A stretch of DNA of 64,000 bases, from NCBI GenBank assembly GCA_027620655.1, contig JAQCDS010000004.1, positions 62,001 through 126,000 of the forward strand, written 5' to 3'. Below are positions 1 through 64,000 of the stretch, piece by piece. Within the stretch, counting starts at the first letter, position 1. Each line of letters opens with the position of its first letter. This DNA comes from Bacteroidota bacterium (GTDB lineage Bacteria; Bacteroidota; Bacteroidia; Flavobacteriales; Flavobacteriaceae). The notes below the pieces were generated by a model, which worked only from the letters and a program-made list of their open reading frames with translations, did not search any database and was not told the DNA's origin. The position numbers and the translations under genes were made by a program.

Positions 1-405
1 GGCGGCCAATCCTGCCATAGCATCGGGCATTACATCTTCATCATGAGACATCAATTGAATCATCACTTGTGTTTCTGAGTGATAATCTTTTGGAAATAAG
101 GGACGCAGTACGCGGTCTACTAAGCGCATTGTTAGGATTTCTCCATCACTTGGTCGTGCTTCACGCTTAAAAAAACCACCTGGATAGCGACCAGCTGCTG
201 CAAATTTTTCGCGATAATCTACCGTTAACGGTAAAAAATCAACATCGGCTGCTTTGTAGTTGGATACAACAGTACAAAGCAACATACATTTTCCGGATTG
301 TACTACAACAGAGCCATGGGCTTGTTTAGCCAATTTTCCGGTTTCGATAGAAATTTCTCTTCCATCGCCAAGGTCTATGACCTCTCTAAAAACTTTTGGA
401 ATCAT
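1..405 (-). CDS. pnp: Polyribonucleotide nucleotidyltransferase, N-terminal part (gene runs off the left edge)
   Basis: Reverse-strand reading from ATG at 405 gives [47 protein letters not shown]..., typical PNPase N-terminus; directly downstream of rpsO as in the classic rpsO-pnp arrangement. Confidence 0.93.
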
Positions 406-513
406 ATTTTTTAATTCTAATTAAACATTGGTGTTGTGTTGTTGTTGTGTGGTTGTGACCAATGAAAAACTTTAATTAGCTTCTTCTATAAGTTGTGTAA
501 AAATACACATAAA

Positions 514-541
514 AACAAAAAAGAGGTATAAACCTCTTTTT
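514..541 (-). terminator. Intrinsic terminator downstream of rpsO
   Basis: AAAGAGGT-ATAA-ACCTCTTT hairpin flanked by A-rich/T-rich runs, immediately 3' of rpsO. Confidence 0.7.
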
Positions 542-547
542 GAATAT

Positions 548-817
548 TTATTTTCTTAATCCTAGCTCTTTTACAATCGCACGGTATCTAAGGATGTCTT
601 TATTTTTAAGATAATCCAAAAGAGAACGACGTTTTCCTACTAGCTTTACTAATGAACGCTCGGTATTAAAATCTTTTCGATTTTGCTTTAGGTGTTCTGT
701 TAAGTGATTAATTCGGTGTGTAAATAATGCAATTTGACCTTCGGCAGAACCGGTGTCTTTGGCATCTTTTCCGTGTTTTGTAAAGATTTCCTCTTTAATT
801 TCTTTTGTTAAGTACAT
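548..817 (-). CDS. rpsO: 30S ribosomal protein S15
   Basis: 89 aa; GSAEGQIALFTHRINHLTEHLK...RRSLLDYLKNKD...Y signature of S15. Confidence 0.98.
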   Translation of the reverse strand: MYLTKEIKEEIFTKHGKDAKDTGSAEGQIALFTHRINHLTEHLKQNRKDFNTERSLVKLVGKRRSLLDYLKNKDILRYRAIVKELGLRK

Positions 818-918
818 TCCAATATTTGTTTAAATAATTTTTATGCAATGATTATGACGCTCATAATCAGGCGGCAAATATAAGAAAATTGATTAATAAA
901 AGAATAATTTTATAGAAA

Positions 919-1776
919 TTATGCTCTTAACGGCTGATTTAAAATCAAATCAATGTATTGATTAACTTTATCTTTAAGTTGACTACGGTGTGTAATAAAA
1001 TCCAAAAAGCCATGTTCTAAAACAAATTCTGCAGTTTGAAATCCATCTGGAAGTTCTTTTCCAGTCGTATCACGAACAACACGTGGACCAGCAAAACCAA
1101 TAAGTGCTCCGGGTTCACTGATGTTGATATCACCCAACATGGCAAAAGAAGCGGTTGTTCCTCCAGTTGTTGGATCAGTACATAACGAAATATATGGAAT
1201 GCCAGCATCGGCTAGTTGTGCCAATTTTGCTGAGGTTTTTGCCAGTTGCATTAGCGAAAGTGCGGCCTCCATCATGCGTGCCCCTCCAGATTTAGAAATA
1301 ATCATAAAAGGCAGTTTTTTATTGAGGGCATAGTCTGCTGCACGTGCAATTTTTTCACCAACAACACTTCCCATTGATCCTCCAATAAAACTAAAATCCA
1401 TACATGCTACCACTAAGTCTTTGCCTTTTGATTTGCCCACAGCTGTTCGTACAGCGTCTTTAAGTTTGGTTTTATCTTGAGCGGCTTTCAAGCGATCGGT
1501 GTATGTTTTTTTATCAGTAAATTTAAGTGGGTCTTTAGAGGTTATTTTAGAATCTAATTCCTTGAATTTGTTATCGTCAAACAAAATTTGGAAATATTCT
1601 GCACTTCCAATGCGTACATGATATCCATCTTCTGGACTTACAAAGAAATTTCTTTCTAATTCTTCAGTTTCAACGATTTTTCCAGTTGGAGATTTGTACC
1701 ATAATCCTTTTGGGGTATCGCGTTTTGCCTCTGTTGGAGTTTGAATTCCTTTATCTGTTCTTTTGAACCACGCCAT
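919..1776 (-). CDS. accD: Acetyl-CoA carboxylase carboxyltransferase subunit beta
   Basis: 285 aa; [42 protein letters not shown] motifs of AccD. Confidence 0.96.
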
Positions 1777-1803
1777 TTTTGTCTAATTGATTAGAATAAA
1801 ATA

Positions 1804-1811
1804 CAAAACTA
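1804..1811 (-). promoter_or_regulatory. Candidate Bacteroidetes -7 element (TAGTTTTG on minus strand) for accD
   Basis: CAAAACTA on plus strand, 28 nt upstream of accD ATG; matches TAnnTTTG. Confidence 0.4.
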
Positions 1812-1820
1812 ACAATTTTT

Positions 1821-2888
1821 TTACAATGTATTTACGTTATTAAGATCCTCAAAAGCTTTTTTTAGACGTGCTACAAAAGCATTTTCGCCTTGTCTTAACC
1901 ATCGTCTTGGGTCGTAGTATTTTTTATTTGGAACATCTTCGCCATCTGGGTTGCCAATTTGAGAAGCCAAATAGTCTGCATTAGCTTTAAAATCATCTCG
2001 AACGCCACTCATAAATGCGTATTGCATATCTGTATCGATATTCATTTTGATAACGCCATAGCCGATGGATTCTCTTATTTCTTCAACTGTAGAACCAGAA
2101 CCACCATGAAAAACAAAGTCTATATGATTGGCAGGAACATTGTATTTTTTGGTAATAAATTCTTGAGAATTTTTTAGAATTTTTGGTGTCAATTTTACAT
2201 TTCCAGGTTTGTAAACACCATGAACATTTCCAAATGCTGCTGCAATCGTAAATTGATCACTTACTTTGCTTAGCTCTTCATAAGCATAAGCAACTTCTTC
2301 TGGTTGAGTATATAGTTTTGAAACATCAACATCGCTATTATCTACGCCATCTTCTTCGCCACCAGTTATACCTAGTTCAATTTCTAGGGTCATTCCCATT
2401 TTGGACATACGCTCCAAATAATGTTTACAGATTTCAATATTTTCTTCGAGTGGTTCTTCAGATAGATCAATCATGTGTGAGCTGAATAGTGATTTTCCAG
2501 TTTCTGCAAAATGTTTCTCACTTGCTTCCAACAAACCATCAATCCAAGGCAATAATTTTTTTGCACAATGATCGGTGTGAAGAATTACAGGAACGCCGTA
2601 GGCTTCTGCCATTTGATGAACATGTTTTGCTCCTGCAATTGATCCAGCAATAGCAGCTTTTTGATCTTCATTTGAAAGCCCTTTTCCAGCATTAAATTGT
2701 GCACCTCCGTTGGAAAATTGAATTATTACAGGTGCATTAAGAGCTTTTGCAGTTTCTAAAACACCATTAATTGTGTTAGATCCAATTACATTAACTGCTG
2801 GTAAAGCAAATCCTTTTTCTTTTGCTAGTTTAAAAATCTCTTGAACTTCGCGACCAGTAGCAACGCCTGGTTGAATTGAATGACTCAT
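1821..2888 (-). CDS. fbaA: Class II fructose-bisphosphate aldolase
   Basis: 355 aa; HTDHCAKKLLPWIDGLL and FVFHGGSGST motifs of class II FBA. Confidence 0.96.
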   Translation of the reverse strand: MSHSIQPGVATGREVQEIFKLAKEKGFALPAVNVIGSNTINGVLETAKALNAPVIIQFSNGGAQFNAGKGLSNEDQKAAIAGSIAGAKHVHQMAEAYGVPVILHTDHCAKKLLPWIDGLLEASEKHFAETGKSLFSSHMIDLSEEPLEENIEICKHYLERMSKMGMTLEIELGITGGEEDGVDNSDVDVSKLYTQPEEVAYAYEELSKVSDQFTIAAAFGNVHGVYKPGNVKLTPKILKNSQEFITKKYNVPANHIDFVFHGGSGSTVEEIRESIGYGVIKMNIDTDMQYAFMSGVRDDFKANADYLASQIGNPDGEDVPNKKYYDPRRWLRQGENAFVARLKKAFEDLNNVNTL

Positions 2889-2913
2889 AATAGTTGTTTT
2901 TTGTATTCGGGGT

Positions 2914-2921
2914 CAAAAGTA
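2914..2921 (-). promoter_or_regulatory. Candidate -7 element (TACTTTTG on minus strand) for fbaA
   Basis: CAAAAGTA on plus strand upstream of fbaA; matches TAnnTTTG. Confidence 0.4.
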
Positions 2922-3004
2922 CTAAAATTAATCACTATATGTTAAAATTTTAACATGACTTATGCCCTAATTTATACGAAAACGTTTGAGGATAACAAAG
3001 ACTT

Positions 3005-5563
3005 CTAAAACGGATAGTTTATGCCAAAGTTATAGACTGCATTACTAAAGTTGAAATCTTTAAACCAGCGGTTATTTATTGAATAAGTTGGGTTGTAAGC
3101 CTTAAAACCAGTATCAAGTCTAAGAATAAAAAATCCAAAGTCATATCGCAATCCAATTCCAGCACCCACAGCAATATCTTTGAGCGAATCAAAACTATCA
3201 AAAGTAGCTTTTGGATTTTCTACATCATCCAATACATTCCAAATATTTCCTGCATCTACAAAAAATGCGCCATTGAGGTTTCCAAATAAGTTATAGCGGT
3301 GTTCCAAACTGAATGCAATTTTAAGATTTGCTTCATTAAATTCATTATTGTTGTCTGAACTTCCAGGGCCAAGATTATAGGCAGTCCATGCACGGTTGTC
3401 GTTTGCACCACCTGCAAAAAAACTTTTTGAAAAAGGAATAGTTTTAGAATTACCTAGCGGTAGAGCTATTCCTACAAAACTTCTAAGCGCAAGAACATTA
3501 CTACGTCCCAAATTCCAGAGTTTAATGTAGTCAATATCTGTTTTTGCATATTGAGAAAATGCAACATCATTCACTTCAAACTCTCCATTTTCATTTTTTT
3601 TCAAATCTAATAAATCTGCAGCACCGTTGAGTAAATTACCTGCTAGCTCAAGTTTCAAGCGAAAAATTGAAAAGTTATTGTCGAAATTATTTTCTCGAGT
3701 ATCTTTGGTTAGAGTGAAATTACTAGCCAAAATAAAGTTGTTTTGAATCAGTCTATTCTTTCTCTCTCTAATATTTCTAACGATTTGATATTCAGATGGA
3801 TTGGAAGCAAGGAAATTAGCATCTGAACTTACAGTTTCTATAAAATCATCGGCTCTTGAAATATCAAGTGAACTTGATCCATCTGGATTAGAAATAAGAT
3901 ATTCGGTTGGGGTAGGGTAACTGTCAATTGCAATAGTTTCCAGTCGATTAAAAGAATTTTGGTAGACATTAAAGTAATTTCCAGGATTTAGATTTCTTAC
4001 ATATTGTAAGTTCAAAAGATCGAGGGTGTTGGTGGTTGTCTTTTTAGTAAACCAATTGTAGCTGAGTCGTCCATTGAGTGTTCGTTTGTCCAATCCAATA
4101 TTTTTTTGACTTGTAAATCCGGTACTCAACTGTGTTGTTGGAGACATGTATTTTGGAATGATTTTTTCAGTATTGAACGGAAAAAATAACCTTGGAATAT
4201 TAAGTTTTATATCGGCTCCAAGTTCATTAATATCAAAAAATTGATCTTCGGATTTTGCCCCATCTTTTGAAGCTCCAATAGCTCCCAAAGCAGAGATTTC
4301 CAGTGTTTCTGCACCTCTAAAAATATTTCTAATCACCAAACCTGTAGAAAAAGAAAATCCAATTTTTTGAATATTACTTTGTGAAACATTGACATCAAAA
4401 CCCAATCCATATTTTTTTCTAGGATTGAGATAAATATTTGCAGTAAGTGTTGTGTCCAAAACGTTTTCAACGTATTCAATATTTGGGTATTTAAAGGCAT
4501 TGAGTTGACTTAAATAACTGTAGGTTCGTGTTTTATCAAGGTCGCTATACAAATCTCCTTGATTTATTAAAACAGCATTTGTAATTGCTTTTGGTCGGTA
4601 TTTTAAAGCATCGTAATTGTAAAAATTGAAATTATTGAACGTAGCTGATATTTTTGGAGTTGAATTATTCCGATTTTTAAAAGTCGCATCCGTAAAAATA
4701 TTAACTTCCTTTATACGATATATTTTGAAAGGTTCTCGAGTTGTAGAGTCTTGTGTTCTAATGACTCTATTGGGGATATTTATTTTAACATCAACATTAT
4801 GGTTTGTATTGATGGTGTCATTTTCGAAACTTACATAATCTTGAGAAAAATGATAAACCCCAGAGTTTCTAAAGTGACTCGTGAGTCGATTGCGTTCTTC
4901 TTTAAAGTTTACGATGTCAAATTGTTTTTCTTTTTTTATAGCCGATTCTGTTTTTATTTTTTCATAAAGTGTATCCAAAATTGGCGTTTCAATTTCCTTA
5001 GTTATATTACGAATATTATAAGGAATTCCGGTTTCAATAGTATAACTCAAAGTTGCACGCTTGTTGCCCAAAGTGTCAACAGTGTAATCAATTTTTCTAT
5101 CAAACCATCCTTTTGAAAAATAATACCGTTCAAGATTGAGCTTCGTTTTTTTAATTTTCAAACTATCCAATATAGTGGGAGCTTCTCCAGTTTTTTTTAA
5201 CCAACCATTAAAACCTAATGAAGATTTTTTTATTTGGTTTAGTTGTTTTTTTGAAAATTTATTGATGAGTCGTTGTTTGCGTTTTGGACGTTTATTCAGC
5301 CATGTTTCAAAAATAGAGTCTTTGTTGTCGCGCGCTAAGTTATAAATATGAAGTCTTAGAGGAATCCCTAAAATTGTAGTATTTTTATTTTGAAACGAGA
5401 GTTTAGAAAGCGCCTCCGATGTATTGGGTTTTCCATTTACAATAAAAGAGTTTTCTACCAACAAATAATCATTATCGGCAACTCTTTTTACGGCATTACA
5501 ACCGCTGCAAATGTATGCGAGCACACAAATAAAAAATATTTTTTTAAGCGAATCCTTCAACAA
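3005..5563 (-). CDS. BamA/TamA-family outer membrane lipoprotein (TamL-like, surface antigen D15 domain)
   Basis: 852 aa; N-terminal lipobox-like CSGC, C-terminal beta-barrel with FFAGGANDNRAWTAYNLGPGSS and terminal aromatic residue; neighbour of a SpoU methyltransferase. Confidence 0.85.
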   Translation of the reverse strand: MLKDSLKKIFFICVLAYICSGCNAVKRVADNDYLLVENSFIVNGKPNTSEALSKLSFQNKNTTILGIPLRLHIYNLARDNKDSIFETWLNKRPKRKQRLINKFSKKQLNQIKKSSLGFNGWLKKTGEAPTILDSLKIKKTKLNLERYYFSKGWFDRKIDYTVDTLGNKRATLSYTIETGIPYNIRNITKEIETPILDTLYEKIKTESAIKKEKQFDIVNFKEERNRLTSHFRNSGVYHFSQDYVSFENDTINTNHNVDVKINIPNRVIRTQDSTTREPFKIYRIKEVNIFTDATFKNRNNSTPKISATFNNFNFYNYDALKYRPKAITNAVLINQGDLYSDLDKTRTYSYLSQLNAFKYPNIEYVENVLDTTLTANIYLNPRKKYGLGFDVNVSQSNIQKIGFSFSTGLVIRNIFRGAETLEISALGAIGASKDGAKSEDQFFDINELGADIKLNIPRLFFPFNTEKIIPKYMSPTTQLSTGFTSQKNIGLDKRTLNGRLSYNWFTKKTTTNTLDLLNLQYVRNLNPGNYFNVYQNSFNRLETIAIDSYPTPTEYLISNPDGSSSLDISRADDFIETVSSDANFLASNPSEYQIVRNIRERKNRLIQNNFILASNFTLTKDTRENNFDNNFSIFRLKLELAGNLLNGAADLLDLKKNENGEFEVNDVAFSQYAKTDIDYIKLWNLGRSNVLALRSFVGIALPLGNSKTIPFSKSFFAGGANDNRAWTAYNLGPGSSDNNNEFNEANLKIAFSLEHRYNLFGNLNGAFFVDAGNIWNVLDDVENPKATFDSFDSLKDIAVGAGIGLRYDFGFFILRLDTGFKAYNPTYSINNRWFKDFNFSNAVYNFGINYPF

Positions 5564-5624
5564 GACATAAATAAGATTTAGATTTATACTCTAAATGAAT
5601 TTAAATCAAATGTACATTTTTTAG

Positions 5625-6356
5625 ATGTTAACTAAAAACCAATTAAAGCTAATCCTTAGTTTGAGTAAAAAAAAGTATCGTACTCAAGAACAATTGTTTG
5701 TGGCAGAAGGTGTTAAGGTCGTTAGAGAATTTTTAGATTCTGATTACGTGCTTTTAGAAATCTTTTCAACAGACCTTAAATATGCAGAATTTACAGACGC
5801 TTTTATTCATATTTCTGACAATGAGCTTTCAAAAATAAGTACACTAACAACACCCAACAACGTTTTAGCAACTTTTCGAATCCCTGAGTCAAATCCGATT
5901 GATTTTAATAATTTGATTTTAGCACTTGATGATTTGAACAATCCAGGGAATTTGGGAACGATTATTCGATTATGTGATTGGTTTGGTATAAAAGATTTAG
6001 TCTGTAGCCTTTCAACCGTGGACTGCTACAATCCAAAAGTTGTGCAAGCTGCTATGGGGTCTCACACAAGAGTAAATATTACATATATTGACTTAGAGTC
6101 CGTTTTGTCAAAAGCACAAAATACGATTGGAACATTTATGCAAGGGCATTCAATTTATGAAGTAAACCTCCCAAATTCTGGTATTTTGGTCTTGGGGAAT
6201 GAAGCCAACGGAATTTCAAAAAAGGTAGCATCATTGCTAAAAACAAAACTTACAATTCCAAGATTTGGTCCACTCAAAAAAACAGAAAGCTTGAATGTTG
6301 CCAATGCGGCATCAATTATTTTAAGTGAATTTAGAAGGCAGTCTATTGAAAAGTAA
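5625..6356 (+). CDS. TrmH/SpoU-family RNA 2'-O-methyltransferase
   Basis: 243 aa; LDDLNNPGNLGTIIRLCDWFG, LVLGNEANGIS, LNVANAASIILSE motifs of SPOUT methylases. Confidence 0.93.
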   Translation: MLTKNQLKLILSLSKKKYRTQEQLFVAEGVKVVREFLDSDYVLLEIFSTDLKYAEFTDAFIHISDNELSKISTLTTPNNVLATFRIPESNPIDFNNLILALDDLNNPGNLGTIIRLCDWFGIKDLVCSLSTVDCYNPKVVQAAMGSHTRVNITYIDLESVLSKAQNTIGTFMQGHSIYEVNLPNSGILVLGNEANGISKKVASLLKTKLTIPRFGPLKKTESLNVANAASIILSEFRRQSIEK

Positions 6357-7062
6357 AGTTGATGAAAAACCCACGGGTTTGCATCTGTTCAATGTTGCTT
6401 GTCCAAGGGCTATTAGGCTCAAAATCTTTTACGTGTTCGTCTTTTAATGAGAAAATTCCTCGAATTGAAGGTGTAAATTTAAACCATGTAAAATAGATGT
6501 CAATTCCAAGACCTAATTCATAAAATAGATTGTTTTTTATCATTCTAAAATTACCCTTACTATTATCATCAGGATTATCTTGATTACTCGATAAATTCAG
6601 AGCCGTTGAAACTCCACCAACAATAAATGGTTTAATGTTGTTTACCCGTTTCGTAGAGATTTTTATGAGTAATGGAAGATGTATATATGTTGAACGCAAT
6701 TCGCGTTCGAGATCTTTTTCTACATAAGATATCCCATCAAAATAGGTCCTACTATAACTTAACGTTCTGTTGGACATGACCAGACCAGGTTCAAAGCGAA
6801 CATCAAAATAATCGTTAATTCTAATATTACCAATTAGGCCAACGTTAAAACCAACAGCTTTTAGCACCTGAATATCTTTTACATTTTTATTGTAATCAAT
6901 ATTAAAATCATATAGATTGAATCCTAAATAATAGCCATACGATAGTCGAGGCTTATCAAAATTTTCATTATTTAGTAGGCGCTCTTTTGTAAAGAGTTGT
7001 GCCTCAGACTGAAATCCAACAAGGCTAATTAACAGTATAGAAAAAAGAAATTTTATTTTCAT
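6343..7062 (-). CDS. porT: PorT-family outer membrane beta-barrel protein (type IX secretion-associated)
   Basis: 239 aa; signal peptide, LFTKERLLNNENFDKPRLSYGYYLGFN...; location next to ubiE as commonly seen in Flavobacteriia. Confidence 0.75.
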   Translation of the reverse strand: MKIKFLFSILLISLVGFQSEAQLFTKERLLNNENFDKPRLSYGYYLGFNLYDFNIDYNKNVKDIQVLKAVGFNVGLIGNIRINDYFDVRFEPGLVMSNRTLSYSRTYFDGISYVEKDLERELRSTYIHLPLLIKISTKRVNNIKPFIVGGVSTALNLSSNQDNPDDNSKGNFRMIKNNLFYELGLGIDIYFTWFKFTPSIRGIFSLKDEHVKDFEPNSPWTSNIEQMQTRGFFINFTFQ

Positions 7063-7790
7063 TTTTTTGAAGCAGTGTAAATTGTAGCAACTCCAAATGT
7101 TTGAGGTAGCGCTTTTGTAGATATAAACCCTATTTTCTTTAAAATATTGTTGAATGCATCGCCATATGGGAATTTTGCTGCTGATGAACTCAAATAGCTG
7201 TACGCTTTTTTGTCTCTAGAGAATAGTTTTCCAATGGCCGGCAATAATATTTTGGTGTATAAGAAATACCCCTGTCTGAAAGGAAATTTTGTAGGAACAG
7301 AAGTTTCAAGCACCACAAATATTCCATTAGGTTTCAAAACTCTCAAAATTTCTTTTAATCCAACTTCTAAGTGTTCAAAATTACGGACCCCGAATGCTAC
7401 CGTAATAGCATCAAAGCTATTGTCATCAAAAGGGAGGTTTTCGGAATCACCAACAACCATTTCGATGGTATTATTTAATTTTTTTGCATTAATTTTTTTT
7501 CGACCTACGTCCAACATCCCTTCGCTGATATCCAAACCAATTATTTTTTTTGCTGAAGTTTGAGTCAAATTAATCGCCAAATCGCCAGTACCAGTAGCAA
7601 TATCCAAAACCGATTCAGGGTTTTTTTCCGCAACAAGTTGTACAACTTTCTTACGCCATTTGATATCAATTCCAAATGAAATTACACGGTTTAAACCATC
7701 GTATTCTTCGGAAATGTTATCAAACATTTTGGTAATTTGTTCCTTTTTTGAAAGTGAACTATTTTTATAAGGTGTTATCTTTTTGGACAT
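7059..7790 (-). CDS. ubiE: Bifunctional demethylmenaquinone methyltransferase/ubiquinone methyltransferase
   Basis: 243 aa; VLDIATGTGDLAI, GLDISEGMLDVGRKK, ITVAFGVRNFE motifs. Confidence 0.95.
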   Translation of the reverse strand: MSKKITPYKNSSLSKKEQITKMFDNISEEYDGLNRVISFGIDIKWRKKVVQLVAEKNPESVLDIATGTGDLAINLTQTSAKKIIGLDISEGMLDVGRKKINAKKLNNTIEMVVGDSENLPFDDNSFDAITVAFGVRNFEHLEVGLKEILRVLKPNGIFVVLETSVPTKFPFRQGYFLYTKILLPAIGKLFSRDKKAYSYLSSSAAKFPYGDAFNNILKKIGFISTKALPQTFGVATIYTASKK

Positions 7791-7864
7791 TTGAACAAAT
7801 TAAAAATGAATTGTTTTTGCCATGCAAAGAAATGCAATTCATAGACAATTCCCTAAAAATAACT

Positions 7865-7872
7865 TATATTTG
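7865..7872 (+). promoter_or_regulatory. Candidate -7 element (TATATTTG) for trkAH
   Basis: TAnnTTTG match 24 nt upstream of trkA ATG. Confidence 0.45.
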
Positions 7873-7895
7873 CACTGCTCTTTAATTGATAATTA

Positions 7896-9245
7896 ATGAA
7901 GATTATTATAGCCGGCGCAGGAGAAGTCGGATTTCACTTGGCAAAACTTTTGTCGTATGAGTCTCAAGAAATTACACTAATTGATTTAGACAAAGAACGC
8001 CTTACATATGCAGAAACGCATTTGGATATCAAGGTGGTCAAAGGAGATATTACTTCTATTTCTGTGCTAAAAGAATCCAATATTATCAATGTAGATTTAT
8101 TTGTTTCTGTAACCTCATCTCAAACGTCCAATATAACTTCTTGTGTATTGGCCAAACAACTGGGTGCAAAACGTACTATTGCACGTATTTCAAATACAGA
8201 ATTTATTGATTACAAAGACGAAATTGGTTTTGAAACACTAGGAATAGATGAACTTATTTCTCCTGAATCTTTGGCGGCTTCAGAAATTGAATTGCTTTTG
8301 AGTCAGTCTGTTTTCAATGACACCTACGAATTTGAGGATGGGGCATTAACAATGTTGGGGTTAACACTTTCAGCAGATGCAAAAATTATTAATAAGTCTG
8401 TAAAATTAGCAGCACAACTACTTTCTGATATACATTTTATTCCAATAGCAATACAACGATTTGGGTCACATGTCACCATAATTCCAAGAGGTGACACCAT
8501 CTTTAATGAGGGTGACCGAGTGGTGTTTATTACTTCAAAAGATGGTGATGAGGAATTATGTAGACTTATTGGAAAGCGAAAAAAACAAATTAAGGATGTT
8601 ATGATTCTTGGGGGTGGACAAATTGGTTCGATGACCGCTAATGAATTAGCAAAAAGTAATTTTAATGTAAAAGTTGTTGAAAAATCTAAAGATCGTGCTA
8701 TTGAATTGGCCGATCAACTTTCAGATGCCCTTGTAATTAATGGAGATGGAAGAAATGTTGATGTTTTAGATGAAGAAAATTTTAGTAATATGGATGCCTT
8801 TATTTCTGTTACTGGAAATTCTGAAACGAATATCATGTCTTGTTTAGTAGCCAAATCAAAAGGGGTGAAAAAGACTATAGCACTTGTAGAAAACATGGAC
8901 TATTTTGCCTTATCTCATTCCATTGGAGTAGACACACTAATAAATAAAAAATTATTGGCTGCCAATAGTATATTTAGGTATGTTCGTAAGGGCGATGTTG
9001 TGGCAATGACCAAACTTACAAACATGGAGGCAGAACTGTTAGAATTTATCGTAAAACCAACATCAAAAATTTGTCATCAATACATCAAAGAAATTGATTT
9101 TCCAAGAGCGGCCATTATTGGTGGTGTCATTAGAAACGAAGAAGGAAATATTGCCTTGGGAGATTTTAAAATTGAACCTGGTGACCGTGTGGTTGTTTGT
9201 TGTCTTCCAAAAGCTATCAAAAAAGTAGAAAGCCTTTTCTTCTAA
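7896..9245 (+). CDS. trkA: Trk system potassium transporter TrkA
   Basis: 449 aa; duplicated NAD-binding motifs IIAGAGEVGFHLAKLL and ILGGGQIGSMTANELA plus TrkA-C domains. Confidence 0.96.
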   Translation: MKIIIAGAGEVGFHLAKLLSYESQEITLIDLDKERLTYAETHLDIKVVKGDITSISVLKESNIINVDLFVSVTSSQTSNITSCVLAKQLGAKRTIARISNTEFIDYKDEIGFETLGIDELISPESLAASEIELLLSQSVFNDTYEFEDGALTMLGLTLSADAKIINKSVKLAAQLLSDIHFIPIAIQRFGSHVTIIPRGDTIFNEGDRVVFITSKDGDEELCRLIGKRKKQIKDVMILGGGQIGSMTANELAKSNFNVKVVEKSKDRAIELADQLSDALVINGDGRNVDVLDEENFSNMDAFISVTGNSETNIMSCLVAKSKGVKKTIALVENMDYFALSHSIGVDTLINKKLLAANSIFRYVRKGDVVAMTKLTNMEAELLEFIVKPTSKICHQYIKEIDFPRAAIIGGVIRNEEGNIALGDFKIEPGDRVVVCCLPKAIKKVESLFF

Positions 9246-9254
9246 GCAGTTAAC

Positions 9255-10751
9255 ATGAAACAAGATAATAAAATAATCTTTCATTTTTTTGGTCTTTTAT
9301 TGATGTTTAATGGTGGTTTTATGCTTTTGGCATCCCTATTGAGTTTAGTTTATAAAGATGGGGTTACTAACCCTATACTTATTTCCGGAATTTCAACTTT
9401 GCTTATTGGATTTTTATTGATGATTTCAACAAAAAATCATTCACAAGAAATGAGTAAACGTCAAGGTTATATTGTTGTTGCTTTTGGTTGGATTGTGATG
9501 GCATTATCTGGAACATTACCCTATATTTTGTCGGGAACAATCACAAACTTCACAAATGCTTTTTTTGAAACCATTTCGGGCTATACCACAACAGGTTCTA
9601 CCATTCTCAATGATATAGAAATTTTGCCAGAAGGTATTTTGTTTTGGCGAAGTCTAACGCATTGGATTGGTGGTATGGGGATTATTGTTTTAGCCATTGC
9701 CATATTACCTTTGCTAGGGATTGGTGGTATGCAGCTTTTTGCAGCAGAAGCACCGGGCCCAGGTACAGACAAACTTCACCCAAGAATTACTGATACAGCA
9801 AAGCGATTATGGCTTATTTATTTTGGTTATACCGCTGCTGAAACATTGTTTTTAAAATTGGCTGGAATGTCCTTTTTTGATGCACTAAATCATTCTATGA
9901 GTACACTTTCTACAGGAGGTTTTTCAACAAAAAACGCAAGTTTAGCACACTGGAATGATACTCCTTTGATTCAATATATTGTAGTACTTTTTATGTTTTT
10001 GGCGGGTACAAATTTTGTATTAAGCTATTTTGGATTCAAAGCCAATTTCTCAAGAATATTTAAAGATGAAGAATTTAAGTTATATGCAAAATTTATACTT
10101 GTTTTTACAATAATCACAGCAACAATAATTTATTATAATTCTGTGTTTTCTTCTGCATCTTCGTTCAATCACCCATTGATTTTTGGAGAAATAGAAGCAA
10201 CCATCCGACATGCCCTTTTTCAGGTTGTTGCTATTGTAACAACCACAGGTTTTGTAACCGCCGATTTTATGGTTTGGCCATCTTTTTTAGTAGTATTTTT
10301 CTTTGGTTTGATGTTTTTAGGGGGGTCATCTGGTAGTACATCTGGAGGGGTAAAAGTAGTACGTCATTTAGTTCTTATTCGCAATGGATTTTTAGAATTT
10401 AAAAGATCAATTCATCCCAACGCTGTGCTTCCTGTTCGATACAATTCAAAAACAATTTCTGGAGACATCGTTTTTAATGTATTAGGTTTTTTTATGCTTT
10501 ACATGCTGTCTTTTATAGTTGGTGCACTTGGTTTTGCCTTTGTTGGTCTAGATTTTGAATCCGCTATTGGCGTTGCAGCCTCAAGTTTAGGAAATGTTGG
10601 CCCAGCTCTTGGTGAATTTGGTCCAGCTCATAACTTTTACGATATGCCCCAAATAGGGAAGTGGTGGGCAGCTTTCCTTATGCTTATAGGACGATTAGAA
10701 CTCTTTACTGTATTAATCTTATTAACTCCATTTTTCTGGAGAAAATCCTAA
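9255..10751 (+). CDS. trkH: Trk/Ktr potassium uptake membrane subunit TrkH
   Basis: 498 aa multi-TM; FFETISGYTTTGSTIL and STLSTGGFSTKN selectivity-loop motifs; directly follows trkA. Confidence 0.95.
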   Translation: MKQDNKIIFHFFGLLLMFNGGFMLLASLLSLVYKDGVTNPILISGISTLLIGFLLMISTKNHSQEMSKRQGYIVVAFGWIVMALSGTLPYILSGTITNFTNAFFETISGYTTTGSTILNDIEILPEGILFWRSLTHWIGGMGIIVLAIAILPLLGIGGMQLFAAEAPGPGTDKLHPRITDTAKRLWLIYFGYTAAETLFLKLAGMSFFDALNHSMSTLSTGGFSTKNASLAHWNDTPLIQYIVVLFMFLAGTNFVLSYFGFKANFSRIFKDEEFKLYAKFILVFTIITATIIYYNSVFSSASSFNHPLIFGEIEATIRHALFQVVAIVTTTGFVTADFMVWPSFLVVFFFGLMFLGGSSGSTSGGVKVVRHLVLIRNGFLEFKRSIHPNAVLPVRYNSKTISGDIVFNVLGFFMLYMLSFIVGALGFAFVGLDFESAIGVAASSLGNVGPALGEFGPAHNFYDMPQIGKWWAAFLMLIGRLELFTVLILLTPFFWRKS

Positions 10752-10755
10752 AAAT

Positions 10756-11946
10756 TTAATTTGATAACGCATTTTTTATGCGTTGAATAGCTTCAATAAT
10801 TTGCTCCTGAGATGCAGCGTAAGATATTCTTATACAATTTGGATTGCCAAAAGCTTCGCCTGTTACAGTTGCCACAAGCGCTTCTTCCAAAAGGTAAAGT
10901 GACAATTCTGTGGCATTGTTTATTTGTTTGCCTTTAAATGTTTTTCCAAACAATGCTGATACATCAGGAAATACATAAAAAGCACCTTCTGGAGTATTGC
11001 ATGAAAAACCATCAATATCACCCAAAAGTTTTAAAATTAGATCACGACGAACTTTGAACTCATCAATCATATATTGTACTTTGGATGGCGATGCTTCCAA
11101 AGCTGTAATTACAGCACGCTGAGCAATACAGTTAGCTCCACTTGTAATTTGACCTTGCATTTTATTACAAGCTCTTGCAATTTTTTCTGGAGCGCCTAAA
11201 AATCCAATTCTCCACCCGGTCATTGCAAAGGCTTTGGACACCCCATTTACAGTAATTGTCCTGTCATACATGTCTTCAAACTCAGCCATACTAGCATGTC
11301 CATTTCCAAAATTAATATGCTCGTAAATTTCATCTGAAACTACATAAATTTGAGGATGTTTTTGAAGGACATCGGCAAGTGCTCTTAACTCTTCTCTGCT
11401 ATAAACAGATCCACTTGGATTACATGGCGAACTGAACCAAATCATTTTTGTTTTGGGTGTAATGGCGTTTTCAAGTTGTGCTGGTGTCATCTTGAAGTCT
11501 GTATCTATTGATGTTTTTACTTCTACTGGAGTTCCTTCAGAAAGCTTTACAATATCAGAATAACTTACCCAATATGGACATGGTAGAATGACCTCATCCC
11601 CTTTATTAAGCAACACTAAAGCGACATTTGCTAAGCATTGTTTTGCACCTGTTGATACAACAATTTGACTCGGAGTATAGGTTAAATTATTATCACGTTT
11701 GAATTTTGTAATAATAGCTTGTTTAAGCTCAGCATAGCCATCTACTGGTGTGTATGAATTGTAATTATCATCAATGGCTTGTTTTGCAGCAGATTTAATA
11801 AAATCTGGTGTGTTGAAGTCTGGCTCTCCCAAACTTAGCCCTATAATATCTTTACCTTCTGCTCTTAGTTCACGTGCTTTGGCTGCCATGGCAAGAGTTG
11901 CTGAGGTAGCCATATTTAAAATTCTTTCTGAAAGTAATTGGTTCAT
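10756..11946 (-). CDS. PLP-dependent aminotransferase, class I (aspartate aminotransferase-like)
   Basis: 396 aa; VVSTGAKQCLANV, SPCNPSGSVYS, VNGVSKAFAMTGWRIGF. Confidence 0.93.
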   Translation of the reverse strand: MNQLLSERILNMATSATLAMAAKARELRAEGKDIIGLSLGEPDFNTPDFIKSAAKQAIDDNYNSYTPVDGYAELKQAIITKFKRDNNLTYTPSQIVVSTGAKQCLANVALVLLNKGDEVILPCPYWVSYSDIVKLSEGTPVEVKTSIDTDFKMTPAQLENAITPKTKMIWFSSPCNPSGSVYSREELRALADVLQKHPQIYVVSDEIYEHINFGNGHASMAEFEDMYDRTITVNGVSKAFAMTGWRIGFLGAPEKIARACNKMQGQITSGANCIAQRAVITALEASPSKVQYMIDEFKVRRDLILKLLGDIDGFSCNTPEGAFYVFPDVSALFGKTFKGKQINNATELSLYLLEEALVATVTGEAFGNPNCIRISYAASQEQIIEAIQRIKNALSN

Positions 11947-11956
11947 TTAAAGTAAT

Positions 11957-13060
11957 TTATGCTTGTAATTTTGGTTTCATGCCCATCAGTCTTAAATAAC
12001 TGAAATGAGCGATTATTGCTTTTCTTGTAGTTTTATATTCGTTGTAGGGCAAATTAAATTCTTTTGCTGTTTTTTTAACAATTTCTGCAATTTTACCATA
12101 ATGGATATGCGAAATATTTGGAAAAATGTGATGCTCTACTTGATGGTTTAAGCCTCCTGTAAACCAATTGATTAATTTATTTTTTGGAGAAAAATTAACG
12201 GTTGTTTTTAGTTGATGAATAGCCCATGTATTTTTTAGACTTCCATCTTTTTCAGGAATAGGCATTTCTGCTTCTTCCATAACGTGTGCCAATTGAAATA
12301 CAACACTAAGAATTAGCCCAGCTGTGTAGTGCATCACAAAAAAACCAATTAAAATTTTCCACCATGAAAGGTCTAAAATCAGCATAGGTAAAATTATCCA
12401 CATGGTAAGGTATATGATTTTTGACAACACTAGTGTACTCCAATTAACAAACGGGTTTGGTAATTTCCCGTATGCTAGTTTTCGTTTCATATAGCGTTTC
12501 ATTTGTAAAAAATCAGTTGTAATTGCCCAATTGATCGTAAGAAGCCCATACAAAAGTACAGAGTAATAGTGTTGAAACTTATGATACCATTTCCATTCGG
12601 CGTGTTTTGTAAATCTAAGGATACGACCAGCGTCCAAATCTTCATCATGACCATGAACATTGGTATACGTATGATGAAGAACATTGTGTTGTACTTTCCA
12701 ATTGTATACATTTCCTGCAAGGATATAAATACTACTTCCCATAAGGTCGTTAATCCAAGTTTTGTTTGAAAAAGCACCATGGTTTCCGTCGTGCATCACA
12801 TTCATTCCAACACCTGCCATTCCAATACCCATAAACACTGTAAATAAAATTTGCAACCATCCTGGCATTTCAATAGTAAGGATAAGAAAATAGGGAACTA
12901 AAAAAATACAAAACATTACAATTGTCTTTATCCACAATTGCCAATTTCCTGTACGTCTTATATTATTTTCCTTAAAATAGTTGTTAACTCTTGAGTTTAG
13001 TGTTCTAAAAAAATTTGCGGGGTCTTTTCTAGAGAATTTTAAAGTAGTATTGTTCATCAT
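11957..13060 (-). CDS. Acyl-CoA/acyl-lipid fatty acid desaturase
   Basis: 367 aa; histidine boxes HDGNH, HNVLHH, NHQVEHHIFP. Confidence 0.93.
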   Translation of the reverse strand: MMNNTTLKFSRKDPANFFRTLNSRVNNYFKENNIRRTGNWQLWIKTIVMFCIFLVPYFLILTIEMPGWLQILFTVFMGIGMAGVGMNVMHDGNHGAFSNKTWINDLMGSSIYILAGNVYNWKVQHNVLHHTYTNVHGHDEDLDAGRILRFTKHAEWKWYHKFQHYYSVLLYGLLTINWAITTDFLQMKRYMKRKLAYGKLPNPFVNWSTLVLSKIIYLTMWIILPMLILDLSWWKILIGFFVMHYTAGLILSVVFQLAHVMEEAEMPIPEKDGSLKNTWAIHQLKTTVNFSPKNKLINWFTGGLNHQVEHHIFPNISHIHYGKIAEIVKKTAKEFNLPYNEYKTTRKAIIAHFSYLRLMGMKPKLQA

Positions 13061-13167
13061 AGAAGATTTAAATATTAGTTCAAATATAATTAATAATTCA
13101 ATTTCAAAAGATGACTTTCAATCTTTATTATAGATTTATAACTATTTTTGCTCAAATTTATTTTTTT

Positions 13168-13788
13168 ATGGATGTAATTCTAAAATATTTCCCCGAATTA
13201 TCGGATGTTCAAAAACAACAATTTGATGCATTACAGGGGTTGTATGAGGATTGGAATTCCAAAATTAATGTCATTTCACGCAAAGATATACAGTCTTTAT
13301 ATCTAAAGCATATTTTACATTCATTGGCTATTGCAAAAGTCATTAAGTTTCATCCCAATGCAAAGATTTTGGATGTTGGAACAGGAGGAGGTTTTCCAGG
13401 AATACCTCTAGCAATTCTATTTCCAAAAACCAGATTTCATTTGGTTGATAGTATTCAAAAAAAAGTAAAAGTTGTTGCAGCAGTATCACAAGCGATTCAA
13501 CTAAAAAATATAACCTACGAACACACAAGAGCTGAAGCTGTTCAAGGGCATTTCGACTTTGTTGTAAGTCGTGCTGTTACTACGATGCCCAGTTTTGTAA
13601 AATGGGTAAAAAATAAAATCAAAAAAGAACATTTGCACCCACTATCAAACGGGATTTTGTATCTTAAAGGAGGCGATCTAAAAGAAGAATTGTCCTCCTT
13701 TAATAAAACTTCGATTTATAATATTCATGATTTTTTTGAAGAAGATTTTTTTGAAACCAAAAAGGTGGTTCATTTGCCTTTAAAGTAA
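13168..13788 (+). CDS. rsmG: 16S rRNA (guanine527-N7)-methyltransferase RsmG
   Basis: ILDVGTGGGFPGIPLAILFP motif, FVVSRAV; true start likely the internal ATG at 13168 (MDVILKYFPEL) rather than the 13111 ORF start. Confidence 0.94.
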   Translation: MDVILKYFPELSDVQKQQFDALQGLYEDWNSKINVISRKDIQSLYLKHILHSLAIAKVIKFHPNAKILDVGTGGGFPGIPLAILFPKTRFHLVDSIQKKVKVVAAVSQAIQLKNITYEHTRAEAVQGHFDFVVSRAVTTMPSFVKWVKNKIKKEHLHPLSNGILYLKGGDLKEELSSFNKTSIYNIHDFFEEDFFETKKVVHLPLK

Positions 13789-13791
13789 ACT

Positions 13792-15567
13792 TTAAAATGC
13801 TGTCGTAAAATTAACAGTAACTCCGGTATTCTGGCTTACTGGCCTGCAAATTCCACCAACACAAAGTAGCCCACCACGTTGTCTACCATAATTAACAGCA
13901 AAGCGAGAAGCACCTTTTGTGTAACTTCCACCTATATTAAAAAAATGAATTTTAGTGTCTTGTTCTATTTTGCTCTCTTCGTAATTATAGGAATCATTAA
14001 TATAAATTCCAAAATTAGAATTGAAAAAATATTCTACAGTTCCACCCATCCAATTTCTTGCATCATCGTTGGTAGAAAGATGTTGAAGTTCCAAACGTAA
14101 CGATTTACCTTTCCCAAATTTATAAGTTCCATCTACAACACCAATCCATGAACGTACAGAACTGTTATCCGCTTTCGATTCTAAAACACTTTTGTTGTAG
14201 TAAAGATTGATAAATGTAAAAATTGATTTTAATTGCTTGCTCCATTTTTTACGAACTTCAAGGTTTAAATCTGAATATAGTTTGTTTTTAAAATTGATAA
14301 ATTCTGTTTCATAAGTCAAATTATCACTTAAAAAATATGGGATTCCTGTTGGATCAGAATAATCACTGGCCAAGTTTGCCCAATAAGACATATTAATATT
14401 CGCTTTTGTACCATATTTTCCGCCCAATAAACTTCCTTTTTTCATATTAAAAAAAACATCTATAAACTGCCCAATTTCGCCAGCTTTGATGAATGGATAT
14501 TCATAATTTTCAATAAATAACCCTGGTTGAGATTGGTATAAATAAATATTTGCTAACGTGTAATCATGTTGTTTTGAAAGTGCAGGTAAATAATTTATAC
14601 TCAATTGGTTAGTTGGATTATTATTTGCATTAGCTTGAATGCGTTCAGAAAACCAACGCATATTTTCTAAGCGTCTAAAATTGTAACTTACTCCAAATCC
14701 TTTTTGACTATAGCCGGCTGTCCAGCTAAGGGCATTACCCTTAAATGTTTCATTTTCTGAAAATGTTATAATATTTGGTATGATGTTATTGAGTCTCAAA
14801 TCTTTACTTTTTTCTATATACTCAACATTGGTATAGAAATTTTGATGTGTATAATCTAGACGCGCTGAAAAAGCATTGACAAGCACAGGAATATCATTTA
14901 TTATTGATTCATCAGATTTTAAATAGGATTCATTTTTCCCAACATAACTAAGCCCTAATACTAGACTACTTGAAGACAAAATATTAAAGGTACTAGAGAC
15001 ATCTATTTCTGTATCAACACCAAAAATATCTCCATCAGAAACCTCAAAACCTTTTCGTTGCTTTCCAAATAAAGTTGTAATTTTAATGGAATTTGAGGGG
15101 TAATATATGAGTCGTGCGCCACGTAAAGCAGTATTGATTCCCAATGCACGATCTTCCCACGCTCTCAAAATCAATCCGCTACCAAATTGTTCATAAAAAT
15201 AGCCGAGAGTTATGTCGATTTTTTTTGTAGCAAATCTCAAATAGTAGGTTGCTAAGCCAAAATCTTTGTTATACAATTTACTATTGTTGAGTAGATTTTC
15301 GGGAGCATAACTTTCAAGTTGTGCTCCTACAGAAAATTGATTTGAAACTGAATAATCTAATCTCAAAAAATTTGTAGAACGAAGATGTTCTTCTTCTTCA
15401 AAGTCTCCAAATTTTGAATCATTCAAGTACCACTGAGAATTTGATTCATAACTAGCTGTAAAGCTGTTCTTAAAGTCTTGAAAAAATGTATTCGTATTGG
15501 TTTTGTTTTGAGAGAACACAAAAAATGCAAGCATTGAACAACAAAGTAGAAGCGATTTTTTTATCAT
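13792..15567 (-). CDS. DUF6029-family outer-membrane barrel-like protein
   Basis: 591 aa, signal peptide, repeated amphipathic beta-strand pattern; GSGLILRAWEDRALGINTALRGARLIYYP; C-terminal LLCVGGICRPVSQNTGVTVNFTTAF. Confidence 0.75.
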   Translation of the reverse strand: MIKKSLLLCCSMLAFFVFSQNKTNTNTFFQDFKNSFTASYESNSQWYLNDSKFGDFEEEEHLRSTNFLRLDYSVSNQFSVGAQLESYAPENLLNNSKLYNKDFGLATYYLRFATKKIDITLGYFYEQFGSGLILRAWEDRALGINTALRGARLIYYPSNSIKITTLFGKQRKGFEVSDGDIFGVDTEIDVSSTFNILSSSSLVLGLSYVGKNESYLKSDESIINDIPVLVNAFSARLDYTHQNFYTNVEYIEKSKDLRLNNIIPNIITFSENETFKGNALSWTAGYSQKGFGVSYNFRRLENMRWFSERIQANANNNPTNQLSINYLPALSKQHDYTLANIYLYQSQPGLFIENYEYPFIKAGEIGQFIDVFFNMKKGSLLGGKYGTKANINMSYWANLASDYSDPTGIPYFLSDNLTYETEFINFKNKLYSDLNLEVRKKWSKQLKSIFTFINLYYNKSVLESKADNSSVRSWIGVVDGTYKFGKGKSLRLELQHLSTNDDARNWMGGTVEYFFNSNFGIYINDSYNYEESKIEQDTKIHFFNIGGSYTKGASRFAVNYGRQRGGLLCVGGICRPVSQNTGVTVNFTTAF

Positions 15568-15605
15568 TTTTTTGTTTAATATAAATTAAAATAAATTAAA
15601 CTATT

Positions 15606-16091
15606 TTATTGACTAAACTTTAAAATCTGTTCGTAAAGTTCATCTTCATAGCCAGGAGTGTAGCCTGTGTGTTTGTACACCATAAGACCATTTTTTACAA
15701 TAACTGTAAAAGGTACGGTACTAACTCCAAAAGCCCTTTTTAGTTCGCTGTTTTCATCCAATAGAATTTCAAATTCCCAATCTTTTCCATCAACCATTGG
15801 TTTGATGCGCTTTGAAGTTCTTGAATCATCGATAGAGATTGCAAAGTACTTTATATCTGTTTCACTAACCCAATCTTCATAAACTTCAGCTACTGCATCT
15901 AGTTCATTTTTACACGGCACACACCATGTTGCCCAAAGCGAAATGATCATAAGCTGGTTATTTGAAGCAATTTCATCTGTGCTGATCAATTGTCCGTTAA
16001 GAGTCTGCAATTCTACAGTTGGTAATGGACTTTGTGCTTGTGTTAGAAGGCCTAAAAAAAACAGCACTAATAGATATTTTTTTTTGTTCAT
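15606..16091 (-). CDS. TlpA/ResA-type periplasmic thioredoxin-like protein
   Basis: 161 aa, signal peptide, LWATWCVPCKNELDAV active site. Confidence 0.9.
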   Translation of the reverse strand: MNKKKYLLVLFFLGLLTQAQSPLPTVELQTLNGQLISTDEIASNNQLMIISLWATWCVPCKNELDAVAEVYEDWVSETDIKYFAISIDDSRTSKRIKPMVDGKDWEFEILLDENSELKRAFGVSTVPFTVIVKNGLMVYKHTGYTPGYEDELYEQILKFSQ

Positions 16092-16225
16092 TAATATTAG
16101 TTTAATAATATACTTTAAATTTACAAATAATTTAATAAATTCCGTAAATACTTAATACTTTAATAATTTAATTAAATAACAATTAATAAATCAATTGTAA
16201 AACACAATTAAAAAAAGATATTTTT

Positions 16226-17344
16226 ATGAAAAATGTATTTAAGATTCAATCAATATTATGCTTCTTTTTAGTTTTATCATGTTCTAGTAATGAGGAAGCT
16301 GCATCTGAAAATCAAAACATTCCCGACAATTCAGTAACTTCAATCAACCTTACCTTTAATAAAGATTCTTATTACGTTGGTGAGTACGGATTTTATGTTG
16401 TAAGAGATAATCAAAATAATGTAATAACAGATGATGCCTCTGTTACAGTTAATAATGTTGCTTTGACCGTAAATCCCTATAATTTTGAAAATCCTGGCAG
16501 CTACACATTTGTTGCTACCTACGAAAACGTGACTTCTAACAGTGTGACTTTTGAAGTAGAAAGTGCATCTGAATATAGTGATACCTCAAGTTTTTCATCC
16601 TCTGGTGCTCCTGCTACATTTACTAAAAAGGTTCTTTTGGAAGATTTTACAGGTACATGGTGTCCAAATTGTCCTCCAGCAGCAGCGGCTGTAGAGAGTG
16701 CTGTTGATGGAAATCCTAATATTTTTGGTGTAGGATATCATGACGGCGATCCAATGCAAATCGAAGAAACAATGTTTTGGACCAATTATTATCATGTAAC
16801 AGCTTTTCCAACAGTATATGTTAATGGTCCAGATACTCGTTGGAATTTTCCAAATATGGCTCAAGTAAACTCAGAACTTGCTGAAGAGGCAATAGTTGGA
16901 TTGGCTTTAGAAGGTCAAATTATTGGCGGCAAGCTAGATTTAGAAGTTAATGTTGGTTTTAAAACATCACCAAACGAAGAAGTAAAGCTTATGATTTATT
17001 TAATTGAAGCTACACAAACCTCTGATTCACCTCAAGCAGGTTCTTCACAGGGTGTTAATTATGTTCATAACGATGTATTATTAGAAGTTTATACGGATAA
17101 GTTAGGGGATGTAATTCCATCGAACAATACTAATGCTGGCGGTGTTTATACACGTACTATTACTGGACTAGATCTCCCGTCTAGTGTTATTGACGTTAAT
17201 AATTTGAAGCTCGTAGCTTTTGTGCGAAACACTTACACAAAAACTTTTGTAGACTATTTTAATACAACTTGGGAAAATTCTCCACATTATGATATTTATA
17301 ATGTACAAGAAGTACACCTTGGTGAGTCTGTTGCTTTTGATTAA
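16226..17344 (+). CDS. Omp28-related lipoprotein with thioredoxin-like CxxC
   Basis: 372 aa; lipobox LSCSS; LLEDFTGTWCPNCPPAAAAVE; HYDIYNVQEVHLGE. Confidence 0.85.
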   Translation: MKNVFKIQSILCFFLVLSCSSNEEAASENQNIPDNSVTSINLTFNKDSYYVGEYGFYVVRDNQNNVITDDASVTVNNVALTVNPYNFENPGSYTFVATYENVTSNSVTFEVESASEYSDTSSFSSSGAPATFTKKVLLEDFTGTWCPNCPPAAAAVESAVDGNPNIFGVGYHDGDPMQIEETMFWTNYYHVTAFPTVYVNGPDTRWNFPNMAQVNSELAEEAIVGLALEGQIIGGKLDLEVNVGFKTSPNEEVKLMIYLIEATQTSDSPQAGSSQGVNYVHNDVLLEVYTDKLGDVIPSNNTNAGGVYTRTITGLDLPSSVIDVNNLKLVAFVRNTYTKTFVDYFNTTWENSPHYDIYNVQEVHLGESVAFD

Positions 17345-17362
17345 TTCGTTTAAATTTATAAA

Positions 17363-17396
17363 TAAAAAAAACCACTCTTTTGGAGTGGCTTTTTTA
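17363..17396. terminator. Bidirectional intrinsic terminator between convergent Omp28-like gene and pruA
   Basis: AAAAAAAACCACTC-TTTTG-GAGTGGCTTTTTT. Confidence 0.8.
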
Positions 17397-17411
17397 ATTT
17401 GATATATCATT

Positions 17412-19037
17412 TTAATCTAAGAATGGATATCTATAATCTTCTGGAGAGACAAAAGTTTCTTTAATCATTCGTGGCGAAATCCAACGTAATAGATTTTGTG
17501 CCGAACCGGCTTTGTCATTAGTTCCAGAAGCCCTAGCACCTCCAAAAGGTTGTTGACCGACTACAGCGCCTGTTGGCTTATCATTTATATAAAAATTACC
17601 TGCGGCATTTACCAATGCTTCTGTGGCTTGATTGGCGGCATAACGATCTGCAGAGAAAATAGCACCAGTAAGTGCGTACTCGCTAGTTTCGTCTACCAAT
17701 GTTAAGGTTTTAGCATAGTCTTTATCTTTGTAAATATAAATCGTAATCACTGGCCCAAAAAGCTCAGTACACATGGTTTCATACTTTGGATTTGTTGTCA
17801 AAATAACAGTGGGTTCTATAAAATAGCCTTTACTTTTATCGTAGCCTCCACCTGCAATAATTTCTGCATCAGAACTCTTTTTTGCAGCGTCTATATATTT
17901 TGCAATTTTATCGAAAGATCCTTCGTGTATGACGGCAGTCATAAAGTTTGATAAATCCTCTGGACTTCCTATTTTTATTGATGCAATATCTTCCAAAAGA
18001 TAAGATTTGACCTTTGGCCATAGACTTTCTGGAATGTAGGCGCGCGAGGCAGCACTACATTTTTGCCCTTGAAATTCGAAAGCACCTCTAACAATTCCTG
18101 TTGCAACTTGTTTTGGATTTGCAGATTGATGAGCTACAATAAAGTCTTTTCCACCTGTTTCACCTACAATTCTTGGGTAGGTTTTAAAGTGATGAATATG
18201 AGTTCCTATTTGTTTCCATAATTCTTTAAATACAAATGTTGAACCAGTAAAATGAAGACCCGAGAAATCTGGGCTAGAAAGAATAGTATCAGTAATCATA
18301 ACTGGATCCCCAAAAACAACATTAATAACTCCAGGAGGAATTCCTGCCTCATTAAAAACATCCATTATTACTTTTGCAGAATACACCTGACTATCACTGG
18401 GCTTCCAAACAACAACATTACCCATCAATGCCATACACGCTGGAAGATTTCCAGCTATTGCAGTAAAGTTAAATGGTGTTACAGCATAAGTGAATCCTTC
18501 TAACGGGCGATATTCAATTCTATTCCAAGCATCACTTGTACTTTTTGGTTGATCAGCATAAATTTCTGTCATAAATTGTACATTAAATCTCAAAAAGTCA
18601 ATAAACTCACATGCAGCGTCAATTTCAGCTTGATGTACAGTTTTCGATTGTGCTATCATTGTAGCGGCATTTATTTTTGCTCTATACGGACCAGCTATCA
18701 ATTCGGCTGCACGAAGAAAAATACCCGCACGTTGTTCCCAAGGCAAATTGGCCCAAGTTTTTCTGGCTTCTAAAGCAGTAGAAATTGCTAGCTCTACATG
18801 TTTTTTATTGGCGGTATGGTATGTCCCAACACTATGTTGATGATCATGCGGAGGATTCATGGTTTGAGTGTCTCCAGATTTTATATGTTCTCCATTGATG
18901 TAAAGAGGAACTTCAATTTTTGAGTTATACATTGATTTGTAGGCTTGCAGTACATTTTCACGTTCTTTAGTACCAGGTGCATATGATAAAACGGGTTCGT
19001 TTTTTGCTACTGGAACCCTAAAAAATCCTTTTCCCAT
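17412..19037 (-). CDS. pruA: L-glutamate gamma-semialdehyde dehydrogenase (1-pyrroline-5-carboxylate dehydrogenase)
   Basis: 541 aa; FTGSTFVFKELW, VGETGGKDF, FEFQGQKCSAASRAY motifs. Confidence 0.95.
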   Translation of the reverse strand: MGKGFFRVPVAKNEPVLSYAPGTKERENVLQAYKSMYNSKIEVPLYINGEHIKSGDTQTMNPPHDHQHSVGTYHTANKKHVELAISTALEARKTWANLPWEQRAGIFLRAAELIAGPYRAKINAATMIAQSKTVHQAEIDAACEFIDFLRFNVQFMTEIYADQPKSTSDAWNRIEYRPLEGFTYAVTPFNFTAIAGNLPACMALMGNVVVWKPSDSQVYSAKVIMDVFNEAGIPPGVINVVFGDPVMITDTILSSPDFSGLHFTGSTFVFKELWKQIGTHIHHFKTYPRIVGETGGKDFIVAHQSANPKQVATGIVRGAFEFQGQKCSAASRAYIPESLWPKVKSYLLEDIASIKIGSPEDLSNFMTAVIHEGSFDKIAKYIDAAKKSSDAEIIAGGGYDKSKGYFIEPTVILTTNPKYETMCTELFGPVITIYIYKDKDYAKTLTLVDETSEYALTGAIFSADRYAANQATEALVNAAGNFYINDKPTGAVVGQQPFGGARASGTNDKAGSAQNLLRWISPRMIKETFVSPEDYRYPFLD

Positions 19038-19109
19038 AAGTGTAGTATTAAGATAATATTAAACAGTAAAATTACGATTTATGATGGAATTTTTGTGTAT
19101 GATATAAGA

Positions 19110-19496
19110 TTAATTTTGAGCAAATTCTGTAGAGAGCCTAAAGGTTGGAATATTTGCTTTAAATGTCTCATTTATAGAAAGGTCTACCATAGTGTAGTTG
19201 CCTTTCATTGAGCCAAAAGGAGATTTTAATGTACATCCCGAGTTATATACATACGACTCATTGGGTTGAATAATCGGTTGATTGCCTACAACTCCGTCGC
19301 CTTCTACTTTTTCTTTTGAATTTAAAGCATCACAAATATGCCAAGTTCTTGAAAGAAGTTGTACTGGATTTTCACGTTCATTTTTAATTTTTACCACATA
19401 ACTGAAAGCAAACTGAATGACTTCTTTGTTGTAAAAAGTACCTTCAAAATGTGTTTCTACAGATACTTTTATGCCATTTGTGATTTGATGTACCAT
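19110..19496 (-). CDS. apaG: ApaG protein
   Basis: 128 aa; VQLLSRTWHICDA, GVVGNQPIIQPNESYVYNSGCTL, GSMKGNYTM. Confidence 0.93.
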   Translation of the reverse strand: MVHQITNGIKVSVETHFEGTFYNKEVIQFAFSYVVKIKNERENPVQLLSRTWHICDALNSKEKVEGDGVVGNQPIIQPNESYVYNSGCTLKSPFGSMKGNYTMVDLSINETFKANIPTFRLSTEFAQN

Positions 19497-19515
19497 ATTT
19501 TGAGGTTGATTTATA

Positions 19516-20769
19516 TTAATTTGTGATTTGAATAGAATTAGCTTCCCCTAATCCAATAATTTTATCGTAACGCGCACCTAAATCCCTATAATAAACAATG
19601 ACTTTATAATTGTTTTCTGTTTCATCAAAATTACCACTAACAGCACCTTCAAACAGTGTATTGTCATTATCTACAACAACATATTTGTAGTTGTAAAAAC
19701 CTTGTTTCAAAAGCATTGAGAGTTCGTAAATCCCTTTCTCTACATTAAATGTCATTTTGTTGTCGTTAATGATACTAAAGTTGTTAAATCCTCCATAAAC
19801 ATAAACGGATTGGTTCAAAAATTCTTCAGCAAGTAATGAAAAATGAACATAAGTGTAGTCGGCTTCAATACTTGGATCTTGACGGTCCAAAACAGTGATT
19901 TTAAACCCACCATTAATATCGGGATTGTAAGTGTATTTTCTTGAACTTCTATCAATATCAGTATAAAGGTAACTATGATAAAGGTCTTGTAAATCAATGT
20001 ATTGAATACCTAAGTTTGCCATACGGACATCTTTGTTTTCAAAAAACAAATATTCATTTCCACCCCAAAATAATGAATTGTCATTGTACCTATATACCAA
20101 CTCATTGCCTAGAGTATACTGAGGTTTTAAGTCATAAATCGCAGTTTTTAGGTTGTTGTTTTGCACTATAACAGTTTTTACAGTTTCTGTAGGGTTGTTT
20201 AAATTCAAATTGTTTGATTTTATGCTAAAGTCTACAGTCTGCGCCTCATTTATTAGTGCTACATTTCTAGATCTTTTAATTTGAACTCCAACACCAACTT
20301 GTTGCTCCACTACCATGAATTTTCTACTAAAAACTAAATCATCGTTTTCATCAAAAATTTTGATAAGATAATTCCCAGAAACTTTTAGTCGTGTTTGTGG
20401 GTTTGGAATTTGCAACCTGTAATGAGAATAAATTTGATAGGTATTAAATGAATTTTCATAATTAAAAATTCTTAGGTTATCCATACCATCAAGATATTCT
20501 GATTTCATCAAACGAGAAGGTGTCCAATCGTAATCAAAATGTTCGATAACATAATAAAAATCTTTTTCAAGATTGTTGAGCACATCAAATTCTAAATAAA
20601 TACGCTCATTCAAGTTTATAATGGGAAGGATAGAAATGTCTTTTTGACTTCCAAATGTAATTGTTTTGATGTCACTAGGGGGGTCAATTTCTTCAACTTG
20701 GCCTGTTAAAATACCACTTGAAAGAAGTAGAGAAATGTAGAAAAAAATTATACGAAAGGATTTGAGCAT
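19516..20769 (-). CDS. DUF5103 domain-containing protein
   Basis: 417 aa, signal peptide; ERIYLEFDVLNNLEKDFYYVIEHFDYDW...; typical flavobacterial DUF5103 layout. Confidence 0.8.
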   Translation of the reverse strand: MLKSFRIIFFYISLLLSSGILTGQVEEIDPPSDIKTITFGSQKDISILPIINLNERIYLEFDVLNNLEKDFYYVIEHFDYDWTPSRLMKSEYLDGMDNLRIFNYENSFNTYQIYSHYRLQIPNPQTRLKVSGNYLIKIFDENDDLVFSRKFMVVEQQVGVGVQIKRSRNVALINEAQTVDFSIKSNNLNLNNPTETVKTVIVQNNNLKTAIYDLKPQYTLGNELVYRYNDNSLFWGGNEYLFFENKDVRMANLGIQYIDLQDLYHSYLYTDIDRSSRKYTYNPDINGGFKITVLDRQDPSIEADYTYVHFSLLAEEFLNQSVYVYGGFNNFSIINDNKMTFNVEKGIYELSMLLKQGFYNYKYVVVDNDNTLFEGAVSGNFDETENNYKVIVYYRDLGARYDKIIGLGEANSIQITN

Positions 20770-20877
20770 ACATCAATTTTAGTGCATAAATATAAGTAAA
20801 AATTGCTGCTTTATTAAAATCTAAAATTTAACAAAAAAAATCCATTTAAATGTTGTGATGAATGCACTTTTAATTTG

Positions 20878-20885
20878 TAAATTTG
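20878..20885 (+). promoter_or_regulatory. Candidate -7 element (TAAATTTG) for the nqr operon
   Basis: TAnnTTTG match with upstream TTG about 22 nt away, 37 nt before nqrA ATG. Confidence 0.45.
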
Positions 20886-20921
20886 CTCGATTTTTAGATA
20901 CAAATTTCAATAACAAAATAT

Positions 20922-22277
20922 ATGTCAAACGACATTCGAATAAAAAAAGGTCTGGACATCAAATTAGTAGGAGAAGCTGCGCTGACCAAAACGACCGCCA
21001 TAAAAAGCAACTTTTACACGATTCGACCTGAAGACTTCCACGGTGTAACACCAAAATTATTAGTAAAAGTAAATCAAAAAGTAGAAGCAGGAGAGCCTTT
21101 ATTTTTTGACAAATCCAATGAAGAGATCAAATTTGTTTCTCCAGTTTCTGGTGAAATTATTGAAATCTCACGAGGCGAAAAACGCCGTATTTTGGAAATA
21201 AAAATTAAAGCTGATAAAGATTTAACATTTGTTGAACACAAAAAATTGAACCTTGGCAAATCAAAAGCAGAAGATATTAAAGCACTTTTGCTTGCTTCTG
21301 GATGTTGGCCATTTGTAAAGCAACGTCCATATGATGTGATTGCAGATCCAAGTCGTACACCAAAATCAATTTTTGTTTCGGCTCATGCCACAGCACCGCT
21401 AGCAGCGGACTATAATTTTACACTCAAAGGAAAAGAATCTGAATTGCAAGCCGCAGTATCTGCTTTGTCCAAGCTAACGAATGGAGCAATACATGTTGGA
21501 GTTTCAAAAGATGCACATTCACCATTTACAAATTTAGAGGACATTATCACACATAGAGTTTCTGGCCCACATCCCTCTGGTAATGTAGGAACTTTAATCA
21601 ATAAAATTGACCCTATAAATAAAGGTGAAACAGTGTGGACAGTATCGCCTCAAGATTTAGTAATTATTGGAGAGTTGCTTTTAACAGGGAAGTTTAATGC
21701 AGAGCGAACTGTTGCTTTGGTTGGTTCCCAAATTGAGCAACCACGCTATTTGACAACAAGAATTGGAAGTGAAGTAGCAACAATGATTTATGATCGAGGT
21801 CTACAAAAAGATGCTCATGCTCGTATAATTTCTGGGAATGTTTTAACTGGAAAAGAAGTAAAACCTGACGGACATTTGGATTATTACAGCGATGTAATTT
21901 CGGTAATCCCAGAAGGTGATGATTACGAATTTTTTGGTTGGAATAAGCCGGTTTTTAACAAAGTTTCTACGTCAAGAGCATTGACTTTTTCATGGTTAAC
22001 ACCAAATAAAAAATTCGATTTGAACACAAATACTAATGGAGAACACAGGGCTTTTGTGATTACAGGGTCTTATGAAGAAGTATTTCCTTTAGACATTTAT
22101 CCAATGCAAATTCTTAAAGCATGTATGTATAAAGATCTTGATGAAATGGAAGCGTTAGGAATGTATGAGGTTGCACCAGAAGATTTTGCATTAACAGAAT
22201 TTGTTTGTGTTTCAAAACAACCCCATCAAAAAATAATAAGAGAAGGATTAGATTTAATGATAAAAGAAATAGGATAA
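20922..22277 (+). CDS. nqrA: Na+-translocating NADH:quinone reductase subunit A
   Basis: 451 aa; first gene of a complete nqrABCDEF operon; GLDIKLVGEA, FVKQRPYDVIADP, TRIGSEV. Confidence 0.96.
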   Translation: MSNDIRIKKGLDIKLVGEAALTKTTAIKSNFYTIRPEDFHGVTPKLLVKVNQKVEAGEPLFFDKSNEEIKFVSPVSGEIIEISRGEKRRILEIKIKADKDLTFVEHKKLNLGKSKAEDIKALLLASGCWPFVKQRPYDVIADPSRTPKSIFVSAHATAPLAADYNFTLKGKESELQAAVSALSKLTNGAIHVGVSKDAHSPFTNLEDIITHRVSGPHPSGNVGTLINKIDPINKGETVWTVSPQDLVIIGELLLTGKFNAERTVALVGSQIEQPRYLTTRIGSEVATMIYDRGLQKDAHARIISGNVLTGKEVKPDGHLDYYSDVISVIPEGDDYEFFGWNKPVFNKVSTSRALTFSWLTPNKKFDLNTNTNGEHRAFVITGSYEEVFPLDIYPMQILKACMYKDLDEMEALGMYEVAPEDFALTEFVCVSKQPHQKIIREGLDLMIKEIG

Positions 22278-22315
22278 TTATTCATTTTCAAACTAAAGTG
22301 AAAAATAGACAGCAC

Positions 22316-23521
22316 ATGGGTTTAAAATCAAATTTACACAATCTTAAAGAGAAATATAAAGGTACAAAAATGGCACCTGCTTTTAATGCCATACATACCT
22401 TTTTATATCTACCAAATGAAACCACTCACAACGGTACACACATCAAAGCTGCCGATGATTTGAAGCGTACCATGAACACAGTGATAATGGCGATGGTACC
22501 TTGTTTAATTTTTGGAATGTTCAATGCAGGTTACCAACACCACCTTGCGCTAGGTACTATAGAAACTGCTGAAGGATTTTTGGGATCAACATTTTGGACC
22601 TGGGATAATTTGGTTATTGGAATATGGAAAGTGTTGCCACTCGTTATAGTTTCATATGGTGTAGGCTTACTTATTGAATTTATATTCGCTGTAATCAAAG
22701 GCCACGAAGTTGAAGAAGGGTATTTAGTAACAGGGATGCTTGTACCACTCATTGTACCAGTAGACTTACCTTTATGGATGTTAGCAGTAGCTGTTGCTTT
22801 TGGAGTAATTATTGGTAAAGAAGTTTTTGGAGGAACAGGAATGAATATCTTAAATCCTGCTCTTACTGTTCGAGCTTTTCTATTTTTTGCCTATCCAACA
22901 TGGATGAGTGGTGATAAAGTTTGGGTACACGGTGCGGTAGAACGTGCCGGAACTGCAGATGCAATTTCTGGGGAAACTATCTTGGGAAGCTATGCTCAAA
23001 GTCAAGATGTTGTTTACAGTCTTGCCGATATGTTCTATGGACTAATTCCAGGATCAATTGGAGAGACCTCAAAAGTGCTCATCATTTTTGGAGCCCTATT
23101 CCTCATTTTTACAAAAGTTGGAAGTTGGCGAATTATGTTAAGTACTATTTTAGGAGCACTAGCAATGGGACTTATCTTTAATGGGGTTGTGGATGCAGGT
23201 ATTATAACTTCTTCAAGTAAATTTTATGGATTGATGAGTGTTCCATTTTGGCAACACCTTATAATTGGAAGCATCCTATTTGGAGCAGTTTATATGGCAA
23301 CAGACCCTGTAACAGCAGCACAAACCAATAAAGGGAAGTGGATTTATGGATTCCTCATTGGGTTTATTTCGATAATGATTCGAGTGTTTAACCCAGCATA
23401 TCCAGAGGGTGTATTCTTAGCAATTTTGCTAATGAATGTTTTTGCACCAACAATTGATCACTACGTAGTTCAAGGCAACGTAAAGAAAAGAATGAAACGT
23501 TTAAAAGTAAAAACGGCATAA
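22316..23521 (+). CDS. nqrB: Na+-translocating NADH:quinone reductase subunit B
   Basis: GKEVFGGTGMNILNPALTVRAFLFFAYP; internal ATG at 22316 (MGLKSNLHNL) is the likely start, ORF track begins too early. Confidence 0.95.
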   Translation: MGLKSNLHNLKEKYKGTKMAPAFNAIHTFLYLPNETTHNGTHIKAADDLKRTMNTVIMAMVPCLIFGMFNAGYQHHLALGTIETAEGFLGSTFWTWDNLVIGIWKVLPLVIVSYGVGLLIEFIFAVIKGHEVEEGYLVTGMLVPLIVPVDLPLWMLAVAVAFGVIIGKEVFGGTGMNILNPALTVRAFLFFAYPTWMSGDKVWVHGAVERAGTADAISGETILGSYAQSQDVVYSLADMFYGLIPGSIGETSKVLIIFGALFLIFTKVGSWRIMLSTILGALAMGLIFNGVVDAGIITSSSKFYGLMSVPFWQHLIIGSILFGAVYMATDPVTAAQTNKGKWIYGFLIGFISIMIRVFNPAYPEGVFLAILLMNVFAPTIDHYVVQGNVKKRMKRLKVKTA

Positions 23522-23525
23522 TATT

Positions 23526-24284
23526 ATGAGTACCAATACAGAATCAAATAAATATACTATATTCTTTGCCATAGGAATGGTCGTTATTGTAGGATCACTT
23601 TTAGCTTTTACAGCATCTTCTTTAAAGCCAAGCATTAAAGAAAATGAGCGTATGGAAAAACAACAAAATATACTGTATGCTATGGGGGTTAATGATAATG
23701 GTGCTAATGATATTGTTTTCATAGGCACAGACAAAGTGGCATCAGAATTTTCTAAATATATTTCAAAGCAGTTGGTTTTGGATGCCAATGGTAATGCTGT
23801 TGAAAACAATGAAGCATACCTTATTGATGTTAAAAAAGAACAAGCCAAAGCAAAAAATGGTCAAACAAGAGATTTACCACTTTTTGTTGGAGAGAAAGAT
23901 GGACAAACATTTTATATAGCACCTATTCGTGGAAAAGGGCTGTGGGATGCCATATGGGGGTATATCGCACTGGATAAGGATATGGTAATTCAAGGGGCTT
24001 ATTTTGATCACAAAGGAGAAACACCAGGACTTGGCGCCAATATCAAGCAACGTTATTTTATGGACGACTTTTATGGTGAAAAACTGCTTACTGAATCTGG
24101 AGAATTCAAAGGCATAACTGTAGCTAAAGGCAATAATGATCCTAAAAATTTAATCAAAGACGATTATGAAGTTGATGCACTTGCAGGAGCAACCATTACA
24201 GGTGACGGTGTTTCTGCAATGATTAAGTCAGATTTAAAATTGTATTTACCATTTTTCAAGAACTTAAAAAATCAAACCAACTAA
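23526..24284 (+). CDS. nqrC: Na+-translocating NADH:quinone reductase subunit C
   Basis: 252 aa; GKGLWDAIWGYIALD, flavinylation motif DALAGATITGDGVSAMI. Confidence 0.96.
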   Translation: MSTNTESNKYTIFFAIGMVVIVGSLLAFTASSLKPSIKENERMEKQQNILYAMGVNDNGANDIVFIGTDKVASEFSKYISKQLVLDANGNAVENNEAYLIDVKKEQAKAKNGQTRDLPLFVGEKDGQTFYIAPIRGKGLWDAIWGYIALDKDMVIQGAYFDHKGETPGLGANIKQRYFMDDFYGEKLLTESGEFKGITVAKGNNDPKNLIKDDYEVDALAGATITGDGVSAMIKSDLKLYLPFFKNLKNQTN

Positions 24285-24286
24285 TT

Positions 24287-24931
24287 ATGGGACTACTATC
24301 AAAAAAAGACGCTAAGTTAATAACAGACCCTTTAGCAGATAACAACCCAATCACAATACAAGTTTTAGGAATCTGTTCTGCATTAGCAATTACAGCAGAG
24401 CTAAAAGCCTCCTTAGTGATGGGAATTGCAGTACTTTTTGTATTAGGTATAGGAAATGTAGTAATTTCATTGATACGAAATATTATTCCTTCAAAAATTA
24501 GAATTATAGTTCAACTCATTGTCGTTGCTTCATTGGTAATTATTGTTGATCAAGTTTTGAAAGCCTTTGCCTACGAATTAAGCAAAACATTATCTGTTTT
24601 TGTAGGATTAATTATAACCAACTGTATTATTATGGGACGCTTTGAAGCTTTTGCACTAGGAAATGGTCCATGGAGAGCATTTTTAGATGGTGTTGGTAAT
24701 GCTTTAGGTTATGCTGTAATTCTATTGGTGGTTGGATTTTTTAGAGAACTATTAGGCTCTGGAACGTTATTTGGGATTCCTGTTCTTGGAGATCCAATTG
24801 AAAAAACTGGTCTGTATTCTATTGGTTATGAAAACAATGGATTTATGCTTATGCCTCCAATGGCACTTATAATTGTTGGTCTCATCATTTGGGTACAACG
24901 TAGTAGAAATAAAGCCTTAATTGAAGATTAA
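24287..24931 (+). CDS. nqrD: Na+-translocating NADH:quinone reductase subunit D
   Basis: 214 aa; TNCIIMGRFEAFALGNGPWRAFLDGVGNALGY. Confidence 0.96.
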   Translation: MGLLSKKDAKLITDPLADNNPITIQVLGICSALAITAELKASLVMGIAVLFVLGIGNVVISLIRNIIPSKIRIIVQLIVVASLVIIVDQVLKAFAYELSKTLSVFVGLIITNCIIMGRFEAFALGNGPWRAFLDGVGNALGYAVILLVVGFFRELLGSGTLFGIPVLGDPIEKTGLYSIGYENNGFMLMPPMALIIVGLIIWVQRSRNKALIED

Positions 24932-24959
24932 ATCTATTAAAAAAATAAAATAAAAAACA

Positions 24960-25694
24960 ATGATAGAACACATCGAATTATTTTTTAAATCCATTTTTAT
25001 TGATAATATGGTGTTTGCAGTTTTTTTGGGCATGTGCTCATATTTAGCTGTATCAAAAAAAGTATCCACTGCAGTTGGCTTGGGTGCTGCAGTCATTTTT
25101 GTATTAGCAATTACAGTACCTTTAAACTGGTTGTTAGATCAATATTTACTACAGCCAGGAGCGTTGTCATGGTTAGGTGAAGAGTTTGCAGAATACGATT
25201 TAGGTTTTCTTTCTTTCATCATGTTTATTGCAACAATTGCAACAATGGTACAATTGGTTGAAATTATAGTTGAAAAATTTTCACCATCGTTGTACAATTC
25301 TCTGGGAATATTCCTGCCATTAATTGCAGTAAACTGTGCCATATTAGGAGGTTCATTGTTTATGCAATCTCGAGAAATAGAAACCTTTGGACTAGCTGTT
25401 AATTATGGAATTTCATCTGGTATAGGATGGTTTTTGGCCATTTTAGCCATTGCTTCAATTCGCGAAAAAATCAGATACTCAAATGTTCCTGGGCCACTAA
25501 GAGGACTTGGAATTACATTTATAGTTACAGGTTTAATGGGAATAGGTTTCCTTAGTTTTGGAGGCATGCTAACAGGAGGAGATGAAGCTCCAAAACAAGC
25601 GGCTCAAGTTAATGAAACTGTCAAAATAGAAAACATAGAACCTGTAATTGAAGAAGAAAAAGAAATTGTAACCATTACTAAATCAGATAACTAA
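24960..25694 (+). CDS. nqrE: Na+-translocating NADH:quinone reductase subunit E
   Basis: 244 aa; FKSIFIDNMVFAVFLGMCSYLAVSKK, AVNCAILGGSLFM. Confidence 0.96.
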   Translation: MIEHIELFFKSIFIDNMVFAVFLGMCSYLAVSKKVSTAVGLGAAVIFVLAITVPLNWLLDQYLLQPGALSWLGEEFAEYDLGFLSFIMFIATIATMVQLVEIIVEKFSPSLYNSLGIFLPLIAVNCAILGGSLFMQSREIETFGLAVNYGISSGIGWFLAILAIASIREKIRYSNVPGPLRGLGITFIVTGLMGIGFLSFGGMLTGGDEAPKQAAQVNETVKIENIEPVIEEEKEIVTITKSDN

Positions 25695-25695
25695 C

Positions 25696-27006
25696 ATGAT
25701 TATTTTAGCTGCTGGAACAACCGGAACTGTCATAGCTACTGTCGTAGCATTCTTAGTAATTTCACTAATACTTGTGAGTGTACTTCTTTTTGTTAAACAA
25801 AAATTATCTCCTTCAGGGCCTGTAAAAATCTTGATCAATGGCGAAAGAGAAATTGAAGTATCATCTGGAGGAACACTGTTATCTACACTTGGGAATCAGA
25901 AAATATTTTTGCCATCTGCTTGTGGAGGTGGAGGAACCTGTATTCAATGTGAATGTCATGTACTCTCAGGTGGCGGAGAAGCCCTACCAACAGAAACCCC
26001 TCATTTTTCTAGAAAAGAATTGCAAAGCGGTGCCCGATTATCTTGTCAAGTAAAAGTAAAACAAGACATGGAAATTACCATTCCAGAAGAAGTTTTTGGG
26101 ATAAAAAAATGGGAAGCTACTGTTGTTAGAAACTATAATGTAGCCTCTTTTATCAAGGAATTTGTTGTTGAAATTCCAGAGGATATGGGCTACAAAGCTG
26201 GGGGATATATTCAAATCGAAATCCCAGCGTGTGAAATTAATTATAAAGATATTGATATCACAGCGCATCCAGAGGAGCACGATGACCCAAAAAAATTCCA
26301 AGCCGAGTGGGACAAATTTGGATTGTGGCCTCTAACAATGAAAAATACTGAAACGGTAGAACGAGCCTATTCAATGGCATCTTACCCAGCAGAAGGACGC
26401 GAAATCATGCTTAATGTCCGTATTGCAACCCCACCATGGGATCGCTCAAAAAATGGATGGATGGATGTTAATCCTGGTGTAGCTTCATCTTATATATTTG
26501 CTCAAAAGCCTGGAGATAAAGTTACTATTTCTGGACCTTATGGGGAGTTCTTTATCAACGAAAGTGAATCAGAAATGCTTTATGTTGGTGGAGGTGCTGG
26601 AATGGCGCCAATGCGTTCACATTTGTATCACTTATTCAAAACCTTAAAAACAGGACGAAAAGTGACCTACTGGTACGGAGGCCGATCAAAAAGAGAATTA
26701 TTCTATTTAGATCATTTTAATCAATTAGAAAAAGAATTTCCTAATTTCAAATTCTACTTAGCACTCTCTGAGCCATTAGAAGAAGACAATTGGAAAGTCA
26801 AAGAAAATATAGATGCACCAGGAGATGGTTTTGTTGGATTTATTCACAATTGTGTAATCGACAATTATTTAAATCATCACGAATCACCAGAAGACATTGA
26901 ACTCTATTTCTGTGGTCCTCCACTAATGAATAAAGCAGTTCAAAAAATGGGTGAAGACTTTGGAATTCCAGACGAACACATCCGATTTGATGATTTTGGA
27001 GGATAA
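25696..27006 (+). CDS. nqrF: Na+-translocating NADH:quinone reductase subunit F
   Basis: 436 aa; 2Fe-2S CGGGGTCIQCEC, FAD/NAD ferredoxin reductase domain GGGAGMAPMRSH, CGPPLMNKAV. Confidence 0.97.
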   Translation: MIILAAGTTGTVIATVVAFLVISLILVSVLLFVKQKLSPSGPVKILINGEREIEVSSGGTLLSTLGNQKIFLPSACGGGGTCIQCECHVLSGGGEALPTETPHFSRKELQSGARLSCQVKVKQDMEITIPEEVFGIKKWEATVVRNYNVASFIKEFVVEIPEDMGYKAGGYIQIEIPACEINYKDIDITAHPEEHDDPKKFQAEWDKFGLWPLTMKNTETVERAYSMASYPAEGREIMLNVRIATPPWDRSKNGWMDVNPGVASSYIFAQKPGDKVTISGPYGEFFINESESEMLYVGGGAGMAPMRSHLYHLFKTLKTGRKVTYWYGGRSKRELFYLDHFNQLEKEFPNFKFYLALSEPLEEDNWKVKENIDAPGDGFVGFIHNCVIDNYLNHHESPEDIELYFCGPPLMNKAVQKMGEDFGIPDEHIRFDDFGG

Positions 27007-27029
27007 AATAAATTATCTTTCTATTCACT

Positions 27030-27060
27030 AAAAAAGCCCAACAGAAATGTTGGGTTTTTT
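27030..27060 (+). terminator. Intrinsic terminator of the nqr operon
   Basis: AAAAAAG CCCAACA-GAAA-TGTTGGG TTTTTT. Confidence 0.85.
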
Positions 27061-27061
27061 G

Positions 27062-27069
27062 TATTTTTG
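27062..27069 (+). promoter_or_regulatory. Candidate -7 element (TATTTTTG), directly behind the nqr terminator and 5 nt before an ATG
   Basis: TAnnTTTG match; TATTTTTGTAGCATG. Confidence 0.5.
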
Positions 27070-27073
27070 TAGC

Positions 27074-27451
27074 ATGTCAAAGCCACTCACAGAACAAGAA
27101 CTTCATAACTTGGCAATGAACCATGTTGGTAAGGATTTAGAGGCTAGAGGATTCGAATTTGTAGCCATTAATAGTCAATTAAAAAAACACCCACAATTTG
27201 TATGTATTGATAAAAACAACCAATATTTTTTTGTGATCGTCCGTGTGGTAAAATTACCAGAAAACCCTAACAATTATGATGTTGTTTGGATGGAAACATT
27301 TAAAAAACATGCTTTCGAAAAAGATGCAAAAGTGCTTTATGCCGGGGTAGCTGTAGGAAATCCCAACGGCGAGGATTTACCAGTGTATCTTAATCAAGAC
27401 TACTTGATGGAATACAATGGTATTCAAGTCATTGAAATCAATATGAACTAA
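27074..27451 (+). CDS. Uncharacterised conserved protein between nqrF and apbE
   Basis: MSKPLTEQELHNLAMNHVGKDLEARGFEFVAINSQ...; start placed at 27074 because the upstream ORF extension overlaps the terminator. Confidence 0.8.
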   Translation: MSKPLTEQELHNLAMNHVGKDLEARGFEFVAINSQLKKHPQFVCIDKNNQYFFVIVRVVKLPENPNNYDVVWMETFKKHAFEKDAKVLYAGVAVGNPNGEDLPVYLNQDYLMEYNGIQVIEINMN

Positions 27452-27461
27452 TTTTAACAAC

Positions 27462-28424
27462 ATGAAAAAAATAGTTTTATTTATTTTTTTAGGGTTGCTT
27501 TCTTGTACAAACAGCGTCAAACAGCAGCGTAACTCTGGTGGTGTTTTTGGAACAACATATAGTATTATATACGACAGCAATGAAGATCTTCAGAAGGAAT
27601 TCGAGCAGATTTTTAAAGACATTAATTATTCAATGTCTACATATATTCCCAACTCTATAATTTCTGAAGTCAATAACAATAGAATTACTAAAATTGACAC
27701 TCACTTCAAAACAGTTTTTGAGACTTCAAAGCGAGTTTTTGATGAAACTAGTGGTCGTTTTGATCCCACTATTGGGGCGGTTGTTAATGCATGGGATTTT
27801 GGTCCTGAGGGAAAAATTGAACAACTTGACAGTATAAAAATAAAAAATCTAATGCAGTCTGTTGGTCTCAATAAAGTTTCTGTGGAAGGATTTCAAATCA
27901 AAAAGCCAAGCGCTACTAAAATCGATTTTAATGCCATTGCAAAAGGATATGGTGTAGATCAAATAGGGTATTTTTTAGAGTCTAAAAATGTTTCAAATTT
28001 TTTGGTCGAAATCGGTGGAGAAATTGTTTGTAAAGGGATAAATTCTTCAAAAGGAGCCCCTTGGAAAATTGGTATACAAAACCCAAACATAGAGAGTGAT
28101 ATTCCTTATCTCAATAGTGTTGTACTCAACAATAAGGCAATGGCCACATCAGGAACATATAGAAAATATAAAATTGATAAAAATGGACGGCGCTACACGC
28201 ACATTATTGATGCCAAAACAGGTTATCCGAGCCGATCAAATATTTTGAGCATTTCTGTAATTGCCGAAAATTGTATGACTGCTGATGCCTATGCAACAGC
28301 ACTACAGACTATGAATTTAGAAGAATTATCCAATTTTTTAAGCAATCACCCTGAATTGAAAGTTTATATCATTTTTGAAAATGAAAATAAAGAATTAGAA
28401 TATAAATCCTTTAATGGGTTTTAG
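27462..28424 (+). CDS. apbE: FAD:protein FMN transferase, lipoprotein
   Basis: 320 aa; lipobox LLSC, TIGAVVNAWDFG, DFNAIAKGYGVDQI, VEIGGEI, THIIDAKTGYPS. Confidence 0.95.
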   Translation: MKKIVLFIFLGLLSCTNSVKQQRNSGGVFGTTYSIIYDSNEDLQKEFEQIFKDINYSMSTYIPNSIISEVNNNRITKIDTHFKTVFETSKRVFDETSGRFDPTIGAVVNAWDFGPEGKIEQLDSIKIKNLMQSVGLNKVSVEGFQIKKPSATKIDFNAIAKGYGVDQIGYFLESKNVSNFLVEIGGEIVCKGINSSKGAPWKIGIQNPNIESDIPYLNSVVLNNKAMATSGTYRKYKIDKNGRRYTHIIDAKTGYPSRSNILSISVIAENCMTADAYATALQTMNLEELSNFLSNHPELKVYIIFENENKELEYKSFNGF

Positions 28425-28425
28425 T

Positions 28426-29220
28426 CTAACTAATGAGTGTAGCTTCTTTGTCTTTCAAAATACTTTTGTAAATATGATTCCAAAGCATTAATCGGTATTC
28501 TAATGCTTGTTTTGCAGTTTTAAGAACTTCATTCCATTTTTCAGTATCATTTCCACAAAGTGTTTCAACCATTTGCAATGAAATTGGGCCATGCTCGTCA
28601 CCATCAATTTCTATATGTCGTTGTAAATAATACAATAGTTTGCTGTAGCGATTGTCGTTTTCACTCGTTTTGGACTGTTGTATAATTTTTAAGAACATAT
28701 CTGGAATAACATCCTCTCTTCCAAAGGTGAAAGCAGAAGCAATACAATGCGATTTTTGAGTTTTAATCACATCAAAAGTAAAGTTGATAAACTTGCAAAT
28801 TTCTGTATCAATTTGTTGTTTTTCCAAAGCTGTATTGATATCATTACCTTGAGATAAGCTGTATAAAAATGCTTTAATACCCGAAGTATCTGCCCGAATT
28901 TGATCCATGGCATCTAGATACATTTCATAATGACTCTTCGCCTCGCCAAGTTCATTGACATCGCTTTCTTCTCCCATCACAATTTCATTGATAAAACGCG
29001 CAGCCTCTCCATGTCCTTTTGGAGTCCATGGAATACAAGTTGTGGTCAAATGATTTTGAAGTGCTTTAAGCAATGACATAAAATCCCAAACAGCAAAAAC
29101 ATGAATTTCCATAAATGTTTTGATGTCATCAATAGTTTCAAGAGTTTTGTAGAGTGGATGCTGATTAATTTGTTGTCTCAAATCAATAAGTTCATTTTCT
29201 ACATATTGGATAGGCTTCAT
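28426..29220 (-). CDS. DUF3050 domain-containing protein (haem-oxygenase-like fold family)
   Basis: 264 aa; HPLYKTLETIDDIKTFMEIHVFAVWDFMSLLKALQ, RHIEIDGDEHGPIS. Confidence 0.85.
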   Translation of the reverse strand: MKPIQYVENELIDLRQQINQHPLYKTLETIDDIKTFMEIHVFAVWDFMSLLKALQNHLTTTCIPWTPKGHGEAARFINEIVMGEESDVNELGEAKSHYEMYLDAMDQIRADTSGIKAFLYSLSQGNDINTALEKQQIDTEICKFINFTFDVIKTQKSHCIASAFTFGREDVIPDMFLKIIQQSKTSENDNRYSKLLYYLQRHIEIDGDEHGPISLQMVETLCGNDTEKWNEVLKTAKQALEYRLMLWNHIYKSILKDKEATLIS

Positions 29221-29241
29221 CGTATAAATTTTATAATAAAA

Positions 29242-30051
29242 CTATGATCTAAATTCTAATTCTTCATCAGTTTCAATACCAAGTGCTTCATTAATGTAGG
29301 CAAATGTTGAAAGGAGTTCGGGTTTTCCATCGACTAGTGCAATATTATGTTCAAAATGTGCGCTTGGTAAATTATCTTTTGTTGTAATAGTCCATCCATC
29401 GTTGTGATGTTTTATGCGATGTGTTCCCATGTTAATCATAGGTTCAATGGCAACAACCATTCCATCCAAAAACTTTTTTCCACGACCTCTTTTTCCATAG
29501 TTAGGCATTTCTGGTTCTTCGTGCATAACACGTCCCAAACCATGTCCTACAAGCTCTCTTACAACACCATAACCAAAAGATTCACAATAATTTTGAATGG
29601 CATAACCAACATCTCCAACACGGTTATTTTTTTTGAATGCTCTAATACCTTCATAAAGTGATGCTTTTGTGACCTCCAACAATTTTTGTGTTTCAACAGA
29701 GATTTCTCCTACAGCAAATGTGTAGGCATGGTCGCCATAAAATTCATTTTTTAGTGCGCCACAATCAATTGAAATGATATCACCTTCTTTAAGGGGGGTA
29801 TCGTTTGGAATACCATGAACGACTTGCTCGTTTGGACTCATACAAAGTGTATTAGGGAAATCATATAACCCCAAAAATCCTGGAATGGCTCCGTGGTCTC
29901 TTATAAAAGTTTCTGCTAAAGCATCGAGTTGAAGTGTTGTAACTCCAGGTCGAACTTCTTTTGCAAGCATTCCAAGAGTTTTTGACACAATGAGTGCGCT
30001 CTCACGAATGCATTCAATTTCTTCAGCAGTCTTTAAATTTAGCATCTTCAT
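29242..30051 (-). CDS. map: Type I methionine aminopeptidase
   Basis: LYDFPNTLCMSPNEQVVHGIPND, SIDCGALKNEFYGDHAYTF, VGHGLGRVMHEEPEMPNYG; track start 30063 is a TTG, first ATG is 30051. Confidence 0.96.
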   Translation of the reverse strand: MKMLNLKTAEEIECIRESALIVSKTLGMLAKEVRPGVTTLQLDALAETFIRDHGAIPGFLGLYDFPNTLCMSPNEQVVHGIPNDTPLKEGDIISIDCGALKNEFYGDHAYTFAVGEISVETQKLLEVTKASLYEGIRAFKKNNRVGDVGYAIQNYCESFGYGVVRELVGHGLGRVMHEEPEMPNYGKRGRGKKFLDGMVVAIEPMINMGTHRIKHHNDGWTITTKDNLPSAHFEHNIALVDGKPELLSTFAYINEALGIETDEELEFRS

Positions 30052-30060
30052 ACAAAAGCA

Positions 30061-30068
30061 CAAAGATA
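30061..30068 (-). promoter_or_regulatory. Candidate -7 element (TATCTTTG on minus strand) for map
   Basis: CAAAGATA on plus strand 10 nt upstream of the ATG at 30051. Confidence 0.45.
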
Positions 30069-30106
30069 CTTAAAAACTTTAGTTTGATTCTAAAATTTAT
30101 GCAGTT

Positions 30107-31621
30107 TTAAACCAATGATTTTTGGCTCATTACAGCTGGTTTATCAATCCCAATTAATTTTAAAATTGTAGGTGCGATATCGCCTAAAATTCCATTTTGA
30201 ATTTGATCTAAATCATTGTCAATCAGTATGATTGGTACAGGATTAGTCGTGTGTGCAGTATGTGGTGATCCGTCTGGATTGATCATGGTTTCACAGTTTC
30301 CATGATCGGCAATAAGTAGGGTGGTATATTGGTGTTTTAAAGCGGTATTGACCACATCTTTCACACATTCATCCACGGCCTCACAAGCTTTAATGGCAGC
30401 TTCCATAACACCCGTATGACCAACCATATCTCCATTGGCAAAATTTAAGCAAACAAAATCAGTTTTTTCTGCTTCCAATACAGGGATTAGTGCATCACGT
30501 AGTTCATAAGCACTCATTTCGGGTTTAAGGTCATATGTGGCCACTTTTGGAGAATTTTTTAAAATGCGTTCTTCACCCTTAAAAGGCGTTTCTCTACCCC
30601 CTGAAAAGAAAAATGTAACATGTGGATATTTTTCAGTTTCTGCAATTCGAAGTTGTGTTTTTCCATGGGCTTCAAGGACTTCTCCTAAGGTCTCGTTTAG
30701 ATTTTCTTTGTTGAAAATAACATCAATATTCTTGAAATTATCATCATAATTTGTCATGGTCACATACTTCAAATCTAAAGCATGCATATTATATTCATGA
30801 AAATCTTTTTGGCTTAAAGCCTCAGTCAATTGACGACCACGATCTGTTCTAAAATTAAAAAACAACACTACATCACCATCTTTGATGGTCGCAACAGGTT
30901 CATTATTGTTGGTAACAATAATAGGTTTTATAAACTCATCGGTTATGTCTTCATCATAACTATTTTGAATGCTAGAGGTTACATTTTTTGAATATTCTCC
31001 TTTACCATTTACTAGCGCATCATAAGCAAGTTGTGTGCGTTCCCAACGCTTGTCTCTATCCATTGCATAGTATCGCCCAGTTACTGTAGCCAATTGTACA
31101 GATGATTCTTCTAGACGTGATTCTAACTCGGTTATAAAACCAAACCCTGATTTTGGATCTACATCTCTACCGTCTGTAAAAGCATGAACAAATCCTTTTT
31201 CTATATTGTTTTCTTCTAAAGTTTCAATGATTCCAAAAAGGTGATTGATGTGAGAATGTACACCGCCATCACTTAATAAACCCAATAAATGGATGGGTTT
31301 ATTTTGTGCTTTTGCATAAGCAATAGCATCTTTCAAAACCGCTTCATTCCCCAAAGTTTTATTTGTGACAGCTAAATTAATTTTTGCTAAATCTTGATAT
31401 ACAATTCGTCCAGCACCAAGATTCATATGTCCAACTTCGCTATTCCCCATTTGTCCTTCGGGAAGCCCAACATGAAGCCCATCTGTTCTTAGACTTGCAT
31501 GAGCAAAGTTGTTGTATAATCCATCAATAAAAGGTGTATTTGCGTGATCAATAGCCGATACTTTTGGGTCTGGAGAAGTTCCCCAACCGTCCAAAATCAT
31601 TAAAATTACTTTCTTATTCAT
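30107..31621 (-). CDS. gpmI: 2,3-bisphosphoglycerate-independent phosphoglycerate mutase
   Basis: 504 aa; ILDGWGTSP, GQMGNSEVGHMNLGAGR, LLIADHGNCETM. Confidence 0.97.
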   Translation of the reverse strand: MNKKVILMILDGWGTSPDPKVSAIDHANTPFIDGLYNNFAHASLRTDGLHVGLPEGQMGNSEVGHMNLGAGRIVYQDLAKINLAVTNKTLGNEAVLKDAIAYAKAQNKPIHLLGLLSDGGVHSHINHLFGIIETLEENNIEKGFVHAFTDGRDVDPKSGFGFITELESRLEESSVQLATVTGRYYAMDRDKRWERTQLAYDALVNGKGEYSKNVTSSIQNSYDEDITDEFIKPIIVTNNNEPVATIKDGDVVLFFNFRTDRGRQLTEALSQKDFHEYNMHALDLKYVTMTNYDDNFKNIDVIFNKENLNETLGEVLEAHGKTQLRIAETEKYPHVTFFFSGGRETPFKGEERILKNSPKVATYDLKPEMSAYELRDALIPVLEAEKTDFVCLNFANGDMVGHTGVMEAAIKACEAVDECVKDVVNTALKHQYTTLLIADHGNCETMINPDGSPHTAHTTNPVPIILIDNDLDQIQNGILGDIAPTILKLIGIDKPAVMSQKSLV

Positions 31622-31638
31622 TAGTGTTGGTTAAGCCA

Positions 31639-31646
31639 CAAAGATA
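31639..31646 (-). promoter_or_regulatory. Candidate -7 element (TATCTTTG on minus strand) for gpmI
   Basis: CAAAGATA on plus strand, 18 nt upstream of gpmI ATG. Confidence 0.45.
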
Positions 31647-31698
31647 AGAAGTTTTTGAATTTTAAAACAAGATAGTTTGATGTAACTTAAATCTGTTA

Positions 31699-32466
31699 TT
31701 ATTGATATTTTTCTATGGCTTGTTTTATTTTTTCAATCCGATTTTCGGGATCTGGGTGTGTACTCTGAAATTCTGGTGCTCTGTTGGGGCCAGCGGCATC
31801 TTTTAAAATTTTCATGACTCCAATAAGTGCTTCAGGGTTATAACCCGCTTGAATCATAAACTGTACCCCAAGATAATCACTCTGAAGTTCATCGTCTCGA
31901 CCATATTTCATATTAATAAGTTGTGCAACTGCAGCCGCTCCCTGGGCAGCTGAAGGATCGACACCCACGGCCACACCGCTTAAAATGCCTTGCGTAAGTC
32001 CATCTTTGGCAATACGTTCTGCAGAGTGTCGCCCCAATACATGTCCAATTTCATGTCCAAGAATACCTGCCAATTGATCAATATTTTCGAGTTTTGAAAA
32101 TAGTGCGTAGGTAATAAAAATTTGGCCACCTGGGAGTGCAAAGGCATTTATAGTACGTTCATCAGCCAATAAATGAAAATCAAATTTATAGTTGCTATCT
32201 TTTGCAATACTATTGTTTACTAATTTTTTTCCAACACGATCCACAGCGTCTTGATATTGCGTGTCTAGATGAAGCCCACCATGCTGATGAGCCATTTGTG
32301 GTGCAGTATTCAATCCCATTGCAATTTCTTCGGTTTCACTCAATCCAATGTGCTGTTTTTCATTGGTATATGGGTTAATTTCTTCGCTTGAACAATATTT
32401 TAGAACTGCAAACAAAACCAGTCCAGCTCCAATAATTAATCTAATTTTTCTTCCGCCTCTAAGCAT
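31699..32466 (-). CDS. M48-family metalloprotease
   Basis: 255 aa; ILGHEIGHVLGRHSAERIA zinc motif and ELQSDYLG. Confidence 0.92.
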   Translation of the reverse strand: MLRGGRKIRLIIGAGLVLFAVLKYCSSEEINPYTNEKQHIGLSETEEIAMGLNTAPQMAHQHGGLHLDTQYQDAVDRVGKKLVNNSIAKDSNYKFDFHLLADERTINAFALPGGQIFITYALFSKLENIDQLAGILGHEIGHVLGRHSAERIAKDGLTQGILSGVAVGVDPSAAQGAAAVAQLINMKYGRDDELQSDYLGVQFMIQAGYNPEALIGVMKILKDAAGPNRAPEFQSTHPDPENRIEKIKQAIEKYQ

Positions 32467-32532
32467 AATATTGTGTTTTCCGTCATCAGATTAGACACAA
32501 TTTATTTAAAAAAGTCACAAAAAATTTAATTG

Positions 32533-32540
32533 TATTTTTG
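32533..32540 (+). promoter_or_regulatory. Candidate -7 element (TATTTTTG) for the GNAT gene
   Basis: TAnnTTTG match 22 nt upstream of ATG at 32562. Confidence 0.4.
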
Positions 32541-32561
32541 ATTTTTTATAAATGAGACCAT

Positions 32562-32981
32562 ATGCAATTTAAAATTATTGTCCCAAAAAATATTCATTTG
32601 GTAGTGCCTTTAGTGAAGAAAATGGCAAAAGAATCTATATCTGATGCGCTTCTTTTAGAGCGATTTCAAGAAATGGTAACTCAAAATTATGAATGTGTAG
32701 GGGTTTTTAAAGATGAAGTCCTTGTGGGAGTTGCTGGAATGTGGTTTTGTACGCGACATTATTCGGGACGAAGTGTAGAAATTGACCATGTTTTTATAGA
32801 AATGTCTTTAAGAAATCAAGGCATTGGAAGTCAGTTATTGACTTGGATAGAAAATTATACCGCATCAAAAGGCTATGAAACTATTGAACTCAACACGTAT
32901 ATAGAAAATGAAAAATCACATGATTTTTATGATAGAAAAAACTATAAAAAATTGGGATATCATTTTTTAAAATCGCTATAA
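32562..32981 (+). CDS. GNAT-family N-acetyltransferase
   Basis: 139 aa; EIDHVFIEMSLRNQGIGSQLLTWIE acetyl-CoA motif. Confidence 0.9.
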   Translation: MQFKIIVPKNIHLVVPLVKKMAKESISDALLLERFQEMVTQNYECVGVFKDEVLVGVAGMWFCTRHYSGRSVEIDHVFIEMSLRNQGIGSQLLTWIENYTASKGYETIELNTYIENEKSHDFYDRKNYKKLGYHFLKSL

Positions 32982-32984
32982 CTT

Positions 32985-33692
32985 TTAGCGTAATAAACTA
33001 AGATCTGTTCCAGATTCTACTTCGTAGGCTTCTTTTTTTGGTTCAAAAATTCTTGCTTTCAAAGGGCCTTTAAGGGTGATGCGCTCGCCAGAGACTTCCA
33101 AGAAGCTACCTTCTCTAAGCCCAACCACCGATTGTGTATTGAAAAAATGAAACTCTTTAATACGAATCTCTCTTGTTTCTCCCATGTGCTTGCTGTTTGG
33201 GTTTGGGTCCAGGTAGTGCGGATTGATATTGAATGGAATGATACCAAGTGTATCAAAACTAGGAGGGTGTACAATTGGCATATCGTTGGAAGTCCCCATC
33301 GTTAGGCCACAAATATTACTGCCAGCACTTGTTCCCAAGTATGGTGTTCCAGATTGAATAACTGATTTTAAGGGATCAAAAACATCATTTTTGTACAATT
33401 CATTGAGTAATACAAAACTATTCCCTCCTCCAACAAAAATGCCTTTGGCTTCTAAAAGTGCTTTTTTAGGGTTTTCAAATTGATGAATTCCAACAATATT
33501 TTTATCAATTTTTTTAAATGCTTTTTGAACAATTTCAGTGTAAGCATCATGACTCAAACCACTTGGGCGAGCATAGGGAATAAAAAGAATAGTTTCAGTA
33601 GATTGAAAAAAGAGTGTCAATGTGTCCAAAAGGTATTCTAAATAACCACTTCCATGAATTGTAGAAGTACTAGCAATGATTAGTTTTTTCAT
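32985..33692 (-). CDS. pepE: Dipeptidase E (peptidase S51)
   Basis: 235 aa; GIFVGGGNSFVLL, PYLGTSAGSNICGLTMGTSNDMPIV, LREGSFLEV. Confidence 0.93.
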   Translation of the reverse strand: MKKLIIASTSTIHGSGYLEYLLDTLTLFFQSTETILFIPYARPSGLSHDAYTEIVQKAFKKIDKNIVGIHQFENPKKALLEAKGIFVGGGNSFVLLNELYKNDVFDPLKSVIQSGTPYLGTSAGSNICGLTMGTSNDMPIVHPPSFDTLGIIPFNINPHYLDPNPNSKHMGETREIRIKEFHFFNTQSVVGLREGSFLEVSGERITLKGPLKARIFEPKKEAYEVESGTDLSLLR

Positions 33693-33757
33693 TAAAATGA
33701 TTTTATTGGAACAGCGATTTTTCTTTTGTAAATTTATACAAAATTAAATGAATCCTT

Positions 33758-34555
33758 TTGACATTACCTTTCAAATATTTTAGTTCTATTGTTTTACTTT
33801 TTTTCTTCACTTTGAGTCAAGCTCAAACACGTGAATTTTCAGGAATTGTAAAAGCAGATGGAAATGTAGAAGGTATTCATATCATCAATAAAACATCGTA
33901 TCGTTACGCAACTACCGACAAAAGTGGGGGGTTTATAATTCAAGCAAAATTATCCGATTCATTATATTTTTCATCAATACAATATACTCCAAAAATTGTG
34001 GTAATAACTCCAAATATTGTTAAAGATAGTTTTATAGAAGTGCGTTTAGAAGACAGTGTGACTGAGCTTGATGAGGTTACAGTTGGAAAAATATTAACAG
34101 GAGATTTAAATTCAGATATTATTAATTCTGATGCCGAACGTCCTTTAGATTTTTATGATGTGGGTATTCCAGGATATACAGGTATAAGAAAAACACAAAT
34201 TGAAAGTAAGCTATATGAGGCAGATGCTGGAAAAATGGTATACCTAGGCTTTCCATACGCGATGCTTAATCTTAATAAATTTTTAAATAAAATTACAGGC
34301 CGTACAAAAAAATTAAAACAAGCGGTCAAGATTGAAAAAGAAAGAAATATACTCACACACATTAAAGAAGTTGTTGGTCCAGAACTATTTAAAATAGAGA
34401 ATCTTTCAGAAGACCTTGTGCCTCAATTTTATTATTTCTGCGCTGATGATCCCAATTTTCAGCAACGTTGCGCCAATAGGAGCGATGTGCAAATTCTTCA
34501 GTTTTTACAAGAAAAACTAAAGGAATTCAAAGCCAACAATTTATCAGAAAATTAA
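33758..34555 (+). CDS. Exported carboxypeptidase-like regulatory-domain protein
   Basis: 265 aa, signal peptide, N-terminal CarboxypepD_reg-like region (EFSGIVKADGNVEGIHIINKTSYRYATTDKSGGF). Confidence 0.75.
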   Translation: MTLPFKYFSSIVLLFFFTLSQAQTREFSGIVKADGNVEGIHIINKTSYRYATTDKSGGFIIQAKLSDSLYFSSIQYTPKIVVITPNIVKDSFIEVRLEDSVTELDEVTVGKILTGDLNSDIINSDAERPLDFYDVGIPGYTGIRKTQIESKLYEADAGKMVYLGFPYAMLNLNKFLNKITGRTKKLKQAVKIEKERNILTHIKEVVGPELFKIENLSEDLVPQFYYFCADDPNFQQRCANRSDVQILQFLQEKLKEFKANNLSEN

Positions 34556-34567
34556 AGGAATACTTCC

Positions 34568-34575
34568 TATCTTTG
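34568..34575 (+). promoter_or_regulatory. Candidate -7 element (TATCTTTG) 5 nt before the tatA ATG
   Basis: TATCTTTGTACCATGATG. Confidence 0.45.
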
Positions 34576-34579
34576 TACC

Positions 34580-34864
34580 ATGATGAATGCTTTGCCATTG
34601 TTTATTAGTAGTACCGAAATTGTTTTCATTCTCTTTATTGTGATTATGGTTTTTGGTGCCGATAAAATCCCCGACATTGCAAAAGGGTTGGGTAAAGGCA
34701 TGCGCACCCTGAAAAATGCTTCAAATGATATTAAAACTGAAATCCAACGCAGTGCAGAAAAGCAAGGTATAGATCCCGATTTGACTAAAGATATCAATGA
34801 AGAAATCAATAAAGTTAAAGAAGAAATAGAGGACCTAACAGGTTCAGTTCGTCGAAAATTATAA
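34580..34864 (+). CDS. tatA: Sec-independent (twin-arginine) translocase TatA/E-type subunit
   Basis: 94 aa; single TM then FGADKIPDIAKGLGKGMRTLKNA amphipathic helix. Confidence 0.92.
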   Translation: MMNALPLFISSTEIVFILFIVIMVFGADKIPDIAKGLGKGMRTLKNASNDIKTEIQRSAEKQGIDPDLTKDINEEINKVKEEIEDLTGSVRRKL

Positions 34865-34865
34865 C

Positions 34866-35507
34866 TTATTTTTTCACGCTTACAGTCAATCCATCACGTA
34901 TGGGGAGCAGCACTGTTTCCAACCGATGATCTTCTTTTAAAAGGCGATTGTATTCCAAAACAATTTTTGTTGATGCGTCATTTTTATCTATGGCCTCAAT
35001 GACTTTTCCACTCCACAATACGTTATCAGAAAGAATAACACCTCCGGGGTTTAGTTTATCTATTATTTGATGAAAATAATTAATATAATTGGGTTTATCT
35101 GCGTCCATAAATACCAAGTCGAATGTTGTGTTCAATGTTGGAATAATTTCCAAAGCAGGCCCCAAATGTTGATGAATTTGAGCGCCATACTTTGACTGAT
35201 CAAAATACTTTCTTTGAAAACCTACTAATTCTTCATTGATATCAATCGTATGTAGCACGCCATCATTTTGAAGTCCTTCAGCCAAACAAAGTGCAGAATA
35301 TCCTGTAAATGTCCCTAATTCTAGAATTGTTTTTGGGCGAATAAGTTTAGATAGCATACTTAAAACACGACCTTGATAGTGACCACTAAGCATTCGGGGT
35401 TGTAATATTTTTTGGTATGTTTCACGAGTTAATGCCTGTAAAAGTTCTGGTTCATCTGCTGAATGTTGAACAACATAATCATCTAACTCATCTGAAATGA
35501 AATGCAT
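34866..35507 (-). CDS. Class I SAM-dependent O-methyltransferase (catechol/caffeoyl-CoA OMT-like)
   Basis: 213 aa; ILELGTFTGYSALCLAEGL, LVFMDADKPNYINYF, VILSDNVLWSGKV; start overlaps ACMSD-like stop. Confidence 0.92.
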   Translation of the reverse strand: MHFISDELDDYVVQHSADEPELLQALTRETYQKILQPRMLSGHYQGRVLSMLSKLIRPKTILELGTFTGYSALCLAEGLQNDGVLHTIDINEELVGFQRKYFDQSKYGAQIHQHLGPALEIIPTLNTTFDLVFMDADKPNYINYFHQIIDKLNPGGVILSDNVLWSGKVIEAIDKNDASTKIVLEYNRLLKEDHRLETVLLPIRDGLTVSVKK

Positions 35508-36589
35508 TATCCTAAAATTTTCTGTGTAAACTCTTCAATTTTTTTCTGATCATTACCAAACAACCATCGCAACACATTGTCTTCCCAAATATCATCATAT
35601 TGTTCTTGATTAATGATGTTTCTTTCTTTTGCTAGATCCAATAATTTTCCTGGGTAGGATGATTGTGCCTCACTTTCCATTTCGCCAAGCGGGTAGGGGT
35701 CGTCTAGTCCCATAATAATTTGATTGCTTCCTTGTCTTTTGAGCATCAAATTAAAAGAATCGGTATCGTGAACCAAAGTATCAAAATATATATTTGGGTG
35801 TCCAACAGCTTTTCGAGGATGCGTTTTTCCATCAAATAAATCGGGGCGTCCATCAAATCCTTGTATACGTCTTCCAAGATTCATTTGTGCCATTTGTCCT
35901 CCATGTGCAAAACAGGTTCTAATATTCGGAAAACGTTCTTGCATGCCGTTCAAGGTATAAAAATGATAGGCATCTCCACATTGAGCCAACATCCAAATCA
36001 AATGAAAACGCCATGAGGTATTTTCAAGTTTAATCATTTTATCGCCATCGTAGGGGTGTACTTCAATGGCTAGATTATAGTGGTTTGCCAATTCAAAAAT
36101 AGCGTCATTTTCTCTATCAAAAACACTTCGCCATTGGCCAATACTATCCATAAAATGTGTAGGTAGGCATAGTACTTTTAATTCTAATGCTTCAACACAA
36201 CGTTCAATTTCCCATAGAGCTCCCTGTATAAATCCTGGATGGACAACAAAACCACAAGTAAACTTATTGCCGTGCTTTTGTTGGATTTTAGCATTAAAAT
36301 CATTTTGAAAACGTAAAGCTTTTTTCATCATCTCAAGGCGTAATCCATTGCCATACAATTGAGAGAGATTCAGTACAACAGCATGGTCAATTTTATTTTT
36401 TTCCATCCATTCTAGTTTTTCATCAAGAAAAAAACTAGAATGGGTTACTGGACGACTCCAACCTTTTTGAAGCATATATTTTCTTTCGTCATCAACCCAA
36501 AAAATTTCTTTGTCTTTCATAAATTGAGGGATTTCCTCCGGATATGGAAGCAAGTGTGAGTGTCCGTTGATGCGCAGTTTACGTTTCAT
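35507..36589 (-). CDS. Amidohydrolase, 2-amino-3-carboxymuconate-6-semialdehyde decarboxylase (ACMSD)-like
   Basis: 360 aa; HSHLLP N-terminal metal motif, CFAHGGQ, IIMGLDDPYPLGE; neighbour of haaO. Confidence 0.85.
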   Translation of the reverse strand: MKRKLRINGHSHLLPYPEEIPQFMKDKEIFWVDDERKYMLQKGWSRPVTHSSFFLDEKLEWMEKNKIDHAVVLNLSQLYGNGLRLEMMKKALRFQNDFNAKIQQKHGNKFTCGFVVHPGFIQGALWEIERCVEALELKVLCLPTHFMDSIGQWRSVFDRENDAIFELANHYNLAIEVHPYDGDKMIKLENTSWRFHLIWMLAQCGDAYHFYTLNGMQERFPNIRTCFAHGGQMAQMNLGRRIQGFDGRPDLFDGKTHPRKAVGHPNIYFDTLVHDTDSFNLMLKRQGSNQIIMGLDDPYPLGEMESEAQSSYPGKLLDLAKERNIINQEQYDDIWEDNVLRWLFGNDQKKIEEFTQKILG

Positions 36590-36598
36590 TTTTGTGAT

Positions 36599-37123
36599 TT
36601 ATAAATTATTTGGAGCTTCCATTTTTGCACCGCATTTATCGCAAGTACATTTTTCAGTATCGGAATAATAGCGGTCAAAAATTGCTGGCATATCCGTTTC
36701 AATATTTTTTAGTGTAAATGGTTCTCTATAAAGTTGATGACTACATTGCTCACAATACCATTCCAACGCATCTTGAACGCCTTCTGCTCTTGGATATTCA
36801 ATGACCAGTCCAACAGTATTGGCACCTCGTTGAGGTGAGTGTGGTACTTTTGCAGGTAGTAAATAGATGTCGCCTTCTTTGATATGCACATCTTTTGATG
36901 CACCATTTTCAATTATTTTCAAAATAATATCACCTTCAATTTGATAGAAAAATTCAGGTGTTTCATTGTAATGGTAATCTTTTCTATTGTTTGGTCCTCC
37001 AACAAACATCACAATAAATTCACCGTCTTTCCAAACACATTTGTTACCAACAGGGGGCTTTAATAGATCACGATTTTCTTCAATCCAAGCCCTAAAATTA
37101 AGTGGTGATACTAGCGTACTCAT
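36599..37123 (-). CDS. haaO: 3-hydroxyanthranilate 3,4-dioxygenase
   Basis: 174 aa cupin; VGGPNNRKDYHYNETPEFFYQIEGD, C-terminal CEQC / CTCDKCG metal site. Confidence 0.94.
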   Translation of the reverse strand: MSTLVSPLNFRAWIEENRDLLKPPVGNKCVWKDGEFIVMFVGGPNNRKDYHYNETPEFFYQIEGDIILKIIENGASKDVHIKEGDIYLLPAKVPHSPQRGANTVGLVIEYPRAEGVQDALEWYCEQCSHQLYREPFTLKNIETDMPAIFDRYYSDTEKCTCDKCGAKMEAPNNL

Positions 37124-37153
37124 GGTTTTATTTTTTTTGTTATTGTTATAAAG

Positions 37154-37936
37154 TTACAAAGATTTTGTTCGTCCACCATCAACTGGAATATTTATTCCAT
37201 TGATATAGCCTGCAGCTTCACTGGCCAAAAACACAATAGTATTGGCAGTTTCTTCTGGTTTTGCAAAGCGTTTAGCGGGGGTGTATGTTTTCATAATACG
37301 TTCCATTTCTTTAAATGACATATTGGCTTTTTTTGCTTTGACTTCAATAATTTCGTTTAAGCGTTCAGTCTTTGTAAATCCAGGTAATACATTATTGACT
37401 GTAATTCCATAGGCCCCCAATTCGAATGAAAGTGTTTTACTCCAATTTCCAACGGCATTGCGAATAGTATTGCTTACCCCCAAACCTTCGATAGGTTCTT
37501 TTACAGAAGTTGAAATCACATTAATAATACGGCCATATTTCTCGGACTTCATAAAAGGAACAACAAGTTGTGTCAAAACATGATTGCATTTTAAATGTTG
37601 TGTAAATGCTGATTCAAATTGTTCTAAAGTCGCCTCTAAAATAGCACCACTTCGAGGCCCTCCTGTATTATTGATAAGAATATGAAATCCTTTATGTGAG
37701 TTTAAATATTTTTCAACATTTATTTTTAGTTCTTCAGGATTTGAAAAATCGGCAACGATATAATCATGAGCCGCAGTTTTTGGTAATTCGGATACTATTT
37801 TTTTGAGTTTTTCTTCGTTACGAGCCACAAGCGTAACACGTGTACCTTCACTGGCTAGTGCAACAGCAGTAGCATGCCCAATCCCTTGAGTACTTCCACA
37901 AACTAACGCCGATTTGTTATTTAAATTTAACTCCAT
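37154..37936 (-). CDS. SDR-family oxidoreductase within the kynurenine operon
   Basis: 260 aa; VCGSTQGIGHATAVALA, C-terminal NGINIPVDGGRTKSL. Confidence 0.9.
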   Translation of the reverse strand: MELNLNNKSALVCGSTQGIGHATAVALASEGTRVTLVARNEEKLKKIVSELPKTAAHDYIVADFSNPEELKINVEKYLNSHKGFHILINNTGGPRSGAILEATLEQFESAFTQHLKCNHVLTQLVVPFMKSEKYGRIINVISTSVKEPIEGLGVSNTIRNAVGNWSKTLSFELGAYGITVNNVLPGFTKTERLNEIIEVKAKKANMSFKEMERIMKTYTPAKRFAKPEETANTIVFLASEAAGYINGINIPVDGGRTKSL

Positions 37937-37942
37937 ATTATT

Positions 37943-39388
37943 TTATTCATAATTAATACATACATTTTTTGCTTCCGTAAAAAAGCGTAAGACTTCAAAA
38001 CCACCTTCACGTCCAACTCCAGATGATTTTGCACCTCCAAAAGGGGTACGCAAATCGCGTTGTAGCCATGTGTTGATCCATACAATACCTGTTTGCAATT
38101 GCTCTGAAAAATAGAGACTTCGTTTTAGATTATTGGTCCAAACTGTAGCGGACAGACCATATTTTACATTATTAGCTAGTTTTAGAGCTTCTGTGTCTCC
38201 TTTGAAAGGCATTAAAGTAACCACTGGACCAAAAATTTCTTCTTGATTTAATACACAGTCATTAGACGAAACTTCAATAATTGTAGGCTGCATAAAGTAT
38301 CCATTTTTTCCATTTTCAACAGAAACACGCTCACCTCCATACAAAACAGTTGCTTTCTCTTGTTTTACTTGTTCGATATAGCTCAAAACTTTGTCTAGAT
38401 GAGGTTTGGAGACTAATGCTCCAATATCAGTGTTTTTTTCTGATGGTAGACCTACTTTTAATTGTTTTACTTTTTCAATAAAATCATTTTTAAATTGCTC
38501 ATAAATCGACGCTTCTACAAAAATCCGACTTCCACAAAGACAAATTTGTCCTTGATTTGCAAACGAAGATTTAACGGTAGTTGAAAGCATTTTCTTATAA
38601 TCACAATCTGCAAATATGATATTAGGATTTTTTCCTCCCAATTCGAGAGATAATTTTTTAAAAAGTGGTGCTGCTGTTTTAGCAATATGTGCACCTGTTT
38701 TTGTCCCTCCAGTAAATGAAATTGCTTTAATGTTTGGATGCTCCACAATGGCCTGACCTGTTGTGTGGCCCATTCCATGAACAATATTTAGAACCCCTTT
38801 TGGAAGTCCTGCTTTGGTGCATATTTCTGCTAACAAAAAAGCAGTATAAGGGGTAACTTCACTTGGCTTTGCCACCACGCAGTTTCCTGCGGCTAGTGCT
38901 GGTGCTATTTTCCATGTAAAGAGGTAAAGAGGTAAGTTCCAAGGCGAAATACAACCCACTATACCAATGGGCTGGCGTAAGGTGAAATTGATGCTTTTTT
39001 GTGAAACTTGTTCGTGACTTTCACTATAAAACTGTGTTATTGCTTGGCTGAAAAACCTAAAATTAAGTGCTGCTCTAGGGATATCTACTTCTTTAGCTAA
39101 ACTTAGTGGCTTGCCATTATCCATACTCTCGGCCGCCGCCAATGCATCTAATTTTGATACAATCAAATCGGCTATTTTACGAAGAATCTCACTACGCTGT
39201 CCGACGGATGTTTTAGACCACGAAGCAAATGCAGTATTAGCCGCTTTATAGGCCTCTTCAACATCTTTATCAGTCGAATTGGGCAGTCTACCATACACTA
39301 CACCAGTACTCGGGTCTATGGCCTCTAACCATTCGTTGTTTGAGGGCTCGCAATAGGTTCCGTTGATGTAATTTTTTATGGTAATCAT
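37943..39388 (-). CDS. Aldehyde dehydrogenase, likely 2-aminomuconate-6-semialdehyde dehydrogenase
   Basis: 481 aa; SFTGGTKTGAHIA, LELGGKNPNIIFAD, NQGQICLCGSRIFV; context. Confidence 0.88.
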   Translation of the reverse strand: MITIKNYINGTYCEPSNNEWLEAIDPSTGVVYGRLPNSTDKDVEEAYKAANTAFASWSKTSVGQRSEILRKIADLIVSKLDALAAAESMDNGKPLSLAKEVDIPRAALNFRFFSQAITQFYSESHEQVSQKSINFTLRQPIGIVGCISPWNLPLYLFTWKIAPALAAGNCVVAKPSEVTPYTAFLLAEICTKAGLPKGVLNIVHGMGHTTGQAIVEHPNIKAISFTGGTKTGAHIAKTAAPLFKKLSLELGGKNPNIIFADCDYKKMLSTTVKSSFANQGQICLCGSRIFVEASIYEQFKNDFIEKVKQLKVGLPSEKNTDIGALVSKPHLDKVLSYIEQVKQEKATVLYGGERVSVENGKNGYFMQPTIIEVSSNDCVLNQEEIFGPVVTLMPFKGDTEALKLANNVKYGLSATVWTNNLKRSLYFSEQLQTGIVWINTWLQRDLRTPFGGAKSSGVGREGGFEVLRFFTEAKNVCINYE

Positions 39389-39789
39389 TACTGTTTTTTA
39401 TAAGCTACTACTTTTATTTCAATCACTAGGTCGGGGTGTGGAAGTTGATGTACTGCTACGGTAGTTCTTGTTGGTCCTGTATCCGTATCAAAAAACTCTG
39501 CATAGGCCTTGTTATAATCTGCAAAATCATTCATATTAACCAAAAATGAGGTCACATCGACCACATCTGCTAATGATGCTCCTTCTTTAGCTAAATTTTT
39601 ATCAATGTTTTGAAGTACTTCTCGGGTTTGAACGGCCACATCCAATTTTTTTGTACCCATACTGTCTATTTGCTCTGCCCCCGCAATACTATTATCTGCT
39701 CGTCTAGAACTTGTTCCAGAAACAAAAATAAAATCACCTACACGTTTTGTATGTGGATAGGCACCTCTTGGCGTGACTGTTTCACTCAT
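39388..39789 (-). CDS. RidA-family protein, likely 2-aminomuconate deaminase
   Basis: 133 aa; [48 protein letters not shown]; context. Confidence 0.85.
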
Positions 39790-39806
39790 AATTTAAAATT
39801 TTACAG

Positions 39807-41210
39807 TTAATGATTTAAGGTTTTTGCAATCTTATCATCTTCCAAAATGGAATTGGTTTCTTTTTTAATTTTTTCATGAAGTGATGAAATGGATATATTT
39901 TGGTCAATCCCCTCATCATTAATCATATTTAATATGGCCTTATCTTGCGCTCTTCCTCTTGTCATGGCCTCGTGATAGCCCATATCTTCCCTAAAAGTGA
40001 CCATTGAATATTTAGAAAAATAATCATTTGGGAGTTCTGTTTCTAAAGTCATTTCTAAGGCACGCTTTTTTTGAAAAAGTGCATTTGCAACATGGTCTTT
40101 CATTTCGTGGAAATTATCAATAGCCAAGTCTGCAATACCGTCTGTGTCTATTTTTCGCTGTTGTTGAAAGGCTTTAAATGTTTTTTCCCAGTTGCCATCA
40201 TGCTGCTCTAAAAAAGTATCAAATTCTACAACATCCTCAAAGGAAGCATTCATCCCTTGACCATAAAAAGGTACAATAGCATGTGCTGCATCTCCAAGTA
40301 AAAGATTTTTGCCTTTATATTGCCATGGAAAACATTTTACAGTGCCAAGCGGAGCTGTTGGATTTTCAAAAAATTCTGATGCCAAATTTGGCATCAATTC
40401 TAAAGCATCAGGAAATTCATTATTAAAGAAATTTAATACATTTTCTTCGGTCGTAAGGTTGTTAAAGTTGTATGTTCCACCCTCGTAAGCCAAAAATAAA
40501 GTTACGGTAAAACTTCCATCTAAATTTGGTAATGCTATAATCATATACTCGCCTCTTGGCCAAATGTGAAGTGCGTTTTTAAATGCTCTAAACCCGCCAT
40601 TTTCAGATGGAGGAATAGTCAATTCTTTATAGCCATGTGTTAGAAAATTTTGAGAAAAACTGAATAAAAACTTACGTTCCGAAAAGTAACTTTTTCGCAG
40701 TGCTGAACCTGCTCCATCGGTTCCAAAAATAAGGTCTGCGGTACAGTCAAAAGTTTGTCCATTTTCAGTATTGATGAAATTGGCAGTATTATTTTCAAAA
40801 TCAACAGCATTACATTTACTGTTGAATTCAATTTTTACATTTTCAAGTGCTTCGGCCTCATCCATTAGAAGTGAAGTAAGCAACTCTCTTGATATCGAAT
40901 TTATGTATTCGTCTTCGCGCCCGCTGTACCTAGAGAGTTTTGTTTTACCCTCTCTATCATGTAACATACGGCCATGCATTGGAATACAAAGTTTCATAAC
41001 TTTATCTTCCAAACCAACCATTTTCATGGCTTTGATGCCTCTGTTGGAAAAAGCCAAATTGATAGAACGTCCAGCGCTAATATCAACTTTTCTTAGGTCT
41101 GGTCTAAGCTCCATAACACGGACACTGTATCCCCTTTGTCCTAGACGTAATGCCAAAAGTGAACCACACAGCCCAGCTCCAATAATTAAAATAGTTTCTT
41201 TTTGTTTCAT
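39807..41210 (-). CDS. kmo: Kynurenine 3-monooxygenase
   Basis: 467 aa; IIGAGLCGSLLALRLGQRG, ELRPDLRK, LLGDAAHAIVPFYGQGMNASFEDV. Confidence 0.95.
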   Translation of the reverse strand: MKQKETILIIGAGLCGSLLALRLGQRGYSVRVMELRPDLRKVDISAGRSINLAFSNRGIKAMKMVGLEDKVMKLCIPMHGRMLHDREGKTKLSRYSGREDEYINSISRELLTSLLMDEAEALENVKIEFNSKCNAVDFENNTANFINTENGQTFDCTADLIFGTDGAGSALRKSYFSERKFLFSFSQNFLTHGYKELTIPPSENGGFRAFKNALHIWPRGEYMIIALPNLDGSFTVTLFLAYEGGTYNFNNLTTEENVLNFFNNEFPDALELMPNLASEFFENPTAPLGTVKCFPWQYKGKNLLLGDAAHAIVPFYGQGMNASFEDVVEFDTFLEQHDGNWEKTFKAFQQQRKIDTDGIADLAIDNFHEMKDHVANALFQKKRALEMTLETELPNDYFSKYSMVTFREDMGYHEAMTRGRAQDKAILNMINDEGIDQNISISSLHEKIKKETNSILEDDKIAKTLNH

Positions 41211-42475
41211 TTGAGTAGATTTTTTAGGATTTCAACCATGCGAAAGACATCTTCAAAAGAATTGTAAAAAGGAACAGGAGCACATCGAATCACATCGGGT
41301 TCTCTCCAGTCTGTAATCACATGGTTTTCAATGAGTTGTTTATGAAGTGTTTTGTCAGCATTTTTTACTTGAATAGAGAGTTGACACCCACGTTCATTAG
41401 GGTTGCTTGGTGTGATGATATTGATGTTAGGGTGATTTAATTCGTTAATCAGAAACTCCAAATAAGCAGTAAGTTTTAAGGATTTTTGGCGTAATGCAGT
41501 CATGCCTACTTCATTAAACAAATCTAATGAGGCTTTAATTGCTGCCATTGATAGAATTGGAGGGTTACTCAATTGCCAGCCCTCTGCTCCAGGTGTAAAA
41601 TCTAAAGGTTGTCGCATGTTGAATCGGGTTGCTTTGTTTTGACTCCACCAGCCTGCAAAACGTTTTAATGTTTTATCATTCGCGTAGCGCTCGTGCACAA
41701 ATATTCCGCCCAAACTTCCAGGGCCAGAATTTAGGTATTTATACGTACACCATGCCGCAAAATCTACTCCAGAATCATGAAGTTCTGGTTGAATATTGCC
41801 TACACCGTGTGCTAAATCAATACCTACTTTACAACCCTTGGCGTGGCCAAGTTTTGCAATTTCTTTTAAATCTAAGTATTGTCCTGTATAATAATTGATA
41901 CCGCCAATCAGAAGAAGTGCAATCTCGTCGCCTTGTTCCTCAAGGATATGTTCTAAATCTTCAATTCTTAATAAAGTTTCAACTTTTCTAGGGTGCCATT
42001 CTACAAGACATTCATTGGCATCAAAACCATGAAATTCCAATTGTGTTTGTACGGCATAGCGATCTGAGGGAAATGCGTCACTTTCAATTAATATTTTACA
42101 GCGTTTTGGTGTAGGATTATAAAAAGAAACCATCAACAAGTGAAGATTTGTTGTGAGGGTATTCATCACCACAACTTCAATGGGTTTTGCGCCCACAATT
42201 TTAGCCATACTCTCTGTAAGAAATTCATGATAAGGCATCCATGGATTTTTGGCTTCAAAATGACCTTCAACACCAAGTTTGGCCCAGTCGTTGAGCTCTT
42301 GATCTATGGCCAATTTTGTGGATTTTGGTTGCAGTCCAAGAGAATTTCCCGTAAAATACAACCAGTTTTTTCCATTATCTTCTTTTGGAATATGAAATGC
42401 ATTTCTGTATGATGCCAATGGATCATTTTGATCCATTTGCTGAGCAAATTCTAGATGTGATTTAAATACCAGCAA
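41207..42475 (-). CDS. kynU: Kynureninase
   Basis: 422 aa; YFTGNSLGLQPK, GIDLAHGVGNI, WCTYKYLNSGPGSLGGIFVHE; the track start at 42475 is a TTG, first ATG is 42436. Confidence 0.95.
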   Translation of the reverse strand: MLVFKSHLEFAQQMDQNDPLASYRNAFHIPKEDNGKNWLYFTGNSLGLQPKSTKLAIDQELNDWAKLGVEGHFEAKNPWMPYHEFLTESMAKIVGAKPIEVVVMNTLTTNLHLLMVSFYNPTPKRCKILIESDAFPSDRYAVQTQLEFHGFDANECLVEWHPRKVETLLRIEDLEHILEEQGDEIALLLIGGINYYTGQYLDLKEIAKLGHAKGCKVGIDLAHGVGNIQPELHDSGVDFAAWCTYKYLNSGPGSLGGIFVHERYANDKTLKRFAGWWSQNKATRFNMRQPLDFTPGAEGWQLSNPPILSMAAIKASLDLFNEVGMTALRQKSLKLTAYLEFLINELNHPNINIITPSNPNERGCQLSIQVKNADKTLHKQLIENHVITDWREPDVIRCAPVPFYNSFEDVFRMVEILKNLLK

Positions 42476-42485
42476 GACAATTTGT

Positions 42486-42501
42486 TTTGAGTGTACTCAA
42501 A
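42486..42501. promoter_or_regulatory. Operator-like perfect inverted repeat upstream of kynU
   Basis: TTTGAGT-GT-ACTCAAA: 7-bp arms, 2-nt centre, no following T-tract. Confidence 0.45.
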
Positions 42502-42548
42502 TGTAGGTAATTTTAGCCGATTATAAAATTGAGTTAGACTTGTGAAAA

Positions 42549-43241
42549 TCAGTGGTTTTCTTTTAACAAATGTGGGAATTTAGCTTTAAAACGCTTTAAT
42601 CTTGGAATAGAAACATTACGAACATAAGGATTATTGGGGTGCAAGCGCTCATAGTTTTGGTGATAATTTTCGGCTTTCCAAAATTTTTGAAATGGGTAAA
42701 CCTCTGCGGCTACGGTTGTATTTTCTGTTTTTTCAATTTTTGCTATTTTCTTTAAGATAATTGCTTTTTGTTCTTGATTTTGATAAAAAATAATCGAACG
42801 ATATTGTGAGCCTCTGTCTGGACCTTGACCATTAACTTGCGCTATATTTTGAGAACCAAAATATACATCCACCAAAGTTGAAAAAGACACCACCGATGGA
42901 TTGTAAAGCACTTCTACAGCTTCGGCATGACCAGTTAGGCCAGTATTGCTGAGTTCGTAGGTGGGGTTGTCGGTAAAACCACCCGCATAACCACTAATGG
43001 CTTCTTGAACACCATATACACTTTCGTAAACGGCTTCAACACACCAAAAACATCCACTGGCAAAATAGGCCTTAGCAATGCCATTTTCTAGTGGAACTTC
43101 TATGGGTTTAGCATTGACAACCGCTTGTTGTTTGGTGTTTTGTGTGTTGTTGTTTTGACAACTTATGCTGTTACAAAAGAGTAGAGGAAGGAGTAAAAAG
43201 ATGTTTTTCATGGTACATATGTTTGGGGTAAAATTAAGCAT
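42549..43241 (-). CDS. msrA: Peptide-methionine (S)-S-oxide reductase, lipoprotein/secreted form
   Basis: 230 aa; AYFASGCFWCVEAVYESVYGVQEAISGYAGG. Confidence 0.95.
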   Translation of the reverse strand: MLNFTPNICTMKNIFLLLPLLFCNSISCQNNNTQNTKQQAVVNAKPIEVPLENGIAKAYFASGCFWCVEAVYESVYGVQEAISGYAGGFTDNPTYELSNTGLTGHAEAVEVLYNPSVVSFSTLVDVYFGSQNIAQVNGQGPDRGSQYRSIIFYQNQEQKAIILKKIAKIEKTENTTVAAEVYPFQKFWKAENYHQNYERLHPNNPYVRNVSIPRLKRFKAKFPHLLKENH

Positions 43242-43297
43242 CCACCAATGGTATTTTGTGAAATTTTGGTTAAAAATCTTATATATCGACGATTTTA

Positions 43298-43317
43298 ATT
43301 GTTGCCAATAGTTTTTA
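43298..43317 (+). repeat. 20-bp direct repeat, left copy flanking the toxin-antitoxin pair
   Basis: AATTGTTGCCAATAGTTTTT, identical to 43888-43907. Confidence 0.85.
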
Positions 43318-43321
43318 TCAG

Positions 43322-43609
43322 TTACAATTTTTCATTCAAGTCTTGTCTTCCAACAATAGCCATTATTTCCACAATATTTTGATTGATTCTGTAGTAAATA
43401 CTATCAACTCCACATGCACAACGTCGATATCCTTTTTTTATGTAATCTACAGATTCAAAGGAAAAAGGGCGTTTTGCAATAATGTCAAAATATTCAAAAA
43501 ACGATTCGAAATAGTGATCCGCTTGGGTAATTCCAAACGTTTCAACGCCATAATGATGAATTCGAATCAAGTCATTTTTTGATTCGTTGGATAATTTATA
43601 TTTAGCCAT
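43322..43609 (-). CDS. Type II toxin, RelE/ParE family
   Basis: 95 aa; YKLSNESKNDLIRIHHYGVETFG...YYRINQNIVEIMAIVGRQD; overlaps the antitoxin gene. Confidence 0.88.
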   Translation of the reverse strand: MAKYKLSNESKNDLIRIHHYGVETFGITQADHYFESFFEYFDIIAKRPFSFESVDYIKKGYRRCACGVDSIYYRINQNIVEIMAIVGRQDLNEKL

Positions 43610-43841
43610 TGAGTAAAGACTTTGATTGCGCTAAAATACTTTCTTTAGTGTCATTCGTAAATCCACTATTTTCGGCTTTTTCCAGCTTAGCTCTAATCCA
43701 GTCAATTTGAATTTGTTGTTTTCGGGCTTGTCTAATCAAGTCGTTTACTAACTCACTTTTACTTGAATATTCTTTATTGTTTACTTGGGTTTTTAGCCAC
43801 TCGTCATTTGGCTTAGTGAATGTTATACTTTGTCTAGACAT
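43602..43841 (-). CDS. Type II antitoxin, ParD/CopG family
   Basis: 79 aa; SITFTKPNDEWLKTQVNNKEYSSKSELVNDLIRQAR ribbon-helix-helix pattern. Confidence 0.85.
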   Translation of the reverse strand: MSRQSITFTKPNDEWLKTQVNNKEYSSKSELVNDLIRQARKQQIQIDWIRAKLEKAENSGFTNDTKESILAQSKSLLNG

Positions 43842-43887
43842 AATTTTTACTTTGATTCAAATATACACCAAAAACGCATCATTATCA

Positions 43888-43907
43888 AATTGTTGCCAAT
43901 AGTTTTT
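43888..43907 (+). repeat. 20-bp direct repeat, right copy flanking the toxin-antitoxin pair
   Basis: AATTGTTGCCAATAGTTTTT, identical to 43298-43317. Confidence 0.85.
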
Positions 43908-43980
43908 CCCGTCGCTAGCGCGAGCATCTTTGCTCGTGCTGGTATAGACACAAGCGTGGACGCTTGCGCCAGCGGGGGGA
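43907..43980. repeat. GC-rich structured (REP/MITE-like) element
   Basis: Outer arms TCCC..CGCTAGCGC / GCGCCAGCG..GGGA enclosing two 6-bp hairpins: CGAGCA-TCTT-TGCTCG and CAAGCG-TGGA-CGCTTG. Confidence 0.6.
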
Positions 43981-43999
43981 GTTTTTTTGTCCTAGATGT

Positions 44000-44791
44000 T
44001 TATTGCAATAAATCAGAAAGTTTAAACGATTTGACTTTAATTTTACCATCACTTCCATCATTTCCATCTCCACCGTTTGGGCCATTTGCTGCAACAACAT
44101 TATGTCCTACTCTACAAGGTCCACTGTTTCTCCCACCTTTACCGCCTCTTCCGCCTTTACCACCTTTACCACTATTCGTAGAGAATATAATATCGTTTAA
44201 TTCAAATACGATAGGGTTGTAGATTGTAAATATGTTTAAATTTCCACCGTTTCCACCTGGTTTACCTCTACGACCATCTTTGGCTGGACTTCGGCAATCT
44301 ATCCCGTAACGACTTCTGCTATTTCTCCCATTATGTCCTCTTGCGCCATTTTTTCCATTATTTCCAGATAAGTCGATTTTTAACAAGCCTGTGAATGATT
44401 CAATGTTGTAAATATTAATATCCGAACCGTTTTTACCATCATTAGACTTTTCAGAATAGGATTTGATTTTTGTGTTTTTCGAGATGATTTTATTTGAAAT
44501 AATTGTCATTTCATTTCCATTTGTTATAATCTCAAAATCAGATAGTTCTAATCTGTCCAGAATCAAGAAAAAGGAATCTAATTCTTGTGGTAAAATAAGT
44601 TTACCAATTTTTAGAATTAGTTGTCCGCCACGATCAATTCTTTGATTTAAATCTTGAACTGTGTTGATTGTGGATAGGTCTGTTGTGATAATTTCTGGAA
44701 TATCTGAAACTGATATGTTTCCAGAAAGTATTGTCTGCGCATAACTACTTATACATAGCGCAGTGCATAAAATTAAAAATGCTTGTCTCAT
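44000..44791 (-). CDS. Secreted collagen-like Gly-rich protein
   Basis: 263 aa, signal peptide; GXY-type runs NGKNGARGHNGRNS, DGRRGKPGGNGGN, GKGGKGGRGGKGGRNSGP, NGPNGGDGNDGSDG. Confidence 0.8.
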   Translation of the reverse strand: MRQAFLILCTALCISSYAQTILSGNISVSDIPEIITTDLSTINTVQDLNQRIDRGGQLILKIGKLILPQELDSFFLILDRLELSDFEIITNGNEMTIISNKIISKNTKIKSYSEKSNDGKNGSDINIYNIESFTGLLKIDLSGNNGKNGARGHNGRNSRSRYGIDCRSPAKDGRRGKPGGNGGNLNIFTIYNPIVFELNDIIFSTNSGKGGKGGRGGKGGRNSGPCRVGHNVVAANGPNGGDGNDGSDGKIKVKSFKLSDLLQ

Positions 44792-44981
44792 AAGTTCATT
44801 ATTTAGGTTGGTTTAATACTGTTTTAACCCCCAAATAAACATCTTCAACAACTAAAATTTAGTTTAAAAAAAATAAAATCTACAAGAACTGGTGTAGGTC
44901 ATTCATGTTTTTGAAGAATAGATTTGGGGGCTATTCATTTCAAATGTATAAAAATTTTTTAAACAAAAAGAAGTGTTGTAT

Positions 44982-45018
44982 AAAAAAAACCCTCACGTTT
45001 GGTGAGGGCTTTTGGTAT
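44982..45018 (-). terminator. Intrinsic terminator downstream of the zinc-ribbon-family gene
   Basis: CCCTCAC-GTTTG-GTGAGGG hairpin; poly-T on minus strand. Confidence 0.8.
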
Positions 45019-45033
45019 GAGTAGGGTTATTTA

Positions 45034-45813
45034 TTACATAGTAGAAAATAACTTTTCCATTTTTACTCTTTGTTCTTCAGCGAGTTCAGCATCGACCAAA
45101 ATACGACCACTGTGTTCGTCTGTAATGATTTTTTTGCGAGAAGCAATTTCCATTTGTACTTGTGGTGGAATGGTAAAATATGAGCCTCCAGAAGCACCTC
45201 TTTCAATGGGTACAACGGCCAATCCGTTTTTAACATTACTACGAATTTTTGTGTATGCTTTTGCCAAACGGTCTTCAATTTTTGTTTTGTATTCTTCAGA
45301 TATTTCTAAAAGTACTTTTTCTTCTTTTTCAGTTTCTGCAAGAATAGCGTCCAAATCGCCTTTTTTGTGCTTTAGGTGTTCTTCACGTTCTTTTAAACGT
45401 TCTTTAGTGCCCTCAATCACTTCCTTTTTTTGTTCAATTTGAGCTTTAAATTCTTTGATGTGCTTTTCGGCCAATTGGATTTCTAGTTCTTGAAATTCAA
45501 CTTCTTTTGCCAAAGAATTAAACTCTCTATTGTTGCGAACATTCTTTTGTTGTTCGTTGTATTTTTTGATGAGAACTTTTGATTCTTCAATAAGGTTTTT
45601 CTTCGCCTTAATCTGATTATCGATATCTGTAAGACTATCTTCTAGTTTTTGAAGTCGCAGTTTGAATCCTTCAACTTCGTCTTCCAAATCGCGTACTTCA
45701 AGAGGTAATTCTCCTCGAACGTTACGGATTTCGTCTACTCTGGAGTCTATGAGTTGCAAATCGTACAGTGCTCTTAGTCGTTCTTCAACAGTTAGCTCTT
45801 TTTTATTAGCCAT
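45034..45813 (-). CDS. C4-type zinc-ribbon-family coiled-coil protein with degenerate (Cys-less) ribbon
   Basis: 259 aa; long coiled coil then RGASGGSYFTIPPQVQMEIASRKKIITDEHSGRILVD; adjacent to nif3 homolog. Confidence 0.85.
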   Translation of the reverse strand: MANKKELTVEERLRALYDLQLIDSRVDEIRNVRGELPLEVRDLEDEVEGFKLRLQKLEDSLTDIDNQIKAKKNLIEESKVLIKKYNEQQKNVRNNREFNSLAKEVEFQELEIQLAEKHIKEFKAQIEQKKEVIEGTKERLKEREEHLKHKKGDLDAILAETEKEEKVLLEISEEYKTKIEDRLAKAYTKIRSNVKNGLAVVPIERGASGGSYFTIPPQVQMEIASRKKIITDEHSGRILVDAELAEEQRVKMEKLFSTM

Positions 45814-45815
45814 GT

Positions 45816-46910
45816 TTATTTATACTTTACCGGGTTTGTATTGATCTTTGATAAAAGGACTGCAAAATTAGGAATTTTTTTTGTAAGATAGGTCGCTAAA
45901 AGGTTTTTTGTGTATTGTTCGCTTTCATAATGACCTATATCCATCAATAAAATCTGGTTTTCTGCAGCAAAAAAATCATGATATTTCAGATCAGAAGTTA
46001 CAAAAGCATCTGCTGCAGCAGCCTTGGCTGCAGTAATAGCAAAACTCCCCGATCCACCCAAAACAGCAACCTTTTTGATGTTTTTATTTAATAGTTTTGA
46101 ATGTCTAATGACGCTACTATTCATTTTTTCTTTAACGTGTTCCAAAAACGCATTCTCCTCCATTGGGGTTTCTAAAGTGCCTATCATTCCCATTCCAACG
46201 TGTTGGTTATTGTTTTCCAAAGTCGAGATCTCATAAGCAACCTCTTCATAGGGGTGTGTTTGAAATAGATTGTTTAGAATATTAGACTCCAAATGTTTGG
46301 CAAAAACAATATCTAATTTTATTTCTCCTAACTGCTTTAATTCGTGTGGTTTTCCAATGACAGGGTTGGACATTTCATTGCCTTTAAACGTACCAATACC
46401 CTCACTACTAAAACTACAATTTTCGTAATTTCCAATGGCACCACCACCAGCTTCAAAAAGTGCTTTTTGGACAGCTTCTATGTCTAATTTTGGAACAAAA
46501 GTAGTTAGTTTTTTGATGGTTCCAGATTGTGGTATTAAAATGGATTTATTTTTTAATTCTAATCTGTTGCAGAGTTCTGCATTGACACCCTCATATGCAT
46601 TATCCAAAGCGGTATGTATGGCAAAAATAGCAATGTCATTTTTGATGGCTTTTTGAACCACACGCTCTACATAAGAATTGCCTGTAATGGATTTTAATCC
46701 TTTGAAAATAATAGGATGAAAACTAATAATCAAATTACAGTCTTCTGCGATGGCTTCGTCTACAACTTTTGGAAGCGTATCCAACGTGATTAATACGCCT
46801 GTAACTTTAGCATTATTATCGCCAACCAAAAGGCCAACGTTATCAAATTCTTCGGCATAGGCCAAGGGTGCAAGTTCTTCAAGCTGATTGATGATGTCTT
46901 GAACTATCAT
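45816..46910 (-). CDS. Nif3-like dinuclear metal centre hexameric protein
   Basis: 364 aa; DNVGLLVGD, ISFHPIIFKGLKSI, FAIHTALDNA, TSDLKYHDF, DIGHYESE. Confidence 0.94.
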   Translation of the reverse strand: MIVQDIINQLEELAPLAYAEEFDNVGLLVGDNNAKVTGVLITLDTLPKVVDEAIAEDCNLIISFHPIIFKGLKSITGNSYVERVVQKAIKNDIAIFAIHTALDNAYEGVNAELCNRLELKNKSILIPQSGTIKKLTTFVPKLDIEAVQKALFEAGGGAIGNYENCSFSSEGIGTFKGNEMSNPVIGKPHELKQLGEIKLDIVFAKHLESNILNNLFQTHPYEEVAYEISTLENNNQHVGMGMIGTLETPMEENAFLEHVKEKMNSSVIRHSKLLNKNIKKVAVLGGSGSFAITAAKAAAADAFVTSDLKYHDFFAAENQILLMDIGHYESEQYTKNLLATYLTKKIPNFAVLLSKINTNPVKYK

Positions 46911-46927
46911 AAGATTTTGTTTAACAT

Positions 46928-46935
46928 CAAAGATA
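46928..46935 (-). promoter_or_regulatory. Candidate -7 element (TATCTTTG on minus strand) for the nif3-like operon
   Basis: CAAAGATA on plus strand, 18 nt upstream of ATG at 46910. Confidence 0.45.
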
Positions 46936-46955
46936 AAATAATTACTTTCGTTGTG

Positions 46956-47960
46956 ATGAAGCTTTTAAGAAAAATATTGTTTCCATTCAATCCACTGTAT
47001 TATAGTGTTGTTTTTCTTCGCAATAAATGTTTTGATTTTGGAATTTTTAAATCAAAATCATATAAAACTCCCATTATTTGTGTAGGAAATCTTTCTGTTG
47101 GTGGAACTGGAAAAACTCCCATGATTGAAACCCTGATTCAACTGCTTCAAAAGGATTATAATGTAGCGGTTTTAAGTCGTGGTTATGGGCGACAATCTAA
47201 AGGATTTGTATTGGCCAAGAACACTTCAACAGCAAAAATTTTGGGGGATGAGCCTTATCAAATTGCACAAAAATTTCCAAATGTCACTGTTGCTGTTGAT
47301 GCAAATCGTCAGCGAGGAATAGATCGCCTTTTACACCTCAATTTGCCGCCAGATGTTATTTTGCTTGATGATGCTTTTCAGCATAGAAAAGTAAAACCAG
47401 GACTTTCCATTTTATTGACAGCTTATGATAATTTATTTTGTGATGATAGTATTTTGCCCACTGGAAATCTTCGTGAACCACGATTTGGAGCACAACGCGC
47501 TCAGGTCGTTATTGTTACGAAATCACCAAATGATTTAAATTCAATTGAAAAAGCAAATATAGCAGAACGATTAGCGCTTCATCCAAATCAAAAATTGTTT
47601 TTTAGCTCTATTGTTTATTCAAATGAAATTGTATCAAAAACAGATTCGATTCTTTTGGAAGAATTAAAAACCAAAAATTTTACATTAGTTACTGGAATTG
47701 CCAATGCCAAGCCTTTGGTTACTTATTTAAAACGTCTAAACCTTAATTTTGAACATCTTGAATATGATGATCATCATGAGTTTTCAGAGAAAGAATTAAA
47801 AGAAATCAGTTCAAAATCTTTTGTACTCACTACAGAAAAAGATTTTTCAAGACTCCAAACATTGCAACATAAAGCGCTGTATTATTTACCCATCACAACA
47901 CAAGTTCATGCTATGAGTGCATTAGAAAAAATAGTAAGGGATTTTATTAAAAATTCTTAA
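46956..47960 (+). CDS. lpxK: Tetraacyldisaccharide 4'-kinase
   Basis: VGNLSVGGTGKTPMIE P-loop, LSRGYGR, LDDAFQHRKVKPGLSILLT; start at the internal ATG 46956. Confidence 0.95.
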   Translation: MKLLRKILFPFNPLYYSVVFLRNKCFDFGIFKSKSYKTPIICVGNLSVGGTGKTPMIETLIQLLQKDYNVAVLSRGYGRQSKGFVLAKNTSTAKILGDEPYQIAQKFPNVTVAVDANRQRGIDRLLHLNLPPDVILLDDAFQHRKVKPGLSILLTAYDNLFCDDSILPTGNLREPRFGAQRAQVVIVTKSPNDLNSIEKANIAERLALHPNQKLFFSSIVYSNEIVSKTDSILLEELKTKNFTLVTGIANAKPLVTYLKRLNLNFEHLEYDDHHEFSEKELKEISSKSFVLTTEKDFSRLQTLQHKALYYLPITTQVHAMSALEKIVRDFIKNS

Positions 47961-48949
47961 TAGCTTAGTGTTCTAATCAAGTCAATGATTCTAGAAGAAT
48001 AACCAGTCTCGTTGTCGTACCAGCCAATAATTTTGACCATTTTTCCCAACACAGAAGTCATTTGTGCATCAAAAATACAGGAGTGAGGATTGCCTATTAC
48101 ATCGATTGACACGATAGGGTCTGTTGTGTATTCCAAAATTCCTTTGAAATTTGTTTTAGCTGCTTTTTCAAAAGCGTTATTTATTTCTTCAACCGTCGTC
48201 TCTTTTTTGACATTAAAAGTAATGTCTGTAAGAGAGCCATTTATAACAGGAACACGAATCCCACAACCTCCAATAGTATGAGCAAGTTCAGGAAAAATTT
48301 TAGTCAAGGCTTTTGCAGCACCTGTTGTTGTTGGTACAATGGATTGGCCCGCTGCTCGTGCACGTCTTAAATCTTGGTGGGGTTGGTCATGCAAACTTTG
48401 ATCTGTGGTGTACGAATGTACCGTAGTAATATAGGCCTGATCTATACCACACAAATCATTAATAACTGCTAGCATGGGCGCGGCATTATTGGTTGTACAA
48501 GAGGCATTTGAAAGGATATGATCATCTTTAGTAATCGTGTATTCATTGACGCCTAGTACAATGGTTTTGATATCGGTTTCCGTTGGTGGAACACTCAAAA
48601 TTACTTTTTTAGCACCGTTCTTTATGTGGTGCTCTAAATCTGTTTTTGTTTTGAATTTTCCTGTGGCTTCAACAACAACATCCACCTTATGTTTTGTCCA
48701 ATCAATTGATTTTGGGTGATTTTTATTTGAAAGCGCAATGGATAAATTATTGATAATAATATGTTCTTCGTTATCTGAAACCTTAGCATCGAGTTTTCCG
48801 TGAATACTATCATATTTGAGCAAATGGGCCAATGTTTGGGCATCTGCCAAATCATTAATAGCGACGACTTGAATGTCGTTATGTTCAAGAAGTAAACGAA
48901 AGACACGTCTTCCGATACGTCCAAATCCGTTGATTCCAACCCGAATCAT
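47957..48949 (-). CDS. gap: Type I glyceraldehyde-3-phosphate dehydrogenase
   Basis: 330 aa; GINGFGRIGRRVFR, SNASCTTNNAAPMLAV, WYDNETGYS. Confidence 0.97.
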   Translation of the reverse strand: MIRVGINGFGRIGRRVFRLLLEHNDIQVVAINDLADAQTLAHLLKYDSIHGKLDAKVSDNEEHIIINNLSIALSNKNHPKSIDWTKHKVDVVVEATGKFKTKTDLEHHIKNGAKKVILSVPPTETDIKTIVLGVNEYTITKDDHILSNASCTTNNAAPMLAVINDLCGIDQAYITTVHSYTTDQSLHDQPHQDLRRARAAGQSIVPTTTGAAKALTKIFPELAHTIGGCGIRVPVINGSLTDITFNVKKETTVEEINNAFEKAAKTNFKGILEYTTDPIVSIDVIGNPHSCIFDAQMTSVLGKMVKIIGWYDNETGYSSRIIDLIRTLSY

Positions 48950-49825
48950 TTAATTGATATGTTTTTGTGCTTTGTATGAAGACCTTACAAGCGCACTACT
49001 TTCTACATGACGGAACCCTAAATCCAACCCAATTTCTTCATATTCCTTGAATTGATCTGGAGTGATAAATTCTTTTACTGGAAGATGTTTTTTGCTAGGT
49101 TGAAGGTATTGACCAATAGTCACAACATCAACATTTACTTTTTTTAAGTCATGCAGTGTTTCTATCACTTCCTCACGAGTTTCCCCAAGTCCAAGCATAA
49201 TGCCTGTTTTTGTGCGGCGTTGCCCTTGATTTTTCAAATAATTTAGGACTTCTAAACTTTGGTCATATTTGGCTTGGATACGTACTGCTCTTGTCAGTCG
49301 ACGAACAGTTTCCATATTGTGTGAAACGACTTCTGGCGCAACATCAATAATACGGTCTATATGCTTTTCAATGCCTTGAAAATCAGGGATTAGAGTTTCC
49401 AATGTTGTATTTGGATTCATACGGCGAACAGCCTTTACAGTTTCGGCCCACATAATACTTCCCATGTCTTTTAAATCATCTCGGTCTACACTGGTAAGCA
49501 CGGCATGCTTGATGCCCATAATTTTGATTGAGCGCGCCACTTTTTCAGGTTCATCCCAATCTACAGATTCAGGACGCCCTGTTTTTACCCCACAAAATCC
49601 ACACGATCGTGTACAAATGTTTCCAAGAATCATAAAGGTTGCCGTACCTTCACCCCAACATTCTCCCATATTTGGACAGCTGCCAGAAGTACAAATCGTA
49701 TTGAGTTTGTATTTGTCAACAAGTCCTCGAAGTTCGGTGTATTTTTTACCAGTAGGTAATTTTACACGTAGCCATTTTGGTTTTGCTTGACGTTCTTGTG
49801 GTTTTGTAAGTGTGTCTGTGGACAT
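48950..49825 (-). CDS. lipA: Lipoyl synthase
   Basis: 291 aa; [13 protein letters not shown] and [10 protein letters not shown] radical-SAM clusters. Confidence 0.97.
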
Positions 49826-49842
49826 GCTTTTATTTTGAACAG

Positions 49843-49850
49843 CAAAGATA
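49843..49850 (-). promoter_or_regulatory. Candidate -7 element (TATCTTTG on minus strand) for lipA
   Basis: CAAAGATA on plus strand 18 nt upstream of lipA ATG. Confidence 0.45.
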
Positions 49851-49871
49851 CAAAGTATTCCATAAAAAAAA

Positions 49872-51086
49872 TCACAAAATACTAAGATACCAAATGTTAA
49901 ATCCTATCAGAAATAGAATTCCAAGAATACTCAATATATGCATTATTTTTGAGGGTTTCCAAGGCTTTGGTGTGTGTTTGCTACATATAAGAAGATAATT
50001 CATTATGGCATAAAATGGCGCTGTAAGAAATGATAATATGGTGGCAATTTTTATTAAAGTCCCCATTTCTGATAAAAAGAAAAAGAAAATAAAAATTGTT
50101 CCAATAAAAAGTAAAATCAACCAAGAGGTGTAGCCATTTTTAAGAGGTTTTTCTAAAATCAATTCCATAGTTTTATTCATGGCTCTTGGCGAAGCATCTA
50201 GAGTGGTTAGAGTTGTACTAAACATGGTTGTGAGTGCTGCAAGACCTATTATAATATAGCTCCAATCTCCTAGGTTTTGAGTATACATTTGGATGAGTTG
50301 AATAGAAAATTCACTACCATTATTACTGAATGTTTTTCCTGTTCCAAACATGACAAGTCCGCCAAGCATCAAAAAACCAATCCCCAAAACAATAGTGCCC
50401 AAATAACCAATATTAAAATCTATTAGCGCAGTTTTTGGACTAAAAACTTTTAGTTCTTTTTTCTTTTGAATGGCCCAAAGCGAGTGCCAAATGGAAATAT
50501 CTAATGGCGCAGGCATCCATCCCATAAATGCAATAAGAAAAATAATTTCAGCATCAGTTTTTGGAAGTATTTGTGTCCAATCTAAACTAGTTTCAGAATT
50601 GTAAAATGCAGTAAAAACAGCAAAAAGTGTAGAGACACTTAGGATGATAATTATAATTTTCATCATTTTATCCAACAATGCATATTTACCAACCAAAAGG
50701 AGTCCAAAGCATATGGATAAAATAATGATGGTCCAAATTACCATACTAATATGAGCACCAAAAAGCGATGAGGCTATCCCTGCAGTAACAATGGTGACTG
50801 CAGTTTGGATGGTAAACATGGTTGCAAACGTTAGTAGGGCATAGATTTTAAGTACATTTTTACCTAATTTTTTGTAGCCATCAAGAAGGCTCTCACCAGT
50901 TGCTGTTGCATATCGAGGGCCAAACTGAAAAAAGGGATATTTGATGAGGTTGATTAAAAGCAATGCCCATAGCAATCCAAAACCAAAATTAGCACCAGCT
51001 TTTGTAGATTGTACCAAATGTGATACGCCAATGGCTGCACCAGCAAACAAAAGTCCAGGGCCTAGTTTTTGAAAGAACTTTATCAT
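49872..51086 (-). CDS. Divergent Nramp-family transporter
   Basis: 404 aa, about 11 [42 protein letters not shown]; start overlaps the sigma-factor stop. Confidence 0.85.
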
Positions 51087-51634
51087 GTTTTGGAACGAAT
51101 AATACAGGCTAAAAGTTTTCTGGCTCGAAGCAGTTTTACCTTAACATTATTAATGGGGATATTGATTGTTTTTGCTATTTCTTGGTAACTTTGTTCTTGA
51201 AAATAGCGCAAATGAATAATCTCTTGATGATGTGGTTTTAGCTTTTTAATATCTTTTAGAAGTTCTGCCAAATTTTGTTCTGTAATGAGCTTGTCTTCAG
51301 CAGATGGAGCATCGTCTTTAATCCAATACACACGATTTTCATCTTCTTCTGTTGTTTGATTTGTAAGTGTGTTTTTTTGTTTTCTTAAACTGTCTAAATG
51401 TGTGTTTTTGGCAATGGTAATGAGCCACGTTTTGAATTTAAATTTAGAGTCAAAAGATTTAATTTTATAAAAAGCTTTAAAAAACGTTTCGATGGTAATG
51501 TCTTCTGCATCATTTTCATTTTGGGTACGTTTGAGCATAAACCCAAACACATCATTCCAAAAAGTTTCCAATAAAAAATTGAAGGCCATTTGGTTGTTTT
51601 CTTTAGCTTTTATGATGGCTTCGTTCAGTTCCAA
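51083..51634 (-). CDS. RNA polymerase sigma-70/ECF-type sigma factor
   Basis: 183 aa; DAEDITIETFFKAFYKIKSFD region 2, YQEIAKTINIPINNVKVKLLRARKLL region 4. Confidence 0.92.
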   Translation of the reverse strand: MELNEAIIKAKENNQMAFNFLLETFWNDVFGFMLKRTQNENDAEDITIETFFKAFYKIKSFDSKFKFKTWLITIAKNTHLDSLRKQKNTLTNQTTEEDENRVYWIKDDAPSAEDKLITEQNLAELLKDIKKLKPHHQEIIHLRYFQEQSYQEIAKTINIPINNVKVKLLRARKLLACIIRSKT

Positions 51635-52719
51635 TACAGTCGTTTTGAATTTAAACTCGATATAAATATAATAAATTGTATGACAAGCTGAAAAACTTCA
51701 AACAATGGTAATGCAATAATAAGTTTTAAATCTTGTAATTTTTTAGCAATAATGCCATAACTAATATATTGAATCAAATAGCGTCCAACAATTAATGATA
51801 TAATTAGTATTTCTAGTTCTGTTGTACTGAAAAACAATAAAAAAGGCGCTAAAAAATAAAATGTAAAATGACTTAAAAACAAAATGGCATTGGCAATTTG
51901 AGCAGACGGTTTACAATGTCTTAGCTTTAAATCATTTTTTGTTTGCTTTAGGAACCATTTTTTAAAGTTTGTTTTTTGTACAGGAGTAACAAAGCTATCT
52001 TTATGCAAACAAAAAGTGGTGTTCGATTTTTTAGCAACTTCATTTGCAAACAATGTGGTTTCGCCAAATGGAATTTCCATATGTTGTACAAAACCATTGG
52101 AACTAAAAAAAAGTTCTTTAGAGTAACTCACATTTGCAGATGTTCCACTGTAATAGACTCCTATTTTACCTAAAGTATAGTTTTTTATGGTACGTAAGAA
52201 ATCAAAAAAACGATAAAAATAATTGTAATTGGTATATTTTACATATCCAATCGCTATTGATTTTTTCTTAGATGCTGCGGCCATAAGCTGAAGTCATGAG
52301 GTAGATTGAGGCTCAAAATTGATAGAGCTTAGCACCAAATTTTCGTGAGTTGCTGCTTTTATTCCAAGAGTAAGCGCATATTTTTTGCTCGCCCAAAAGG
52401 CTTCATTGTTTTTAACATCAATGATTTTTAAAGTGGGGTTTTTCTTTTGAAAATCATCCATGACCTCCAAAGATTCATCTGTTGATGCATGATTGATTAA
52501 AACAATTTCAAAATTTTCATGGTTTTGTTTTAAAAAAATGGGCAGTTGTTTTTTTAAAAGCGCTGCTTGATTTTTTGTATATAAAATAAGAGATACCTGA
52601 GAATTTGATAGTTCCAGTGAGTTAGAAACATTTTTGAAATTCAATACAGCAGAACAGAAGAAAATAATTTCAATACAAACTGCTGCTATAAAAACATATA
52701 GTAAAACGGTCAAATACAT
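51625..52719 (-). pseudogene. Family-2 glycosyltransferase-like gene interrupted by a single in-frame TGA (52294-52296)
   Basis: Two ORFs (52294..52719 and 51625..52284) lie in the same frame; reading across gives ...NFEPQSTS*LQLMAAASKKKS..., with TGA where Trp is expected. Confidence 0.8.
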
Positions 52720-52731
52720 TTTTTGGGGTTA

Positions 52732-52932
52732 TTATTTTTCGTTGTTTTCGCAATCCCCAAATTGATCGGGGGTTTTTCCACAAAAGCCACAGGCTTCACC
52801 TTCTGTATTCAGCATTGGATTTTGACTGGCGCAAGTTCCACTAAATTCACCATCTTTTTTGGCCCATATTTTAAGTGAAATTCCTGCAATTCCAAATCCC
52901 AACAATGCAAGGGTTATCAAAAGTAGTTTCAT
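52732..52932 (-). CDS. Small membrane/secreted 4-Cys protein
   Basis: MKLLLITLALLGFGIAGISLKIWAKKDGEFSGTCASQNPMLNTEGEACGFCGKTPDQFGDCENNEK; start at ATG 52932, preceded by TATCTTTG. Confidence 0.75.
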   Translation of the reverse strand: MKLLLITLALLGFGIAGISLKIWAKKDGEFSGTCASQNPMLNTEGEACGFCGKTPDQFGDCENNEK

Positions 52933-52951
52933 ATTATAAAAATGATTTGTA

Positions 52952-52959
52952 CAAAGATA
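52952..52959 (-). promoter_or_regulatory. Candidate -7 element (TATCTTTG on minus strand)
   Basis: CAAAGATA on plus strand, 20 nt upstream of ATG at 52932. Confidence 0.45.
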
Positions 52960-53051
52960 CAACTAAATTAAAATAAAAAAATAGGGTAAAAAATGTGACT
53001 TTTTTGAAATATATGTGTCCTATACTATAGTAAATAATAAATATATTTATC

Positions 53052-53741
53052 ATGAAAAAACTTTTTGCAGAATTTTTTGGAACATTTTGGCTCGTATTTG
53101 GAGGTTGTGGAAGCGCTGTTTTCGCCGCCGCTTACCCAGAGTTAGGTATTGGATTTCTAGGGGTTGCTCTTGCCTTTGGACTTACTGTTTTGACGATGGC
53201 ATACGCCGTTGGACATATTTCGGGTGCACATTTTAATCCTGCCGTGTCTTTTGGACTTTGGGCAGCAGGTCGATTTGAAGCAAAAAATTTATGGGGCTAT
53301 ATTTTGGCACAACTTTTAGGTGCTCTTGTAGCTGCCGGAACTTTGTTCTTAATCCTTAGTGGAAAACCAGGTTTTGAAACGGTTGGTGGATTCGCCTCCA
53401 ATGGCTATGGTGCGCTATCGCCAGGTGGATTTTCTATGACCTCTGTTTTAATTGCTGAGTTTGTTTTAACAGCATTTTTTCTGTTTATCATTTTAGGAAG
53501 TACAAGTAAAGATGCGCCTAGTAAATTTGCACCTATTGCTATTGGTTTGGGGCTTACATTGATTCATTTGATCAGTATCCCTATTTCAAATACTTCTGTA
53601 AACCCAGCACGTTCAACAAGTCAAGCACTTTTTGCTGGTGGGGATTATCCTGCACAACTTTGGTTGTTTTGGCTCGCTCCAATAGCTGGGGCTATTGTTG
53701 CTGGGCTAATTTGTAAGGCTAGTAAAAAGTGTTGTAATTAG
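53052..53741 (+). CDS. aqpZ: Aquaporin Z
   Basis: 229 aa; [11 protein letters not shown] and [14 protein letters not shown] boxes. Confidence 0.96.
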
Positions 53742-53752
53742 AGTGTAAATAA

Positions 53753-54760
53753 TCACAAAATATTCACCTCTGCTTCCAAAGGAATACCAAAGATGGTATC
53801 AATAGCCTTTTGAATAGTTTGTGAAAGATTTAGAATATCTTTGCCTTTGGCTCCCCCATAATTGACAAGGACTAGGGCTTGATTTTTGTGAACACCATAG
53901 TTTCCAAAATTTTTGCCCTTAAATCCTGCTGTTTCAATGAGCCAACCCGCTGGAATTTTTATTTCTTGTTCTGAAACAGGGTAGTGTGGTATGTTTGGGA
54001 ATTGCGATTGTAATTCCTTAAATTTTGATACTGTAACTACAGGATTTTTAAAAAAACTTCCACTATTTCCAAGACGTTTTGGGTCAGGAAGTTTAGATTG
54101 ACGTATTGCAATTACAGCTTTTGAAACATGTTGAATTGTTGGACTTTTTACATTCATTTTTTTCAACTCGTCATTAATAACACCATAACTAGTTTTGAGC
54201 TTGTGGTCTGTATGAGTGAGTTCAAAGGTCACAGATACAATGATATATTGTCCTTTGACCTCAGACTTAAAAATAGAATTTCTATAATCAAATTTACAGT
54301 CTGCTTTTGAAAAAGTTTCAATCTCTAGCGTATGTAAATTCATAGCTTCGCACTCAACAAAAGTATCTTTAAGTTCCACGCCGTAGGCACCAATATTTTG
54401 AATGGGTGCAGTCCCTACATTTCCTGGAATTAGCGATAGATTTTCCAATCCGCCTAAATTTTGTTGTAAAGACCAAAGCACAAAATCGTGCCAATTTTCA
54501 CCTGCTGCAACTTTTACTCTAGTGGTTTTTTTACTTTTTTCACCTATTTCTATACCCTTTAGATCCAAATGAACTACAAGACCTTCGATGTCTTTGGTAA
54601 AGAGCATATTGCTACCACCGCCAATGACTAAGAGTTTTTTGGGATTTGTCTTTAAAACAACAGTTAAATCTTCTAAGGTTTTTACAGAAACAAAAGATTC
54701 TGCTTTAACGTCTATGTCAAAGGTATTATAAGGTTTTAGTGAAATGTGCTGCTGAATCAT
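53753..54760 (-). CDS. murB: UDP-N-acetylmuramate dehydrogenase
   Basis: 335 aa; LLVIGGGSNMLFTKD, IPGNVGTAPIQNIGAYGVEL, GNSGSFFKNP. Confidence 0.97.
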   Translation of the reverse strand: MIQQHISLKPYNTFDIDVKAESFVSVKTLEDLTVVLKTNPKKLLVIGGGSNMLFTKDIEGLVVHLDLKGIEIGEKSKKTTRVKVAAGENWHDFVLWSLQQNLGGLENLSLIPGNVGTAPIQNIGAYGVELKDTFVECEAMNLHTLEIETFSKADCKFDYRNSIFKSEVKGQYIIVSVTFELTHTDHKLKTSYGVINDELKKMNVKSPTIQHVSKAVIAIRQSKLPDPKRLGNSGSFFKNPVVTVSKFKELQSQFPNIPHYPVSEQEIKIPAGWLIETAGFKGKNFGNYGVHKNQALVLVNYGGAKGKDILNLSQTIQKAIDTIFGIPLEAEVNIL

Positions 54761-55953
54761 CCTAGTTTTTTAAATGCTTCAAGTCCTTTTTTGAGAATAT
54801 TAACAGAGGCAATTAAATCTTCTTTTTTAAGTACATAAGCAATTCGTACTTGATTTTTTCCTAATCCTTTTGTGGCATAAAACCCTGCTGCTGGTGCAAC
54901 CATTATGGTTGCATTGTCAACTCTAAATTTTTCTAGGAGCCATTGCGCAAAAATATCGGCGTTTGGAATGGGGAGTTCTACAATACAATAGAATGCGCCT
55001 TTTGGTGTTGCAACTTTTACACCTTCAATATTTTGAAGTTCTTGAATTAAAAGATTTCTGCGTTCTACATATTCTTCAATAACATTTTCAAAATACGAAT
55101 TTGGAGTGTCTAGAGCTGCTTCGCTTGCAATTTGTGCATATGTAGGAGGAGAGAGTCGAGCTTGAGCAAATTTTAAAGCTGTGTCACGAACACTTTTATT
55201 TTTTGTTACCATACACCCAATTCGCGCACCACACATGCTATATCGTTTCGATACAGAATCTATCATTATTGCATGCTCTTCTAAGCCATTGATGGCCATG
55301 ATAGAGTGGTGTTTATGACCATCGTATGTAAATTCTCTATAGACTTCGTCAGCGATTAAAAACAAATCATGTTTTTGAACTAATTTCGTAAGCTGTAAAA
55401 TCTCTTTTTCACTGTATAAATAGCCTGTAGGATTTCCAGGATTACATATAAGAATTGCTTTTGTTTTTGATGTAATAAGCGCTTCAAAAGTCTCAATAGC
55501 TGGTAGTGCAAAATTTGAATCAATTTCAGAAACAACAGGAACAACATTCACGCCTTGTGCAGCCGAAAACCCATTGTAATTGGCATAAAATGGTTCTGGA
55601 ATAATGATTTCGTCATCTGGATCCATAATGCTACCAAAAGTAAAAAGCAATGCTTCGCTACCGCCTGTGGTTATGATAATGTCATCAGGGTTTACTTCAA
55701 TATGATGTTTTTTGTAGTAGCGTGCCAATTTTTGTCTGTAGGTTTCAGAGCCTTCAGATCGACTGTACGCCAATACATTAAGGTTGTTGTTTTTTACAGC
55801 TTCTAATGCCACTTTTGGCGTTACAATATCAGGTTGTCCAATATTTAAATGATACACATGTACGCCTTCCGACTTAGCTAATTCGGCATATGGAACCAGC
55901 TTTCGGATTGGTGAGGCAGGCATATTAAGGCCTTTATTTGAGATTTTTGGCAT
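54757..55953 (-). CDS. PLP-dependent aminotransferase, class I
   Basis: 398 aa; LNIGQPDIVTP, ICNPGNPTGYLYS, DSVSKRYSMCGARIGC. Confidence 0.93.
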   Translation of the reverse strand: MPKISNKGLNMPASPIRKLVPYAELAKSEGVHVYHLNIGQPDIVTPKVALEAVKNNNLNVLAYSRSEGSETYRQKLARYYKKHHIEVNPDDIIITTGGSEALLFTFGSIMDPDDEIIIPEPFYANYNGFSAAQGVNVVPVVSEIDSNFALPAIETFEALITSKTKAILICNPGNPTGYLYSEKEILQLTKLVQKHDLFLIADEVYREFTYDGHKHHSIMAINGLEEHAIMIDSVSKRYSMCGARIGCMVTKNKSVRDTALKFAQARLSPPTYAQIASEAALDTPNSYFENVIEEYVERRNLLIQELQNIEGVKVATPKGAFYCIVELPIPNADIFAQWLLEKFRVDNATIMVAPAAGFYATKGLGKNQVRIAYVLKKEDLIASVNILKKGLEAFKKLG

Positions 55954-56054
55954 ATCAATTTCTATTGAAGTTTAATGTACAAATTTATTTAAAGTTCAGG
56001 GAAAATAAAATCTAATCAAATGTAATTATACAATTTTATATTCATGATATCAAA

Positions 56055-56088
56055 TAAAAAAAGCATCTTAAAAAAAGATGCTTTTTTA
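56055..56088. terminator. Intrinsic terminator downstream of the DUF1573 gene
   Basis: AAAAAAAGCATCTT-AAAAA-AAGATGCTTTTTT. Confidence 0.8.
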
Positions 56089-56108
56089 TTGATGTTTTAA
56101 ATGATAAT

Positions 56109-56537
56109 CTATTGTTCTATAACACTTTTTTTAGTGGATTTCATCACACTCGTTGTTGAGTTGGGGTCAATAACAGTCCCTTTAATTTTAAGCGCAACAG
56201 TAGGCGTATCCGCATTTGAGGTCACAGTAATCGTTTTTCGTATGGGATTAACTCTGTTGGTGTCATATTTAACTTGAATTTCTCCAGATTCGCCTGGTAA
56301 AATTGGACCTTCAGGTTTTTTTGGAACTGTACAGCCACAACTTGATTTTACTCCAGATACAATTAATGGAGCGTCTCCAGTATTAGTAAACTTAAAAACA
56401 CGAAGGCCATCTGCGCCTTTTTCAATTGTTCCGTAGTCAATTACCTTGGATTCAAATTCAATTTTTGCAGTTTTTTCTTGTGCATAGGTTTGCAAAGCAA
56501 AAACGCTAAGTAGTAATAATGTAAATAGTTTTTTCAT
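56109..56537 (-). CDS. DUF1573 domain-containing exported protein
   Basis: 142 aa, signal peptide; GDAPLIVSGVKSSCGCTVPKKPEGPILPGESGEIQVKYDT. Confidence 0.92.
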   Translation of the reverse strand: MKKLFTLLLLSVFALQTYAQEKTAKIEFESKVIDYGTIEKGADGLRVFKFTNTGDAPLIVSGVKSSCGCTVPKKPEGPILPGESGEIQVKYDTNRVNPIRKTITVTSNADTPTVALKIKGTVIDPNSTTSVMKSTKKSVIEQ

Positions 56538-56645
56538 GGTAGTGAAATTTTAGTTGAATTGTAAATTTAGAGACTTTTTTATAAAATCAAAAATTGTACT
56601 CATATAATTCTAGTTTATTTAATTTTAAAGAACCCAAAATATGAG

Positions 56646-56653
56646 TACTTTTG
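56646..56653 (+). promoter_or_regulatory. Candidate -7 element (TACTTTTG) for valS
   Basis: TAnnTTTG match 30 nt upstream of valS ATG. Confidence 0.4.
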
Positions 56654-56683
56654 TAGACTTTAAGACAAAAATCGTTCCAAAAT

Positions 56684-59314
56684 ATGAGTATCCCATCAAA
56701 ATATGATGCACAACAGGTAGAGCAGAAGTGGTATGACTATTGGATGAAACACCAATATTTTCATTCAAAACCAGATGAAAGAACGCCCTATACCATAGTT
56801 ATTCCACCACCAAATGTGACTGGAGTACTGCATATGGGTCATATGCTAAATAATACCATTCAGGATGTATTGATTAGACGTGCACGACTTATGGGCAGAA
56901 ATGCCTGTTGGGTGCCTGGTACCGATCATGCGTCTATTGCAACTGAAGCCAAAGTTGTTGCAAAACTTAAAGAACAAGAGATCAATAAAAATGATTTATC
57001 CAGAGAAGAATTTATGAGTCATGCTTGGGACTGGACCAACGAGTATGGTGGGGTGATTCTAAATCAATTAAAAAAACTTGGGTGTTCATGCGACTGGGAA
57101 CGTACGAAATTTACGCTAGACGATGACATGAGTGAATCGGTGATCTCTGTATTTGTAGATTTATTTAATAAAGGACTTATATACAGAGGATACCGCATGG
57201 TAAATTGGGATCCAAAAGCACAAACAACCCTCTCTGATGAAGAAGTTATTTATGAAGAGCGTCAAGGGAATCTTTATCATATTGAATACGCCATTGAAGG
57301 TAGAGATGAAAGAATCACTATTGCCACCACACGACCAGAAACTATTTTGGGTGATTCAGCAATATGTATCAATCCAAACGATGAACGTTTTTATCATTTA
57401 AAAGGTAAAAAAGCAATTGTTCCCTTGTGTAATAGAGTCATTCCAATTATCGAGGATGAATATGTTGATATGGAGTTTGGAACAGGCTGTTTAAAAGTTA
57501 CCCCTGCACATGATGAAAATGATAAGGTATTGGGGGACAAACACCAATTGGAGGTTATTGATATTTTTAATGCAGATGCAACGCTAAATAGCTATGGCTT
57601 ACATTACGAAGGCAAAGATCGTTTTGTAGTTCGTAAAGAAATTTCTAAAGAACTAGAAGCCAAAGGGTTTTTGATAAAAATAGAACAACACACCCATAAG
57701 GTTGGCACTTCGGAGCGTACCAAAGTTGTTATAGAACCACGCCTATCCGACCAATGGTTTTTAAAAATGGAAGACTTGGCAAAACCTGCTTTGGATGCTG
57801 TTTTGAAAGATGAAACTATAAAATTATTTCCAAAAAAATTCAATAACACCTACCGCCATTGGATGGAAAACATTCGCGATTGGAATATTTCTAGACAATT
57901 ATTTTGGGGACAACAAATTCCAGCCTATTATTTTGGGGATGGTAAAGATGATTTTGTTGTTGCCAAAACAAAAGAGGAAGCACTCAAATTGGCTCAAAAT
58001 AAATCACAAAATTCTGCCATTCAGCTTGACGATTTAAGACAAGATTCAGATGTTTTAGATACATGGTTTTCGTCTTGGTTATGGCCAATTTCAGTTTTTG
58101 ACGGGATAAGAAATCCTGAAAATGAGGAAATTAATTATTATTATCCAACAAATGATTTGGTTACAGGCCCAGATATTTTATTCTTTTGGGTTGCAAGAAT
58201 GATTGTTGCTGGTTTTGAGTTTAAAGATGAAAAACCTTTTGAAAATGTTTATTTAACAGGTTTGGTACGCGACAAACAACGCCGAAAAATGAGTAAATCT
58301 TTAGGTAATTCACCAGATGCATTACATCTTATAGAACAATTTGGAGCCGATGGTGTTCGCGTTGGACTTTTGTTAAGTTCTGCTGCGGGGAATGATCTGT
58401 TGTTTGACGAAGCACTTTGTCAGCAAGGAAAAGGATTTGGAAATAAAATTTGGAATGCATTTCGTCTTATTCAAGGTTGGGAAGTTGCTGATATTGAGCA
58501 ACCCAAATATGTAAAAACTGCTTTAGATTGGTATGCTTCAAATTTTCAAAAAGTACTTAGCGAAATCGAAGATCACTTTTGTAAATACCGTTTGAGCGAT
58601 GCACTGATGTCTGTTTATAAATTGGTATGGGATGATTTTTGTTCATGGTTATTAGAAATGATCAAACCTGCTTATGGAGAAGCAATTGATCGAAAAACAT
58701 ATCATCAAGTTGTGGATGTTTTAGAGCAAAATTTAAAAATTTTACATCCTTTTATGCCATTTTTAACTGAAGAAATTTGGCATTATCTGAAGGAACGTAC
58801 TCCAGAGCAAGCGCTCATTGTTTCTAATTGGCCAAGTTCAGAGCCTATTAACACTTCACTATTAGAAGAATTTGAATTTGCTTCGGAAGTGATTTCAGGG
58901 ATAAGAAATTTGAGAAAGGAAAAACAAATTCCATTTAAAACTGCTGTAGAACTTCACGTCATTAATAATGGTGAAAATTCTAAAACTTTTGATGATTTAA
59001 TTTCAAAACTTGGTAATATTTCTACAATTAAGTATACGGATTCAGGTGTTGATAAAGCATTTTCATTTCGTGTAAAATCTAATGAGTATTTTATGGTTGC
59101 AGATATTGCTATCGATTTAGAGGCTGAGGTGTCAAAACTTGAGGAGGAATTGGAATACACTAAGGGATTTTTGAATTCGGTGCGAAAAAAACTTTCAAAC
59201 GAACGTTTTGTTTCCAATGCGCCAGAACAAGTGGTCGCAAGCGAAAAGAAAAAAGAGGCCGATGCTTTAGCTAAAATTGAAACTATTGAGGCGAGTCTAA
59301 AAAACCTGAAATAA
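56684..59314 (+). CDS. valS: Valine--tRNA ligase
   Basis: 876 aa; PPNVTGVLHMGHMLNNTIQD, KMSKSLGNSPD, C-terminal coiled coil. Confidence 0.98.
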   Translation: MSIPSKYDAQQVEQKWYDYWMKHQYFHSKPDERTPYTIVIPPPNVTGVLHMGHMLNNTIQDVLIRRARLMGRNACWVPGTDHASIATEAKVVAKLKEQEINKNDLSREEFMSHAWDWTNEYGGVILNQLKKLGCSCDWERTKFTLDDDMSESVISVFVDLFNKGLIYRGYRMVNWDPKAQTTLSDEEVIYEERQGNLYHIEYAIEGRDERITIATTRPETILGDSAICINPNDERFYHLKGKKAIVPLCNRVIPIIEDEYVDMEFGTGCLKVTPAHDENDKVLGDKHQLEVIDIFNADATLNSYGLHYEGKDRFVVRKEISKELEAKGFLIKIEQHTHKVGTSERTKVVIEPRLSDQWFLKMEDLAKPALDAVLKDETIKLFPKKFNNTYRHWMENIRDWNISRQLFWGQQIPAYYFGDGKDDFVVAKTKEEALKLAQNKSQNSAIQLDDLRQDSDVLDTWFSSWLWPISVFDGIRNPENEEINYYYPTNDLVTGPDILFFWVARMIVAGFEFKDEKPFENVYLTGLVRDKQRRKMSKSLGNSPDALHLIEQFGADGVRVGLLLSSAAGNDLLFDEALCQQGKGFGNKIWNAFRLIQGWEVADIEQPKYVKTALDWYASNFQKVLSEIEDHFCKYRLSDALMSVYKLVWDDFCSWLLEMIKPAYGEAIDRKTYHQVVDVLEQNLKILHPFMPFLTEEIWHYLKERTPEQALIVSNWPSSEPINTSLLEEFEFASEVISGIRNLRKEKQIPFKTAVELHVINNGENSKTFDDLISKLGNISTIKYTDSGVDKAFSFRVKSNEYFMVADIAIDLEAEVSKLEEELEYTKGFLNSVRKKLSNERFVSNAPEQVVASEKKKEADALAKIETIEASLKNLK

Positions 59315-59316
59315 AC

Positions 59317-59610
59317 TTATTTTCTGTAAATTAAATAGTCCTTAGCCAGTTCTATATAACGTTTTTTGGCTTCATTTTGAGTAATATCCTCTACCTGAAA
59401 AAGCGCATTTGTTTTAAATGCATTGATGATGGCTTTACCGCTTTTTGGACGGGAGTAGTCGTTGGTTGCCTTTTTGTAAAACGCATACAATTTTAAAAGT
59501 GTATCTGCAGGAAACGGTTCCTCATGATTGTTGATACTTTCTACAGCAGCTTGAAATTCTTTATCTAAATCTTCATTTATCATCTTAAACTTCTGAAATG
59601 ATACTCTCAC
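59317..59610 (-). CDS. Acyl-CoA-binding protein
   Basis: 97 aa; FQAAVESIN...TLLKLYAFYKKAT...RPKSGKAIINAFK...AKKRYIELAK. Confidence 0.9.
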   Translation of the reverse strand: MRVSFQKFKMINEDLDKEFQAAVESINNHEEPFPADTLLKLYAFYKKATNDYSRPKSGKAIINAFKTNALFQVEDITQNEAKKRYIELAKDYLIYRK

Positions 59611-60232
59611 CGCCTTTTACTTTTTGGTTTAGCTCTACTTTAAGTTTGGTATTCAAAGGTAAAAATAAATCTACTCTAGAACCAAATTTTATAAATCCTG
59701 CATCACTACCTTGAATTACATTTTGGTCTTTTTGAGCATAATTAACAATTCTTCGTGCCAATGCACCGGCAATTTGTCTGTAGAGTACTTTTCCAAACAT
59801 TTTGTTCTCTAGAACTACCGTTGTACGTTCATTTTCTTCACTTGCTTTTGGGTGCCATGCTACCAGATATTTTCCAGGATGGTATTTGCTAAAAAGTACT
59901 TTTCCTCCAATGGGATAGCGTGTTACATGAACATTAATGGGCGACATAAAAATACTAACCTGAAGGCGCTTGTCTTTAAAGTATTCAGTTTCTTCTACTT
60001 CTTCAATAACCACTACTTTTCCATCTACTGGAGAAATGAGATGTGCATCGTTGTGTTTTGTATGTCTTTTAGGATTTCTAAAAAATTGCAAAATCAAAAT
60101 TAAAACAACCAATAATGTAATTTGCAGAGTTTTTACCAGCCATTGGATTTCTATGTTATCAACTAATATAAATAATCCCCCCACAATAAGCAGAGTGATT
60201 ACAATAATTTTTTGGCCTTCTTTATGAAACAT
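59585..60232 (-). CDS. psd: Phosphatidylserine decarboxylase family protein
   Basis: 215 aa; SPVDGKVVVIEEV, FMSPINVHVTRYPIGG, GSDAGFIKFGSRVDLF processing site. Confidence 0.94.
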   Translation of the reverse strand: MFHKEGQKIIVITLLIVGGLFILVDNIEIQWLVKTLQITLLVVLILILQFFRNPKRHTKHNDAHLISPVDGKVVVIEEVEETEYFKDKRLQVSIFMSPINVHVTRYPIGGKVLFSKYHPGKYLVAWHPKASEENERTTVVLENKMFGKVLYRQIAGALARRIVNYAQKDQNVIQGSDAGFIKFGSRVDLFLPLNTKLKVELNQKVKGGESIISEV

Positions 60233-61043
60233 AATGTAATAATCTTAAAAATAAATAAATAAATGGTGCAACAAATATAGCGCTATCTAGACGGTCCAAA
60301 AGACCACCATGTCCTGGCAAAAGGTTACCGCTGTCTTTTACTCCAGCTTGGCGTTTGTATTTGGATTCAATAAGGTCGCCTAAAGTTCCAAAGACACTTA
60401 CTATAACTCCTAGAATCAACCAGTTTGAAAAGAGGAGAATATTAGTAGCTTCAGAAATAAAGTAGCTTCCAACTGCTGTAAAAATCATACCACCAAGAAA
60501 ACCTTCTACTGTTTTTTTTGGCGAAACACTTTCAAATAATTTTTGTTTGCCAAAGTTTTTCCCAATAATATATGCAAAGCTATCATTAATCCAAATGAGC
60601 GCAAAAACACCAATGATGTTTTCTGGGCTATATTGTCCAAAATTATTAGCGATAACCAACAAAAATACTATACCTGCACTGATGTAAAATGTGGTATTGA
60701 TATAGCGATTAGTGAGTAGCTTTGGTAAGCTTTTACTAGAAAATAAATCTCGTATTAAAAAAAGCAAAACAAAAATAGTAACTGTTAGAAGAATTTGTGT
60801 GGTTTCGTTCAAGCCATTAACCGAATTGGTGATAATATCCCAAAACGCAAAAGTGCCAAATAAAATTGAAAAAATTAGGTAAGAAATAATGTTGCGTTGT
60901 TCAATTAATTTGTTGAACTCAAACAAACATAATATTCCAAAAATAAAAAATAAAGCAATGAGTACAAATTGGTATTGTGCAGAACATACTAAAATGCTGA
61001 CAAATAATGCTCCAAATACTATTCTTGTAAAAAGTTCCTTCAA
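60222..61043 (-). CDS. cdsA: Phosphatidate cytidylyltransferase
   Basis: 273 aa; WINDSFAYIIGKNFGKQKLFESVSPKKTVEGFLGG, GDLIESKYKRQAGVKDSGNLLPGHGGLLDRLDS. Confidence 0.97.
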   Translation of the reverse strand: MKELFTRIVFGALFVSILVCSAQYQFVLIALFFIFGILCLFEFNKLIEQRNIISYLIFSILFGTFAFWDIITNSVNGLNETTQILLTVTIFVLLFLIRDLFSSKSLPKLLTNRYINTTFYISAGIVFLLVIANNFGQYSPENIIGVFALIWINDSFAYIIGKNFGKQKLFESVSPKKTVEGFLGGMIFTAVGSYFISEATNILLFSNWLILGVIVSVFGTLGDLIESKYKRQAGVKDSGNLLPGHGGLLDRLDSAIFVAPFIYLFLRLLHYVS

Positions 61044-61050
61044 AATAACG

Positions 61051-61659
61051 TTATAAATCTTCTAGCAAAAGAAGGTATAAATTTTTGGAGCTACTTCCGT
61101 AACTTAAAAAATTATCATCTTCAGCGACTTTAAAATGTTTAATGGTTGTAATGTTTGTAGGAATATTTTTATTGTTATTTGCTTTTATGCCATGGAGACC
61201 TTCCCCAATGGTTTTAACAATTTGACTCGTTGTGGCAAAAACAATAAAATTTTTGGGCAATTCATTTAGTTTTTTTTCTGCAATTTGATTTGATGAAATC
61301 AAAATAGAACCGTCATTTGCAATCAGATACTCACAAGTAGTAAACAGAAAATGACCCTCATTTATGACTTTGGTCGTGTTCCAGTCAAAGTCTTTAAATT
61401 TTTTTTTGAGTTTGTTGTTTAACAACAAAGCAGATTTCTCTTTCCAGTTATTTTCTTCTAATATTTGTTGAAGAAAGTCATAAACTTCATTGATGTTTTC
61501 GCAATAAAGAAACTTACCTCCGTTTTCATTAAAGTTGATGGTAAAAGATTCATCAATAGGAGTGTCTTTTTTTGGTAAAAACTTATTCTCGTCTTCGTTT
61601 TTTTGGTGTTCCTTATCTGATTTTGAGATTGAACCAAATATTTTTCGAAATACACTCAT
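61051..61659 (-). CDS. LUD-domain protein (LutC-like)
   Basis: 202 aa; TCEYLIANDGSILISSNQIAEKKLNELPKNFIVFATTSQIV. Confidence 0.85.
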   Translation of the reverse strand: MSVFRKIFGSISKSDKEHQKNEDENKFLPKKDTPIDESFTINFNENGGKFLYCENINEVYDFLQQILEENNWKEKSALLLNNKLKKKFKDFDWNTTKVINEGHFLFTTCEYLIANDGSILISSNQIAEKKLNELPKNFIVFATTSQIVKTIGEGLHGIKANNNKNIPTNITTIKHFKVAEDDNFLSYGSSSKNLYLLLLEDL

Positions 61660-61741
61660 TGATTGAACTAAGGCTGTTGATTAACTTTGTTTCAAATATA
61701 AAAAATTTAAAATGCCTATAGTTTAAAAAAACATGATTTTT

Positions 61742-63694
61742 TTATTCCTCTTCCTCGCTAGGAATATCTTGAGTTGCGTTTTCTTTTTTATTGTCAAAAG
61801 GTCTTTTTCCAAAAATAGCTTCTAAATTATCTTTAAAAATCACCTCATCTTTTAGCAATACTTCAGCCAACTCAATGAGTTTATCTTTGTTTTTTTCAAG
61901 TAAAGCAATGGCTCGCTGGTATTGTTCTTCTATGATATCTGAAATTTCTTTATCAATAAGCTCAGCAGTTTGCTCACTGTAGGGTTTTGTAAACCCATAT
62001 TCATTCTGACCAGAGGAGTCATAATACGTTAAGTTTCCAACTTTGTCACTCAGGCCATAAACAGTTACCATAGCACGTGCTTGTTTAGTAACTTTTTCCA
62101 AATCGCTTAAAGCTCCGGTTGATATTTTATCAAAAATTACTTTTTCTGCGGCTCTACCTCCAAGTGCTGCACACATCTCATCCAGCATTTGTTCTGGTCG
62201 TACAATAAGGCGTTCTTCGGGCAAATACCATGCAGCTCCCAGAGATCGCCCTCTTGGAACAATTGTCACTTTGACTAGTGGAGCAGCATGTTCTAGCATC
62301 CAACTTACTGTGGCATGACCAGCTTCATGAAAGGCAACTGCTTTTTTCTCTTCTGGAGTAATAATTTTATTTTTCTTTTCTAATCCTCCGATTATTCGAT
62401 CTACAGCATCAAGAAAATCTTGTTTTTCAACGGCTTTTTTGTTGTTTCTAGCAGCAATAAGTGCGGCTTCGTTACAGACGTTTGCAATATCAGCGCCAGA
62501 AAACCCTGGAGTTTGTTTTGATAAGAAATCAGTATCTAAATCTTTAGCTTTTTTCAAAGGCTTCAGGTGGACTTCAAAAATTTCTTTACGCTCTCTAATA
62601 TCAGGTAAATCAACATAAATTTGACGATCAAAACGTCCTGCACGCATCAATGCTTTGTCCAAAACATCTGCCCTGTTTGTAGCGGCTAGTACTATTACAT
62701 TTGTGTTGGATCCAAAACCGTCCATTTCTGTTAAAAGTTGATTCAATGTATTTTCTCGTTCGTCATTTGAACCAGAGAAATTACTTTTTCCACGTGCGCG
62801 TCCAATGGCATCAATTTCATCAATAAAAATAATTGAAGGTGATTTTTCTTTAGCTTGTTTAAATAAGTCACGAACTCTTGAAGCCCCTACACCCACAAAC
62901 ATTTCAACAAAATCTGATCCCGATAGCGAAAAAAATGGTGCTTTTGCTTCACCAGCAACGGCTTTTGCAAGCAAAGTTTTTCCAGTTCCTGGAGGGCCAA
63001 CAAGCAATGCACCTTTTGGTATTTTACCTCCTAAAGCTGTATATTTTTCAGGGTTTTTAAGGAAATCTACAATTTCTTGAACCTCCTCTTTTGCGCCTTC
63101 CAAACCTGCTACATCTTGAAATGTAGTTTTTGTCTCAAGCTTTTCATCAAACAGTTTTGCTTTAGATTTACCAATATTGAAAATCTGTCCGCCTCCACCT
63201 GGACCACCTCCGCCAGAGATTCTACGCATGATAAAAATCCATATTCCAATGATGAGCACAAATGGAATAATAGATAATAAAAGATCGCCAAAAGCATTGG
63301 TTTCTGTTCTAAAGTTTAACTCTGTGTTCAAGTCGCGTTCAAGAATAGTATCTTCCAGCTGTTTTTGAAACAATTGCACATCTCCAAATTCGAACTTATA
63401 ATTTGGTGAAGTCCCTATTGGAATAAGATTTTGCGTTTGAGTTTTGCTGTGGATTTGTTTTTTGGCTGCTTTATCGTTGAGGTAAACTAAAGCTTCACGC
63501 TTATTTACGATTTCAACTTTTTGAACATCTCCATCTTTAAGAAATTTAAAAAACTTAGAAGGTGTTGTAGTGACTCCATCGGATGCGCCAAATCCACCTG
63601 AAAATATGTTGAATACTAAGAATAAACCAATAACGATTCCGTACACCCAATAGGCGTTAAACTTAAAATTCTTTGGATTTTTGTCTTTTGACAT
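61742..63694 (-). CDS. ftsH: ATP-dependent zinc metalloprotease FtsH
   Basis: 650 aa; [33 protein letters not shown] zinc motif. Confidence 0.98.
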
Positions 63695-63705
63695 ATAAAA
63701 ATGTT

Positions 63706-64000
63706 TTAGTAGCTTGTTTCTATTTCAGTAATTATTGCATCACCCCAAAGGTTTTCAATGTCATAATATTCTCTTTTATGTTTTTGAAACACATGAATAA
63801 CCACATTGATATAATCCATTAAAATCCACTCTGCGTTTTCTGTTCCCTCTATTTGATAAGGCTTTTCGTGAGCAGCTTTACTGACTTTTTTTTGTATCGA
63901 ATTGACAATTGCATTCACTTGTGTATTAGAATTTCCATCGCAAATAACAAAGTAGTCACACACTGTGTTTTCTATACTTCTTAAATCTAATATGCTAATG
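63706..64000 (-). CDS. rsfS: Ribosome silencing factor RsfS, N-terminus runs off the right edge
   Basis: Minus-strand frame continues to the edge as ISILDLRSIENTVCDYFVICDGNSNTQV...EWILMDYINVVIHVF; the 63963 ORF start is a GTG inside the gene. Confidence 0.93.
   Translation of the reverse strand, partial: ISILDLRSIENTVCDYFVICDGNSNTQVNAIVNSIQKKVSKAAHEKPYQIEGTENAEWILMDYINVVIHVFQKHKREYYDIENLWGDAIITEIETSY

Follow-up and report, generated by a model that had tools for sequence, protein, structure and literature searches.

An inverted REP doublet beside a parDE cassette in a Flavobacteriaceae genome, most likely an immobile relic of a RAYT-accompanying family

The spacer between msrA and a zinc-ribbon gene (43242-45033) in the window, which means the whole 64-kb stretch of DNA that was analysed, harboured a parDE-type toxin-antitoxin cassette, a collagen-like open reading frame (ORF) and, between them, a short palindromic element. 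The genome carrying the window (G000) is a draft of 1.90 Mb in 18 contigs, with a completeness of 99.76%. The features are given below, where G008 is a sister species of the same genus and R2 is a covariance model built solely from other genera, with no sequence of the window's genus in it.

43297..43316, no strand: left copy of a 20-bp direct repeat, bounding the parDE cassette.
43322..43841, minus strand: parDE-type toxin-antitoxin cassette, with ParD at 43602-43841 and ParE at 43322-43609 (Pfam PF03693, PF05016).
43888..43907, no strand: right copy of the 20-bp direct repeat, outside the REPIN and immediately adjoining it, absent beside the G008 orthologue.
43908..43978, no strand: REPIN, an inverted REP doublet, 94% identical to the orthologous G008 locus (fold z = -4.1).
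43910..43939, plus strand: REP half A, foot ..GTCGCTAG, hairpin GCGCGAGCATCTTTGCTCGTGC, CTAG at the foot (R2, 41.6 bits, E 2.5e-7).
43940..43947, no strand: spacer tggtatag between the R2 matches to the two halves.
43948..43977, minus strand: REP half B, inverted, CCCCGCTGGCGCAAGCGTCCACGCTTGTGT, CTGG at the foot (R2, 42.3 bits, E 1.8e-7).
44000..44791, minus strand: glycine-rich collagen-like ORF of 263 aa on the other side of the REPIN, absent in G008.

The parDE cassette was situated between two exact 20-bp direct repeats lying 591 bp apart (43297-43907), and a promoter-like site was observed before parD at 43888-43860, with the REPIN upstream of this site. The ORF at 44000-44791 possessed an N-terminal signal-like stretch and gave no Pfam match. 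From msrA to the zinc-ribbon gene, congeners carried differing insertions or none (about 50 to 1,070 bp).

Re-reading of 43907-43980 agreed with the original prediction in sequence and coordinates, in the outer stem and in each of the two hairpins (CGAGCA-TCTT-TGCTCG, CAAGCG-TGGA-CGCTTG). This stretch was the GC maximum of the window, with 65% against 34% overall. Folded as DNA it reached -22.0 kcal/mol, shuffled versions gave -13.7 +/- 2.0 (z = -4.1), and none of the 200 shuffles equalled it. Among 6,393 74-mers sampled from the window at a step of 10 (mean -4.5), the most stable ones were found at 43911 (-19.3) and 43901 (-17.5), both overlapping the REPIN, and the best 74-mer elsewhere reached -14.5. 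The two hairpins were one palindrome of ~30 nt present twice in inverted orientation, with the consensus CCCCGCTRGCGCRAGC-N4-6-GCTYGTGC, and the borders of the doublet were set at ~43908-43978 (71 bp) by alignment to the G008 orthologue. Scanning of the 64-kb window with R2 gave no match beyond halves A and B. Elsewhere in the genus, REPINs at other loci had longer spacers than this tggtatag.

When RNA parameters were used and some flank was included, the two halves paired together in a single long hairpin (-46.5 kcal/mol, z = -4.0), as is expected from two inverted copies of one REP. A hairpin predicted to be this strong could give a hint of a functional transcript, serving the neighbouring genes as an intrinsic terminator, an mRNA stabiliser or a small RNA; the plus-strand stem at 43963-43976 was followed by a T run and flagged as terminator-like, and the REPIN lay ~20 bp past the stop of the minus-strand ORF 44000-44791. 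However, the neighbouring genes were all on the minus strand, where the stem was followed by AAAAACTATTGG and no T run, and the terminator role was ranked low because the T run was on the wrong strand. In addition, neither a tRNA nor an Rfam family matched the REPIN at 43908-43978, the REP relatives occurred at unrelated loci and flanked transposase genes, and seven congeners carried no REPIN in the fully read zinc-ribbon-msrA spacer. A functional RNA or terminator is thus a very improbable explanation; lying in the 3' flank of a minus-strand gene, the REPIN may have a small influence on RNA stability. Elsewhere in the window, an S15-Flavobacteria ribosomal protein leader (RF03161) was identified at 815-882 on the minus strand, above the gathering score.

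Thirty-four aligned REPs gave a 9-bp stem with compensatory change, in which 96.4% of the pairs were standard across 28 distinct sequences. The double-change cells numbered 21, against 6.3 +/- 2.9 after shuffling (0 of 500 shuffles reached 21), the innermost pair occurred as GC, AU and UA, and slid controls scored far lower. The covariation check that had been proposed for the hairpins therefore came out in favour of the REP hairpin. In the five whole REPINs of the genus, double change was present at one pair only, so the outer stem of the REPIN stands without independent covariation support. The tetranucleotide CT[AG]G was located at the foot of 31 of the 34 aligned REPs (counted by eye), and it also took the place of the canonical REP tag GT[AG]G at the foot of the window REPIN.

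The REP family was present in 45 of 301 Flavobacteriaceae genomes. A DNA search of 100 genomes gave matches in nine, with the window's own genome among them, and an exact-pattern scan of genome contigs returned a single locus, in Euzebyella. The sample of the phylum-wide survey was drawn mostly from the same family and order, that is, from within Flavobacteriales. In other genera most REPs were singlets or RAYT flanks, not tight doublets. Literature searching with the REP sequence returned unrelated papers only.

Within the genus, G008 carried the orthologous REPIN at the same locus with 94% identity, in the order zinc-ribbon gene, REPIN, msrA and kynureninase. A total of 13 REP matches were distributed over three contigs of G008, with additional doublets at two sites of contig C5. 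A disrupted RAYT had a REP array on one side and an inverted REP on the other. This array (L035:6918-7243) comprised seven REPs in direct orientation beside the disrupted RAYT, with near-identical spacers, the inverted doublets being elsewhere. One REP doublet was found in G009, and no REPIN was detected there within 800 bases before msrA. The order of half B and half A was identical in all five aligned REPINs of the genus. The zinc-ribbon-msrA spacers of seven other congeners, read whole, contained no REPIN; those of G003, G007, G010, G002 and G001 were short, and those of G005 and G006 held other, REPIN-free insertions. The genus offers contrasting states, namely a disrupted RAYT with an array in G008, a REPIN without detected RAYT in G000 and G009, and neither in G005.

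The original prediction had also suggested that the 20-mer might mark where a larger element ends, the toxin-antitoxin cassette being inserted into it or beside it. Indeed, the 20-mer adjoined the REPIN without a gap and two exact 20-mers bounded parDE, as would be seen if the REPIN were the edge of a mobile element including the repeat and the cassette. The REPIN of G008, at the same locus, was found without 20-mer and without cassette, so the 20-mer is no edge of the REPIN, and the cassette is a neighbour and does not belong to it. Moreover, no 20-mer was seen beside the other REPINs that were read, and the left 20-mer, beyond parDE, had no REP alongside. We consider such a larger element extremely unlikely. 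Elsewhere in the genome the 20-mer occurred once with two mismatches (C13:396866-396885) and three times with three, and no REP or similar cassette was present within 600 bases around each of these weaker matches (L068-L071). At the site of parDE and the 20-mer, G008 had ~70 bp of different sequence, and its sequence between REPIN and msrA differed from that of the window; parDE was missing in the G008 spacer, as it was in the short ones of G001, G002, G003, G007 and G010. Genes have been gained and lost repeatedly in the msrA-zinc-ribbon spacer, a local hot spot, and the cassette and the REPIN may touch there without any causal connection.

The original prediction of a REP-type element linked to RAYT (IS200-like) transposases was borne out, since relatives of the element in other Flavobacteriaceae flanked RAYTs as inverted pairs facing inward, and G008 carried both a disrupted RAYT with a REP array and the orthologous doublet. 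A RAYT profile was found in 88 of 301 Flavobacteriaceae genomes, and REP and RAYT occurred together in 27 (27/45 genomes with REP, 61/256 without), with an odds ratio of 4.8 and a Fisher p of 2.8e-6 uncorrected for phylogeny. The REP was present in all ten genomes with the closest RAYTs; where the RAYTs were intermediate, the figure was 7 of 29. Among the matches listed, 37 of 92 REPs in RAYT-bearing genomes lay within 250 bp (<=250 bp) of a RAYT, and 36 of these 37 were oriented inward. In Euzebyella saccharophila, intact transposases (open frames of 198-204 aa) were situated between two inward-facing REPs; the same layout was repeated in other genera, with REPs flanking RAYTs in G008, G347, G243, G104, G161 and others. 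Not every REP-bearing genome showed a linked RAYT: the Y1 protein of G011 (L064) fell below the RAYT cut-off and had no REP alongside, the REP of G011 being elsewhere, and G077 possessed two Y1 genes with no such REP within ~3 kb. A tblastn search against plasmids returned only RAYTs of 50% identity or less.

Three of the RAYT proteins exceeded the cut-off of NCBIfam NF047646, "REP-associated tyrosine transposase" (86-91 bits, cut-off 80). IS200 proper was also considered and rejected, the close RAYTs scoring well below the NF033573 cut-off. The RAYTs of the relatives bore the motifs WQ and Y[IV]H[NK]NP, and their HuH motif was SHVH in five aligned proteins. For subclass 2.6 the motif list of PMC6006769 contains NH[LIV]H, WQ and YIH[QN]NP; by sequence, the RAYTs of the relatives thus appear close to group 5 (subclass 2.6) in the W and Y motifs, and not in the first HuH residue.

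In the window's own genome the two halves of this one REPIN were the only REP matches, and within-genome amplification is therefore not visible. Searches of this genome for Y1_Tnp and RAYT detected none, and no RAYT was present at the locus where G008 has one, although in a draft genome a RAYT may lie in an assembly gap. The RAYT search suggested with the original prediction thus gave nothing in this genome and succeeded in relatives, including G008 with its disrupted copy. A single copy without homologs had been named there as evidence against the idea; the genome did hold one doublet only, and homologs were found in relatives. Multiple dispersed copies, a criterion for REPINs, occurred in G008 and not in G000.

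Taken together, 43908-43978 is very probably a REPIN composed of two inverted REPs of a Flavobacteriales family, which occurs together with RAYT transposases similar to those of group 5 (subclass 2.6), and which is left here as a relic. The CT[AG]G foot, the SHVH form of HuH, the single REPIN in the genome and the predominance of singlets and RAYT flanks among the REPs of other genera speak against this explanation, and no transposition event was seen. The REPIN is a known kind of element and largely ordinary; we file it as an orphan belonging to a multi-copy family instead of an active REPIN population. With no RAYT detected and one REPIN left at a locus common to the sister species, it is most likely a relic that no longer moves and that persists passively or serves at most as a 3'-UTR hairpin of the 44791-44000 gene. 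Alternatively, the doublet might be kept for a benefit to the host, as a protein binding site, for insulation of transcription or for mRNA protection, since the orthologous REPIN was 94% identical in two species though no RAYT could be detected in G000. Nevertheless, the REPIN was common to these two species only, its persistence may be passive, and both of its flanks were remodelled in G000 relative to G008, which makes a host benefit rather unlikely.

Cutting, movement, immobility and any present role of the REPIN are what we infer here, the first steps on the model of TnpA-REP in E. coli and of the REPINs in Pseudomonas (PMC3116915, PMC8266576). In single-stranded DNA, each REP half would fold into a hairpin with CT[AG]G at its 5' foot. 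The RAYT, a HuH/Y1 nuclease and probably a dimer, would bind the folded strand and cut beside this foot, after which the doublet would be copied or transferred into another intergenic position. As searches of its own genome detected no RAYT, the copy in the window would most likely be immobile. Both parDE and the collagen-like gene adjoin the REPIN and are missing in the sister species, giving a hint that REPIN edges may have been entry points for genes. Only tentatively, this could be one part of a wider picture, in which the flavobacterial RAYTs of this group perhaps use a distinct code (CT[AG]G foot, stem of the G.T-bearing GCGCRAGC/GCTYGTGC type) and an asymmetric A/B REPIN was built in one genus.

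Compared with the REPINs of Pseudomonas fluorescens SBW25 (Bertels and Rainey 2011, PMC3116915), the window REPIN shares the two inverted REPs, the length of roughly 70-80 bp, the less conserved spacer, the hairpin fold and the link to RAYT. It differs in its REP sequence with the CT[AG]G foot and in copy number, with one copy here and hundreds there, and its cognate RAYT was not found in its own genome. The REP/BIME elements of E. coli with TnpA-REP (PMC8266576) have in common with it the imperfect palindrome, a 5' tetranucleotide and, within the stem, a conserved position that departs from Watson-Crick pairing; there the foot is GTAG and the bulge AA-GC, whereas here the foot was CT[AG]G and the stem carried a conserved G.T wobble. 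The GTAG- and CGTC-tagged REPs (Di Nocera 2013, PMC3733652), some of them in Bacteroidetes, are likewise short palindromes with a fixed tag. The window REPIN has no GTAG, meanwhile CGTC is present in half A; among the aligned REPs, CGTC was limited to this half and the G008 orthologue, so it is not the tag of the family. A further likeness is to the REPtrons of RAYT group 5 (TnpA-Y1 subclass 2.6), mostly of Bacteroidetes (PMC6006769): there too the RAYTs belong to Bacteroidota and bear WQ and YIH(N)NP, and the palindromes flanking them recur at other places in the genome, whereas the listed NH[LIV]H differs from the SHVH of the relatives. There the structures flanking subclass 2.6 RAYTs, from manual inspection, are called "atypical", and the main text as consulted gives no such REP consensus. 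For this poorly described REP group, of which the same source, so far as drawn on, says only "atypical structures", a usable consensus is now available, and together with the covariance model and the RAYT-flanking examples it makes the recognition code between REP and RAYT testable.
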